A stretch of 64,000 nucleotides of DNA from Halichondria panicea (taxonomy: Eukaryota; Porifera; Demospongiae; Suberitida; Halichondriidae). The notes beneath the pieces were generated by a model that was not told the origin of the DNA, did not search any database, and saw only the letters and a program-made list of their open reading frames with translations. Below, in pieces: positions 1 to 64,000 of the stretch; the first letter of the stretch is position 1; every line of letters begins with the position of its first letter. Location of the stretch: assembly GCF_963675165.1 (NCBI RefSeq), contig NC_087377.1:8945122-9009121 (forward strand). Direction: 5' to 3'. A program made the position numbers and the translations under genes.

Positions 1-2020
1 GTCAGGTTTAACGATATCTGGGTCCTCGTATATTGCAACTGGTGGTTGTCTCATTTTAGTTTCAGTTTGCAAAGTTACCTTCTCAGACCTCCTCCACTTG
101 TTCACTGCCAGTACAATAAAGACACCAATGGAGATTGCTAGAGCCAGGGTCAGCAGGAAAGTCACGATTACGGATATAACAGTAGTTTCTGAAAAGCACA
201 TAATTAAATTAATATGACATTGTAATGTAAAATTACTTTACCTGCACATGATCTAGAACACCACCGTATGCCCATGTTGTTCCACTGACCGTCAACACAT
301 GTCACCACAGCTGCTCCAGATACTGAGGCAAAAGTTTCGGTACAGCTCAGAGTAGCAGTCGTGAGGTGAGACACGTTGCCGCTAGTGACTTCTCCGTCAA
401 GCTGGTAGGAAACACCATCTGCCAGGAAAGAAGGAAGGACACTTACAGCGCACCCAGCAATGTCAAGATTAGCATAAGTTCCGATTATAATCCCATTATG
501 CATCAGAGTTGCACGATAACACAGGTTAGTGGATGAAGCCACGGGTGCACAAGCCGACCTCGGCATCAGTTGTATGGTGGATGTGCTGAAATCTGATGGA
601 AGCAAGTCTCGACATACACCAGATCCTTCTTCAAACTGGATGACAAAGTTTTCACTTTGCTCAGAGACACAGGTTTGACCGAGAGAGAATGTGAGGCAAT
701 TCATTGTTTCCAGCGTACTCTCATCAACAATGAACGGGGTAACTATAACAGTGCATGTACATGCAAGATGGGTATCATATTATATAGAGGTTTTCATCAA
801 ATAAAGAGTTTACCAACAACTCTTTCAGATATTTCCGTGCTTGATCCAGCCGCATTCGTCACAGTCACAGTGAAAGTGTACACATCATTCTTCACTGTGT
901 CTGTGAGCTGGTAGGATGAATCAGGAACAAACACTGCATTGCCACTGAGACCCCCTTGCTGAAGAAGTAAAGGTTATAGTCGGTGTACCAATTTGGGGAG
1001 GAACTAACTGAACTGTTGGGTTATTGGTGCTCTGAACCTGTGATGTGTATATACGTGCATAATTGGACAGTTACGTAAGAGATCATTCGCTTACGCCTTC
1101 CATCGCACTCCATGATCCACTGATTGGCAGTGATGAATTGGAACAGTCAACGAATCCAGTGGGTTGAGTCAGTACAGGAGCTGAAAATTAGCTACTGTAT
1201 AAGAATACAAACTCTCAGATTGATGTTCTACTCACTTCTTATGTTAAACACCACAGGAACATCAACGCTCCTATTGTCCACTCCTGGACACACAGCACTG
1301 GTAGCCACCACACTGACAGTGTGAGACCCGGTGTAGCTTAATCCAGTCACATTGATGCTGTTGTCAGTGACAACCACTGAGCCACTACCTCCAACCATAC
1401 TGGCAGAAATAGTGAACTCTGTCCCTTACGAAGAAGTTGAATCGTCCGGTAGTTGAGTCGACCACTGAGTACTCCATACTGTCAACAGTTGGAGTGGAAG
1501 GCGGGCCTGTAGTGAGACAAAAAGGATATTGTACCATTTCGCTCATGCATGCATATATAGCAGATATACCGTATACCGTATAGCGGTATATTTCGAGGGT
1601 ATAAACTTTCGTGGAGTAGCAGCCTTTCTGCAGCATTGATGCATGCGATAAAATGTGTGGGTATAAATGTTCGCGGTACATGCTTAATCACTTAATCAGC
1701 GAAAATCGCAAACATTTATACCCTCGAAATATACACGCTCTACAGGGTAGTATCTCACCAATAACTTGTACAGTGAAGTTCCCAGCTTGAGGATCAGATG
1801 TAGAAGCACCAGCATAACAAGTCACCACTGCACCATTCAGTGACTGATCAGCTGATAACACAAGAATAGACATCCTTGTGGGTTGATTCATAGCACTGAC
1901 CATATTAATGGTGAACGTTCCACACAGGGCGTCGGATGGGTTGGTAGAGTGAGTAGCAGTAAGAGAAGATAGCTACAGTCCCATTAAATGTGTAGTTGTA
2001 AGTCGTTTCTACTAGAGACC
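1..2020 (-). pseudogene. Ig/FN3/sushi transmembrane receptor paralog, 3' end outside window, two frame disruptions
   Basis: Exons on the minus strand, 5' to 3': 2020-1759 Ig-like (ends FTVQVIG), 1506-1236 FN3, 1180-1095 plus 958-814 one FN3 split by a phase-0 intron, 742-242 membrane-proximal domain plus sushi domain (ends near GQWNNMGIRWC), 188-1 transmembrane helix followed by NKWRRSEK and the tail motif AIYEDPDIV. All junctions are GT-AG and phase-compatible, mostly phase 1. The Ig exon (262 bp) and the 1236-1506 exon (271 bp) are each one base too long for the phase-1 frame and each switches frame inside, so there are two independent 1-base disruptions. No signal-peptide exon is visible upstream. 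The exon order matches the gene at 60270-62424. Either a recent pseudogene or a gene with assembly errors; the tail continues beyond position 1. Confidence 0.65.
1580..1733. repeat. Palindromic MITE-like repeat in an intron
   Basis: The left arm contains GTATATTTCGAGGGTATAAA and the right arm ends with its reverse complement. It lies in the intron between exons 1759-2020 and 1236-1506 of the minus-strand receptor. The same family (TACCGTATA... with TTTCGAGGGTATAAA) recurs near 14200-14350 and 50680-50840. Confidence 0.6.
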
Positions 2021-2324
2021 CTGAAATAGTCAAACAAGTGACAAATTAATTTATGGAATAAACTATGCCATAAATGATTGCAAAATAACCACTCACGGGG
2101 CAAACTCGATCAGCACAACTGTTATAGTAATTAAGTTCCACTCTCTCAACTCACTTGTATTTACACTAGTGTAACGACATCGGTTAGTGCAACGACATCG
2201 GTGCATCACAGAGACAGGTTAAAACTGAAGGTAAGCTGGGGTGAGGAATCTGGATGAAATATAGGGAAACTGAACCAGCGAACACCACAAAGAGTGTATA
2301 TACTCAATGGTTAAAGCTTATTAC

Positions 2325-2840
2325 ATTACCTATATTACCTATAGGTCCATAAGAGAAACACTTCACCCAACAGCAGTAGCCGGAGGTCCCACTGGAGTCA
2401 GAGGTGTAACTGTAGGTTGGATGCTGATACAGTAGGGGAAGCCAGCTGCATTGACCTGAGTGTGAGAGTAGCTGTAGTTGCTCTGTATGTTGTGTTGGAG
2501 TTAACAGTGGTTGTGAGGGACTCACTGGTTCCCAAAATCAGTCACGACATAGCCAGTGATGCAAGTTAGGTAGAGTGTATATAGACCTACTGTCGATCCG
2601 AGTCCATACAATCATTGAGTCCATGCATTTGATTGACTGTGACAGTTACTCCATTAACTGATACCTCGGTATACAAAAACTCAATACAAACTCAATATTA
2701 TAATCACACTTACCTGCATGTGAGATTTACTGCGAAGTTCACTAACTCCACAATATAGTGGAGGTGGTGTAAAGCTGTAGCTGTATCGACACAAGTCTAA
2801 ATCACCTACCATCACTGGTGATGATGATCCTGACACATCA
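2325..2840 (-). pseudogene. Decayed FN3 exons of a receptor paralog (copy A)
   Basis: Exon-like block 2840-2714 encodes a stretch with GDLDLCRYSYSF, matching the LDLCRNRYSF core of the first FN3 exon of the plus-strand receptor; it lacks the first half of that exon. Block 2660-2325 encodes the CITGYVV core of a second FN3, but an in-frame TGA follows VVTDFGNQ and later matching parts fall in other frames. A fragment of the same family, degraded. It may have been fused 5' of the receptor at 1-2020. The copy B counterpart is at 38276-39221. Confidence 0.6.
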
Positions 2841-2874
2841 CTGTAAAATGTTCACCAACAATTACCCTTGTCCC

Positions 2875-3355
2875 ATGGCTCACCATTCATTTTTGGCTGT
2901 AGTGCTAGTGATCACCATTGCATGCATCAATTGATTGCCTGGGCCCAGCCAGGCATATAATAATTACTATTGATGACATCATAAACAATAGACCTAATTG
3001 CAGGAACAAGAGCACATGGTACATTATATATCTACAGGTGTGAGTTTATACATTTATTAAAGTTGCTTGAGTTTATATAGTTAGACACCTAGACTACTGC
3101 TGCCAGGAGCCTGTTCTTGGAAATTGGAGCACCCTTCAGTATATTCCAGTTGAATGCATAGAACGTGTTCAAGGAGCACCAAGCAGAGCTTTCTTTGTAG
3201 GTACAGTTGCGATTTTTCTTATATTATTTATAAGTGTTGTTTTGTCAATCCTCTCTAGAATATTACTGGTGGCCAGCCATCTGGATCATGGTTGTGCATG
3301 GAAGTGGAACTTGTTCCAGTGTACGTGTGTCTCCTTCCTGCAAATGAAGATAAGT
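2875..3355 (+). pseudogene. Decayed secreted-protein exon cluster (copy A)
   Basis: ATG at 2875 opens a signal-like stretch MAHHSFLAVVLVITIAC that stops at 2932-2934. Two downstream blocks read like exons: one containing CQEPVLGNWSTLQYIPVEC, ending near 3200 before GGTACAG, and one after an acceptor near 3258 containing NITGGQPSGSWLCMEVELV. Splice phases do not link these into one open reading frame in either copy. The protein is not recognised. In copy B the signal stretch is intact but the second block is frameshifted, so each copy has a different lesion. Confidence 0.35.
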
Positions 3356-3369
3356 TTTGTAATACTAAT

Positions 3370-3745
3370 TAATGTAATTACAGCGCCACCATAATTTAAG
3401 CGCCACGTCAGCATCAGTATAATTTTTGAGGCCTTAAAAGAAGCGCCTACCGTTGCTGTAATTCTGCATCTATGACTTCCTTACACTTTGAGCAGTTGTC
3501 CGACCCATAGCTATATAGAGTCAATAAATGTTGTTCAGGAGTCAGCTCTCAACGGTACAGCTAGCTAGCAAGTGAAACTAAGCTAAACCACGCCCATTTT
3601 CTCTAAAATGTCTATACTGGTTGTAGAACATAAGCGCAACCGTAATTTAGGCGCATTGCAGCTGAACATAATATTGGTGTTCTAAAAGATGTGCCGCTTA
3701 GAAATGGTTTTTCTGCCACTGTAATTACATCAATTACGGTATCTG
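3370..3745. mobile_element. MITE with TGTAATTACAG termini (copy A)
   Basis: Imperfect terminal inverted repeats around TGTAATTACAG[CT]G, with internal subterminal GCGCCAC motifs and no coding capacity. The same element sits at the homologous place in copy B (39772-40145), so it predates the duplication. Confidence 0.65.
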
Positions 3746-5408
3746 GTAGTTCATAAAATCAATGCAAGGATGTAGTCGTGATGGGCAAGCCTCCTATGAA
3801 GGTGCCGTGTGAAGGCATGTCTGTCTTCATTTGTATACAGGAGAAAATATAATATGCCTATCTTCCTTTGTGGATCAACATTACCCAAGTCTTGCCATAT
3901 AGAAAGAGACCTTTCAAATGATGTGCATAGTGCATAAAGTGCAGTATTTTCTAAACTGACCTTTACCAATATGCAGTGAGTACATGGTTGTATTACAAGA
4001 GTTTGTACTGTGTGGGCAGATCAAAGGGAATGCGGAAATACAACACGTAATGTATTGACGCCATCGTGCGTCAGTACCGTGCAATATGAGCCATAAATGT
4101 AGTGAACATTATTACCCTATGCAGGGGTAGAGCGATTGGTTTGTGTGTGTGTGGACACGAAAATTAGCTGTTTGAGCGATTACAAGTTCACTTTCGAAAC
4201 AAGTACAAAGAGCATTGAAAAGTTCTGTCCAACTACTGTCTACTTCCTTATTTTCTCTGGAGAGAAAGTTCTCTCTGAGGAGATTCGTGTATAATAGTGA
4301 TTCCTTTAAATGCTTCATCCATTAGACCACACAAATTGGGGCTGTATGATATTTTTCTATGTATTCTACAGCTGTTGACCAATGAGAGCATGCCTGGGGC
4401 TGTATGATATTTTTCTTTGTATCTGCCCCACTATCCTACAGCTGTTGACCAATGAGATCAATGATTAGTTGGGGCGAGCGTAGCGAGCCTTAACTTAGTG
4501 ACGACGGTAGGAAATTTCTCTGTATGTATGTATGTAATGGTACGTTGGTACGGCCTGATAGCTGGTTTTTACACACCCGATCCTTACCAATTTCGTGTAT
4601 TCCTATTGTATTTTGCACAACTAGAGGCATAAGAAAAAGTTGCATAAAATGAATCCTGACAACGAACGCAAACAAGAAAGGCTTCGAATAAGGAGGGATC
4701 GAGAGAGACAAGCAAGAGCCCAAGAAACAGCTGAAGAGAAAGAAGTCAGGCTAGCCAAACGTAAACAACAAAGGCTTTGAAGACAGAGTGACCAAGAAAG
4801 ACAAGCAAGTGCTAACACGCTAGCCCCATGACACCTTGTGTCACCCTAGTATATTAAAGTGTGGTATAAGTTTAGTTCTACTACATGTAGGAGTGCAGGG
4901 GTAGGAACTCTTATTTATGCCTGGTACGCTAGACAGGTATAGAGAGGTAAGCTGCCATAATAATTATGACGCTTTTATCATAGAGTATACTATACAACTC
5001 AGGGAATTTGTTGCTGGCTATAGTAGCTGGAGTTTTGCAAGTAGAGATTGTTTGTTGTAACCAACCTCTGGATAACGGTATATACTGGTATTATGGGCGC
5101 ACGTGATCCGTTTCCCATCCCTCTTCTTGAATATCTATGCTTGTAGATGAGAAATATATGTTGCTTCTTATGTTCACTCACTTGATTATAAAACAAGACT
5201 GAAACACATCGGCTTAAAATGCAAGGCAGTTATTCAGAATATTCTTGGTCACTTTCCATTCTTAAACCTACACTTACAATGTCTAAGGACTCCACAATTG
5301 AGAGTAGTAGCTATTATTATGATGTGGCAGTGATGTGTGTATACAACCCTACACGTACATAGGGAGATGCCCTTAATTTATTAAGATAAATATTAGTTAT
5401 TAGGTATT
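3746..5408. other. Copy-A-specific intergenic interval
   Basis: No supported gene apart from the helicase-like relic at 4649-4780. A 60-70 bp block with GGGGCTGTATGATATTTTTC occurs twice near 4335 and 4395. About 5155-5352 matches copy B at about 40150-40345 in inverted orientation; the remainder does not match copy B by eye. Confidence 0.5.
4649..4780 (+). pseudogene. Relic of a transposon-encoded protein with Arg/Glu-rich N-terminus (Helitron/PIF1-like)
   Basis: ATG at 4649 starts MNPDNERKQERLRIRRDRER and continues with charged R/E/K/A repeats such as AQETAEEKEVRLAKRK. It stops at TGA 4778-4780, and the same frame carries on beyond with RQSDQERQAS. Repeated arginine-rich RRxRERxAxETxEExExRLxRR blocks are typical of the N-terminus of many animal Helitron and PIF1-type helicase open reading frames. 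Nothing of a helicase domain follows, so this is at most a fragment. Family assignment is inference. Confidence 0.4.
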
Positions 5409-5467
5409 GACTTCCTTTCAAGCTAGCTAGCTAGCTGTGAAGCTGTGACCAGAGTTGTGACTAAATA
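5409..5467 (+). promoter_or_regulatory. Conserved proximal 5' block before the receptor start codon
   Basis: Directly upstream of the ATG is a near-identical block in both copies (also 41927-41990), with the self-complementary run AGCTAGCTAGCTAGC and then AGCTGTGACCAGAGTTGTGA. The sequence further upstream differs between copies, so this block marks the retained 5' UTR or core promoter. No TATA box is evident. Confidence 0.3.
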
Positions 5468-8400
5468 ATGGACACAAGATTTGTTTTATTTTTAGTTGCG
5501 CTCTTAAGCTGGACATCAGGTAAAAGTCTTATTTGAAGATTGAGCTCTCAGTGCATATATCTATAATTCCCTTCTTGCTAGATCAAAACGCTTTACTGTG
5601 CTAGTTTTGCTGGTTTTTAGTACTTAAAGTAGCATCCGCATGAGTATTTCTCCATGCACTCTTTAGCTCAGCAACTGGTACTGTTCTGTCCCGGTCCTGC
5701 AACTATCAGCTGTTCAACTGTAACACCAATCATTTGGGATGGGACGGCTTTTAATGGACAGTGTCCCCTCAATGGGATCTCTTTTCAAACTATTAACAAT
5801 GACAGTATTGGTGAATATTCCTCTTGTGGAGAACTGAATGTGACTATCACCAATGTGGTCACAACCATTGATGTTGGTAGCACTGTAGTGAATGTTGACT
5901 CATCACTGTCTTTCAGTGCCCAACCATCTCTCAGTGGATTAACTGTTGTCTGTAGAAGTGGGGCCAATGCTGCTGTGAACTCTACGCTATTGATTCCAGG
6001 TAGGTATGAGTTGGCTGATGATCAAACATGCTTGGCTGACTCCTATGTACCACCCTGCAGATCCTACTCAGGCTGTGTCTGTGAGCCAGGACTCTCTGAC
6101 AGCTGTGACAGTGAATTTAATGGGCGGAGAAAGTCGCTGTATATCACTGTACTTTGTGGAGATCACTCAGAATGGCAGCAGCGACTCACCCGTTATCATG
6201 AACAGTCCTTCTCCTTCCATCGGTGTGACTGAGTTGGACCTATGTAGAAACCGCTACTCTTTTGTCGGCTTTGTTCAAGCTCCCTCAGGCGTACAAGGGG
6301 GAAGAAGTACAGCACAAATGATAGGTAAGTATCTGAAGCCTAACCTCCTAGGGACTACTCATCACATAATTATAGCGAGTATATACAAATTTACCTGCAC
6401 AAACGAAACACAGTCTAATGCGCTAGGAGACAGTATTAAGTGTTGCTTGAGAATTTATGTGAACCCCGTTCTGTTGTTTGATGCTTTCTATTGTAGGTTT
6501 CCACATAATTACAAACAAAATAAAGGAAAAGGCAGGTGCATGCAATTCGCAATAGTTTAAAGACGCAACATACAGGCTTGTACAGTGTCATCTGTAAATA
6601 TTATCGATCGAAACCTAGGGGCTGTTGAGATATAAGTAGTTTTCTTTTGCAGGTTTGGAAGCGGTTACAAATGTGAAAGCCAACACAACTACTTTGTCTT
6701 GGACACAGCCGGCAAACACTGCTTCAGATGGCTGTATCTCTGGCTATATCATCTCCTGGACTGAGGGAGAAGACACTACAATCAGTTCTAGCACTTCAGT
6801 TCTGGTGTCAAATCTAAACAACTTCCCTTTTTGTCAAAGTCAAACTCTAACATTGACACCCAATACACCATCTGGTCGTCTCCCTGTGGGTACCAGTTTA
6901 CAGAATGTGATATTTGAGCACCCAGGTACATAGTTTTGTGCCTCTAAAAGGTTTTAACTCGATCCTACATGTGTCTATACTTTACAGATTTTGCTGCTCC
7001 TGTAGTATCAGTCTTTTTCACTCTCCAGTCAGATAATGTGGTCATCAACATCAACTGGCAGGTAACAGGTTGTTTAACATTGCATCAAGAATTATTCAAT
7101 TCTACTTGTATATAGGATATCACTTTAGAGGCAGTTCCGTTGAGAATGTTTGGGTTCAGTAAGATTGGGGAGGGTGTGTGTAACCCTCAGTTTAGCGCAA
7201 CTGGTTCGTCGGTGACCCAGTCAGTACCAGGAGCTCAGTCTGGTGACAGGTACACTGTCTGTGTGGTGTTCATCAACAACGAGTGCATGAATCGTACAGA
7301 TGATACTATCAGAGGTGAGAGAAAGCTTTGTGTGCCTAATTTATCCATTTTGTATATCTCTACAGTTCCGGTGCAACTGCTCACCAATCCACTGCTATCT
7401 GTTGGTGATAGTTCTATCTCAATAGTGGTCACTGTATCTCCCTCTCCCCCCATGAGTCCTGACTCCCTATCCATACTCGCAACTATTGATCCCCCTCATG
7501 CTAATGCTGTGTTGGCAAACTACCCCACATCATCTCAGTACATGGTGATGTTCGATAGTCTGACCTCTGGAACAACGTACACTTACAACATAAGGGTGAT
7601 ACTCAGGAATGATTCTACCACCACTATTGGTCTGCCAGTGACTGGATCCTTCACTGTTCCAGGTAACTATACCTTCTACAGAAAATGTATGTGTCTGTTT
7701 ATTAAATCTGTATCTCTCCTCAGCATGTGGCACAGTTTGTGTAACCGTGGTTATTGTAGTGAGTGCAGTCCTGCTAGTGGTTGCTGTTTTTTGCCTAGCT
7801 GGAGGCTTCGGTGCTTACAAGTACAAAAACAGATTTAAAGGTACATGTAATGCAATGTGCTCAGAATTTTTTGTAACTAGCTTGATCAAGTTCATAAACC
7901 AATTTGCTCAAGTTCATAAACATGATCTTCCTGCATTTGCAAGATTGGTCAGTGAGATCGTTCAAATCCGAAAACACAGAGAAGCACAAACTTACGTAAG
8001 TGAAAGCCATAATTGTCTCGGTGTGCATTCTAGTGTGCGTGTGTGTTTGTGTGTGTGTCTGGCTGTGTATACTGTTACAGCTGCTCAGTGATAAATGAAG
8101 TGCAAGTAAGAGCTTCTAGTCAGTTTTCTTCGTGAATTTGCAAAATAATGCTTGTTCTCGAATTATGGCTAGTTGTGCTTACTTTGAAGGGCATTGCAGT
8201 CTCTTCAGACTCATGTGTAGCAAAATCTGTTGATATGACTTAGCTATTTAACTTAACATGTTAGCTCTGCACTAGAACGCTACCTATTGGTAGCTGCGAA
8301 AGAGCTGCAAAGCTCCACTGAATGCAACAGCCATTAATTATGGAATTTTAACTTTTTATAATCTTCATAGCAACAATCAGGATCGATCGTTTCCCACTAT

Positions 8401-11400
8401 CTTGTACCATTCCTGCCCTGCATGCAATAGCAAAAGTATTAGCATTATTGCAGCTAGCTTTCCACCATGGCATCAGCACCCGCGGTACTTTCATTTATTG
8501 TGCTTTTTTAAACTGATTGGAAGTAACCCAATTGTATACACATGTACAAAGATGCATGTACGTACACTCATTTCTAATACCATGGCAATTTTCTCATTCA
8601 GGTATTGCTCACCCCCTCCAACACCTGACTCCTTGTACGCTGACCCCAAATCCATTGAGCACCAGGCAGCCCCGGGCACTGAGGACCAGTACACCATTGT
8701 CGATAAAAACGGCAAGAAAAACACAAAACCAAAGCCAACTCCATCAGAAGCGGTGTATCAGGTATGTGTGAAGTACTTGTTGCATCATACACGTGTAGAT
8801 ACTCCAAGGTTTTCATAATGTAGGGTGCAAGTTAACTACCTTGTACATGTACCTTCTTACAGCTAGTGTCGCTTTGTGAACCTACTGCTTTGGTTATTAC
8901 TCCCTACTGCTATTTAGTACACACTACCAATCCCCACCCAGGACCCCTGCACAATTGAGCATAAGACCACTGCCTCTGGAGCCATCTATACCGTGGTGGA
9001 CAAGCTCAAGAGGTCCTCCAAGAAGGAAGGAGAGCCGGACGTGATTCCCCCAGCCAGCGAGGGGGTGAGTGGAGGAGGTCTTGTTTAGTATATGCAGTTA
9101 CTATTTTGTGTAGTGTACGTATAGTGATCAATAAAAATGTCCCCATACCGTTTCCATAGTATGTACGTGCGTAGTATGTTAACAAGCGTACTGTTTTAGC
9201 AATAATTATTGTTACCGTACTGTTTACCGTACTGTTTTTTGCCTGCGGGAGTACGACGTTGCAACGTAGCCACGCCCTATCTAGTTGCAACAGATCGAGT
9301 CTCTCAGAGGAATCTACAGCTAGATCTACAGAATACATTATTGCAAAGACTATAAGCTCTGGCACTTCCAGTACTATTAGTCTCCAGAAGCTATAATATA
9401 ATATTATGTTAAAGATGCTAAAGAGTTTGGTACAAGGCTAAACAAAAGTCATACAAAAGAAATGATGAAGTTGGGCTTGTTGTTTAAAGACGTGCATGCG
9501 TAGCATTTTACAATGTGTTTTAATTAGACAGTACGAACGTACTATGCATGCATGTACTATGGAAACGTTACGGAAACTTTTATTCATCGCTACTATATAT
9601 ACCCTGAATGTGTAGGTGCCTACTAGGAAACATTGCCGCGTATTATACAGTTTTCATCCAGCCAGAAAAACATTTGCAATGCGAAGATTTATGGATCATA
9701 ATGATAATTGACCGGGCGAACTATAAGTATTGTTTAAATGTTACCACAGGCAGTCACATGCATGCTGGCTATAAGCTGATTGAATAGTATTCAGCGAAAA
9801 TTGGCTCTTCCTACAAAATGCAAGGCTTCCTGTTATACTATGGATTGAAGAGTTAGAGGGATAAGAAACGAAGTGGTGCACGTCATGATTTTACATTGAA
9901 TCTGCAGTGGAGCCTTGAAAACTATCCGCCTTACGCCCTATGAACGAGGCTATTATGCCGGGTAACTCCCTCAAAATAAGAAAGTTGTGTTTCCTCGAGA
10001 CATCATCTCTTTCAGCAATTTATAACACGCCTACTCCATGAGCCACGTGTATAGTACTTGCTAATGACTGACCACACACACCCAGTAAAAAGAGACTTTC
10101 CAATAAGTTATGTTCCCAAGGCTGTTTTAGAGCTTTAATGGAACATGTAACGTGTAAGCATATGCTGGTTATGACTACTACAATAGGTATAGACCTTGAA
10201 ATATAAGTGAGTTGCATGGACTAAGCACAGTTACTTGTAGTTTATTATGCACTGGGTAGGTATAGAAATAGGTATTGTTGTGATGGCCTCGATTAAACCG
10301 CAGCGTAGCGCAGATGTATTCGAGAATACCAACCATTTCCTATCCCTCTAACTCTTCAATCTATGGTTATACAGCATGCATGTGACTGCCTGAATATTTG
10401 TACTCAATATCTAATGACATGACATGGCGTTTGTTTTGACCACTGCCTAATGGATGAATGTTTGTGTGTTCCTGAGAGGATTCAGTAGCCCAAACATGCA
10501 GTGCGACTAGAGTATCTTGCTGTTGAACACAGCGCTTTTGTCTTGTTAGCAACACTACTGTGAATTGAGATACATGCACACGCATGGTTACCATTGAGTG
10601 AATTTCCCCTAGCTGTCCTTAATACAATTAACCTATTGTTATAATTATGTATTCTATTGTATAAATCCCATTCTTGTGTGTGTACATGTGTGTGTGTCTA
10701 ATGCCTTGGAGGTAGCGTTTGTGAATGTTGGCAATAGTAAGACGTTTTAGTGTTCGAATTCCATGGGGACCGTTAATGATGATAACATTGAAATACACGC
10801 AACAATTTAATTCATCCCAATGCTAGTCCTAGTTACTGAGAATGCCTTCAGTTTCAGTGATGTTTATTGTCATGTGAACAGCTTATCATAGAATGTACAG
10901 ATCCACCCCCTAATGTTGTGTGTACATGATTTAGATTTAGAGAACATGTTAAGACCTGCCTTCAAACATTTCTTTGATAGTGGTACCATTGTGAATTGCA
11001 GTTGTCATAACTGTAGCTTCTCGTCTTCATTTCATAAGAAAAGTGGTCATGCTCTCTGTTTTTGGTACAACAATGATATCTCTATTACATATAGATATAG
11101 TGAATAATTAATAGCGTATTAGGCCATACATTAAATCATTCACTCATCATTATATGATAACAACACACTTTACTAAAAGGTGACTAGTGTTTACTTGACA
11201 ACCACTAGCTTGCATGATGCTATGTGTAAAATATGTGCCTATAATAATATTATAGTAGTTGCAATTGGTCATGTATGAATTGTGCCATTGTTAATCATGA
11301 TCGAGTCAGCAGTTACTCACAAGTACCTTAACTTGTATCATACACAATGTGCATTGTATGCTATTCACATGTGCATTGTACAGTACAACCCTAACCCTTA

Positions 11401-12281
11401 TTTAAGTCAGCATTATTACAGCTGTGGTGATATCCCTCGCACGCATTCTTAATTATATGGTCATGAATCAGGTATATCTGGTGGCATATTTAGCGAGTCA
11501 CATCTGATTGTGGAGGTAGCTCCACTTATTCTACATGCCTCAATTTCCAGGACAACTCAGTATAGTATATAATGTTGCACCCAATTGCCAGCGGTACAAT
11601 AATGAACTTTGATAGTTTCATTGTTACAATATTCATGTACAGTACAGTGTAGATGCCAGTGTTGCAAATGGACATTCCTATATATGGTGTACTCTATACA
11701 GTCAGTTGTTTGTTGCTCATATTAACCTCACAGTGTAGGTTATACATTATTATACCTACATGCATACACATTTAGAGTACATGTAAGCGTATTGAAGAAG
11801 CAACTAAACCTAACTCCAGCCAGCTTCCTCAGGAACTTTATTCAGAGGTGTTTGACGCATTACCAAAAGGGATGGCTCCTGAAGTTGTGAGGAATGGGAT
11901 GAAAAACTAACTGAATTTTATATATACAGTGATGTAGTTATAGCAACAGGTGCTCATTTTAACCTCATAGTGTAGTTAGCTTACACTATATCAATCCTTT
12001 AATCATACATTATTCATTATGTTTGTCGCTGTAAGAATCAATTTATTTTTATACAACAAGAGGAGCTACTGCACAAATCACATAATCATCATTACCTAAG
12101 TTAACTATAGAATATAGATATGGGTGAATACGGTGAGTCAGTCCTCGAGGTTAGTTCATGTCTTTCACTTCCCTTCTCTCCCCAGCTCCCATTGGATGCG
12201 TTAAGTCTCAATGAGGCAAGTGGTTTTCTTGCAAGACCTGGAGGATCTTCTAGGAAAATGTTGAGGAATTGGTATCGCTGA
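5468..12281 (+). CDS. Single-pass receptor: signal peptide, Ig, four FN3, TM, tyrosine-motif tail (copy A, intact)
   Basis: Exons: 5468-5519 (signal peptide MDTRFVLFLVALLSWTS), 5667-5999 (Ig-like, Cys in TISCS and TVVCRS), 6061-6324 (FN3, LDLCRNRYSF), 6653-6925 (FN3, TLSWTQPA and CISGYIISW), 6988-7061 plus 7116-7314 (FN3 split by a phase-0 intron), 7366-7662 (FN3), 7724-7840 (TM helix near residues 502-524), 7944-7995, 8602-8761, 8942-9064, 11824-11886, 12186-12281 (TGA). The sum is 2103 nt, 700 aa, with every junction GT-AG and in phase. The tail has tyrosines in YADP 566, YTIV 584, YQDP 606, YTVV 623 and YSEV 654. Exons 1-11 are firm. The last two are inferred from conserved acceptors, phases and stop in both copies; exon 12 could instead begin at 11776. 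Y-x-x-P and Y-x-x-V are the kinds of motif bound by SH2 domains, so phosphotyrosine signalling is expected. Confidence 0.8.
8000..8480. repeat. Dispersed repeat in intron 9 of the receptor
   Basis: The block containing AGAACGCTACCTATTGGTAG and the adjoining GT-rich stretch recurs at 44540-44930 (copy B), partly at 18290-18430, and in inverted orientation at about 62690-63060. No coding potential. It includes a (GT)n run near 8035-8060. Confidence 0.55.
9839..10365. mobile_element. hAT-like MITE with GTTATAC target duplication (copy A)
   Basis: Terminal inverted repeats TATGGATTGAAGAGTTAGAG and its near-complement ending CTCTTCAATCTATG enclose about 530 bp of non-coding DNA. They are flanked on both sides by GTTATAC, a 7-8 bp target-site duplication as expected for hAT elements. 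The element lies in intron 11 of the receptor. Other copies are at 46384-46904 (same site in copy B) and 30688-31150. Confidence 0.75.
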
Positions 12282-13288
12282 TGGAGGCTCTGGACCATGG
12301 GCGTCAAAAGTCGCCCTTAGCAGTCGGTGGGTGGTGCATGGTGTCGCTAGTGGCATGGTAGATATCGGTATGCGTTTACAAAGGAAATGCTGATTCCTGA
12401 CTAGGACTCTCCCAGATTGGGTCCTGATGGAAATATTGGCGATGTGGCCTAACGTCTGTAATAGGCCTCCCTGATAAATTATGCTCGGAATAATTTTAGC
12501 ATAATATAGGTGTCTAAAGAATAGCTGGGAATAATAGGTAGCAATGTCCATTTTTGGTAAAGATCATTACATAAAGTTTTGCATAACTTCCTCTACAATA
12601 ATCAGTCCTTCTCACTAATTGTGCCACAATGCTTCTGTGGTTCGGAGTGCGTAATAAACGGACTCGTCATAATTACGCAATTGTGCGATTGAAAAGTATG
12701 CTGATGTTTTTAACACATTATGACATTCCATGTTGTACAACTATAGAGCTAGATCTACCATAAAAGTATGTGAAATAGACAATAACAATTCAAATAACCC
12801 ATGAACAAAATAAGCCAGTCTCGCAAATTTAAAAGACGTCAACATCGTTGTTTCAGCTTCGGATCCACTGAATGATGTGTGTTCAATTGCTGCTGCTTTC
12901 ATCCTCAGCGAAGCCTGCATGGACTTATATCATGGCTATCTATATATAAGGCAAGGCGCTTGCTTCAATTCAGACGTTTATGGTATAATAAACGTATGAA
13001 TGCCGTCTGTTACGTTGAAATTTATCGCTGTCTTTTTATAGGCGAGTAGATTAAATCTATTAATGTGCTCAACCATCAATGTTTCTATAATTATAATCAT
13101 ATAATATTATAGCATGTCTCACGATTAGAGGAGTGTTACAAAATAACAACTATAACAGGAGAAATAAACTTGACTATAAAACTGTAGAGGCATGCTGATC
13201 TGAAGAAGTTTCGCTATTGCAAGACTTTGTGAGTGGCAATGGTGCATGGTAAGACATGTACTGCACACATGCATGGGACTAACGTATT

Positions 13289-13600
13289 TATTCGATTTAA
13301 GGCGCAAATAATTACAATGCCACTTTTGTAGGGCGAATATTTATGTTGCAGTCTTTGTGTCGCATATTTAGAGGGTTGTATATAATTCGGAGGTCGGTCG
13401 AAGTTACTCTATTAGCCTCGATTTCAAGCCGTTTAAAATACTTCGTTTCTAGCGGCCTAAACGGAGGTCAAAGTATAACCACCAGTGACCTATAAATTGC
13501 CATATTTTGACCTCTATTTAGGACGCTATATAAAAAAATAAGTCAATGCTACTTTTAGAGGTCATAAAATTCCCTAATATAGAAGATATCGCGAATCGCC
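13289..13600. repeat. Repeat with TTATTCGATTTAAGG end
   Basis: Begins TTTATTCGATTTAAGGC and carries GCGGCCTAAACGGAGGTC and GACCTCTATTTAGGACGC; the right end is degenerate. The same family, in better condition, is at 14816-15145. Its copy B equivalents are near 50085-50400 and 52090-52400. Confidence 0.5.
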
Positions 13601-13612
13601 TTAATCAGTATA

Positions 13613-13910
13613 CAGTAGAACCTCGATTATCCGGACACCTTGGTTCCAGAAGCAGGCCGGATAAGTGAATATGCCGGATAATCGAATGATAAACCACGCC
13701 TTGATCCACCCACTTCATTGATAAACAGCAGTGCCACATGGTTCTCTGCGCATGCGCAGAAGATAAGCAGGCATGTCTCCATGGTAACAGCTGCAACGCG
13801 CATGCGCGTTTGAGGGAAACGCCCATTTTCTGATCTGATAACAAGAAAACTGCCAAGCCGGATAATCGAGGTTCCGGATAATGGAGGGCCGGATAATCGA
13901 GGTTCTACTG
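13613..13910. mobile_element. Pogo/Tigger-like MITE inserted at TA, present only in copy A
   Basis: 298 bp bounded by 22-bp perfect terminal inverted repeats beginning CAGTAGAACCTCGATTATCC, flanked by TA on both sides (13611-13612 and 13911-13912). Related internal GGATAATCGA motifs repeat near both ends. At the homologous position of copy B (about 50404-50405) there is a single TA and no element: an exact empty site. Confidence 0.85.
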
Positions 13911-14199
13911 TAGTATCTAATTCTAACACATTGTACTGTAGCACTTAGTACCAGAGGAGGTACGACACGCATCTCGTGATCTCTCTTTCAATTGATTCCA
14001 ATCTTTTTGACATAGGTTTTCAATGTACTGTGTTCCCACAATAACTATCTCATTTGCTTAGCTGGCAGTTAGTTTACCGTGACCATGGCGGGACAAACCC
14101 TAGGCTTGTAGAACGCTTGTAAACATTAATTTTAGCCAGCTCTGTAAGTTGCTCAAGTGTTTCTCCAGCTGATGCCCTGGTTATAACTCATTCAGATAC

Positions 14200-14350
14200 C
14201 GTATAGAGGGTATATTTTGAGCGTATAAACTTTTGCAGACAACCGTTTATGAAAGGTTTTTGCGGAATAGCAGCCTTCATGCATGTGATATTAATTTTGT
14301 CGGTATAAAACTGTGAACACTCGAAATAATTATACCCGTTATACGATATT
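14200..14350. repeat. MITE-like repeat with TACCGTATA ends (copy A)
   Basis: The left part contains TACCGTATAGAGGGTATATT and the right part ends TTATACCCGTTATACG. The same family as 1580-1733; its copy B equivalent is at 50680-50840. Confidence 0.55.
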
Positions 14351-14439
14351 TAATGACGGGTGCAGTGCTTTCACTTTTTGTAGTAAGTATATCTCGTAAC
14401 TGAATAGGGATTCACTGAGGTTCAGGAATGGAAACAGTT

Positions 14440-14720
14440 TAATCTAGAGTGGCGCTTAGCAATAGAATGTAGAGTACTGAGTAGTTGTTTCCATGAGGCT
14501 TCATATCAGTTGTATATAAAGTCTCGATTAAAGGCCACCTTATAATTTATTTTTTAATTACCTAAGCGCCAGCAAAAAATAATTCCAGAATTTACTTGGA
14601 TTAGAATTTACTTAGATTAGAAAATGGAATTGGAGTAAAATAAAAATAATTTTGTGAACTTGGTGCTCCTTTAGAGTGGCGCTGCAATTAGAAGACGGTA
14701 TTCGTGTTTCAACGCCAAGA
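14440..14720. repeat. Truncated MITE with GCGCCACT termini (copy A)
   Basis: The right terminus AGTGGCGCTGCAATTAGAAG is present but the left terminal repeat is missing. The copy B version (51626-51983) has both ends, so copy A has lost about 0.7 kb here. Confidence 0.55.
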
Positions 14721-14815
14721 AACCGCACCCACCCACTAACAAGTTTTCATATGTAAACGTATAAAATACCGGTATGTACGTGGGCCAGTTTAAATTTTCG
14801 CGGTACCATAATTAT

Positions 14816-15145
14816 TCGATTTAAGGCAACATTTTAAAATAATTACGAAGCCAGAGGTCGTTTCTTTTTGGAGGTTTAAAAATTATGTTGAAGTCCTGGT
14901 GTCGCATATTTAGAGGGTCGCATCTAATTGGAGGTTATTCTACTATCTTCGATTATAGGCCGCTTAAATTACATTGTTTCTTGCGGCCTGGAATCGAGGC
15001 TATGGTTTGACCTCTATTTAGGACGCGACATAAAAAATAATTGTCAACGTAGCACGCGCTAGAACTTTTAGAGGTTATAAAATTGGAAAAAATCGAGGGT
15101 GTCGCATATTTGGCCATTGGAGGATCGCTTTAAATCGAATAAGTA
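14816..15145. repeat. Non-coding element with TTATTCGATTTAA / TTAAATCGAATAA ends (copy A)
   Basis: The ends are inverted repeats, and internal blocks such as GTCGCATATTTAGAGGGTCG recur near the two ends. No coding frame. The copy B right end has lost part of the terminal repeat. Confidence 0.5.
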
Positions 15146-15778
15146 TGCAAAATTTCCCGCTATATAGACGTCTACGGTAGTTCACTCTTACTTTTGGTGC
15201 TGATGACTTGAGACTTCTGCTCTCCTTTGGAACTCAAAGTGCAAAGGACAGCGCGATCTGAAGAAATTTCTAAGGACTTGGACTTGATATCAGAAAAGCA
15301 GCTGCAACTGCATTGCAGTGCATTGCAGAAAAATTGATCATGTGATCCAGAGCCTCCCCTTGCCATGTGCGCGCACACACACAAATGCAGTCTTCTTCTC
15401 TGTGACCTGACTCTCAGACTGCCAGTAGACTGTTCTGATCCCAAGCAACAGCAGGATCTGCTAAGGGTTAGTTTATCTATTCAGTAGAACATGGCATAGG
15501 CTATATATAATTATATGCAAATTCACAAAACCCCAGGCCCGCTGTGTGTATATATCTATGCCCCCAGCCCCGTTTGTGTGTTGTATCCCCATAGCAGCAT
15601 CGAAACATGCCTATTAAACTGCTCAGACATATTTCATCCATAAATTCTCAATGCAGTCGCAGCACAGCTGGCTGTGATTTATAGGGTGCCTTACTCACAA
15701 GAGTAACTTGAAACTGCCTTATACGAATTGTGTCTCAATTAATTTTGTGGATTTGTTGTTGTCGATCTAACTAGATTC

Positions 15779-16142
15779 CGAGGGGTCCGACACTGTAATT
15801 ATTCACGTATAAGATTTCAAAATCTCGAGATTTCACAGAGCATCACTGGGGTTGAAGATTAAAAGTTCCTGAGTACATGACATTGTGTCTAACTAACCAG
15901 AGTCTACCGTCATTCACCACTTGCACTAGTCATGCACCTCGTTCATGGATGCACTAGCACTTGCACTGTGTCAAGGCATAGATGTAATTATGGGTGTACC
16001 CGTCCCCTTTTTGGAGGTAGGCCACGCCCATTTAGTCAAAGCATAGCACAATAAGATTACGGAAAATGAGGTCAAAGGTGGGATTTCATGAGATATTTCA
16101 AAAGTGGGTGTACAAGATTTCACGCAGTGTCGGACCTCTCGA
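15779..16142. mobile_element. Inverted-repeat insertion present only in copy A
   Basis: Left end GAGGGGTCCGACACTG and right end CAGTGTCGGACCTCTC are inverted repeats. The copy B equivalent lacks it but has a different insertion (53112-53354) within a few bases of the same place. Confidence 0.55.
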
Positions 16143-17589
16143 CTAAATTCTGATAATTATAATAATTATTATTATAATCTTGGAACTGTTATGTTGTATA
16201 GTAGACTTTCGCTAATCTGGCTCTCTGAAGTACGTTCACCTTAATATTATGGTCGTTTCGTTTGCTAGCTTGATCATTACTGCAAAACTCGCTATTCTGT
16301 TTTGGTGGATACGAGAGAATAAATAATCAAGAGAGAGAAAACTGAAAAATTATTCATATTATTCGAGGTAGGACTGTTTTTTAGTCGTGGCTATTTTCTG
16401 AAATGCAGCCACCTCGCTCTATTGCACCCAAACTGCACTGTCTCCAAGGGTGACCAGATTAGCAAGAGTCTACTGTATATTCAACGATCTGCCCTGTACG
16501 ATTCTTGTAATTATGTGTTGTTATAATTACATACATAGTGTGTGAAATTATAACGCACTCCATTTTTACAGTGTAGTAACCATGTATAAATCGTGTGATA
16601 ATCACGTATCAATTTTTACAGTGTATATTCACGTATCCTATTAAAAAGTATGTTTAAAATTACTGTACCTGCCCGAAAATACGCCCCCTTCGTATTTTCT
16701 GATGATGTGTGATATACTGCTACACTAGTCTGAGCTGTACTGAGAGCTTATAATCAATGTCACTGCAAAAGTAATTCATTATGTTCCGGACTACAGGGAA
16801 GCACTCTCTTCAATGGCATGTTCAGTACAACAGGTGAAAACCTCATGTAACTAATTCCTTCTAGCAGACGATGTGCTAGCACTGCTTTTACAAGAGGAAA
16901 CTAATGGGAAAGCATATACAATAACTTGGGGCTAAAACTGAAAAGACACAGACCGTGCAGAACTAGAAAACTTACTAGTCAGAAAACATTGTCACAGTAT
17001 ATACACGTGCAGTATGTGGGATTATTTACACCCCATGCTCACTATTATTACACCAGCACCATGCAGATTTACTCCGTATATAGAAGCTGGGGATTATTTA
17101 CGTCCCTGTTTTAACAGTTGCATGCAAGATCAATTAAAGATAACTCTATAGCTCAGAAGAGGCAGAAATTCTATAGAATGATGGTATATAAATTGCGCAT
17201 GTGAAAACGATTGACTTGGCCCTATATAGATAAAAAATATAGTGAGGCTCACTTTAATATAAGACTTAGGGTACAAGCGGGTATTATGAGACATCTAAAT
17301 TCTTACCCCCCTGTATTGCAGTAATTTTGAGGGAGCTAAATTTTGTTTACACCCTCCTTGAATTGTTTACGCCCCTGTTTTAACAGTGCAAGGGAATAGT
17401 GTTAAATTATTAGGATAACTCTATAGCTCAGAAGAGTTAGAAATTCTATAGATGGTGGTGTATAAAGTGCGCATGTGAAGACAATGGACACAATACAATT
17501 TAGCCCAATAGATGAAAATAGTGAGGCTCACTTTCAATAGTAGGACTTACATCAAAGTAGAGCGAATGCACAACAGGTCAATTGAAAAA

Positions 17590-18070
17590 AAATTTGTTAT
17601 TTTCTTCATGAGCAAGCTGAACGAAAATTTTACCCACTAAAACGTATACTCAGGTGCATTAAGGACTGGGACCAACATAAAAAAGACATTTATAAGAGGC
17701 ACTTCAACCTGCTGCTGTTTACTGTGTATATTAATCTGTGTAAAACTTTTATGATGAAATGAAACACTGGCTTCCATTCTGTAGGAAAATATTAAAATGA
17801 AGCCCCGCCCACTAATTGATCAGTGGGGGTGGTCCGTTTTGTCCAAGCACTATTTCACTTTTCTATTGAAAAATCGGCGTTTAAACACTAAGTCTACTAG
17901 CTATTGCTGAGTAGGTGTGGTTTATCCGGAACGCATGCATGCAATGTTACTAGTGCACGTATATAAGGAAACAAATAAAATTTAATTTGTGCTCACAAAA
18001 ATCACCACTGTTCCAAATTCAATGAATATTATTTTTACCCCACGAAAATTACCCGCTAAACTACCAGTAG
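17590..18070. repeat. Degenerate MITE with internal extra DNA
   Basis: The left portion contains AACGAAAATTTTACCCACTA and the right portion contains TTTACCCCACGAAAATTACC; both ends fit the family seen complete at 35155-35310. Copy B (55085-55300) is much shorter, so about 250 bp is specific to copy A. Confidence 0.45.
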
Positions 18071-19374
18071 TGCCTGCACATCCATGTTCCGCATTCTCCA
18101 AAACTAGGGATTGGCCATGGTAGATTATGCTGACACAATTTTGAGCACAATAGGCACATTTTTTGGGTGAGAATTATGCTGGCATACTATAGGCACCTTT
18201 ATAAAATTTATGAGAATAATAGGCAGGTTTTGGAAGTACATGCAGGTCCAGTACGAATGCAGCCTTTTTAGAAGAGTCCGTAGCAAAACTTGTTCACAGA
18301 GTGTTACTACTCTAGATCTACTTAGTAGTTAGAACGCTAGCTATTGGTAGCTGCAAGAGTGAGAAGAGAGCTGCAAGGCTCTGCTGACATGATGCAGCCA
18401 TTAATATTAGACTTGAACTTTTGGCATCGATCGTTTTTAACAACAATTATCGTACGTCCATCATACTCTTTGAGTTTCCCTGTGATTCTGGATGTCATAG
18501 TATAAACATTTGTAGGCCTGATGAAAGTATGTACTGGTGGTTAATTATCTCCTTGGCATTCTATATTATAGTGTTAATAGATAGAGTCATGCATGTGGCC
18601 ATTATTTATGTTACTTGTGCAGCGACATGGGGTCTATATGTTGTGCTTTAGAGGAATAATGTGGGGAATAATAGGCGAGTTTGAAAAGAATAATAGGCAA
18701 TTTAATTGGCTGTTAACTTGAGCATAAAAGAATAACATAATAATAAAAATAGGTAATATCTCGATCTTATATTAATTATGCGGTCTGTCAGTTGTGTGCT
18801 GTGCTTATATATGTCTACATCTTAATTATGCCTCGAGGCGTAGCCGCACGAGGGATATGGACGAGAGCCTAAAGACAGGAATCAGAAAGAGCAGAAAATA
18901 TGTCACCTTAAGATAGGCCATTTGAACCAACTTAATTAGCGGTTTTTAATTTGGCGTCTCAGGCATGGCTAGTACAGCAATGACGTTGTGTCCACTGGAA
19001 ACTTAAATTTGACGATCTTCAGTAAAATTGCCAGTTATACACATAATAATGTTGTGGTACATTTAAAGACCTTCAATCCTCTATCTGTTTTCTTGATGGT
19101 GAGAATTATAATTTTAAACTCATGACTCGTAATCATTGCTCCCTTCATTTCAGAATAGCATGATCAGGAATTACCGTTGTTTAATTGGTATGACAGCAGT
19201 ACGTGTCAGCAAAGAAGGAAAATCGTTTGTCTATATATGGATCAATGTGCAGTTAGCTTGCTGTTATTCCATATAAACTTTGTTGACAAAATCTGCTTTC
19301 AATTGTGTTGAGGTTATCCATGCTATAAATGTATATAATAGCGCTTTAGAATTACTGACGTACAGTATACAACA

Positions 19375-19924
19375 TCCAACTAGAAAAACATTTGCAATGT
19401 GAAAAATTGCTAGGATTGGCCAGGGGAACCACAAAAAAGCGTGGGAACAAGAAATCAGACGAGAGCATAACTCCAATCCGTTACAACGTCAATCACATGT
19501 ACTGGTAGTTTTCCCATGTTTTCCATGTTCCAATATATACCGCTATCACACAATTTTTACTGGTGGGGTGATGACCAATCCCTATAATATTTATTATACA
19601 TCCATTTTGGAATGTGGGGTACATAATCATGATGATTTGTGATGAATTGATGTTCCTGCAGTGTTGATCATGAGCACAGGTATACAGCGTAGTAACATGC
19701 ACGGACCGTACTGGTGACCTGCATGGAATGATGTGGTGGATGGAAGCTGATAGATGGATCTGGAACACAGTCTATTATTTAATATACTATGTATTGTACA
19801 TGTTCATGACGTTGTAACGGATTGGAGTTATGCTCTCGTCTGATTTCTTGTTCCCACGCTTTTTTGTGGTTCCCCTGGCCAATCCTAGCAATTTTTCACA
19901 TTGCAAATGTTTTTCTAGTTGGAT
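19375..19924. mobile_element. Element with about 117-bp terminal inverted repeats
   Basis: The left arm 19375-19491 begins TCCAACTAGAAAAACATTTG; the right arm 19809-19924 is its near-perfect reverse complement. The 317-bp centre is non-coding. The long, almost identical arms suggest a fairly recent foldback-type insertion. No convincing target duplication was seen. It lies just outside the segmental duplication. Confidence 0.7.
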
Positions 19925-20471
19925 TCCCTTTCTTTTTCAGTACAGTTTACGTATCATGACATGCATAAAAGTGGAACGTCAAGAGGCAGTACAGAAGTTC
20001 AAGAAGAGAAGACAGGACTAATCAGATATTTTCTCGAATATCTCTGGACTAATATAGTAATGAGTAATATTGCTTGATATGTTGAATTTGCGAATCAGTA
20101 TTAAATGATAGTCATTTTAAGAGTATGATATCTAGCCAGTGCATATAGCATGCCTGTCAGAGAAAGGGAGCTAGAGCTGAACAGTGTGAAGAAAAGCAAC
20201 ACCTCAGGCTCTGGAAAAGCACTGCTGCACTGTTTTAGGCGCACGGTGTATTAGCCACGCCTATCTATTATTAATTGCCACAAAGCAATTGCTGAGTCAT
20301 TAAAGATGGCGGAATTGTCTAGGTATAAGAGAAATAGAGACTGAGAGGTCATCTGCCCCGTGGAAGCAATCGCAAATCTGAAGAAGCGCTTTGTAATCCA
20401 GGTTGTAGTCGTTTGGAAACCCTGTGCAGAATGTCCTGGAGATGGCTGTACTTGGAGCAAATGCTGGGCAA

Positions 20472-20503
20472 GAAACTTACTTACTTACTTACTTACTTAC
20501 TTA
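20472..20503. repeat. (ACTT)n microsatellite
   Basis: About seven consecutive ACTT/CTTA units. Confidence 0.85.
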
Positions 20504-21938
20504 GTCAGTCAGACAAAGAGCGGTGAAACGTCGAAATAGTGCAATTTTTAAAATGACAATATTGATTCATTAAAATGTTCATGGATTATGAAATGAGAGA
20601 TACAAAGAGAGAAAAGGCTAAATAAACTGTCTGTCTAGCCAGTTCCTTGATGTGGCCTTTCCCTGCAGAGATAGAACAGTTTGAACATGAGTCAAAATAA
20701 TTGAAATATTGCTAAACACGGGCAAACCCACTGCCAATCCTATGTAAAACCTACTGGTTTTACTAATAATTATGTAAAACACGTACAGCTCTTTTAATTC
20801 AGTTATAGCAAGAAATTAAAAATTTTACATGCACTGCAGAGGTCCGTCCATTAGGATCATTACTCCTACCCGTTGTCATTGGTTGCCCGCTACACACCAC
20901 ATACAGCAGCTGCATGTGCGCGCTAAATACTTTTGTTGTCTTTATTGAATTGTGCATGCAATTGCTTTTGTCATGCTTTATACAAAAATGTTTACTGTAT
21001 AATTATTTACGTGTGCCTGCATGCATCTAGACCATTATAAATTATATACTTGCATTTATACATTGTACAATATGGACCCCCATGCAGTTTACATATATGA
21101 GTCAACACATTGCAGTTGAGTACCGTGTTTGCCTGAGTTATAATAATTATTTGGCGAAAAAGCCAATTGAACTGAATTGGCGGCGTCTGGTAAACTTTAA
21201 TTAAATTTGGTGATTTTCAGTAGAATCTGCCAAATCGCCAAATTAAAACGCTTTTAACCGTAATACAATATTTGTTCGCTTGTGTACATGTATATAGTAA
21301 TGTGCAAATGCAGAGTCTATGTGGAAGGCATTAACGTATACTACATTTATAAGCTATAATATAGCTTTTACCTTCTAAAGACCATACACTATTGTAATGT
21401 TTAAACTTTACACATTTATTTTTCTCAAGTGTTGTTGAACTAAGTTTCCCATGTACCAAGTCACATTGTAATAATTCTAATCTCCGTTGACAGGTTCATA
21501 AATCACATTGTATGTCGGTGTTGCAATTATAGACTATTATAATTATGTATAATTATATAGTTTATGATTATAAGCACTGCATTAATTTGTACATTACCAA
21601 CTGCTGCCCAAGAATTAGTGTAGATAGTGGATGCATGGTGAATACATTATTGGGAGTAATTTCCTATATAAGTGTATAGTTTTATGCACTCAAATGTCTG
21701 AATTTTAACCCCCAGACTAACATTATAAATAGCAGGACATGATTGACGTGCATATATACTGGCTTTCCTTATTTGGTCAGGAATTTGCCATGCATTGAAA
21801 GCAAGATCTCCGTTCATGTTTATGTTTATGGTTGCATTTCTTGTAATTATACTGAAAGTTAACATTCAAATTTGCTTAGCTTAGTAATTTCGATTGTCTG
21901 AATAACATGATAAACATGCAGGCTTTTATAGTACCTAC

Positions 21939-22217
21939 TATTATAAACGGGTACTAATTTTAGCAAATTTTAGAATTAACACTAAATTAATTACGTGCTA
22001 ATAAAATGCGATGAAAATGTATTTTTGAGAGTATGCTAAGTAAACTAGCCCTTTTTCATCTGTATCTGACTCCAAACTTTCCATTCAACCTTAAAACTCA
22101 TACTTGTACATCTTTTGACAAATAAAATTATTGTGCTAATGAATTTGCTACAAATCCGCCAAAATTAGTACCCTAAAAATCTAAAACGCTAAAATTACTA
22201 CCCGCCTATAATAGTAA
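21939..22217. repeat. MITE with TACTATTATA termini
   Basis: Left end TACTATTATAAACGGGTACT and right end CTACCCGCCTATAATAGTAA are inverted repeats, with TAATTTTAGC just inside each end. AT-rich and non-coding. Confidence 0.65.
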
Positions 22218-22540
22218 CATTAAGGTAAGTTATGTGTTTTCATGTCAATAACGCTATAATTATACTGGCCACAAATAAAATATCTGTGGCTATACCATCT
22301 GTACATTATAATACTGTATAACGGGGAAATTAATTGTGACATTTCTATACACATTTAATTCTAAAAATTAGATCGAGTGCTAAAATAATTATAGCTCTAT
22401 ATAATATTATTAGTGTTTTGTACTTTATACAGTTAGTGCTGAGATGTACTTGAACTACTCGCTGGAATATTCTTCAAACTACAAAATTAATTTGTATACT
22501 TGCAAGCACGTGTGAACAAAATGCTAAAAAATTTTCTGGG

Positions 22541-23243
22541 TCAGGTATCCCCTGCATGATTCTTCTGGCTGAGTAGACCTCCTAATGTTTTCTTGAAAGC
22601 TAATCGAACTTCATGGTTCAGTCGCCACTCTCTCTCACGCTCTGTTTCGAAAGATTTTTTGGGGAAATAGCCGATAAATGTGTGTGGCCAAGTGTCCTCG
22701 GGTTCCACTACTCTCCAATCTCCAGGTATATGCGGTGCAAGAATGAAGCTTGAGGGTAGTGTGACTTCCGGTGAAATACGTTGTTTTATCATAAGATAGA
22801 AATAATCCAAGTGCTCATTGCTGATTATCTCGGGAGTACTCAACCTGTGTTTGACAACTTCTTTATTATACTTCAAGCACGGCTGACAATGATATGTGGT
22901 GGGTTGTGGGGGTCAGCAAGTATAGAGCTAGCAGCGGCTTTCGAATAACTTCATTAAGCCTCTCCTCTCTGTGGCGCTCGATCTGTCTCAGTTGGTAAAT
23001 TCAAAAACTTTGCTTTTCTAAACAACAGTTCTTGCCATTTCGCCTCGAGGCTAACCCATACAGGTACTTGTATGCCATCCACCTCGTTTAGTTTAGCAAT
23101 GATTTCAGCTCGTCTGCTAACAATTTCTTTTCCAAGTAGGAGGAAAAGTATTCAATGTGTAGATCCTGTGGATGTGGCTCTCCATACGCACTCTCAAGTA
23201 GTTTTCCAATTTCAGCAGTTTCATCTACATGTAGATGTGCCAT
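22541..23243 (-). pseudogene. Degraded or unresolved gene of unknown function
   Basis: Reading on the minus strand from ATG 23243-23241: MAHLHVDETAEIGKLLESAY..., then after one frame change an open stretch with EIVSRRAEIIAKLNEVDGIQ and WVSLEAKWQELLF, then a stop. A second open stretch (22876-22541) contains KHRLSTPEIISNEHLDYFYL, HIPGDWRVVEPEDTWP and SFETEREREWRLNHEVRLAF. Composition and charge pattern look like real protein, but frames do not join without a frameshift near 23130 and a gap near 22900. It could be a processed pseudogene or a gene with an unrecognised intron. Not recognised. Confidence 0.4.
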
Positions 23244-23399
23244 GTTATTGTATAGACAAAATCTTTCTAGCTAACATACACAATCAGCAGCTATAATTAT
23301 AGGTTGTTATCTGTTTATTGTGGCTACTTTTATGGTTAAAACCATGACACTATAACCTGTTTAATACGAGAAATTTAATATGTATAGATCTACGTACAC

Positions 23400-24209
23400 G
23401 TATTTAGAATGTCTACTTCTCTGTACAGGAGCAATGGCTAATATCCAGCTATCCCAACAGTGCTCCTCTTGGCTATACTAACGGACGAGACTGGACAGTT
23501 TGAGGTAAGGGTTTAACCGTCTTTGGGTTCTTTTACCTATACTCACAGGACTGGAGTATGACCTGCTCGTTCGAGCGTTGCTGGGTAGCTCAGAGGCATC
23601 AAGAGAATCTACGTTTTCTCAAGCAAAATTTAACTGAGTTACGAGTTGGGGCCTAGAATCAGAGAAGTCTAGCAGCCTGCTAAATCTTTTTGAAACGTGA
23701 GGCATTCAATCATCTGAAGTTGCCCTGGGTCACTGTAATCGTGCTGCAGCACAACTGGCAACTCTCCAGGCCTTTGTGAAGCAGCTCCCTATGTGCATCT
23801 TTTGTGACTCACTCTGTGCATTTTCTGTGTACAAATTTCTAAATATTTTTGCCGACCACAAATACAATGAAAATTTGACACATGCGCAGACAACTAGTAC
23901 CAGGCCTAGTTGTTCGCCTAACCGTTATAAAAGCGAAAACTCGGCCTGGGATCAAGGCTAGAACTATAAGCCTTGCTTTGCTCAGAATTAATTGCCACTT
24001 CATGATATTCAAACTGCATAACAGGCTCAACAGGTTTAACAGCACAATTTATTCATGGTCATGTAGACTTGTAGTGTTTATAAACAAACAATTACTCACT
24101 GCACTGTTAGTTAGTGTTGTAGTGCACAGCACATTTCTACATACGGTTACGGTAGCTTCTTAATTGTGTATAAGGCTGAACAGACAGACTCTGGTACTAG
24201 ATCTTTCAG
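23400..24209 (+). other. Upstream region and probable 5' UTR exon end of the stanniocalcin-like gene
   Basis: A donor CAG|GTGAGC at 24209/24210 pairs with the acceptor at 24328, giving a 5' UTR intron. Around 23660-23800 a plus-strand frame reads LNLFET, stop, GIQSSEVALGHCNRAAAQLA, possibly a relic of another gene. Confidence 0.3.
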
Positions 24210-24353
24210 GTGAGCTGTAACATGCATGCATATAGATTATAATAATATGATAGTATTTACACTGGTTTCGATCCACTTGTACTATAATATAACAACCAAT
24301 ATATTCATGTGATTGTCGATCGTTGCAGACACGCTGTACATTGTGAGACGGAG

Positions 24354-25691
24354 ATGGGACGAGTAGATAATATTGCTATTGCCTGTTTCGTTCTCATAAC
24401 ACTGCCTTATGAGATAAGTTGTCAATGTTCTGGAAGTTCTGACATTGGTAATACAGAATGTGTGTTACTTACACCATATTATTCGCAATATCAGTGGGCA
24501 ACCTGTTTGACTCATGAGTACGTTCACCGTGCAAGTAATCAGAGGCATATCTGTAGAAACTACGCAACACGTTGCTGGTACCAGTGTCAACTAGAAATAA
24601 ATAATGAGGAAAATGGTCCAGTGTTTGACAACTGCGCATGCTCCTCTGGAGACACTATACCACCGTCCGATGATACCATGCCCACTTTAGCTCCAGAATG
24701 CTTCAGCCCAAGTGGGGATGACTGCAATTGGTATCGAGACTGTCTAGAGGAGCGCTACCAATGTGAAGCGACAGGAGATGGATATGCCATAGAATATGCA
24801 AAAAAATTCTGCGATCTTTTTATGGAAGGATCAAGTGATTTCAGTAGTCAAGGAATGATGTGGATTGACGGAGTACGTAAATGCTTACAGGTAGTTTTGG
24901 TGCCGTCCCTGCGACCTTTTTTAAGCAAAACATGTGCTGACATCAAACAAGAAGCATTTGATAGCCATTCAAGATGCTACCTTGAACCAGGATCAGGAGT
25001 GCCTTCAATTTGTGATCTTTCAATAAGTGATAAATTAGCTGCTTTTTGTACTGTAAACTGTATATCTGGATCAAGAGCTTTTACTATGGAGCCAATTGAA
25101 ACAGGGAGACAAATGCTCGAAGTTATACATGGATGTGCAGCCAGAGGAATTATGTTCTATGGAAATAAAGTTGCAGCACTTTCACTTTTTCTCAAGTCCA
25201 AGATAGTTGATAATACTGTACTGACAGCAGCCAAGATAACGAGCTATATTGCAAATAAGCTACAATTTGATGAGAAAGCAATTGGATGGTTCCCTTTTGT
25301 TGATCGCTCAGAAGATGACACGAACCAACGCAAGCGTCGTGATGTCAAGACACAAAACAGTGATAACCCAATTGTTCTACTGTTATTTAGCTTGGCTTCA
25401 TTGAATATTTCCACCAATCAAGTGGATAATGCATACAGCATTGACCAAATTGTGAGTGAAATCGCAAATGCTGTGCAAAATGGACTACTCTCAAGTATCC
25501 CAGTTGCGGTGAATAATACACAAACTTTTTATGGGGTATCAAGTCTCGGACAGTGTGAAGATGTTCTCTGTAGCAACGGTACAAATGTAACGATCTTAGC
25601 TACCAGTGGAGCAAACGTCTCAAGGCACTTCAAAATGAGCATGGTAGTGTTCAGTGTATACACTTTGCTCGTGTGCCTTTTCTTAAAATGA
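24354..25691 (+). CDS. Secreted, probably GPI-anchored stanniocalcin-like protein
   Basis: 445 aa in one coding exon; ATG 24354 follows an acceptor at 24328, so the first intron is in the 5' UTR. Residues 1-22 form a signal peptide (MGRVDNIAIACFVLITLPYE). Residues 36-96 are a Cys-rich module with RHICRNYATRCWYQC. Residues about 116-232 resemble the stanniocalcin core: CLEERYQC at 130-137, then Q-G-x-x-W-I...RKCL at 166-178, a later C at 194, CYL at 208 and ICDL at 219. Stanniocalcins are secreted Cys-rich glycoprotein hormones or regulators in vertebrates. A dibasic site RKRR lies at 326-329. The C-terminus (428-445) is a hydrophobic tail without a cytoplasmic stretch, preceded by small residues near 418-421, as for a GPI signal. 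N-glycosylation sequons are at NIS, NNT, NGT, NVT and NVS. Domain assignment is pattern-based. Confidence 0.75.
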   Translation: MGRVDNIAIACFVLITLPYEISCQCSGSSDIGNTECVLLTPYYSQYQWATCLTHEYVHRASNQRHICRNYATRCWYQCQLEINNEENGPVFDNCACSSGDTIPPSDDTMPTLAPECFSPSGDDCNWYRDCLEERYQCEATGDGYAIEYAKKFCDLFMEGSSDFSSQGMMWIDGVRKCLQVVLVPSLRPFLSKTCADIKQEAFDSHSRCYLEPGSGVPSICDLSISDKLAAFCTVNCISGSRAFTMEPIETGRQMLEVIHGCAARGIMFYGNKVAALSLFLKSKIVDNTVLTAAKITSYIANKLQFDEKAIGWFPFVDRSEDDTNQRKRRDVKTQNSDNPIVLLLFSLASLNISTNQVDNAYSIDQIVSEIANAVQNGLLSSIPVAVNNTQTFYGVSSLGQCEDVLCSNGTNVTILATSGANVSRHFKMSMVVFSVYTLLVCLFLK

Positions 25692-28000
25692 AGATTATAC
25701 ATCAAATTGCTGTTAGATTTGAAAGCTGCCGATAATCTGCACTTGTGTACAGTAATATTCTGTATGAACGTCTTAAAACTATATACGCTGATTTCTTATT
25801 TAATTACATACACATAATCATAACACATAAGAATAAGAGAAAGTTATTTGCTGCATGTATATTCTTGCTGCCAACTCTGGCCACATCTTTTGTTTACATT
25901 TTATATTGTATTCATAAGACACATGCACCCATGCACTGATACCAAGTGCATAAATTATACAATTATTTTTGCCATTTGACATCTGAGATCAAAGTAATAA
26001 CAGTGCCAGTATTATTATGGCATATTGCATGCACTGGGGCAAAGTGACCTTTTGAAACCTGAGCCCACCCTCCGCCCAATACTTCAAATCATTGTTTTTA
26101 TAGTGACACATGCACTGAGTACAGCATTTGTAGTAATTCCTATGGGAATTTACTATGCAGCATATAATTATGCATGGTTTCGATGCAGTTACTATACAAT
26201 ATTGTAATTCCAGCCACCAAAAACAGAACAAAACTACCAAATTATTGATATGCAGCAAGTGGTTTCTATGCTGGTTTTCCAGGCAACAAATTATATGGCA
26301 ATGTGTGCCACAAGCATTTTATTGGCCCTTGACTACAATCTACTACCAGGCCAATAAACAGCTTGTGGCACACATACACTATAGCAGGTAATTTTCGGGG
26401 AATATGGACAAAATATTCGTGGTTCAGCAATATTGAGATATTTCGTGGGCAATTATTTCGTGGTTGCTGCTTGCACTGCAGATAAAGATAAGGCAAGGTC
26501 GCTTCATTTGTGGGTAAAATATTCGTGGTCAGACCTTCAACCACAAAAACCACGAATATTTTGCCCCGCAAAAATTACCTGCTATATATACGGTAGCCAT
26601 GTAATAACTTAGTCTAATACATGATATACATCAACATTAATGGTATGTTATTGATAGAACAGTAAAATCCTGTTGTGTTAATGTTTACAGTCGGGGATAC
26701 ATTTAACTATAGATAATCTATCAATCGTAACTTTAGGAACATGCCCTGCCTCGATGGAAGTATGTGTAGCCTTTAAAAGCTGCCTCTGCTCAACTAAGCT
26801 GCTTAGCAAGCATGTATAAACTATTGTAGTGCATATGTTGACATGTGTAGTGCCTGTGTACATAGATGGCTTGCTGCTTTGTGTGTAAATATTCTATTGC
26901 TACTAAGGTAGTCCAGAAGGTCTACCAATGGATACTACTCAGTCCTACATGCTGTGTAGCTAGCTGGTCTAAACCCTTTTTAAGTGTCCTAATTAACAGC
27001 TCAGCAAAACTTCAAAGCGGGTAATCGGCATTCATGACAGTATCCAATCTACCACAGAATCCAATATCAACATTGACAAGTTGATAGTACGCTCCTTTGT
27101 TGTTGTATATACAAAAATTTGACCAGTTAAGTATGATGTACAGTTATACAACTATATACTGTATAGTTATACACAATGTATAGTATTAGTGATATCAACT
27201 ATAAACCAAATAATTATATCGTTTTCAACTAATATAATAACTGTATAATTAAGGTATAATAATAATGTAACAGTTATTGTTGCATTTTGAGTGGGCAGAT
27301 CAAAGGAAACATGCACTGTGCCAATATCTGCCATATGGCATAGGTCAAGCCTTGAACTGTGCCACTATCTAGATATTGGCATAGTATGGTTACCTAAAGC
27401 CCACCCTCCACCCAGTAACCTGAAACAGTCAGTGGTAGGCAGAAAACGTTTTTCATGCGTCTGGTGCATTCCACAGCCAAAACAAGTAGTTGAAACTATA
27501 GTTGTCCTATAAAAGGAGTGATGTGTACACGGAAAGTAAAAAAATTATCCGCGGCCGTTAATGACGATGTGCAATTACTGCCTTGACGACGTGCAATTAC
27601 TGATACGCGATTAATCACTGTACGAATCACAGTGAATAGGACAACATGCGATTTATACAAATAATTATACCAAATATACTGAATTCAACTCTAAGTATGC
27701 ATGTATTAATTATGATACGTTGAATTATATACTTATAGTTATACAGTATATAATTATAGCTGGTATAATACCTACCTATGGTACATGTATAATAACTGCA
27801 TGCATGTATAAAGTATAACTGGTATAAAGATCCAATACCGCACAGCTCTCATATACACCCACTCTTGTGCTATTGTATGCCCACGTACGTCCATGCTTTA
27901 ACTAGTTTCTAGACAGTAACTTTAAGTTCGATACATTGCTAAATTGTAGATAATTGACCAGATAGCTGGAGTAGCCAATTAGCGTTAAAATTATATTAAT
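25692..28000. other. Intergenic, AT-rich
   Basis: No gene supported beyond the MITE at 26384-26600. A short block with AGCCCACCCTCC[AG]CCCA appears near 26062 and 27396. A plus-strand hydrophobic frame at 26025-26207 lacks other support. Confidence 0.4.
26384..26600. mobile_element. MITE of the ATATTCGTGG family
   Basis: Inverted-repeat ends related to AGCGGGTAATTTTCGTGGGG, with internal AAAATATTCGTGGT repeated in both orientations. A second copy lies in the opposite orientation at 34518-34735, sharing the internal AGGTCGCTTCATT / AATGAAGCGACCT segment. Open frames across both are by-products of the palindromic repeats. Confidence 0.7.
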
Positions 28001-28975
28001 TGCAGGTGTCTCTAATACCTAACCACTTTGAACACTAAAAGCTTACATGTAAAGCCTATTGACCATAGTAGTTAGTGAACAGGCTATTTAGCTCCCTCAA
28101 GATATACTAATTGCAGGTGTCTCTAATACCTAACCACTTTGAACACTAAAAGCTTACATGTAAAGCCTATTGACCATAGTAGTCAGTGAACAGGCTATTT
28201 AGCTCCCTCAAGATATACTAATTGCAGGTGTCTCTAATACCTAACCACTTTGAACACTAAAAGCTTACATGTAAAGCCTATTGACCATAGTAGTCAGTGA
28301 ACAGGCTATTTAGCTCCCTCAAGATATATTAATTGCAGGTGTCTCTAATACCTAACCACTTTGAACACTAAAAGCTTACATGTAAAGCCTATTGACCATA
28401 GTAGTTAGTGAACAGGCTATTTAGCTCCCTCAAGATATATTAATTGCAGGTGTCTCTAATACCTAACCACTTTGAACACTAAAAGCTTACATGTAAAGCC
28501 TATTGACCATAGTAGTCAGTGAACAGGCTATTTAGCTCCCTCAAGATATACTAATTGCAGGTGTCTCTAATACCTAACCACTTTGAACACTAAAAGCTTA
28601 CATGTAAAGCCTATTGACCATAGTAGTTAGTGAACAGGCTATTTAGCTCCCTCAAGATATATTAATTGCAGGTGTCTCTAATACCTAACCACTTTGAACA
28701 CTAAAAGCTTACATGTAAAGCCTATTGACCATAGTAGTCAGTGAACAGGCTATTTAGCTCCCTTATATTAATTGCAGGTGTCTCTAATACCTAACCACTT
28801 TGAACACTAAAAGCTTACATGTAAAGCCTATTGACCATAGTAGTCAGTGAACAGGCTATTTAGCTCCCTTATATTAATTGCAGGTGTCTCTAATACCTAA
28901 CCACTTTGAACACTAAAAGCTTACATGTAAAGCCTATTGACTATAGTAGTTAGTGAACAGGCTACTCAAGATGTC
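28001..28975. repeat. Minisatellite, nine copies of a 111-bp unit
   Basis: Units start with TGCAGGTGTCTCTAATACCT at 28001, 28112, 28223, 28334, 28445, 28556, 28667, 28773 and 28879. The first six intervals are exactly 111 bp; the next two are 106 bp through loss of the same five bases (CAAGA-type deletion). Units are almost identical, differing mainly at one C/T (AGTAG[TC][TC]AGTG). Each unit contains the self-complementary GCTTACATGTAAAGC. No frame runs through the array. Confidence 0.95.
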
Positions 28976-29315
28976 TCATGCATAATACTTGCCAATTAAT
29001 TAGGAGATGTAGCTTTCGGTCCAAAATTTGTTGGTGTTGCGCGCCAGGGGTTTCAAGGCACTACGCTCCCATCAACCTTTAGAGCACCCTCTTACTATAA
29101 ATTATGGCTACGCCCCTAAATGGACATCTTTGTGACCAATCAGATTATACCATTTTTACGGCAGTGCTTGATTTACATTTTCTCTGATAAGGTTGGCATT
29201 TCAAGTAAGTGAACATGCACGAGTACAGTTGTAGTTGGACTGATAATGTGTAAGCAGTATTATAGCTTTATAGCTATATAGTGAAACTTGTCTATACTGT
29301 GGTCATTCAATTATA

Positions 29316-29760
29316 GGCCACTCTCTATAATACAGCCAGGTTAATGGGCCTCAAACTCAATAGCATGTGTTTGGACCTGTGTTAGCAGGCCATGCACTCT
29401 CTGTAATACAGCCAGGTTAATGGGTCTCAAAGTCTCCATAGCATGTGTTTGGACCTGTGTTAGCAGGCCACTCTCTATAATACAGCCATCAGGTTAATGG
29501 GCCTCAAAGTCTCCATAGCATGTGTTTGGACCTGTGTTAGCAGGCCATGCACTCTCTGTAATACAGCCAGGTTAATGGGTCTCAAAGTCTCCATAGCATG
29601 TGTTTGGACCTGTGTTAGCAGGCCACTCTCTATAATACAGCCATCAGGTTAATGGGCCTCAAAGTCTCCATAGCATGTGTTTGGACCTGTGTTAGCAAGG
29701 TTAAATGGGCCCCAAAGTCTCCATAGCATGTGTTTGGACCTGTGTTAGCAGGCCATGACT
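29316..29760. repeat. Higher-order tandem repeat of two alternating 72-78 bp units
   Basis: Units begin GGCCACTCTCTATAATACAG or GGCCATGCACTCTCTGTAAT in alternation at 29316, 29388, 29466, 29543 and 29621, giving an approximately 155-bp higher-order period. They end in a truncated unit at about 29697. The common core is GCATGTGTTTGGACCTGTGT. Confidence 0.9.
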
Positions 29761-30310
29761 TCTTTATTATACAGCCACAGTCTATAAAATGTTGCTGCTA
29801 GAGCCCCTATACACATAATTATATTGATGTATGCTTTTTTATTCATGGAGTGGACAAGAATGAATGCCATGTGTACCATATAGAAAGTAGCTAGAGTCAA
29901 AAAAGCTAGCATGAGGGGCAAAAAACGATGTGGGTGGGCCTGAGAAACAAGTGATTAGTTTGTGTGGCCTTACAATAATAATTATGTTTATGCATTTCTT
30001 TACTGAAAGCTAACATTCAAGTTTGCTTAGCAGATGTTCATTGTGTAAATAGCTTGTGGTAAACAGGTTTCTGTTATTATGTCTGATCATAATAACGTTC
30101 ACTCTGACATTATACATCTACCTTAAACTTTAGTATATACTATAAAGTATATAGTAAATGGCCACCCTTGAAATAGCTATGTAGCTGGGTATCCCATTTC
30201 TGGACTTCCACAATAGTTATCGTTGTTAATGATTTGCTAATGTGTTTATGCAGTTGTATAAACCATTCACTCTATTGCCTATACACACACACATACATTC
30301 ACCACTTTAG

Positions 30311-30436
30311 CTGACCTATGTCGATATTGATCTGAGCAGCAAACGTCCAAAGCCAGGGAGTGATCAACAGGCAGCCCAACAACCCGGGGGATATCCAGTG
30401 GAGTATTCCAGCGTGGAGCATAGCAGCGCATCTTAG
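30311..30436 (+). CDS. Terminal exon of a cytoplasmic tail with two consensus ITIMs
   Basis: After the acceptor CACCACTTTAG the plus strand reads 41 codons and then TAG at 30434-30436. Motifs: L-T-Y-V-D-I (LTYVDIDLSSKRPKPG) at the start and V-E-Y-S-S-V near the end. Both satisfy the ITIM pattern [ILVS]-x-Y-x-x-[ILV], the docking site for SH2-containing phosphatases. The KRPKP and Gln/Pro-rich linkers resemble the tails of the receptors here. No matching transmembrane or ectodomain exons were found upstream within several kb, so it may be an orphan exon or the end of a gene with long introns. The antisense strand also has an open frame, which I regard as a shadow. Confidence 0.5.
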   Translation: MTYVDIDLSSKRPKPGSDQQAAQQPGGYPVEYSSVEHSSAS

Positions 30437-30687
30437 CAGAACATCCACAAACAAAAAAAGTACTCCATATTGCTGATTATTAGACTTAGCTTTTGTAGTG
30501 TAGCTAGTTAGCACATTTAATTTCATAATAAGCACGATATGCTGAAACCTGAAACTAAAATCAATCACACGTGTGAGCACAATCACCCCCAACCTCTTTT
30601 ATAACCTCTCATCACTAGTATGAGTTTTTTTGTACCTTCATGCAGAGTAGATGATTATAATTGTCCTGTGGGACATCACATTTTATC

Positions 30688-31150
30688 ATAGATTGAAGAG
30701 TTAGAGGGATAGGAAACGGAGTGGTGCACGTGATGATTTTACATTGAATCTGCAGTGGAGCCTCGAAAATTATCCGCGCTACGCCCTATGAACGAGGCTA
30801 TTAACCACATTTTTGCCGGGTAACTCCCAAAGCTGTGTTTCCTCGAGATATCATCTCTTTCAGCAACTTATAACACGCCTATATAGTCCATGAGCCACGT
30901 GTAGTACTTGCTAATGACTGACCACACCCAGTAAAAAGAGACTTTCCAATAAAGTTATATGTTCCCAAGGCTGTTTTAGAGCTATTGGAACATGTAACGT
31001 GTAAGCGTGCTGGTTATGACTACTTGTAGTTTATTATGCACTGAGTGTAGAAATAGATATTGTTGTGATGGCCTCGATTAAACCGCAGCGTAGCGCGGAT
31101 GTTACTCGAGATACCAACCGTTTCCTATCCCTCTAACTCTTCAATCTATG
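30688..31150. mobile_element. hAT-like MITE with ATTTTATC target duplication
   Basis: Same terminal repeats as 9839-10365 (ATAGATTGAAGAGTTAGAGG ... CTCTTCAATCTATG), flanked by exact ATTTTATC at 30680-30687 and 31151-31158. It shares the internal GTGGTGCACG and GCCTCGATTAAACCGCAGCG segments with the other copies. Confidence 0.8.
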
Positions 31151-31158
31151 ATTTTATC

Positions 31159-34100
31159 GAGTGTCAATTTCTGTGAATCTTGCATGCCAGGTTAGGTTAA
31201 TTATTGGACTCTACTATTAGGTAAAGATCATTCAGAATCAAAAGTAAAATTATTGTATTGAGGTATAATTATGCTATTGTAAATGATAGTCCACATTAAT
31301 TGCTAGATGCTCCTATTATATTGAGTACATGTATATAATTATATACACGTATAAATATGGAAGTAAGTATAGTAGTATAGCTATTAAGTGTAAATTGTTC
31401 TGTAAATATACACTCCTGCACAAGCTTCGCCTATATGCAACTTTACATGTATACACGTACACTGATCTGATACTGACTCAGGTTCTCTCTGCTCGATCAT
31501 GGGATGAAAAGAACAACCTAACCAGCTTTCGTCGTGATCATGGTAAAAAAGAAAAACCCAAGCCATACAGAGAGCCAGCCATACAATGGAGATAATTGAG
31601 GTGAGATTATTGTTATATGGATGCTTATTGTTAAATTGTTACTTCATAGGTGATGAGATACTGTTTCAGTAAGACAGATTTTTCCCTGTCAGTTTGATTT
31701 GTTCAACATTTCCCCCCTTGCTTGTTATACTATCTCAGGTATATCCATGTGTATCATAATTCTACTAAAGTGAAAAAATCTTGTGAAGTAATCAAAACAT
31801 GTGCAGTCAATTCAAAGCTTACATAAATTCCAAAACACTGAAAACTGAAAATAACGTGAACAATTTAGTATTGATCATCTGCCTAGTGTCTACAGTATAA
31901 CTTATTTGCGCAGCTATATAGGCTTTTCAAGTTATACAGTGATATAATTATTGTTATAAGGTAAGTTAAGAAAGTACTTAATGACAGCTTGCAGGTACAA
32001 TAATTATCTTTAGGCTCTAAATTTCTCTTCGTTGGGCCCAAATTCGTTCCAAAGTTCAAGCAAACTTTTTATATAATTCGTAGTCCCTAAATTCCTATCG
32101 CTGGCCGAAAGTTGAGTGAATAGTTTTTACGGGAAAGATTCCTGCGTACTTTTGATTAAGATTGTAGTGAAATTACACAAGCTGGAAATACCACTAAATT
32201 TCCCAACCAAGTTGCTTAAAGCTCAAGCCTAACTATTTTGAGCAAAAATTAATGGCTATAGGATCTAATTATAGCCATCCTCACTAAATGACGAGAGCAT
32301 ATATAACTCCAACGTTAACAAAGTCATGAAAATGTACAGCTAGTGCACTACTAGGTAGTATAAGTTTCATCACATAGTTATGCACTTTTTGAACAATACT
32401 TATACACCTGCAGGTAAAATACATGCATATACCCAGCAAGTTTATTTACCAATGACTAATGAGCTAGTGCACACATGCAGTAACACACAAAGTTTCAGCA
32501 ACCTTTAATTTAATGTACAAGTGCACCAAAGAATCAGCTGCTTAACATAACTCACATTTTCTTACAATCATTAACCAACCTTTTCAGTACTGTCATGAGC
32601 CCTCACTATTCTAACCGGGCCTTTTCCACGTCAATATTATATAACTTTCACAAATACGGATTATAACCTTCATCAGAACTTTACAAAACTTCACTCAGAA
32701 TTGTATTATCCCCTCGTTTTTTTTCAATTCAAGCAGTTAATTGTTTTCGGTCCCATTCATATACATAGATCTAATACAGCCGGAATGACGTTTTATATAG
32801 ATGTGGTTTACCAAATTACAACATAATTATCGTATAGCTGATTATTTTCGTATGGTAGAAATTTTCGCATTGTATAGAGCATCATAATTAATGGGTTCAA
32901 CCTCACTATCTTGAGCTGTAAAATACGACGTATTTAATTTACAAAAAATTTGTACGAAAATTACCCACTATCAAGGGTGTATGAGAGAAGAGGGCATGCA
33001 ACAGCTTGCGAGCAAAAACTGTAAGTGGGCAGTGGAATTTATTGGAAATGAAAATAAATGATTTTGTCTAAAGTACATGTGCAAATTGCAGATTGAATAC
33101 AGTTTTTGCTCGCACGTTGAACTAATAGTGAGTTGCATGCCCTCTTCTCTCATACGCCCTTGAATTTTAACTCAAACTCGGTACTGACCTGTGTTTCCAA
33201 AACCAGCTGCCTGCATGTTACCCACATAAAGGTGCCCATTATTCCAGCATATATAATTCTAGATATCACCCAAAAAATGTGCCTATCATGCTCAAAATAA
33301 TTATGCTAGCATAATCTACCAAGGCCTAGTATAGCACTTGATAATTTTCACTGTTTTTGAAAGTTAGTCATCCTTCACAAAAACTTTTCCACGAACATGT
33401 AGCTAACGGTGTATGCAACGTGCATTGACATACCATATAGCGCAACATTTATTCATTTTTAAAGGCAATTTTCCACGAAAATTAAGTCCGTTAAAAATTT
33501 CGCGCTATCTGGCAAAGTTAATAATTATAATTCATGTGTATATATATATACCTGGTATCTTCCAAACTGAACACTATCTCTCGAAAAAGTTCCAAGTCTC
33601 TCAAAAGGACTATATACTTTATCCTATTAAAATCGTTAATCATGTTTGTGCTAAATCGATCCCATTCAAATTTCCTTATCACTGTCTCACCATTATGTAA
33701 AACCAAGAAGATATTGCTCAGTTTGATGAAAGAGTATTTGCTGACAACAATTAATGTATTACATATCATACACTTATAGGTCAGGCAATGTTTTCAGTAC
33801 TTCTTAGTCTAGATGTACAGACAGAGCATGTGAGTTTTTCCATTAGGTCAACCCTAACTTGCATTAGGTCTTTCTTGATGACCATGACTTCTCTCTTTGT
33901 TGTCAGAGCAGCAACAGTTACCTAAATAAGTGCATGTAGATGTTCACAAATTAATACTAGAAGTAATAATTATACAGAGTGTATGTGCTTCTAAAATTTA
34001 GGTGTATTGTGCATGTACCGTGAACACAACAACACAACAAAGTGCTCCTAAATTTAGGAGCATAATTATTGTAGCATGTGTATGTTAGGCCCAAAACAGA

Positions 34101-34517
34101 AACCATGATACGCAATGAAACAGCAACAACAAGAAAGTGAAACCCAATATTGGATGTGGCTACTGCTGTCTCATTCATGTGTGGCAGAATTTCATCTATA
34201 GGGGGGGGAAGCTTCCCCCCCAAAAGAGAGGGGAAAATAGGAGGAGAGAGAGAGAGAGGGAATTTGAGTACTAGACCCAACATTATCTAGACACGGTCTT
34301 TTGCTACATGTAGCTTTGCTAGAGGATGATTGGTCATCATCTAGTCTTACCACAAATCTATCCATTGCTTTTGTATATAATTAGTACACTGTCATGTGGT
34401 TTCAGTGTTCTATATAATTATGGTACACAATTACAAACCAGCATACCACGTTACATGGAGTTGCCTGTCAATGCATATTGCCAGGAGTACATTGCTAATA
34501 GGCCACAACAACAAACA
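31159..34517. other. Intergenic region with possible minor exon
   Basis: Mostly non-coding. At about 31479-31592 an acceptor-like TGACTCAG precedes an open frame with SARSWDEKNNLTSFRRDHG ending in TAA. This could be a terminal exon, but nothing links to it. A minus-strand palindromic MITE is at 32972-33167. A degenerate MITE of the GCGAAATTTTCGTGG type lies near 33425-33515. A poly-G/poly-C hairpin is at 34200-34225. Confidence 0.35.
32972..33167. mobile_element. MITE with 32-bp terminal inverted repeats
   Basis: The left end TCAAGGGTGTATGAGAGAAG and right end CTTCTCTCATACGCCCTTGA are inverted repeats (one mismatch). The TTTTTGCTCG motif is also inverted internally. 196 bp, non-coding. Confidence 0.75.
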
Positions 34518-34735
34518 ATACCGTACAGCGTGAAATTTTCGTGGGGCAAAATATTCGTGGTTTTCGTGGTTGGAGGTCTGACCACGAATATTTTACCCAC
34601 GAATGAAGCGACCTTGCCTACCTTTACCTGCAGTGCAAGCTCCAACCACGAAAATATTACCCACGAAATGTCTCAATATTGCTGAACCACGAATATTTTG
34701 TCCCCCGAAAATTGCCCGCTATACGGTATTATATA
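34518..34735. mobile_element. MITE of the ATATTCGTGG family, opposite orientation
   Basis: Inverted copy of the element at 26384-26600, with ends ATACCGTACAGCG and CGCTATACGGTAT. Confidence 0.7.
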
Positions 34736-35154
34736 CGGGCGTGGCCTCAACATTTTTTGCGCTGGCGCACACGGTTCCTTTTCAAGCTTCCCCCCACATT
34801 TAAAATCCTAGATGAAACCCTGTGTGGCCATGCATGAATAGCGCTAGATACTTTATGATAAATATAAGTCATCTGTGTTTCTAATTTTCAGCTTTGTATA
34901 AAGTCCTGGGATAATATAGGCTTCTTTGGAGGGAGTATTCATAATTATACATGACTGCATGTGCATGTATAGTGTTTCATTGAACCTCCTTATTTATCAG
35001 TAATGTATAACAGTGCATGGTGGTCCCATTTAGTATACATGTGGGCTTATTACAGGAGTTAATTCATATAAGAAAAGAGTCACGTTTCATAAGACTGTGG
35101 GTATGACCATAATTATATGGAAAGTGCATAGTTGTACACTATACTAAGCTGAGT

Positions 35155-35310
35155 ACCGTAGAGCGGGTAATTTTTGTGGGGTAAAAAATTCGTTTAACTT
35201 GAAAACGGTGATTTTGGTGAGTAACAATTTTATTGCCTGCACTGCATTGCAAAAAATTTCGTGTAGGTCAGCTTGCCCACGAAAATTACCCGCTATACGG
35301 TATACGATGA
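35155..35310. mobile_element. MITE with TACCGTAGAGCGGGTAATTT / AAATTACCCGCTATACGGTA ends
   Basis: Complete palindromic-ended element of 150 bp, non-coding, internal GCCTGCACTGCATTGC. Confidence 0.7.
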
Positions 35311-35409
35311 AGTTATAGACGCTATATAATAGTACCGTATATATACGTGAATGTGTGTTGGGTGTAAAAAACATGCAAAATATATCCATAAGTACTTAGA
35401 AACCTAATA

Positions 35410-35640
35410 CCGTATAGCGCGAAATTTTCGAGGGGCTTAATTTTCGTGGATTTCGTGGGTTAGCAATCCTACACGAAAATTAAGTCCACGAAAATCGTTC
35501 TTTACCTGCTATAACGTGCAAGATTTAAAGGCGTGGCTTCCGGTAAGCAGTCATTCCGCGAACATTGTGCAACGAAATGGCTTTTAGAGGCCAATCCACG
35601 AAATATAAGTGCCTCGAAAATTTCGCGCTATACGGTATAT
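35410..35640. mobile_element. MITE with TACCGTATAGCGCGAAATTT ends
   Basis: The ends are inverted repeats (right end AAATTTCGCGCTATACGGTA). An internal GGATTTCGTGGGTTAG/CTACACGAAAATTAAG hairpin is present. Non-coding. Confidence 0.7.
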
Positions 35641-36453
35641 ATATATATACTTTTAACGTATTTGTTGCTAAGCATTATATTGGTATTTCTATGACATAAT
35701 AGCATCTCCACAGTATTAATATTCAGGGGGATAGCCATAATTGTGTGGAATGGGGTGCATATGCAGGGGCTTTATTAAGCTCGCAGCGTCAAAATTATTT
35801 GACCGGAAACCACGCCTATTACAAATCAATGAATTTACAAGTAACATAAAAAGTAATACTATGCACACAGAGTAAGTATCACGACAGGCAGTGTGCAAGT
35901 GCACAGCTTCACAATGGCAATTAGTGATCTATCTAAAATAAGCCTATTTGGACAGACAATTTTGCTATCAAATTTCTCATTGCTTTCAAGTCCCTATTTT
36001 GCTCAAAACAACTTGATTTTAGTGAAGGCCTATAGTGCTCAGCCAGATAATGAGATACCACTTCTTTATGTTTCATGTACTAGACTCACGCCAGAGGGAG
36101 GTGCATGGAGCACCCTCTGGCTATGCTCATGATTATTAGCCCCTGATTATTATGTGCACCGTAACCATATAATTATAATAAACAAATTCTACGTAACAAT
36201 AACACACAATTAGTAATGCATATTGTCATGATTTTAATCCGGACTATATACATTACAACACCATAGCTAGCTAGCGACACTTCAAGACCTATTATTATGA
36301 GCAGTGTCGTGTTCATTGTGTTGTTGTTACTTCAGGAGTTTTACAAAGGAGTTAAATTTCAAAGGCAAGGTCTCGCTCCTTTGGATTGACATTATTGAGC
36401 CTACGGAATTACCATGTACATGTACCATGCATACATTTAGCACACAATTTATG

Positions 36454-36890
36454 TATCGTATATATTTACTTGATTAAATGCCCATCTCGTTTAAACACCT
36501 ATGGTAAAGGCTCTGTCTTTGTCAATAAACAAAACGCCCATCTTAAATAATCGCCCATGTATAGGCGGGGCACTGTGGGTGGAGCTGAACTAGCAGTGGA
36601 ACCAGTTGCAAGCATGGAAGCACAGGCAGCATAGACTATAGACACTTTTTATGATGGCAGAGAGAGAGAGAGATACCAATACGGAGGGAGAAACACCACT
36701 CCTAGCTGAGAGCTGAGAGCTGTGGCAGCAGCCAAAAAGAGCATAATAACTGCGCTCTGCTGTGCAAGAGTTTGGAGTAGACATGGCCAATAAACGCCCA
36801 TTTCGAAAAAGCACCCACCTCGTTTAAACACCCCCTTTACAGACTTCGATATGAAATAAACGCCCGGGCATTTAATCAAGTAGATACGGT
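36454..36890. mobile_element. MITE with ACTTGATTAAATGCCC termini
   Basis: Left terminus TACTTGATTAAATGCCC; right terminus GGGCATTTAATCAAGTAGAT followed by ACGGT. Internal CGTTTAAACA motifs sit near both ends. It is absent from the second copy of the surrounding local duplication. Confidence 0.65.
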
Positions 36891-37469
36891 ATTGTACATT
36901 CCATAACGACCCGGAGTGGAAAACATTCTACTGAACAAAAATATAATAATTATTGTATATATAACAGCCTTTGGGGCTCTAGATCAATACTTATATAGGA
37001 GTATAAGTTTTACTAATTATATTGACTCTGTTGCCAGATCTGACAATGTAGTTAAATTTCAAAGGCAAGCTAGGTCTCGCTCCTTTAGATAAACATTATT
37101 GAGCCTTCAGTAACACCTGACTTTGTCTTATGGGAATTACGACATATCATGAAACAATACATATATTTTGTGTACTTGTACATTTCACAACAACGGAGTG
37201 GAAAACATTCTACTGATAAGTGAAGAAGGGTATACAAATTAAAAGATAATTATGTACAAAAGCATTGCCTTTGGGGCTCTAAATCAATACATGTCATAAT
37301 AATTATCAACAAACAAACAGACAAAGTACATGATTACTATAGAAACTAGAACAGTATGTGTTATACAATAAATGCAGTAGTATAAGCTTATGTGAGCCGC
37401 ATGGAAACAGGCTAAGCAGCAAGTTATAAGTATAATTATTGTAACAGGAGCAATAAAATTAAAGTAGAC

Positions 37470-37930
37470 CAGGGGGAAGGGGGGGTATTCCTGGCAATTT
37501 TTTACATACTAACAGGGTATTGAAATAACAGTTGACATTTTTTTTAGCAAAATTTTCTAGTTACTTTTCTTATTTCACCCCTGTAGACTATAGAGACATA
37601 AAATTATATATGCTGAAACTTTTGAGAACGGAGTTTTAGTGGTGTAAACTGCACTAGGATCACAGCAAATTCAGTCAGCAAAGAAGCCTGGAATCTTAGA
37701 AATAATGGCTGCCGCTCCAGCCTGATATGTTCTGTGGCAACCAGGGTGTCATACAGGATTTTGAAGTAGAGGGGGGAAATGAGAAAAGTAACCAGAAAAT
37801 GTTGCTAAAAAAAGGTCAACTGTTATTTCAATACCCAGCTATGGACACTCAGTCATAATTGAAAGGGGGGGGGGAAATTGGAGCTAGGGGGGGGATATCC
37901 CCCCTTTCCCCCCCCCCCTGTATGACACCC
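37470..37930. repeat. Foldback element with G/C-run ends
   Basis: Two inverted arms share TTTTTTTAGCAA / TTGCTAAAAAAA and GGGTATTGAAATAACAGTTG in opposite orientations. The right end is a poly-G ... poly-C hairpin (37863-37918) followed by TGTATGACACCCTGG, complementary to CCAGGGTGTCATACAGG at about 37740. Confidence 0.55.
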
Positions 37931-38275
37931 TGGCAACAAACCACAATCCTAATTCTAGCGTTCTACTTTAGTGACCCTTTTCCATTGTCACTTCTGCAGG
38001 CAAGTAATTAAGTGCCTCGAAAATAGGCCTCGTGTAGCTAGTAACCCTGCAGCCAATGTGCAAGTTCAAGCTTCTTAGCCGTTGCATGCTAGCTTTTATT
38101 CGACAACGTAGCTTAAGCATCAAAATAATTATGCCACTATGGAAACTAATAACTTGTTGATATGGCAGCTAGGTGAGCAGGATACACAGACAAACCAACT
38201 GACTACTATAACCCGTGGCCACCCACGCACCTCGGGTTAACAACAAGTCAACAGTGCGGTTAGAAACGACAGTTA

Positions 38276-39221
38276 TCACGTTCTTAACTGTTCTCTCAAA
38301 CAAGCAAAAATCAAACAAGTGGCCTCACAATCGTCATTGGATGGCTCAACGGTTGAGATGATGAGCAGCTCCTTGGGTTGGTAGGGAGTGAGGGGTAGAG
38401 TGATTGTGACAGTGTGACTGGTGTCTGTGGTAATGTTTCTTTTGACACTGCAATAGAAAAAAATTCAGTCTAGTCACATTATGTAGTGTGTAAAAATAGT
38501 CTGAAAAATACAAGTAACAAATAATTTATTCGAAATTTGGAACATACCATAATTATGTCCTAAAAATAATTACGATTGCAAATAACCACTTGATCAGCTG
38601 CACAACTGTTATAGTAAGTTCCACTCTCTCGAATCACTTTATATTTACACGTAGCACAATGACATCAGTGACTAAAACTGTAGTAAGCATCGGGGTAGGG
38701 AAATCTGGATAAAGTTTAGTGAAATTGAACCAGTGAATCATTAGGAATGTATGTGTACTCGACCATTACATTACCTGGGTCCACAAGAGAAATGCTTGAG
38801 GTCCCACTGAGAGGTGTGACTGTAGGTTGGGGATGCTGATACAGTATAGGGGAAGCAGCGCTATAATTGAGCTGTGAGTGATGTTGTGTTGGAGTCAACA
38901 GTGGTTGTGAGGGATGGGTTCTCTTGGTCAGTTACCACATAGCCAGTGATGCAAGTTGGGTAAAGTGTGCTGTCGATCCGATTCCATACAATCTTTGGGC
39001 CCATTTGATTGACTGTGACAGTTACTCCATTGATTGATAACTGTATAGACGAACTCAATAGAAATTCGATATTATAATCTCACAGGTATTTACTGCGAAG
39101 TTCACTAACTCCACTAACTTCACAATATACAGTGGAGGTGGTGTACCGCACAACGCTGTAGCTGTATCGACACAAGTCTAAATCACCTACCATCACTGGT
39201 GATGATGATCCTGACACATCA
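38276..39221 (-). pseudogene. Decayed FN3 exons of a receptor paralog (copy B)
   Basis: Minus-strand blocks: 39221 to about 39075 (GDLDLCRYSYSVVRYTTSTV), 39058 to about 38776 (INGVTVTVNQMGPKIVWNRI ... CITGYVV ... NTTSLTAQL, then a stop, with the match continuing in another frame as QPTVTPLSGTSS), and 38447-38276 after the acceptor TTTCTATTGCAG (TVTITLPLTPYQPKELLIIS ... stop at 38276-38278). The last block matches the fourth FN3 exon of the intact receptor (IVVTVSPSPP ... SILATIDPP), so Ig and middle FN3 exons are missing. No transmembrane exon. A truncated, frameshifted relic. Confidence 0.6.
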
Positions 39222-39271
39222 CTGTAAAAACAAAACTGATAAATGTTCACCAACAATTACCCTTGTCCCAT

Positions 39272-39755
39272 ATGGCTCACCATTCATTTTTGGCTGTAGT
39301 GCTAGTGCTAGTGATCACCATTGCATCATGTCAATATAGATTGCCTGGGCCCAGAGGCATAATTATAATAATTACTATTGATGACATCATAAACAATAAT
39401 TGCAGGAACAAGAGCACATGGTATATAATTATCTACAGGTGTGAGTTTATACATTTAAGTTGCTTGAGTTTATAGTTAGTTAGACACCTACTGCTGCCAG
39501 GAGCCTGTTCTTGGAAATTGGAGCACTCTTCAGTGTATTCCATGTTGAATGCATAGAACGTGTTCAAGGAGCACCAAGCAGAGCTTTCTTTGTAGGTATA
39601 CAGTTGCGATTTTTCTTATATTTATAAGTGTTGTTTTGTCAATCCTCTCTAGAATATTACTGGTGGCCAGCCATCTGGATCATGGTTGTGCATGGAAGTG
39701 GAACTTGTTCCGGCGTACGTGTGTCTCCTTCCTGCAAATGAAGGTAAGTTTTGTA
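39272..39755 (+). pseudogene. Decayed secreted-protein exon cluster (copy B)
   Basis: ATG 39272 opens an intact signal peptide (MAHHSFLAVVLVLVITIASC). The second block (CQEPVLGNWSTLQ) gains one base near 39543 and reaches a TGA. The third block (NITGGQPSGSWLCMEVELV, then PAYVCLLPANE) is open up to a GTAAGT donor. Product unknown; compare copy A at 2875-3355. Confidence 0.35.
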
Positions 39756-39771
39756 ATAATCATTGCGTAAT

Positions 39772-40145
39772 TAATGTAATTACAGCGCCACCATAATTTA
39801 AGCGCCACGTCAGCATCAGTATAATTTTTGAGGCCTTAAAAGAAGCGCCTACCGTTGCTGTAATTCTGCATCTATGACTTCCTTACACTTTAAGCAGTTG
39901 TCCGACCCATAGCTATATTGAGTCAATAAATGTTGTTCACGAGTCAGCTCTCAACGGTACAGCTAACTAGCAAGTGAAACTAAGCTAAACCACGCCCATT
40001 ATCTCTAAAATGTCTATACTGGCTGTAGAACATAAGCGCCACCGTAATTTAGGCGCATTGCAGCTGAACGTAATATTGGTGTTCTAAAAGATGTGCCGCT
40101 TAGAAATGGTTTTTCTGCCGCTGTAATTACATCAATTATGGTAGA
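39772..40145. mobile_element. MITE with TGTAATTACAG termini (copy B)
   Basis: Same element and position as 3370-3745 of copy A. Confidence 0.65.
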
Positions 40146-41926
40146 AAATCATAACTATTATGTAGGGTTGTATATACACACATCACTGCCACATCATAAT
40201 ATAATAATATCAATTGTGGAGATCTAAGACATATTGTAAGTGTAGGTTTTAGAATGGGAAAGAGACAATGAATAACTGTCTCATATACTAAGCCGATGCG
40301 TTTCAGTCTTATTTATAATCAAGTGAGTCAACAATAAGAAGCAACATATCTTTCTCGACTGTTCGTACTGTCCACAGACCAGCCATGTCCTCTGTCACTG
40401 TGTATATAGTGAATATGGTTGCAAAGAAAATAATGTTTCTTACCATTATACATTTTTTGTTTGACTGTTTGTACTGTCACAGACCAGCCATGTCCACAGC
40501 CAGTAACTTAACTAAAGCAAAACACAAACAAAGTTTTTATAATTATTATGAATGATTGCTTACCTGCCAAATTCTAAAGTATAGGTGTGTCCACGATGCG
40601 ACCAACCAATGTAAACGACAATAATTATTATTGTAAAATACCTTCTGGTCATGATGGGTTGAAATCGTTGATGGCATAAGCATTCCAATTTATATATGTA
40701 CATCTGTATGTGTGCATCAGTACACGAGTTTAAGGTGAGTTAAATAATTATTAATTGGCTCACATTCTCAAGTAGTGTGACAAGGAACCTCAATCTCGAG
40801 CTCAATCAGTACAGTAATAGACACAGGTACATCTGTATGTGTGCATATGTAAACGAGTTTGAGTAAGTGAGTCAATAATAGAATCTGAATCTCGAGCTCG
40901 TAAAGTAATGATGACACAGACAACTGTAGATAATATCATAGGTATACATTTACATGCATTTTATATACCTCGTACTCACCTATTTAGTAGCCGTTGTAGG
41001 GGTGCATATCCTCCTTTTTAGTTGTGTATTCCTATACATAAGCAGCATATGGACCAACATTTTAAAAACCAGCTGAACACTCACTTATAACATTGTAGCA
41101 TTGTAGAAGAAGTCAACAACCTGCATCGCGTCAGAGGCAACCAGATCTGCAATACGAAATAACTCTGTCAACATAATTATTTATATATAACCACATAAGC
41201 ACACCTTGTAGCCTATAGAGCTAGACTCCTAGAGACAGTGAGAGAAGAATTGCAGAGACATCTAGCAGCTGATAAATGGACAGAAGTGAGTATTAATTAG
41301 CCGACCTACTATATACTAGCTCCTCTACTTACTTCCTCTCTCTCTCTCTCTCTTTTTCTTGCTAGCTGGCCTTGCAGTCAGCTCCATAAATAATATAATT
41401 ACTCCATCCATCCTTTAAAGCTGCAACTGAACGAGAAGATCAAGCTTCAACCTTTTCAGTCTCTTGGTGGATTTCGTAGCTAAGCAACTTTCTCTCTGCG
41501 CATACGCATACGCTGGCTGCACAGGCTGTAAGCAGGACGTGGGTGCTACAGGCTGAAACAGGCCGGTTATTTACGGGCTGTATTCAGGACAGGATGTACG
41601 TGCTGTAACGGGCCTGTGGTTCCAGGATGTAAGCAGGCCGTGGGCAATTACATCCGCATACAGGCCCATATTCCGGCCTGTATTCAGCTGATTTTCCCCA
41701 CGGGCTGAAACATTCCCGTGGATTTTTGGCTGTGTAAGCATTCCATGTATGATTGTATGTATCATGTAAAATTAAATGCATGTAGTGAACATAATTATAA
41801 TGGACCTCCATAGAAGACCTCTGAATGACTGAGAGGTCTCTATAAGAAATAAAGGACCTCCAAGTAACCAATCAGATTTGTGACAAGCATTTTCTAAACA
41901 TAGGGAGATACCCTAAATACTTATTA
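40146..41926. other. Copy-B-specific intergenic interval
   Basis: No gene supported. About 40150-40345 is the inverted counterpart of 5155-5352. Short tandem-like blocks include GACTGT..GTACTGTC[CA]ACAGACC near 40370 and 40455, and ACATCTGTATGTGTGCAT near 40700 and 40829. A (CT)n run lies at about 41336-41353. A GC-richer patch at 41520-41730 carries repeated CAGGCCG/CGGGCTG words. Confidence 0.45.
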
Positions 41927-41990
41927 GGTATTGACTTCATTCAAGCTAGCTAGCTAGCTGTGAAGCTGTGACCAGAGTTGTGACTAAATA

Positions 41991-44900
41991 ATGGACACAA
42001 GATTTGTTTTATTTTTAGTTGTGCTCTTAAGCTGGACGACAGGTAAAAGTTCTTATTTGAAGATTAGCTCTCAGTGCTATATATAATCCCTTCTTGCTAG
42101 TTAATACTTTCAAAACGCTCTACTGTGCTAGCTGGTTTAGATCTAGTTAAAGTAGTACTTAAGCAGTATCCACATGAGTATTTCTGCATGCATTCTTCAG
42201 CTCAGCAACCAGCACTGTACTGTCCCGGTCTTGCAACTATCAGCTGTTCAACTGTAACACCAATTATTTGGGATGGGACAGCTTTTAATGGACAGTGTCC
42301 CCTCAATGGGATTGGTTTTCAAACTATTAACAATGACAGTATTGGTGAATCCTCTTCCTGCGGAGAACTGAATGTGACTATCACCAATGTAGTCACAACC
42401 ATCGATGTGGGTAACACTGTAGTCATTGTTAACTCATCACTGTCTTTCAGTGCACAACCATCTCTCAGTGGATTAACTGTTGTCTGTAGAAGTGGGCCCA
42501 ATGCTGCTGTGAACTCTATGCTATTGATTCCAGGTAGGTATGAGTTGGCTGATAATCAGACATGCTTGGCTGACTCTTCTTTTGTACTATATACACTGCA
42601 GATCCCACTCAAGCTGTATCTGTGAGCCAGGACTCTCTGACAGCTGTGACAGTGACTTTGACGGGCGGAGACAGTCGCTGTATTTCACTGTACTTTGTGG
42701 AGATCACTGAGATAGGCAGCAACGACTCACCCACTATCATTAGCAGCTCTTTTCCCTCCATCGGTGTGACTGGTCTGGACCTGTGTATAGGAACCGCTCC
42801 TTTGTTGTCGGCTTTGTTCAAGCTCCCTCAGGCGTGCAAGGGGGAAGAAGTACACCATAAATGATAGGTAAGTATATATCTAAAGCCTAACCTCTTAGGG
42901 ACTACTCATCACATAATTATAGCGAGTAGATACAAATGTACCTGCACAAACAAAACAATTAAGACAGTATTAAGTGTTGCTTGAGAATTTATGTGAACCC
43001 CGTTCTGTTGCTGGATGCTTTATATTGTCACATAATTATTACATATAGATTGCAAACAAAATGAAGGAAAAAGCAGGTGCATGCAATTTGCAATAGTTTA
43101 TAGATGCAACCAGGCTTGTACAGTGTCATCCGCAAATATTATCAATCGAAACCTGCATGGTATACGGTAGTGGCTGTCGAGATAAGCAGTTTCTTGTGCA
43201 GGTTTGGAAGCGGTTGCAAATGTGACAGCCAACACAACTACTTTGTCTTGGACACAGCCGGCAAACACTGCTTCAGATGGCTGTATCTCTGGTTATATCA
43301 TCTCCTGGACTGAGGGAGAAGACACTACAGTTGGTTCTAGCATTTCAGTCCTTGTATCAAATCTGAACAACTTCCCTTTCTGTCAAGGCTGAACTGTAAC
43401 GGTGACACCCAATACACCATCTGGTCGTCTCACTGTGGGTACCAGTTTGCAGAATGTGATATTTAAGCACCCAGGTACATAGTTTTGTGCCTCTAAAAGG
43501 TTCTAACTCGATCCTACATGATGTGTCTACTTTACAGATTTTGCTGCTCCTATAGTATCAGCCTTTTTCATTCTCCAGTCAGATAGTGTGGTCATTAACA
43601 TCAACTGGCAGGTAACAGGTTGTTTATAACATTCCATCGAATCATTCAATTCTACTTGTATAGGATATCTCTTTAGAGGCAGTTCCATTGAGAATGTTTG
43701 GGTTCAGTAAGATTGGGGAGGGTGTGTGTAACCCTCGGTTTAGTACAACTGGTTCGTCGGTGACCCAGTCAGTACCAGAAGCTCAGTCTGGTGACAGGTA
43801 CACTGTCTGTGTGGTGTTTATCAACAACGAGTGCATGGAGCGTGTGGATGACACTATCAAAGGTGAGAGGAAGATTTTGTGTGCCTATATAACTTATCTA
43901 TTTTGCATATCTCTGCAGAAATGCTTGCCAATCCACAGCTATCTGTTGGTGATAGTTCTATCTCAATAGTGGTCACTGTATCTCCCTCTCCCCCCATGAA
44001 TCCTGACTTCCTGTCCATACTCGCAACTATTGATCCCCCTCATGCTAGTGCTGTGTTGGCAAACTACCCCACATCATCTCAACAGTACATGGTGATGTTT
44101 GATGGTCTCACTTCTGGAACAATCTACACTTACGACATCAGGGTGATACTCAGGAATGACTCCACCCCCACTATTGGTCTGCCGGTGACTGGATCCTTCA
44201 CTGTTCCAGGTAACTATATCTTCTACAGAAAAGTTGTGTGTCTGTGTATTAAATCTGTATCTCTCCTCAGCATGTGGCACAGTTTGTGTAACCGTGGTTA
44301 TTGTAGTGAGTGCAGTCCTGCTAGTGGTTGCTGTTTTTTGCCTAGCTGGAGGCTTCGGTGCTTATAAGTACAAAACCAGATCTAAAGGTACATGTAATAT
44401 GTAACAGATGTGCACAGAATTTTTTGTAACTAGCTTGATCAAGTTCATAAACATGATCTTCCTGCATCCGAAAGATTGGTCTGCGAGATCGTTCAAATCC
44501 GAAAACACAGAGAAGCACGAACTTACGTAAGTGAAAGCCATAATTGTCTCGGTGTGCATGGTAGTGTGTTTGTGTGTGTGTCTGTGTGTGTGTGTGTAGA
44601 CTGTTATAGCTGCTCAGTGATAAATAAAGTGCAAGTAAGAGCTTCTAGTCATGTTTTCTTCGTGAATTTGCAAAATAATGCTTGTTCTCGAATTATGGCT
44701 AGTTTTGCTTACTTTGAAGGGCATTGCAGTCTCTTCAGACTCGTGTGTAGCAAAATCTGTTGATATGACTTAGCTATTCAACTTAACATGTTAGCTCTGC
44801 ACTAGAACGCTACCTATTGGTAGCTGCGAAAGAGCTGCAAAGGTCCACTGAATGCAACAGCCATTTATTATGGAATTTTAACTTTTTATAATCTTCATAG

Positions 44901-47900
44901 CAACAATCAGGATCGATCGTTTCCCACTATCTTGTACCATTCCTGCCCTGCATGCAATAGCAAAAGCATTAGCATTATTGCAGCTGGCTTTCCACCGCGG
45001 CATCAGCACCCGCGGTACTTTCATTTATTGTGCTTTTTTAAACTGATTGGAAGTAACCCAATTGTATACACGTGTACAAAGATGCATATACGTACACTCA
45101 TTTCTAATACCGTGGCAATTTTCTCATTTAGACATAGCTTACCCCCTCCATCTCCTGACTCCCTGTATGCTGACCCCAGATCCATTGAGCACCAGGCAGC
45201 CCTGGGCACTGAGGACCAGTACGCCATGGTCGATAAAAACGGCAAGAAAAACACAAAACCAAAGCCAACTCCACCAGAAGCTGTGTATCAGGTATGTGTG
45301 AAGTACTTGTTGCATCATACACGTGTAGATACTCCAAGGTTTTCATAATGTAGGGTGCAAGTTAACTACCTTGTACATGTACCTTCTTACAACTAGTGTC
45401 GCTTTGTGAACCTACTGCTTTGGTTATTACTATATACCTACTGCTATTTAGTATACACTACCAATCCCCACCCAGGACCCCTGCACAATTGAGCATAAGA
45501 CCACTGCCTCTGGAGCCATCTATACCGTGGTGGACAAGCTCAAGAGGTCCTCCAAGAAGGAAGGAGAGCCGGACGTGATTCCCCCAGCCAGCGAGGGGGT
45601 GAGTGGAGAAGGTCTTGTTTAGTATATGCAGTTACTATTTTGTGTAGTGTACGTATAGCGATCAATAAAAATGTCCCCATACCGTTTCCATAGTACGTAC
45701 GTGCGTAGTATGTTAACAAGCGTACTGTTTTAGCAATAGTGTTACCGTACTGTTTACCATGCCGTTTTTTGCCTGCGGGAGTACGACGTTGCAACGTAGC
45801 CACGCCCTATCTAGTTGCAACAGATCGAGTCTCTCAGAGAAATCTACAGCTAGATCTATACAGAATATTATTATTATTGCAAAGACTATAAGCTCTGGCA
45901 CTTCCAGTACTGAGCTATTAGTCTCCAGAAGCTATAATATTATCTTACAAGTGCTAAAGAGTTTGGTATAAGGCTAAACAAAAGTCATTGACTATTTTAC
46001 AAAAGAAATGGTAAAGTTGGGCTTGTTGTTCAAAGACGTGCATGCGTAGCGTTTTACAATGTGTTTAATTAGACAGTACGAACGTACTATGCATGCATGT
46101 ACTATGGAAACGTTACGGGAACTTTTATTCATCGCTACTATATATACCCTGAATGTGTAGGTGCCTACTAGGAAACATTGCCACGTATTATACAGTTTTC
46201 ATCCAGCCAGAAAAACATTTGCAATGCGAAGATTTATGGAACATAACGATCAATGACCGGGCGAACTATAAGTATTGTCTAAATGTTACCACAGGCAGTC
46301 ACATGCATGCTGGCTATAAGCTGATTGAATAGTATTCAGCGAAAATTGGCTCTTCCTACAAAATGCAAGGCTTCCCGTTATACTATGGATTGAAGAGTTA
46401 GAGGGATAGGAAACGAAGTGGTGCACGTCATGATTTTACATTGAATCTGCAGTGGAGCCTTGAAAACTATCCGCCTTACGCCCTATGAACGAGGCTATTA
46501 TGCCGGGTAACTCCCTCAAAATAAGAAAGTTGTGTTTCCTCGAGACATCATCTCTTTCAGCAATTTATAACACGCCTACTCCATGAGCCATGTGTAGTAC
46601 TTGCTAATGACTGACCACACCCAGTAAAAAGAGACTTTCCAATAAGTTATGTTCCCAAGGCTGTTTTAGAGCTTTATTGGAACATGCATGTAACGTGTAA
46701 GCGTGCTGGCTATGACTACACAATAGGTATAGACCTTTAAATATAAGTGAGTTGCACGGACTAAGAACAGTTACTTGCAGTTTATTATGCACTGGGTAGG
46801 TATAGAAATAGGTATTGTCGTGATGGCCTCGATTAAACCGCAGCGTAGCGCAGATGTATTCGAAATACCAACTGTTTCCTATCCCTCTAACTCTTCAATC
46901 TATGGTTATACAGCATATGACTGCCTGAATATTCGTACTCAATCTAATGACATGACATGGTGTTTGTTTTGACCACTGTCTAATGGATGAATGTTTGACG
47001 TGTGTTTCTGAGAGGATTCAGTAGCCCAAACATGCAGTGCGACTAGAGTATCTTGCTGTTGAACACAGCGCTTTTGTCTTGTTAGCAACACTACTGTGAA
47101 TTGAGATACATGCACACGCGCATGGTTACCATTGAGCTAGCTGTCCTTAATACAATTAACCCATTGTCATAATTATGTATTCTATTGTATAAATCCCATT
47201 CTTGTGTGTGTATGTGTCTAATGCCTTAATTGGAGGTAGCGTTTGTGAATGTTGGCAACAGTAAGACGTTTAGTCTAATTATAGCGCTCTTGTGTTGCCG
47301 TAGTCTTAGAGGTACGTTTTGGCTGTCAGAGAGTTTCTGTATTCAGTATTGCACTGTATTGATTGTGCGTAAGCCGCAGGAGGCATGCGGTAAAGTTTAC
47401 CGTGTGTGTGTCTTTATTATCGATCAAGTAATGTCAAGTAATGTTGTAGTTTTACTATACCCTACAATGTATGTGAGATATGAGACCACACTTGTCAACT
47501 GTACGAATAAATGCATGTATATATACTTGTCAAAACTCCCAACTGTGTATTCAATTCCATGGGGACCGTTATTGATAATAACATTGAAATATACGCAACA
47601 GTTTAATTCATCCCAATGCTGCTATAGTCCTAGTTACTGAGAATGCCTTCAGTTTCAGTGATAGTGCAAGGGTGTTCCTGTTTATGTGAACAGCTTATCA
47701 TAGAATGTACAGATCCACCCCCTAATGTTGTGTGTGTACATGATTTAGATTTAGAGAACATGATAAGACCTGTCTTTAAACATTTCCTTGTAGTGGTACC
47801 ATTGTGAATTGCAGTTGTCATAACTATAGCCTCTTGTCTTCATTTCAGAAGAAAAGTGGTCATGCTCTCTGTTTTTGGTACAACAATGATATCTATATTA

Positions 47901-49077
47901 CATGTAGATATAGTGAATAATTAATAGAGTATTAGGCCGTACATTAAATCATTCACTCATCATTATATATATGATATACAACACACTTTACTAAAAGGTA
48001 ACTAGTGTTTACTTGACAACCACTAGCTTGCATGATGTCATGTGTAAAACATGTGCCTCTAATAATAGTAGTTGCAATTGGTCATGTATGAATTGTGCCA
48101 TTGTTAATCATGATCGAGTCAGCAGTTACTCACAAGTACATTAACTTGTATCGTACACAATGTGTATTGCATGCTATTCACATGTGCATTGTATAGTACA
48201 ACCCTAACCCACATTAGTCAGCACATTACAGCTGTGGTGATATCCCTCGCACGCATTCTTAATTATATGGTCATGAATTAGGTATATGTGGTGGCATATT
48301 TAGCGAGTCACATCTGATTATGGAGGTAGCTCCACTTATTCTACATGCCTCAATTTCCAGGACAACTCAGTATAGTATAATGTTGCACCCAATTGCCAGC
48401 GGTGCAATAATGAACTTCGATAGTTTCATTGTTACAATGTTCATGTACAGTACAGTGTAGATGTCAGTGTTGCAAATGGACATTCCTATATATGGTGTAC
48501 TCTATACATGCAGTCAGTTTTTTGTTGCTCATATTAACCTCACAGTGTAGGTTATACCTACATGCATACACATTTAGAGTACATGTAAGCGTGTTGAAGA
48601 AGCAACTAAACCTAACTCCAGCCAGCTTCCTCAGGAACTTTATTCAGAGGTGTTTGACGCATTACCAAAAGGGATGGCTCCTAAAGTTGTGAGGAATGGA
48701 ACGAAAAACTAACTGAATTTTATGTATACAGTCATGTAGTTATAGCAACAGGTGCTCATTTTAACCTCATAGTGTAGGTTATTAGCTTACACTATAAATC
48801 CTTTAATATTCATTATGTTTGTCGCTGTAAGAATCAATTTATCTTTATACAACAAGAGGAGCTACTGCACAAATCACATAATCATCATTACCTAAGTTAA
48901 CTATAGAATATAGATATGGGTAAATACGATGAGTCAGTCCTCGAGGTTAGTTCATGTCTTTCACTTCCCTTCTCTCCCCAGCTCCCATTGGATGCGTTAA
49001 GTCTCAATGAGGCAAGTGGTTTTCTTGCAAGAGCTGGAGGATCTTCTAGGAAAATGTTGAGGAATTGGTATCGCTGA
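41991..49077 (+). pseudogene. Receptor gene copy B, disrupted in exons 3 and 4
   Basis: Exons match copy A one to one: 41991-42042, 42201-42533, 42602-42867, 43202-43474, 43538-43611, 43664-43862, 43919-44209, 44271-44387, 44475-44526, 45132-45291, 45476-45598, 48626-48688, 48982-49077. All splice sites are kept. Exon 3 is 266 bp instead of 264: a net +2 near 42785-42800 destroys the LDLC-x-NRYSF core. Exon 4 has TGA at 43390-43392, where copy A reads CQSQT. Every other exon is open; exon 7 differs by a clean 6 bp and exon 11 is identical to copy A. Both damaged exons are phase-1 symmetrical, so a transcript skipping them would remain in frame. Tail motifs YADP, YAMV, YQDP, YTVV and YSEV are present. 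Confidence 0.75.
46384..46904. mobile_element. hAT-like MITE with GTTATAC target duplication (copy B)
   Basis: Orthologous to 9839-10365, flanked by GTTATAC at 46377-46383 and 46905-46911. Confidence 0.75.
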
Positions 49078-51625
49078 TGGAGGCTCTGGACCATGGGCGT
49101 CAAAAGTCTCCCTTAGCAGTCGGTGGGTGGTGCATGGTGTCGCTAGTGGCATGGTAGATATCGGTATGCATTTACAAAGGAAACGCTGATTCCTGACTAG
49201 GACTCTCCCAGATTGGGTCCTGATGGAAATATTGGCGATGTGGCCTACCGTCTGTAATAGGCCTCCCTAGCTGATAAATTATGCTCGGAATAATTTTAGC
49301 ATAATATAGGTGTCTAAAGAATAGCTGGGAATAATAGGTAGCAATGTCCATTTTTGGTAAAGATCATTACATAAAGTTTTGCATAACTTCCTCTACAATA
49401 ATCAGTCCTTCTCACTAATTGTGCCACAATGCTTCTGTGGTTCGGAGTGTGTAATAAACGGACTCGTCATAATTACGCAATTGTGCGATTGAAAAGTATG
49501 CTGATGTTTTTAACACATTATGACATTCCATGTTGTACAACTATAGAGCTAGATCTACCATAAAAGTATGTGAAATAGACAATAACAATTCAAATAACCA
49601 ACGAACAAAATAAGCCAGTCTCGCAAATTTAAAAGACGTCAACATCGTTGTTTCAGCTTCGGATCCACTGAATGATGTGTGTTCAATTGCTGCTGCTTTC
49701 ATCCTCAGCGAAGCCTGCATGGACAATTAATTATATCATGCCTATCTATATAAGGCAAGGCGCTTGCTTTAATTCAGACGTTTATGGTATAATAAACGTA
49801 TGAATGCCGTCTGTTACGTTGAAATTTATTGCTGTCTTTTTATAGGCAAGTAGATTAAATCTATTAATGTACTCAACCATCAATGTTTCTATAATTATAA
49901 TCATATAGCATGTCTCACGATTAGAGGAGTGTTACAAAATAACGACTATAACAGGAGAATAAACTTGACTATAAAACTGTAGAGGCATGCTGATCTGAAG
50001 AAGTTACGCTATTGCAAGACTTTGTGAGTGGCAATGGTGCATGGTAAGACATGTACTGCACACATGGGACTACCGTATTTATTCGATTTAAGGTGTAAAT
50101 AATTACAATGCCACTTTTGTAGGGCGAATATTTATGTTGCCGTCTTTGCGTCGCATATTTAGAGAGTTGTATATAATTCGGAGGTCGGTCGAGGTTACTC
50201 TATTAGCCTCGATTTCAAGCCGTTTAAAATACTTCGTTTCTAGCGGCCTAAACGGAGGTCAAAGTATAACCACCAGTGACTTATAAATTGCCATATTTTG
50301 ACCTCTATTTAAGGACGCTATATAAAAAAATAAGTCAACGCTACTTTTTAGAGGTCAGAAAATTCCCTAATATAGAAGATATCGCGAATCACCTTAATCA
50401 GTATAGTATCTAATTCTAACACATTGTAAATGTTTTGTAGCACTTAGTACCAGAGGACACATCTCGTGATCTCTATTCCAATCTTTTTGACATAGGTTTT
50501 CAAGGTACTGTGTTCCCACAATAACTATCTTATTTGCTTAGCTGGCAGTTAGTTTACCGTGACCATGGCGCGACAAACCCTAGGCTTGTAGAACGCTTGT
50601 AAACATTAATTTTAGCCAGCTCTGTAAGTTGCTCAAGTGTTTCTCCAGCTGATGCCCTGGTTATAACTCATTCAGATACCGTACAGAGGGTATATTTTGA
50701 GGGTATAAACTTTTGCAGAAAACCGTTTATGAAAGGTTTTTTGCGGAATAGCAGCCTTCATGCATGTGATATTAATTTTGTGGGTATAAAACTGCGAACA
50801 TTTATACCCTCGAAATAATTATACCCGTTATACGGTATTTATTGACGGGTGTAGTGCTCTTACTTTTTGTAGCAAGCATATCTCGTAACTGAATAGCGGG
50901 GTTCACTGAGGTTCATCAACGGAAAGAGTTTAATCTAGGACCTATACTACCAACTTTGAAAAGCAAAACGAGGGCCTTTTATTGTACAATCATATAAAGC
51001 ATGACCGTAATTAGTAGTTCATTCTTACTTTTAGTGGACAGAATTTCATCTAGTAGGCCTAAACATTTTGTGGAATAATGAAACCATCAATTAATACTAC
51101 GTACACATAGCTAATTATTTTCACAATAAATAATTATTTATTAATCCGACTATGTACATGTAACCTGTAATACTGGTATCTTTGTACTGCATATAATTGG
51201 GGGTGTGGTTAACAAAGTGGGCATGGCCCCCACAATTTTGCGGCGCGCTATGTACCGCGTGCAAAGTTCTTTCCCCCAAAACATTTTATCTTAGATGAAA
51301 CCCTGATAGAGAGTTCTGCTCCCCTTTAGAGCTCTATATTGATGCAAAAAGCAGCAGGGTCTGAAGAATTTTCTAAGACTGACAAAACCAGGGCTGCTTA
51401 ATAATATTATTTATCCTATAAAAGATTAAGGAGATTCCTGACTAGTTTTACAATAAAATAAAACCTAAACAGCAGCATCAAAATCATTGAACTTCAACTG
51501 GACCTTTTTGGAGTTAGTTTCTATAATTATATCCACATAAACACAAACTATGTATACCGCATAGCGGGAAATTTTCGCTAAATGGATCGAGAGCCCTCAG
51601 AAGAAATGTTTGCAGTTATAATAAT

Positions 51626-51983
51626 TACCGTCTTTCTTCTAATTACAGCGCCACTTATGATCTTCCAGTGGCGCACAAATAGAACAAGCTATAATTCCAG
51701 TTTGGTCTTATATTAGAGTGGTGCTTAACAATAGAATGTAGAGTACTGAGTAGTTGTTTCTATGAGGCTTCATATCAGTTGTATATAAAGTCTTGAGGCC
51801 ACCTTATAATTTATTTTCTAATTACCTAAGCGCCAGCAAAAAATAATTCCAGAATTTACTTGGATTAAAAATTTATTTAGATTTAGAATTTACTTAGATT
51901 AGAAAATGGAATTGGAGTAAAATAAAAATAATTTTGTGAACTTGGTGCTTCTATTAGAGTGGCGCTGCAATTAGAAGACGGTA
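51626..51983. mobile_element. MITE with ACCGTCTTCTAATT-CAGCGCCACT ends, complete in copy B
   Basis: The left end TACCGTCTTTCTTCTAATTA and right end AATTAGAAGACGGTA are inverted repeats. Subterminal GCGCCACT/AGTGGCGC is present at both ends. The left half is missing from copy A. Confidence 0.65.
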
Positions 51984-53111
51984 TTCGTGTTTCAACGCCA
52001 AGAAACCACACCCACCCACTAACAAGTTTTCATATGTAAACGTATAAAGTACCGGTATGTACGTGGGCCAGTTTAAATTTTCGCGGTACCATAATTATTC
52101 GATTTAAGGCGACATTTTAAAATAATTACAAAGCCAGAGGTCGTTTTGGAGGTTTAAAAATTATGTTGAAGTCCTGGTGTCGCATATTTAGAGGGTCGCA
52201 TCTAATTGGAGGTTACTCTACTATCTTCGATTATAGGCCGCTTAAATTACATTGTTTCTTACGGCCTGGAATCGAGGCTATGGTTTGACCTCTATTTAGG
52301 ACGTGACATAAAAAAATAATTGTCAATGCAGCACACTACTTTTAGAGGTCAGAAAATGGGAAAAGATCGAGGGTGTCGCATATTTGGCCATTGGAGGGTC
52401 GCTTTAAATTGATGAAAAATTTCCCTCTATATAGACGTCTACAGTATAGTTCACTCTTACTTTTGGTGCTGATGACTTGAGACTTCTGCTCTCCTTTGAA
52501 ACTCAAAGTGCAAAGGACAGCGCGATCTGAAGAATTTTCTAAGGACTTGGGACTTGATCTCAAAAGAAATAGAAGAGCAGCTGCAACTGCATTGCAGAAA
52601 AATTGATCATGTGATCCAGAGCCTCCCTGGCCATGTGCGCGCAGTCTTCTTCTCTGCGACTCGACTCTCAGACTGCCAGTAGACTGTTCTGATCCTAAAG
52701 CAACAGCAGGATCTAGACTACTAAAGGTTAGCCAGTTTTTAGATCTATTCAGTAGAACATGGCATAGGCTATATGCAATCACCCAAATTCACAAGTCCCC
52801 CATTATTTTGTTAATTTTATGGATGTATCAAGCTAGTGGACTCCACCAGGCCCGCCGTGTGTTTATATATCTATGCCCCCAGCCCCGTTTGTGTGTTGTA
52901 TCCCCATAGCAACATCGAAACATGTCTATTAAACTACTCAGACATAATTCATCTATAAATTCTCAATGCAGTCGCAGCGCAGCTGGCTGTGATTTATAGG
53001 GTGCCTTACTCACAAGAGTAACCTGAAACTGCCTTATATTCTTGTTATCAAAATTAATTGTGTCTATAATATAAATTAATTTTGTGGATTTGTTGTTGTC
53101 GATCTAACTTT

Positions 53112-53354
53112 TAGGCCACTCCAAATGACACCCTGGTTTCTGGTCCTGAAGTTTTTCTAATTGCATGCGGGCGGGCGGCTTTTCTTATTGTGTCATTATT
53201 TCACCTTATGAATCTCATTATTTTGCTATCACACTATTTTGTACCACATGGACCATTCTGCGCATGCGTAGTAAAAATAATGAGATAGAAATCCAAGAAT
53301 AAAATCTGATGCAGGCGGTGGACCAGAAACCAGAGTATCACTTGGAGTGGCCTT
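53112..53354. mobile_element. MITE with TAGGCCACTCCAA ends, copy B only
   Basis: Left TAGGCCACTCCAAATGACAC and right ATCACTTGGAGTGGCCTTA are imperfect inverted repeats about 35 bp long, including CTGGTTTCTGGTCC / GGACCAGAAACCAG. Non-coding. Absent from copy A, which has another insertion here. Confidence 0.7.
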
Positions 53355-55739
53355 ATAGTTAAATTCAGTTGTACACAAGTATAATTGTTATGTTGTCTTA
53401 GAACTGTTATGTTGTACAGTAGACTTTCGCTAATCTGGCTCTGAAGTACATTCACCTCAATATAATTATGGTCGTTTCGTTTGCTAGCTTGATCATTACT
53501 GCAAAACTCGCCCTGAAATGCGGCCACTCGCTATTCTGTATAATGGTCAGTTCTGGCTGTCCCAAACTAGGTTTTTACGTTTATTACTACCAGATATGAC
53601 GTTTTGGGTGTGGTTTGAACGACTTCTATAAAGAGAATAATTAATCGAGAGAGAGAGAACTGCAAGACTACAAATGTAGTCATATTATTCGAGGCAGGAC
53701 TGTTTTTTAGCCGCGGCTATTTTCTGAAATGCAGCCACCTCGCTATTGCGGCCAAACTGCACTGTCTCAAGGGTGACCGGATTAGCAAGAGTCTACTGTA
53801 TATTCAACGATCTGCCCTGTACGATTCTTGTAATTATGTGTTGTTATAATTACATACATAGTGTGTGAAATTATAACGCACTCCATTTTTACAGTGTAGT
53901 AACCATGCATAAATCGTGTGATAATCACGTATGAATTTTTACAGTATATATTCACGTATCCTATTAAAAAGTACAAATAAAATTACCGTATATACCTGCC
54001 CGAAAATACGCCCCCTTCGTATTTTCGTGTGATATACTGCTATACTAGTCTAAGCTATACTGAGAGCGTTATATTTGTATAAGCTTATAATCAATTTCAC
54101 CGCAAAATAGATGTCATTTCATTATTATATGTTCCAGACTACAGAGTAGCACTCTCTTCAATGACATGTTCAGTGCAACAGGTGAAAACATTAATTGTCT
54201 CATTGAACTAATTCTTTCTATATAGCAGACAGAGTGCTAGCACTGCGTTTACAAGAGGAAACTAACGGAAAGCAATAAATTATCTTGGTGTTGAAACTTG
54301 AAAGACACAGACCATGCAGAACTAGAAAACTTACTAGTCAGAAAACATTGTTATAGTATATATACATGTGCAGTGCGTGAGATTATTTACACCCTGTGTA
54401 TACGACTTTTCTCAGTATCCCTATAATAGGTAAACAATGACAGAATCGATTGCTGCTGAAGAATTAACCGATTTACCACGATTAACTTCTGGGGCAAGTC
54501 TCCAGCTTTGGCTAGCCGGCCAAGGAAACAATGCTCACTATTATTACACCAGCATCAGATTTACTCCGTATATAGAAGCTGGGGGTTTTTGGAATTATTT
54601 ACGTCCCTGTTTTAACAGTTGCATGCAATATCAATTAAGGATAACTCTATAGCTCAGAAGAGGCAGAAATTCTAGATGGTATATAAAGTGCGCATGTGAA
54701 AACGATTGACTTAGCCCTATATATAAAAATATAGTGAGGCTCACTTCAATATAGGACTTAGGGTACAAGCGGGTATTATGAGACATCTAAATTTTTTCTT
54801 ACCTCCCTGTATTGCAGTAATTTTAAGGGAGCTAAATTTTGTTTACACCCTCCTTGAATTGTTTACGCCCCTGTTTTAACAGTGCAAGGGAATAGTGTTA
54901 AATTATTAATATTAAGGATAACTCTATAGTTCAGAAGAGTTAGAAATTCTAGATGGTGGTGTATAAAGTGCGCATGTGAAGACAATGGACACAATACAAT
55001 TTAGCCCAATGGATGAAAGTAGTGAGGCTCACTTTCAATATTAGAACTTACATCAAAGTAGAGCGAATGCACAATAATTATACTGTATAACAGGTAAATT
55101 TTGTGGGGTAAAAAATTTATTATTTTCTTCATGAGCAAGCTAAACGAAATTTACCCACCAAAACGTATAGGTGTGGTTTATCCTAAACGCATGCAATACA
55201 GTGCATGTAAGGAAGCAAACCAAAATTTGTGCTCACACCACTGTTCCAAGTTCAACAAATTTTTTACCCCACGAAAATTACCTGCTAAACTACCAGTAGT
55301 ACCTGCACATCCATGTTCTGCATTCTCCAAAACTAGGGTTTGGCCACGGTAGATTATGCTGGTAAGAATAATAGGCAGGTTTTGAATACAGGTCAGTACG
55401 AATTGTTTATAGGCCTGACGGAAGTATACTGGTGGCTATACAGACTACTTATCTCCTTGGCATTCTATATTATAGTGTTATAGATAGAGTCATGTGGCCA
55501 TGCATTATTTATAATGTTTGATGTTACTTGTGCAACGACCCGGGGTCTGGAGGAATAATGTGGGAATAATAGGCAATTTGAAAAGAATAATAGGCTGTTA
55601 ACTTGAGCATAAAAGAATAGCAATATCTCGAGCATAATCCACCAATCCCTATCCAAAATTCCAGCTACACAGTCACAAAATAATTTATAGTATTATATCA
55701 GCTACGCATAAATTGTTGTCTGTTTACTCTTAAGCCAGA

Positions 55740-56540
55740 TCATCGATAATTTGCAATAATTATATAAGCCTCCAGTAAAGCTCAACGAGGTCTTTTTGTC
55801 TTACAATTTTTACGTGGCATCTTCACCACGATTTCAATTTCTATCTTGAGACAGTGGGGCATTCGTTATTTGCCAACAATTAATTGGCTATTGATTGCGC
55901 TACATTATCACGATCAGATTTACCGCGGCCATTTAATTATGTTACTTCGTTAATAACATGGGTTGAGATACAACCACTGGGCAGGCCTCACCTCCAATGC
56001 TTCAGCCTCACAGGCTTTTGGTGGAAGCTATGTTTTTGGTAAACAGTCGACACCCTCTCTTTTCTGAGGCCTAATCTTAATCAGCATGAGATTAAGATTA
56101 GGCACCCCTTCTCGCTATCTTACAGGGTCATTTTGCCGAGTTCCTTAAGATAAATTATACCATCACTTTTATAGCCCACTTGTGTTAGTTAAGTACAGCT
56201 TATTAAATTAAACTTTTCACTTATTAATTTTTTCCCGTTGATTCACTCTTATAATAGGGGCTGTATAACCTAATCATGATAATCTCAACTCTATTGGAGC
56301 CCTAGGGCTATAACAGTGATTCTCACACTCATGCTCGCATTATCACTTCTGATTAGCTTTCGTACTCTCTAACGTTCTGCTACCATATAATTATATCCAG
56401 TTCTGGTTGTCACTTAAAATAAACTCAAGCCACCAAAATTTCAAGTTAACTGTAACGTAATCTTTCAAAAATGGCTGGCTCCAAGCCCAATTTCTTGTTG
56501 TCTCAATCTATTGGCTCCTTTTACACCTTAGGGTTAGGTA
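55740..56540 (-). pseudogene. rnl: NUMT: nuclear fragment of mitochondrial large-subunit (23S-like) rRNA
   Basis: Read on the minus strand, consecutive conserved LSU rRNA signatures appear in the right order: GGGCTTGGAGCCAGCCAT (about 56470-56487), GGTAGCAGAACGTTAGAGAG, AGGAACTCGGCAAAATGACC (about 56130-56150), GAGAAGGGGTGCC, CGACTGTTTACCAAAAACAT (about 56030-56050), GAGGCCTGCCCAGTGGTTG, ATGGCCGCGGTAAATCTGAT, GAAATTGAAATCGTGGTGAA, AAGATGCCACG and AGACAAAAAGACCTCGTTGA. These cover the region from domain II/III into the peptidyl-transferase domain V. Divergence and length fit a mitochondrial rather than nuclear 28S gene. It sits about 110 bp from the end of the segmental duplication. The rest of the mitochondrial gene is absent on both sides. 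Confidence 0.85.
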
Positions 56541-57592
56541 TAGATAGATAATACAGCAGTCTGGTGAGTTACTCATTTGTTATAAATGAATGAATCGTAC
56601 CTACGTGTTGATCGAGTCTGTACAACACGGACGTCATCCAACTCAGTATAATTATTACTGTATATAGTACATACCGTATTACTAGAATATTTTACGGTTA
56701 AAAAATCTTTGCGAATCAGCCAAATCAGCAAAAATGTGACCCTTTCTTCAAGCATTAATTGTCTAACGTCTTGAGTAACTTCAAGAAGACAATGCATGTG
56801 CTATCAGATATATGACTTTAATCGGTATCAGAAGAATCCTCCAGTTGACCCAGAAGGTAAGTACATGAACGTTACCCAAGTTAATTCTAGTATACCACAC
56901 ATCTTACCATATCAGGAAAATACTGTACTCCAACTTCTTTGAGGTATACACATGTCACATCAGAGATGAGGAACCATCCTTACACCTTTGCAAAGGTACA
57001 TGTAATTTGTAGTAGTCGGAAGCAGTTACAACTTCGTCTGTGTGAATTAGTATCGCCTACTTCCCTCTGACACATTTACCTTTAATCATTGATCCTTTTT
57101 TTGTCACATAAATTTTGAAGATTTTGTCATCCTTAGAATGAAAGCCTTATGATATTCATAATTATACCACTATAGCTGTTGTGATTGCTGTCTCGTGCAT
57201 TTTTATTGTTAGGGTATCTTGCATGGGGCACTATCGGTTGCGAGCAATCTTAGTTATCACCTTTTTGGCCAGCATAATAACCATAATTTAGATTCATTGC
57301 TTCATATTCTAAGCAACCCTCTCCATCGTTATAATAACATTTCCTGTGTTTTTTGCAATTTGGCCTATAAGTTTAAGCCAAGAGTTCATTAGGAAGAGTA
57401 CACAACTCCACCTAAAACCAAAGGGGGCGTTTCTCCAATCTTACGTCGCAACCACATGCTATTGTGAAATCAAACTTGCAATGAAAACATAGTGATAATT
57501 ATCACTCATTTACAACTGCCAGTAGTAAATAACATAGTTACTAATTTTATTCATTGCCTTTCCTGCTAGTTGCGGTTATTACTATGGGGTGC
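56541..57592. other. Interval with two possible exons, otherwise no recognised gene
   Basis: Apart from the exon pair noted at 56775-56995, the plus strand has a hydrophobic frame near 57172-57290 (AVVIAVSCIFIVRV) without splice support. Confidence 0.35.
56775..56995 (+). CDS. Two possible exons of an unidentified gene
   Basis: The first block, after TAACTTCAAG (about 56785), reads QCMCYQIYDFNRYQKNPPVD and ends at a GAAG|GTAAGT donor (56856/56857), phase 1. The second, 56916-56995, starts after CATATCAG, reads KYCTPTSLRYTHVTSEMRNH then PYTFAK, and ends at a GT donor in phase 0. Matching phases, good splice sites and protein-like composition support coding. Against it: short exons, no start or stop found, and no known family recognised. 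Confidence 0.35.
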
Positions 57593-58239
57593 CGTTTGTC
57601 TCAAAACTAATAAACAGTCAGATGTTTACCAAAGAGGTCGATGTTTAGCAGCCAGGTCGATGTTTAGCAAAGCTACCAGATCACACAATGCAGATATTAG
57701 GGCGTGGTTTCTTGTGATACGCCTTAATTAGAATTGTGCTAGAGATGAATGCCCTACTGCCTAATTATAGCCAGTGCTATTTTCATCTTCAGAATCTACT
57801 AAGTAAACCTCTGTTTGTAACAGCAGTAGTAGGAGCAATGGCTATAACATCTTGCAACTAGCTAGCACATTAATTAAGTATCACAAGAAACCACGCCCTA
57901 ATATCTGCACTTTGTGCGATCTGGTAGCTTTGCTAAACATCGATCTGGTTGCATGCTAAACATCGACCTAGTTGCTAAACATCGACCTGGTTGCTAAACA
58001 TCGACCTGGTCTCTAAACATCGATCTGGTTGCTAAACATCGACCTGGTCTCTAAACATCGACCTGGTCTCTAAACATCGATCTGGTTGCTAAACATCGAC
58101 CTGGTCTGCAAAGATCTGGTTGCTAAACATCGATCTGGTTGCTAAACATCGATCTGATAAGCATAAATTTGTCTCTAAACATCGATCTGGTAGGTAAACA
58201 TCGACTCTTTATTAGTTTTGAGACAAACGGCACCCCATA
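57593..58239. mobile_element. Long-inverted-repeat element with an internal minisatellite
   Basis: Ends TATGGGGTGCCGTTTGTCTC and GAGACAAACGGCACCCCATA, flanked by TATTAC on both sides (57587-57592, 58240-58245). The arms are complementary for over 100 bp (for example GATATTAGGGCGTGGTTTCT and its complement near 57895). The right arm carries about 13 copies of a 19-bp unit, CTAAACATCGACCTGGTTG; the left arm has only two or three. Confidence 0.8.
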
Positions 58240-58248
58240 TATTACAGC

Positions 58249-59004
58249 CATAGATTGAAAAGGAAGGGGATTGGAAACGAAAATTTTTGCGTGAAACACT
58301 CCGCGTTATAGGGCGTGGCTAAAACTACAAAGGGATTATTTTATAGTCAGCATGCTTGGCTGCCATACAATGTGCTGTACATAGAAATGGTGAAATTGAT
58401 CACTTTTAATGTTGAATATTCTAAAAAGTAAAGAGAATATAGCTCTAAAAGGTCGACTAAACAACGCAACCACTATCACTAAACAAATAAATGCTATAAA
58501 AGAAGGAATAGCCCTTACTATGAAGTCGTGAGAGGTCAAGGCCCGTGGTGTGTCTAAAAGTATACTAAAGCAGTTTGAAGGACTATACTGCAAACGTTTA
58601 TGAACAGTAAAGCTTATCCATGGCATGAAACCATTCTATATAGCACTTAGATACATAATAACCAAGTCAAGCAATGTCTTTTGCTGTTTAGGCTTCGCAG
58701 CAGGGAAAGAGAAAAGTTGACATGGAGTAATTCAAGCTATACTCAACAAAAACTAAAAACAGAGTAAAGACAGCGGACTTAGACAAGTTAGAGCTTGTCA
58801 GTGGTGTAAACTTACTTCTCTAGAGTAACCTCCCAGCCTCTGAGTGATTGCTAGTGGATAGGAGAGCTAGAAAAACAGTTGAAATACAACCAGAGTACGG
58901 TCAAAACAAAAATAATCGCGATCGCGAAATCATAACGCGGAGTGTTTCAACCATTTACACAGGGAGGCCTGGTCATTTCCAATCCCCTTCCTTTTCAATC
59001 TATG
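58249..59004. mobile_element. hAT-like non-autonomous element, CATAGATTGAAAAGGAAGGG ends
   Basis: The terminal inverted repeats continue for about 30 bp (GGGATTGGAAA / TTTCCAATCCC), with CTCCGCGTTAT/ATAACGCGGAG further in. Flanks TTACAGC and CTACAGC fit a 7-bp target duplication with one mismatch. It starts 4 bases after the TATTAC flank of the previous element. The small frames inside are not credible genes. Its ends resemble those of the 9839-10365 family. Confidence 0.7.
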
Positions 59005-59143
59005 CTACAGCCAGTATCTGTGACGTAAGATTGGAGGAATGCTTTTTGTGTACAGTCTATTGGAGTTGCGTACTCTTCCTAATGAACTCTTGGTTTAAGC
59101 CTATAAACAACAGTCGTAGGTGTTTTTGTAATGTAGCTACGTA

Positions 59144-59902
59144 GACTCGCAAGCCACTCCCTTTTCTCTGATTGGACGGGGGCGGGAGAAAAGGGACTGG
59201 TGACTCTGGGCTACAGCTTGTGTAAATCAGGAATGCTATTAAATATTAATGTCACGTGCAAATTATCCAATTTATTCTGATGCGTCAAAAGCTAAAGACA
59301 CACAGAAGACAAGTATACAGATCTATCTAGCCAGCCTTTTGATTTTATAGATCCTTGTACCAGTGTCTGTTGTGCCACAACTTGTGGATTAGCATGGAAC
59401 AGCTGATGAACGTAGAAATCTTGGCAGTCCTTCTTTGAACTGAGGAGTGGCAGGGATTTAAGACAGCTTGTACAAGTCTGACTACTCTCAATTCAACTGC
59501 TGCCGTCTGCCATTATCTGTCTTGTATTGTACAGGTTATTAAAAGCTTTAGGCAACCAATGACTTTCGGCTGCCAGTTCTCATCACGTAAAACTAAAACA
59601 AGCTAATCTCTGCTGGTGTCTTAGATGACTATATCCTAGCTGAATGCCTGATGATGTTATTACTCCATCATCTTCTCTTTTCTAGCACTAGCATCCATTC
59701 TTAAACTGTTGCTAAGAAGCCCGCGATCACTTTTGCAGGCTACGCAATTCTACTTAACCTCACGCAATTTTTGGATCACGTGGAAAAATCAATGAATAAT
59801 CTCTACCCAAATTCTGGTAGAGACACAAAATGTGTCCCAGAGTCACCAGTCCCTTTTCTCCCGCCCCCGTCCAATCAGAGAAAAGGGAGTGGCTTGCGAG
59901 TC
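59144..59902. mobile_element. Element with 66-bp perfect terminal inverted repeats at a TA target
   Basis: Left end GACTCGCAAGCCACTCCCTT and right end AAGGGAGTGGCTTGCGAGTC; the repeats match over about 66 bp and contain TGATTGGACGGGGGCGGG. TA flanks both ends (59142-59143, 59903-59904), as in Tc1/mariner-type elements. 759 bp; no transposase frame. Confidence 0.8.
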
Positions 59903-60269
59903 TAGTAGCTACGAGGGACTAGTACAGGTACATGTGGTATAATGTGTTTATGTTTCATAATCATTGTTTACAATCATGATTGTCATGGTTTTGTTATGAG
60001 GGAAAGGAATGTAAAATATTAATGGTGTTGCAATAGTCAGGTCAAAGTCCAGTCCAGTAGTAGTATAGTACACTACACTATACTAGCTGGTACAGTACAG
60101 TAACTTACTTTGCCTGGCCCTATGTTAGATCTAAATGTCGCAATGAGAGCAAAGGTAAAGGCCCTTGACCACTACTACCTCAGTACCTAGCCAGTAAATA
60201 GTAACCTTGTATCATCTCGATCTATAGCTGGTAGAAGTATTAAATAATGTCAGTGCTAGAGATCTACTC

Positions 60270-62424
60270 ATGCAACTCACTCTTGTCAATTCACAGATTG
60301 TTGTTACCTGCTTAATACTGTTAGGGACTCTGCTTATTAAGTCAGGTAAGCTTGGACTTGACTCCATGTTTTAACTTGTGTGCACGTGTGTTCAAGTTTC
60401 GTACGTCATAATTATATCTGCATGGTCATCTATACCTATGATGTTTGTCGCAGCAATTACTTACAGAACATGAATTGTATTTTAAAACAAATAAACTCCT
60501 TTTTTGTGTACTGCATTCGAAAACGTATGGGCCACCATTATTTCAAAGAAGAAGTAGAATAGTTTTTGCTTTAATAGGACCCTATTTAAGTGCTAGCATA
60601 TAGCATATACTCTGTGATAAAAGCAGTGAAGAATACTGTCATAAATCTAGGTGATGGAGCCACTGACACCTTAGTCTCCCCCACTGTTCCCAATGGAAGA
60701 CTGTGTTTCTGTCCTGGTGATGTGGAGACCTACACTTGTACTGTGGTCGGTGGAGCTGTTACAGTGTGGTCAGGAACTGCCTTTGACTGTCCCTCAAGCA
60801 ATGAAATACAATTAGCTCATGCTCTGTACTCTGGAGGGACTGCTACTGGAGAATGTGGGGCTATTATTGGTAATGGTATTTCAGTGGACACTAGTGCAGC
60901 AGAATTTTGCTACACATCAGAACTGTCAGTCACTATTAGTGCCAACATGGATGGGCAAACTGTAGGATGTACAAGAGATATTACTCTGATTGGCATTGAT
61001 TCATTGCGAGTAGCAGGTAAATAGCATCACAGTGTGACAACGGTCTACTGACCTTTAACCCCCCCACAGGTCCACCCCCACCACCAACTAACATGATGGT
61101 GACAGAGGTTGGTGTGTCCTCATTTACTATAACTTGGGTGGAGCCAACCAGTAGCTGTGGAATTTCCTTCTCATACGATGTCGTCTCAGATTGTGGAGGC
61201 TCTTGTTCAGTTAGTTCCAGCACGTCAGGAGTTTGTTCTGGTTGGACTGCTCCACAGAGCTGCTCAATTATGGTCAGGGCCAACTCTGACTTGTGTGGTG
61301 GTCAGACTGGAAGCTTCAGCACTCCTGTAATGCTAAACTTAATGGGTGAGTGAGAGCTATATATATAGGGTAAGTGTGGCATTGTGACTCATAACAATTC
61401 TCCATAGAACCATCTCCCCCTCCTGAGGGTGATGTCAGTTTGCTGGCAGTGTATTCTGATAACAGCCTCAACTCTATCACTGTCACCTTCCCAACAGTAG
61501 TAAGCAAGTATCTCTCTAACTTGGTATAGCATTCTTCAATAATTATTACCATGGACATACAGAGTCCTGTTGAGGTTGCTCCTGGTTTGGTTCCTGCAGT
61601 TACTTACTCTGTACGAACCATTGGTGATCCACAAGTTGTTCTCAAAGGCAACTGCAATGCTACCCTGTGTCAGTACCAGACGGAGTTCACTAGTGATAAT
61701 CGTCCCAGCAATGATTTTACTGTGACTGTTACCGTGTCCAATGGAATTGGAGGTGATCAATCAGTGAATACACCCTTCCAAGGTGAGTTTGATGTTGTCC
61801 ATCCATACAGTTTAACTACTGAGTATTTTTTTTGCAGTGCCAGTCAATATCTCTTCTTTGGTTACTCTAACAGTTGTTGTAATAGATTCCAATGCTAATG
61901 TGTCCGCTCGTTTGTCCAGTGGTTTCCAAGGCTCCACCGGTTTGACAGTGACCTACGGAATAACTCCTAACTGTGATGCCAACACTATGATGACAGCTAA
62001 CGGCATGGCTGGGGATACTCTGAAAGTTGTCCTGGCATCTCTACAACCTGATTTAACTTATTGTTATTCCATTTACTTCAACCAAAGAGTACTATCATTT
62101 AAGGTGGTGGGAGTGTTCCGCTCAGGTGGGTCTTGTATAAGTATTGTTGATAATATCACACACATGCAGAATGTGATGCAGCTGATCTGTCAAGTCACAG
62201 TGTGTTACAATCCTCAGAGGTGTGTTTATTAGATGGTTTTGCTGGTGGTATCACGATCCCTAGTGGACGTGTGTGCTACACTGGGACAGTCCTTGGAGCC
62301 CAACACACGGCACAATCTTTCTGCAACCAAGGTTACCAGCTCATCTCCACCTCCTCTCCATCCAGAGTGTGTCAGAGTGATGGCACATGGAGTGGAACTG
62401 TTGCTCTGTGTGAACCTATACCAT
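60270..62424 (+). CDS. Receptor with signal peptide, Ig, FN3 and sushi domains, 3' end beyond window
   Basis: Exons: 60270-60345 (signal peptide MQLTLVNSQIVVTCLILLGT), 60651-61016 (Ig-like, residues 26-147, Cys-rich: GRLCFCPGDVETYTCTVVGG), 61070-61345 (FN3, SSFTITWVEP), 61408-61499 plus 61563-61782 (FN3 split by a phase-0 intron), 61838-62125 (FN3-like), 62170-62424 (sushi/CCP, residues 440-524: CYTGTVLGAQH, SFCNQGYQLIS, VCQSDGTWSGTVALCE). All junctions are GT-AG, phase 1 except the phase-0 intron inside FN3. 524 aa are visible. The exon plan equals the minus-strand gene at 1-2020, where the last FN3 and sushi are in one exon, so a transmembrane exon and tyrosine-motif tail are expected downstream. 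Introns are very short (about 40-60 bp in the middle). Confidence 0.85.
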
Positions 62425-62689
62425 GTAAGTATAAAGAGAACAAGCTTTAGAACTTATTGTGTAGAGACTCTCGCTAATCCAGCTCTGTGGTCATCTTGAT
62501 AATAACTGCCGTTTTGTTGGGCACGGATTGCTAGCTAGTATTAAGAATCCTAGATCCGCCACTGCTGACTTAATGAAAGCACCACAGGTGCTGATGCCTC
62601 GGTGGAGATGCCAAAGCTACATAACATAAAGCTACATTTTTGCATTACACACACAAATGTAATAAATTTACTGCAGCAAACTCAAAGAG

Positions 62690-63060
62690 TGGGTAATGAT
62701 TGGCCATGAATGTTGTTAAAACGATCGATGCCAAAAGTTTAAGTAATGCATGGCTGCCATCGACATCAGCAGAGCCTTGCAGCTCTCTTCTCACTCTTGC
62801 AGCTACCAATAGCTAGCGTTCTAGTGCAGAGCTAACTACTAAGTAGAGTAGCAACACTCAGGTAAACAAGTTTGGCTGCGTGCTCTTCTGAAAAGGCTGC
62901 AATGGCATCCCAAGTAAGCAAAACTAGGCATAACTTGAGAACGAAGCATTATTTTGCAAATGAACAAATGAAAACATGACTAGAAGCCTATAGAAACTCT
63001 TACTTGCACTTCATTGATCCTTGAGCAGCTGTAGCAGTCTACATATACACAGACATGCAC
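62690..63060. repeat. Inverted copy of the receptor intron-9 repeat
   Basis: Reverse complement of the sequence at 8080-8330 and 44620-44870, for example CTACCAATAGCTAGCGTTCT here against AGAACGCTACCTATTGGTAG there. It sits in the equivalent downstream region of another receptor gene. Confidence 0.6.
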
Positions 63061-63620
63061 ACACACACACACCATACTGATAGATAGTGTACAAGGAAAG
63101 GGATTGGAAACGCATTATTTACTGACCTTAACTTGGATTACAGACCCTTCATTGCGGCGTAAATTTGAGGCCACATTGATATTAATTTTAACTATATTTT
63201 AAGCATAATGAGTGTGCCACAAGCTCAAGCTCAGGCTGGCTGTGGAGTACCTCAAGAAGCTCATACTGTGGACAGTGTAGTTAAAGCATAGATTGAACTC
63301 TTCAATCTATGGTTAAAGGATAAAGGCTTCATGATGGCATCCATATCAGCAAAAAAGCTAGATTTATTTTATTCACGACAAAAACACGTATTTATTATCT
63401 TACTGAACTAGAATCTTGACACTAATCATAAGCATGATAAGTGTATTGTACTCTAAGAATGTCATAATTATAATATTAAAGTGGTTGCAGAGAGAATTAA
63501 AAACAGTACAAGCAAAAATAAACACGTACATATATACTTAATATGAGGTGAGGTTACTACGTGTCTTATGGATACATTGTTGAATTCATGTCTTCCTTAC
63601 GGTGGCCCTGAGTGTTACTA

Positions 63621-63793
63621 TTAGTTCACCTTAGCTACTTGATAGTTCGCCTACCTTAGCTACTTGATAGTTCAACTACCTTAAGTTTGTAGTTCAACAA
63701 CCTTAGCTACTTGATAGTTCGCCTACCTTAGCTACTTGATAGTTCGCCAACCTTAGCTACTTGATAGTTCACCTACCTTAGCTACTTCGAAAC
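63621..63793. repeat. Minisatellite, about seven copies of a 25-bp unit
   Basis: Unit CTTAGCTACTTGATAGTTCG with CCTAC, slightly variable, in tandem. Confidence 0.85.
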
Positions 63794-64000
63794 CTTTGAA
63801 CTGTATGTTAATGCTGCTGGAGCCATGCGACTCAATATAAATGAGAGCTCCATGTATATATACAGGTACTGAGGATTATCTGCAGCCGGTTAGTGCTACC
63901 CTATGGGTAACAGCAATGCAAGATGAGAGTACCACACTTGATTCATTTGGAAGTTACATGTTATTCACAATACTAGCTAGTCTAATAGCTTGGGGCAATA

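Follow-up and report, generated by a model that had tools for sequence, protein, structure and literature searches.

Does a cytoplasmic tail built from a repeated tyrosine module belong to a single sponge receptor, or to a wider system in which similar ectodomains signal in different ways? The question is raised by a gene in the window, by which we mean the whole 64 000-nucleotide stretch of Halichondria panicea DNA analysed here. The first-pass annotation placed it in an uncharacterised recognition-signalling system, and that reading agrees with our results; the repeated tyrosine tail, the FN3 ectodomain, the clustering and the recurrence of the tail have all stood, but the receptor at the left edge of the window has a second class of tail. 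The contrast of two predicted tail classes on similar ectodomains is our main finding. With a probability of about 0.55, the gene is part of a large complex of single-pass, kinase-less receptors on one chromosome, its two tails having different effectors in the manner of paired receptors.

We know of no receptors for sponge self/non-self discrimination, and a role of these genes in allo- or microbial recognition is conceivable. Our searches of the openly licensed literature brought up no sponge cluster of paired receptors or of receptors with ITIM tails, which is no proof of absence. A passage of one review calls invertebrate allorecognition mechanisms ‘a complete mystery’, with cnidarian and ascidian candidates converging on ITIM/ITAM-type signalling (PMC12065747). 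Now that the complex is mapped, its two tails defined and its matched pairs listed, specific genes, antibodies and phosphopeptides can be tested.

The receptor gene and its neighbours

The gene, copy A, was rebuilt from the sequence as 12 exons with GT-AG splice sites on the forward strand (5468-11910), encoding 676 residues; 13 exons had been proposed, but the stop at 11910 lies in the twelfth. Exon 1 (5468..5519) provides the start and a signal-peptide-like leader (MDTRFVLFLVALLSW). The ectodomain comprises an N-terminal Ig-like domain of putative fold (exon 2, 5667..5999), exon 3 (6061..6324), an FN3 domain (exon 4, 6653..6925; Pfam fn3, E 7e-08), exons 5 (6988..7061) and 6 (7116..7314) and the membrane-proximal exon 7 (7366..7662). 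Exon 8 (7724..7840) encodes the transmembrane segment; by eye, there is no Lys or Arg inside its hydrophobic stretch in copy A, the one copy so read. An 18-residue juxtamembrane exon 9 (7944..7995) leads to the tail, which we call tail 1. Exon 10 (8602..8761) carries its first unit, with Y566 in YADP and Y584 in EDQYTIV, and ends on Y606-Q, so that the YQDP of Y606 is split by the exon 10/11 junction; exon 11 (8942..9064) completes the second unit with DP and Y623 in YTVV, and exon 12 (11824..11910) adds Y654 in YSEV and the stop. All five tyrosines thus fall exactly at the residues first assigned to them. The stretch after the stop is probably 3′ UTR, because 11661-12288 is 94% like a copy at 8.92 Mb on the same contig (hereafter C1).

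The only significant Pfam match in the 676 residues is fn3, and a kinase domain is absent. Of the Ig/FN3 ectodomain originally claimed, the FN3 part has significant support in exon 4; the Ig part is a C-W-C pattern in exon 2 with a non-significant profile match. The C-W-C columns are invariant across 10 sequences, and all 25 PDB sequences retrieved at E<=1 by a profile of the N-terminal domain contain Ig domains, with a best E of only 0.09. Pfam matched no Ig family in copy A exon 2 or in the N-terminal exons of two further receptor types, C and D; among 10 members there was a single match to Ig_5, at E 0.52. A fold prediction for exon 2, based on both copies in the window, had a pLDDT of 31.6, too low for use. 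The type-C sushi-like exon also lies below the Pfam cut-off (E 0.013). Across the complex, Ig-like, FN3-like and sushi-like exons make up ectodomains of at least three classes (A, C and D).

Further receptors lie in the window. Copy B (41991..48712, forward strand) has the ectodomain class of copy A and tail 1, with exon 10 at about 45133-45291, exon 11 at 45476-45598 and exon 12 at 48626-48712; it bears out the proposed duplication, but its exon 3 is frameshifted. The left-edge receptor (1..2045, reverse strand, 5′ limit approximate) is of type D and stands head-to-head with copy A. It does contain the AIYEDPDIV that was taken as a motif shared with copy A, but within the other tail class, tail 2 (AIYEDPDIVKPDPCTQGNLAYGHVQFS-stop), which extends about 50 bases beyond the window start. 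On the forward strand at 60590..62430 (limits approximate) is a type-C ectodomain with Ig-like, FN3-like and sushi-like exons, whose closest same-strand tail-2 matches are outside the window at C1:9013326-9013541. A gene with Ig and tyrosine-phosphatase domains adjoins the complex.

Two classes of tyrosine tail

The two units of tail 1 are diverged copies of each other, and the repeat is genuine: their local score is 55, where shuffles average 22.1 (z 7.3) and 0/5000 score as high. The earlier reading was staked on the module recurring outside the gene, and it recurs elsewhere on C1. Exon 10 is found in 11 readable places and one decayed copy at 10.03 Mb, and exon 11 in 11 places, all on C1; the readable places span 8.918-9.793 Mb (~0.9 Mb), behind three ectodomain classes. 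Every match with E below 0.1 is on C1, and the remaining three are weak (E 0.13 or worse). The 28-residue exon 12 is present behind all five type-A copies that have the tail, and ends in a stop in the close copies of copy A; no match to it was found near the six type-C/D genes with tail 1. Exon 9 is present in 6/7 type-A copies.

The layout of tail 1 is YxxP, then YxxV 17-18 residues on, twice, to which type-A copies add the YSEV exon. The spacing is 18 in 11/11 exon-10 copies, and 17 in the eight exon-11 copies that keep Y623; the other three of the 11 readable copies have Cys there. Proline occupies +3 of Y566 in 10/11 copies and of Y606 in 11/11. YxxP is the preference of the Crk SH2 domain, and docking of Crk on tail 1 would be a motif reading only. 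Y584 lies within EDQY[AT][IM]V in 11/11 copies, none of which has the ITIM consensus at that position. Exons 10-11 of copy A contain no instance of the consensus [SIVL]xYxx[IVL], and in exon 12 the residue at –2 of YSEV is E. Elsewhere in tail 1 the consensus occurs at the fourth tyrosine of two copies, VIYTVV (D9470) and VMYAVV (A9666), and at the first of one, SIYADL (D9792). Set against the hemITAM consensus DGYxxL, as given in a passage of PMC3819593, Y584 agrees in having D at –2 but differs at –1 and +3 in 11/11 copies. As far as its motifs can be read, tail 1 appears to match no known activating motif strictly.

Tail 2 gave 61 matches at E<=1, of which 54 fall below 0.001; all 61 lie on C1. 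It consists of one or two units, typically YE[ED]P...[LV]AYGHV near the stop, which ends the tail in most rows read. The first tyrosine is in YE[ED]x (YE[ED]P in most one-unit tails) and the second is of the ITIM type, (L/V)AYxxV. A first count, of 26 hand-picked rows with the consensus anywhere in 23, was superseded by one that took in 50 of the 61 matches: the consensus is present at the second tyrosine in 40/50, fails there in 10/50, and occurs anywhere in 42/50, rows that are not independent, since some are the second unit of a gene already counted or nearly identical copies.

Are the two tails simply variants of one phosphotyrosine scaffold? If so, these would be ordinary tandem-duplicated adhesion or recognition receptors whose tails bind overlapping Crk/Nck-type adaptors without opposing each other, and the mixing of tails would be a by-product of frequent unequal exchange within a cluster rich in repeats. 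Both tails are indeed tyrosine pairs with the same most frequent spacing, 18, found in 18/31 tail-2 units. As a single sequence family the tails were rejected: exon 10 aligned to tail 2 with z 1.2 (722/5000 shuffles as high) and exon 11 with z 2.6 (113/5000), and spacing alone agrees. The ITIM at the second tyrosine in 40/50 tail-2 matches, against 0/11 at Y584, and the matched pairs described below speak against a common scaffold; the exchange of 3′ blocks is in its favour. We regard it as possible but rather unlikely.

How well are the tails conserved? Pooled dN/dS for tail 1 is 0.33 for exon 10 (11 copies), 0.25 for exon 11 (11 copies) and 0.15 for exon 12 (3 copies), with 0.12-0.20 for the tail-1 exons among types C and D; tail 2 gives 0.28 (11 rows). 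It is the inclusion of types C and D that makes the pooled tail-1 values low; the type-A copies alone have 0.46 (exon 10) and 0.48 (exon 11), not below their ectodomain exons. These last values would suit a set of lineage-specific duplicates, many of them already pseudogenes, that were retained through duplication and not for function. So would the visible damage: frameshifts in copy B, A9530 and A9538, a stop in exon 11 of D9470, the decayed tail at 10.03 Mb, and the lack of anything matching exons 2-3 or the tail in the part of A8897 examined. Nevertheless the pooled values are low, the short exons 9 and 12 stay in frame, and Y566, Y584 and Y606 are retained in 11/11 readable copies; retention through duplication and not for function seems very unlikely. 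From these comparisons, the small tail exons look selectively conserved. Strong positive selection was looked for and not found: pooled dN/dS never reaches 1 in the exon sets analysed, and the highest value is 0.78, for type-A exon 7 (7 copies) and also for the Ig-like exon of 7/9 type-C genes.

Tail exchange and matched head-to-head pairs

All three ectodomain classes occur with tail 1 and with tail 2. Between 8.85 and 10.05 Mb there are 31 receptors, one lacking an assigned tail, the ectodomain having been assigned to a tail by the nearest same-strand exon. Class A has tail 1 in five and tail 2 in one, class C has tail 1 in two and tail 2 in seven, and class D has tail 1 in five (one decayed) and tail 2 in ten. 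One type-C and one type-D gene differ in their ectodomains but are 91-97% alike over 6.3 kb downstream of the tail. On the alignments, 3′ blocks have plainly been exchanged between receptor genes. The complex offers a clear example from nature of signalling tails being passed, as exon cassettes, from one receptor class to another.

In three head-to-head pairs the diagnostic ectodomain exon is nearly identical in DNA while one member has tail 1 and the other tail 2: C9102/C9070 (99%), C9239/C9226 (98%) and D9792/D9752 (99%). The similarity covers 1.6-2.7 kb, and ends before the tail in two pairs and inside the tail exon in the third. In D9792/D9752, tail 1 lacks Y623 and the first proline at +3, and the reading frame shifts within the tail of D9752. 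Four of the seven same-class head-to-head pairs are not mutual nearest relatives, in an identity table of 14/15 type-D loci from which D8851, matched only partly, was left out.

An identity of 99% is near the allelic range, and a single assembly was examined, so that the matched pairs might be artefacts in which two haplotypes were joined side by side. Such haplotypes would be collinear, and it therefore counts against this that the copies are inverted; they are moreover about 9-35 kb apart and have different 3′ ends. An artefact is most improbable.

Do such pairs occur more often than chance would provide? Divergent same-class neighbours with different tails number seven, against 1.2-1.5 expected when everything is shuffled (P<=3e-5) and 2.05 when only strands are shuffled (P 0.0005), in a test devised after the pattern was noticed. 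The pairing is marginal when the tails are permuted inside each class (P 0.033 and 0.065). The first test used 31 genes and excluded tail-2 loci lacking a recognised ectodomain; the repeat added seven loci, for some of which the class was set by tail likeness. That all members are bidirectional-promoter pairs was rejected, as some neighbours stand in tandem and the gaps vary between about 3 kb and about 35 kb.

Possible signalling and known counterparts

How might two tails on one ectodomain be used? Engagement of a ligand could lead a Src-type kinase to phosphorylate the tails, on which SH2 proteins would then dock. Tail 2 would recruit an effector of the SHP-phosphatase type and be inhibitory, and tail 1 one of an activating or adaptor type. 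Near-identical ectodomains with different tails would then allow the same ligand to be read with different outcomes, as with paired receptors. A stronger version, to which we give less than even odds and hold tentatively, is that this is a true sponge paired-receptor complex, possibly of histocompatibility or microbe-discrimination receptors, extending for more than a megabase with some genes head-to-head, in which an ITIM-type inhibitory tail and a dityrosine activating tail were spread by 3′ cassette exchange. If true, a balanced activating/inhibitory receptor logic would have existed near the animal root, or would have evolved independently in sponges.

By analogy of layout, vertebrate paired receptors are the nearest anatomy to the sponge complex, Siglec-11/16 being closest. 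Paired receptors have, in a definition taken from part of PMC3533184, very similar extracellular parts and different signalling ends. The sponge genes resemble them in the three pairs with 98-99% identical ectodomain exons and tail 1 opposite tail 2, in having an ITIM (as a motif) in one member type, and in being clustered on one chromosome. They differ in that no short-tailed activating member with a charged transmembrane residue, as used to engage an ITAM adaptor, was found (the transmembrane segment being read in copy A), because tail 1 is a long tyrosine tail. Sections of PMC5701461 describe Siglec-11 and Siglec-16 as head-to-head, about 9 kb apart and highly similar in their N-terminal exons over about 3 kb, with exons homogenised by gene conversion and one member inhibitory, the other activating. 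Here the outer domains are unrelated beyond a possible Ig fold, the animal lineage is distant, and the signalling in the sponge is predicted.

Other invertebrate systems are alike by description. The fester co-receptors (FcoR) of the Botryllus fuhc locus, in the partial account drawn on here, are clustered type I receptors that combine Ig with sushi domains, and ITIMs, hemITAMs and plain Yxx(I/L/V) motifs can all occur in their tails; the sponge receptors differ in their FN3-like exons and YxxP unit. Sponge receptor tyrosine kinases have an Ig/FN3 ectodomain, a single pass and tyrosine signalling, but copy A, the copy scanned with Pfam, has no kinase domain, and stops end exon 12 and most tail-2 sequences. 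The alr receptors of Hydractinia belong to the Ig superfamily. As with the sponge genes, ITIM/ITAM-type motifs and a location in a chromosomal complex are described for these candidate allorecognition receptors (part of PMC12065747); set against that description, two shared tails that are exchanged as cassettes, and matched pairs standing head-to-head, are features of the sponge.

SH2 domains are plentiful (71 matches), a point in favour of the proposed signalling, as is the adjoining gene with a tyrosine-phosphatase domain. In support of a siliceous sponge, and with 0 hits in a reversed-pattern control, contig C2 has three silicatein-like exons with CGASYAF, which we take to be the silicatein motif.

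The tail of copy A and its recurrence

Rebuilt from the sequence, copy A (window 5468-11910, +) encodes 676 residues in 12 exons with GT-AG splice sites, in the order leader, Ig-like N-terminal exon, further ectodomain exons, a single transmembrane exon and cytoplasmic tail. Exon 4 is an FN3 domain (Pfam, E 7e-08), and an Ig fold is suggested for the N-terminal exon. The tail tyrosines Y566, Y584, Y606, Y623 and Y654 lie in the contexts described in the first-pass annotation, and the internal repeat claimed there is real, with two units scoring z 7.3 and 0/5000 shuffles as high.

The 94-residue tail of copy A was used to search the genome (131 Mb, 39 contigs). Exon 10 matched at 12 places (one decayed) and exon 11 at 11, on contig NC_087377.1 (C1) at 8.918-10.035 Mb; the remaining three matches have E values of 0.13 or worse. 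The window itself occupies C1:8945122-9009121. The module thus recurs outside copy A, and its absence elsewhere had been named in the first-pass annotation as a refutation; copy A included, the readable places on C1 number 11. Y566, Y584 and Y606 of this tail (tail 1) are retained in 11/11, and Y623 in 8/11. Over 11 copies, exons 10 and 11 have pooled dN/dS values of 0.33 and 0.25; exon 12 has 0.15 over 3 copies. Types C and D, two further ectodomain classes, give 0.20 and 0.12 for exons 10 and 11. The copies with the ectodomain class of copy A (type A) alone give 0.46 and 0.48, not below most type-A ectodomain exons (0.33-0.43; exon 7, 0.78). Copy B (window 41991-48712, +), A9530 and A9538 have one frameshift apiece, D9470 has a stop in exon 11, and the exon-10 donor of D9403 is GC (genes are named by class and C1 position in kb).

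Exon 12, the last in type A, is found again behind all five type-A copies having tail 1, and has no match beside the six type-C and type-D genes with tail 1. It has a close copy at 7.989 Mb and weaker relatives at 7.84-7.98 Mb on C1. The 7.84-7.99 Mb region is another receptor cluster, with the last exon YSEVFDALPKG in common and different tail units, YANP/YADP.

Two tails behind three ectodomain classes

Of the 11 readable tail-1 genes, five have the copy-A ectodomain, four are of type D and two of type C, an ectodomain judged by eye to be Ig-like, FN3-like and sushi-like. Those of types C and D lie at C1 9.10, 9.24, 9.40, 9.47, 9.59 and 9.79 Mb, and the decayed tail at 10.03 Mb follows a type-D gene. 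The N-terminal exons of the three classes have eight invariant columns, C-W-C among them (10 sequences), and are remote relatives despite the differing ectodomains. Between type A and types C/D, DNA similarity starts near exon 10 and continues into the next intron. Over 6.3 kb downstream of the tail, measured up to the end of the compared sequence, one type-C gene is 91-97% like a type-D gene that lies 300 kb away on the other strand, while their ectodomains differ. A 3′ cassette has therefore passed from one receptor class to another.

The left-edge receptor, a type-D gene (window 1-2045, -), had been read as sharing the tail motif of copy A (AIYEDPDIV). Those residues are present, but the gene terminates in a second tail class (tail 2), AIYEDPDIVKPDPCTQGNLAYGHVQFS-stop, typically YE[ED]P...[LV]AYGHV near the stop. 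Where type-C and type-D genes lack tail 1, tail 2 is met repeatedly downstream of them. Searched against the genome, it has 61 matches with E<=1 (54 below 0.001), every one on C1. With each tail assigned to the nearest ectodomain exon on the same strand, tail 1 versus tail 2 is 5/1 in type A, 2/7 in C and 5 (one decayed)/10 in D, the tail of one of the 31 listed genes being unassigned. Tail 2 adjoins the type-A gene A9538 as well as occurring in types C and D, and therefore both tails are present in all three classes. Some genes have two tail-2 units, where the first tyrosines are YEDI or YEEL, not YE[ED]P. In several genes of types C and D, two consecutive hydrophobic exons stand ahead of the tail, and in C9070 transmembrane segment and tail 2 are encoded together in each of two separate exons; these genes may be alternatively spliced or make a double-pass form.

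Head-to-head matched pairs

Three pairs are matched in their ectodomain exons. For the type-C pair at 9.070 (-) and 9.102 Mb (+), identity is 99% within the Ig-like exon and 94% across 2.7 kb, similarity being lost ahead of the transmembrane and tail exons. A second type-C pair, at 9.226 (-) and 9.239 Mb (+), gives 98%, and 97% over 1.6 kb, and loses similarity ahead of the sushi-like exon. In the type-D pair at 9.752 (-) and 9.792 Mb (+) the diagnostic exon is 99% identical, with 97% over 1.6 kb; similarity runs ~46 bases into the exon-10 match, then stops. All three are head to head, with tail 1 on one member and tail 2 on the other. Within the window, copy A (tail 1) and the left-edge receptor (tail 2) form a head-to-head pair of mixed class.

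The region has seven same-class, divergent, mixed-tail neighbours, against 1.48 expected on shuffling 31 genes (P 3e-5) and 1.21 for 38 loci (0/100,000), in a test devised post hoc, with the pattern already seen. Shuffling strands only gives 2.05 (P 0.0005), and when tails are shuffled within class, the mixed divergent pairs have P values of 0.033 and 0.065. In 4/7 same-class divergent pairs the members are not mutual nearest relatives.

The complex is laid out like paired receptors, as defined in PMC3533184. The matched pairs share the arrangement of Siglec-11/16, described in PMC5701461 as head-to-head genes with ~3 kb of N-terminal exons kept highly similar by gene conversion and with different signalling ends. 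In PMC12065747, Botryllus FcoR and Hydractinia alr, which are clustered and bear ITIM-type tails, are presented as allorecognition candidates. Passages of a review of invertebrate Ig proteins (PMC11999971) link sponge Ig molecules to adhesion and recognition, and mention no sponge ITIM receptor.

Tyrosine motifs and neighbouring loci

Among the 50/61 tail-2 matches with known letters, the ITIM consensus is present at the second tyrosine in 40/50, chiefly as LAYGHV or VAYGHV, and anywhere in the tail in 42/50. It is found in 0/11 at Y584 of tail 1, where the context is invariably EDQY[AT][IM]V; exceptions at other positions are VIYTVV (D9470), VMYAVV (A9666) and SIYADL (D9792). Nor does tail 1 fit the hemITAM consensus DGYxxL. 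Unlike in vertebrate paired receptors, the putative activating side in the sponge would be of another type.

SH2 domains are numerous (71 matches in the genome). Two, C1:8613183-8613344 and C1:8635968-8636129, have near-equal score and extent and lie ~3-5 kb from same-strand tail-2 matches, as if SH2 proteins were encoded within the receptor complex. Directly left of the window, inside the cluster, is a receptor-type tyrosine phosphatase gene (C1 ~8936.5-8941 kb, minus strand) with Ig_3 (Pfam, E 3e-12), a tyrosine-phosphatase domain (E 1e-07) and, by eye, sushi-like repeats. A distant second cluster, with type-C-like Ig exons, is found on a different contig (C8:835281-899024). Elsewhere, C2:656915-667884 contains three silicatein-like exons with CGASYAF, the catalytic Cys being substituted, which support a siliceous sponge as the source, and window 24288-25688 (+) is a cysteine-rich single open frame of ~467 codons with no evident kinship with the receptors.
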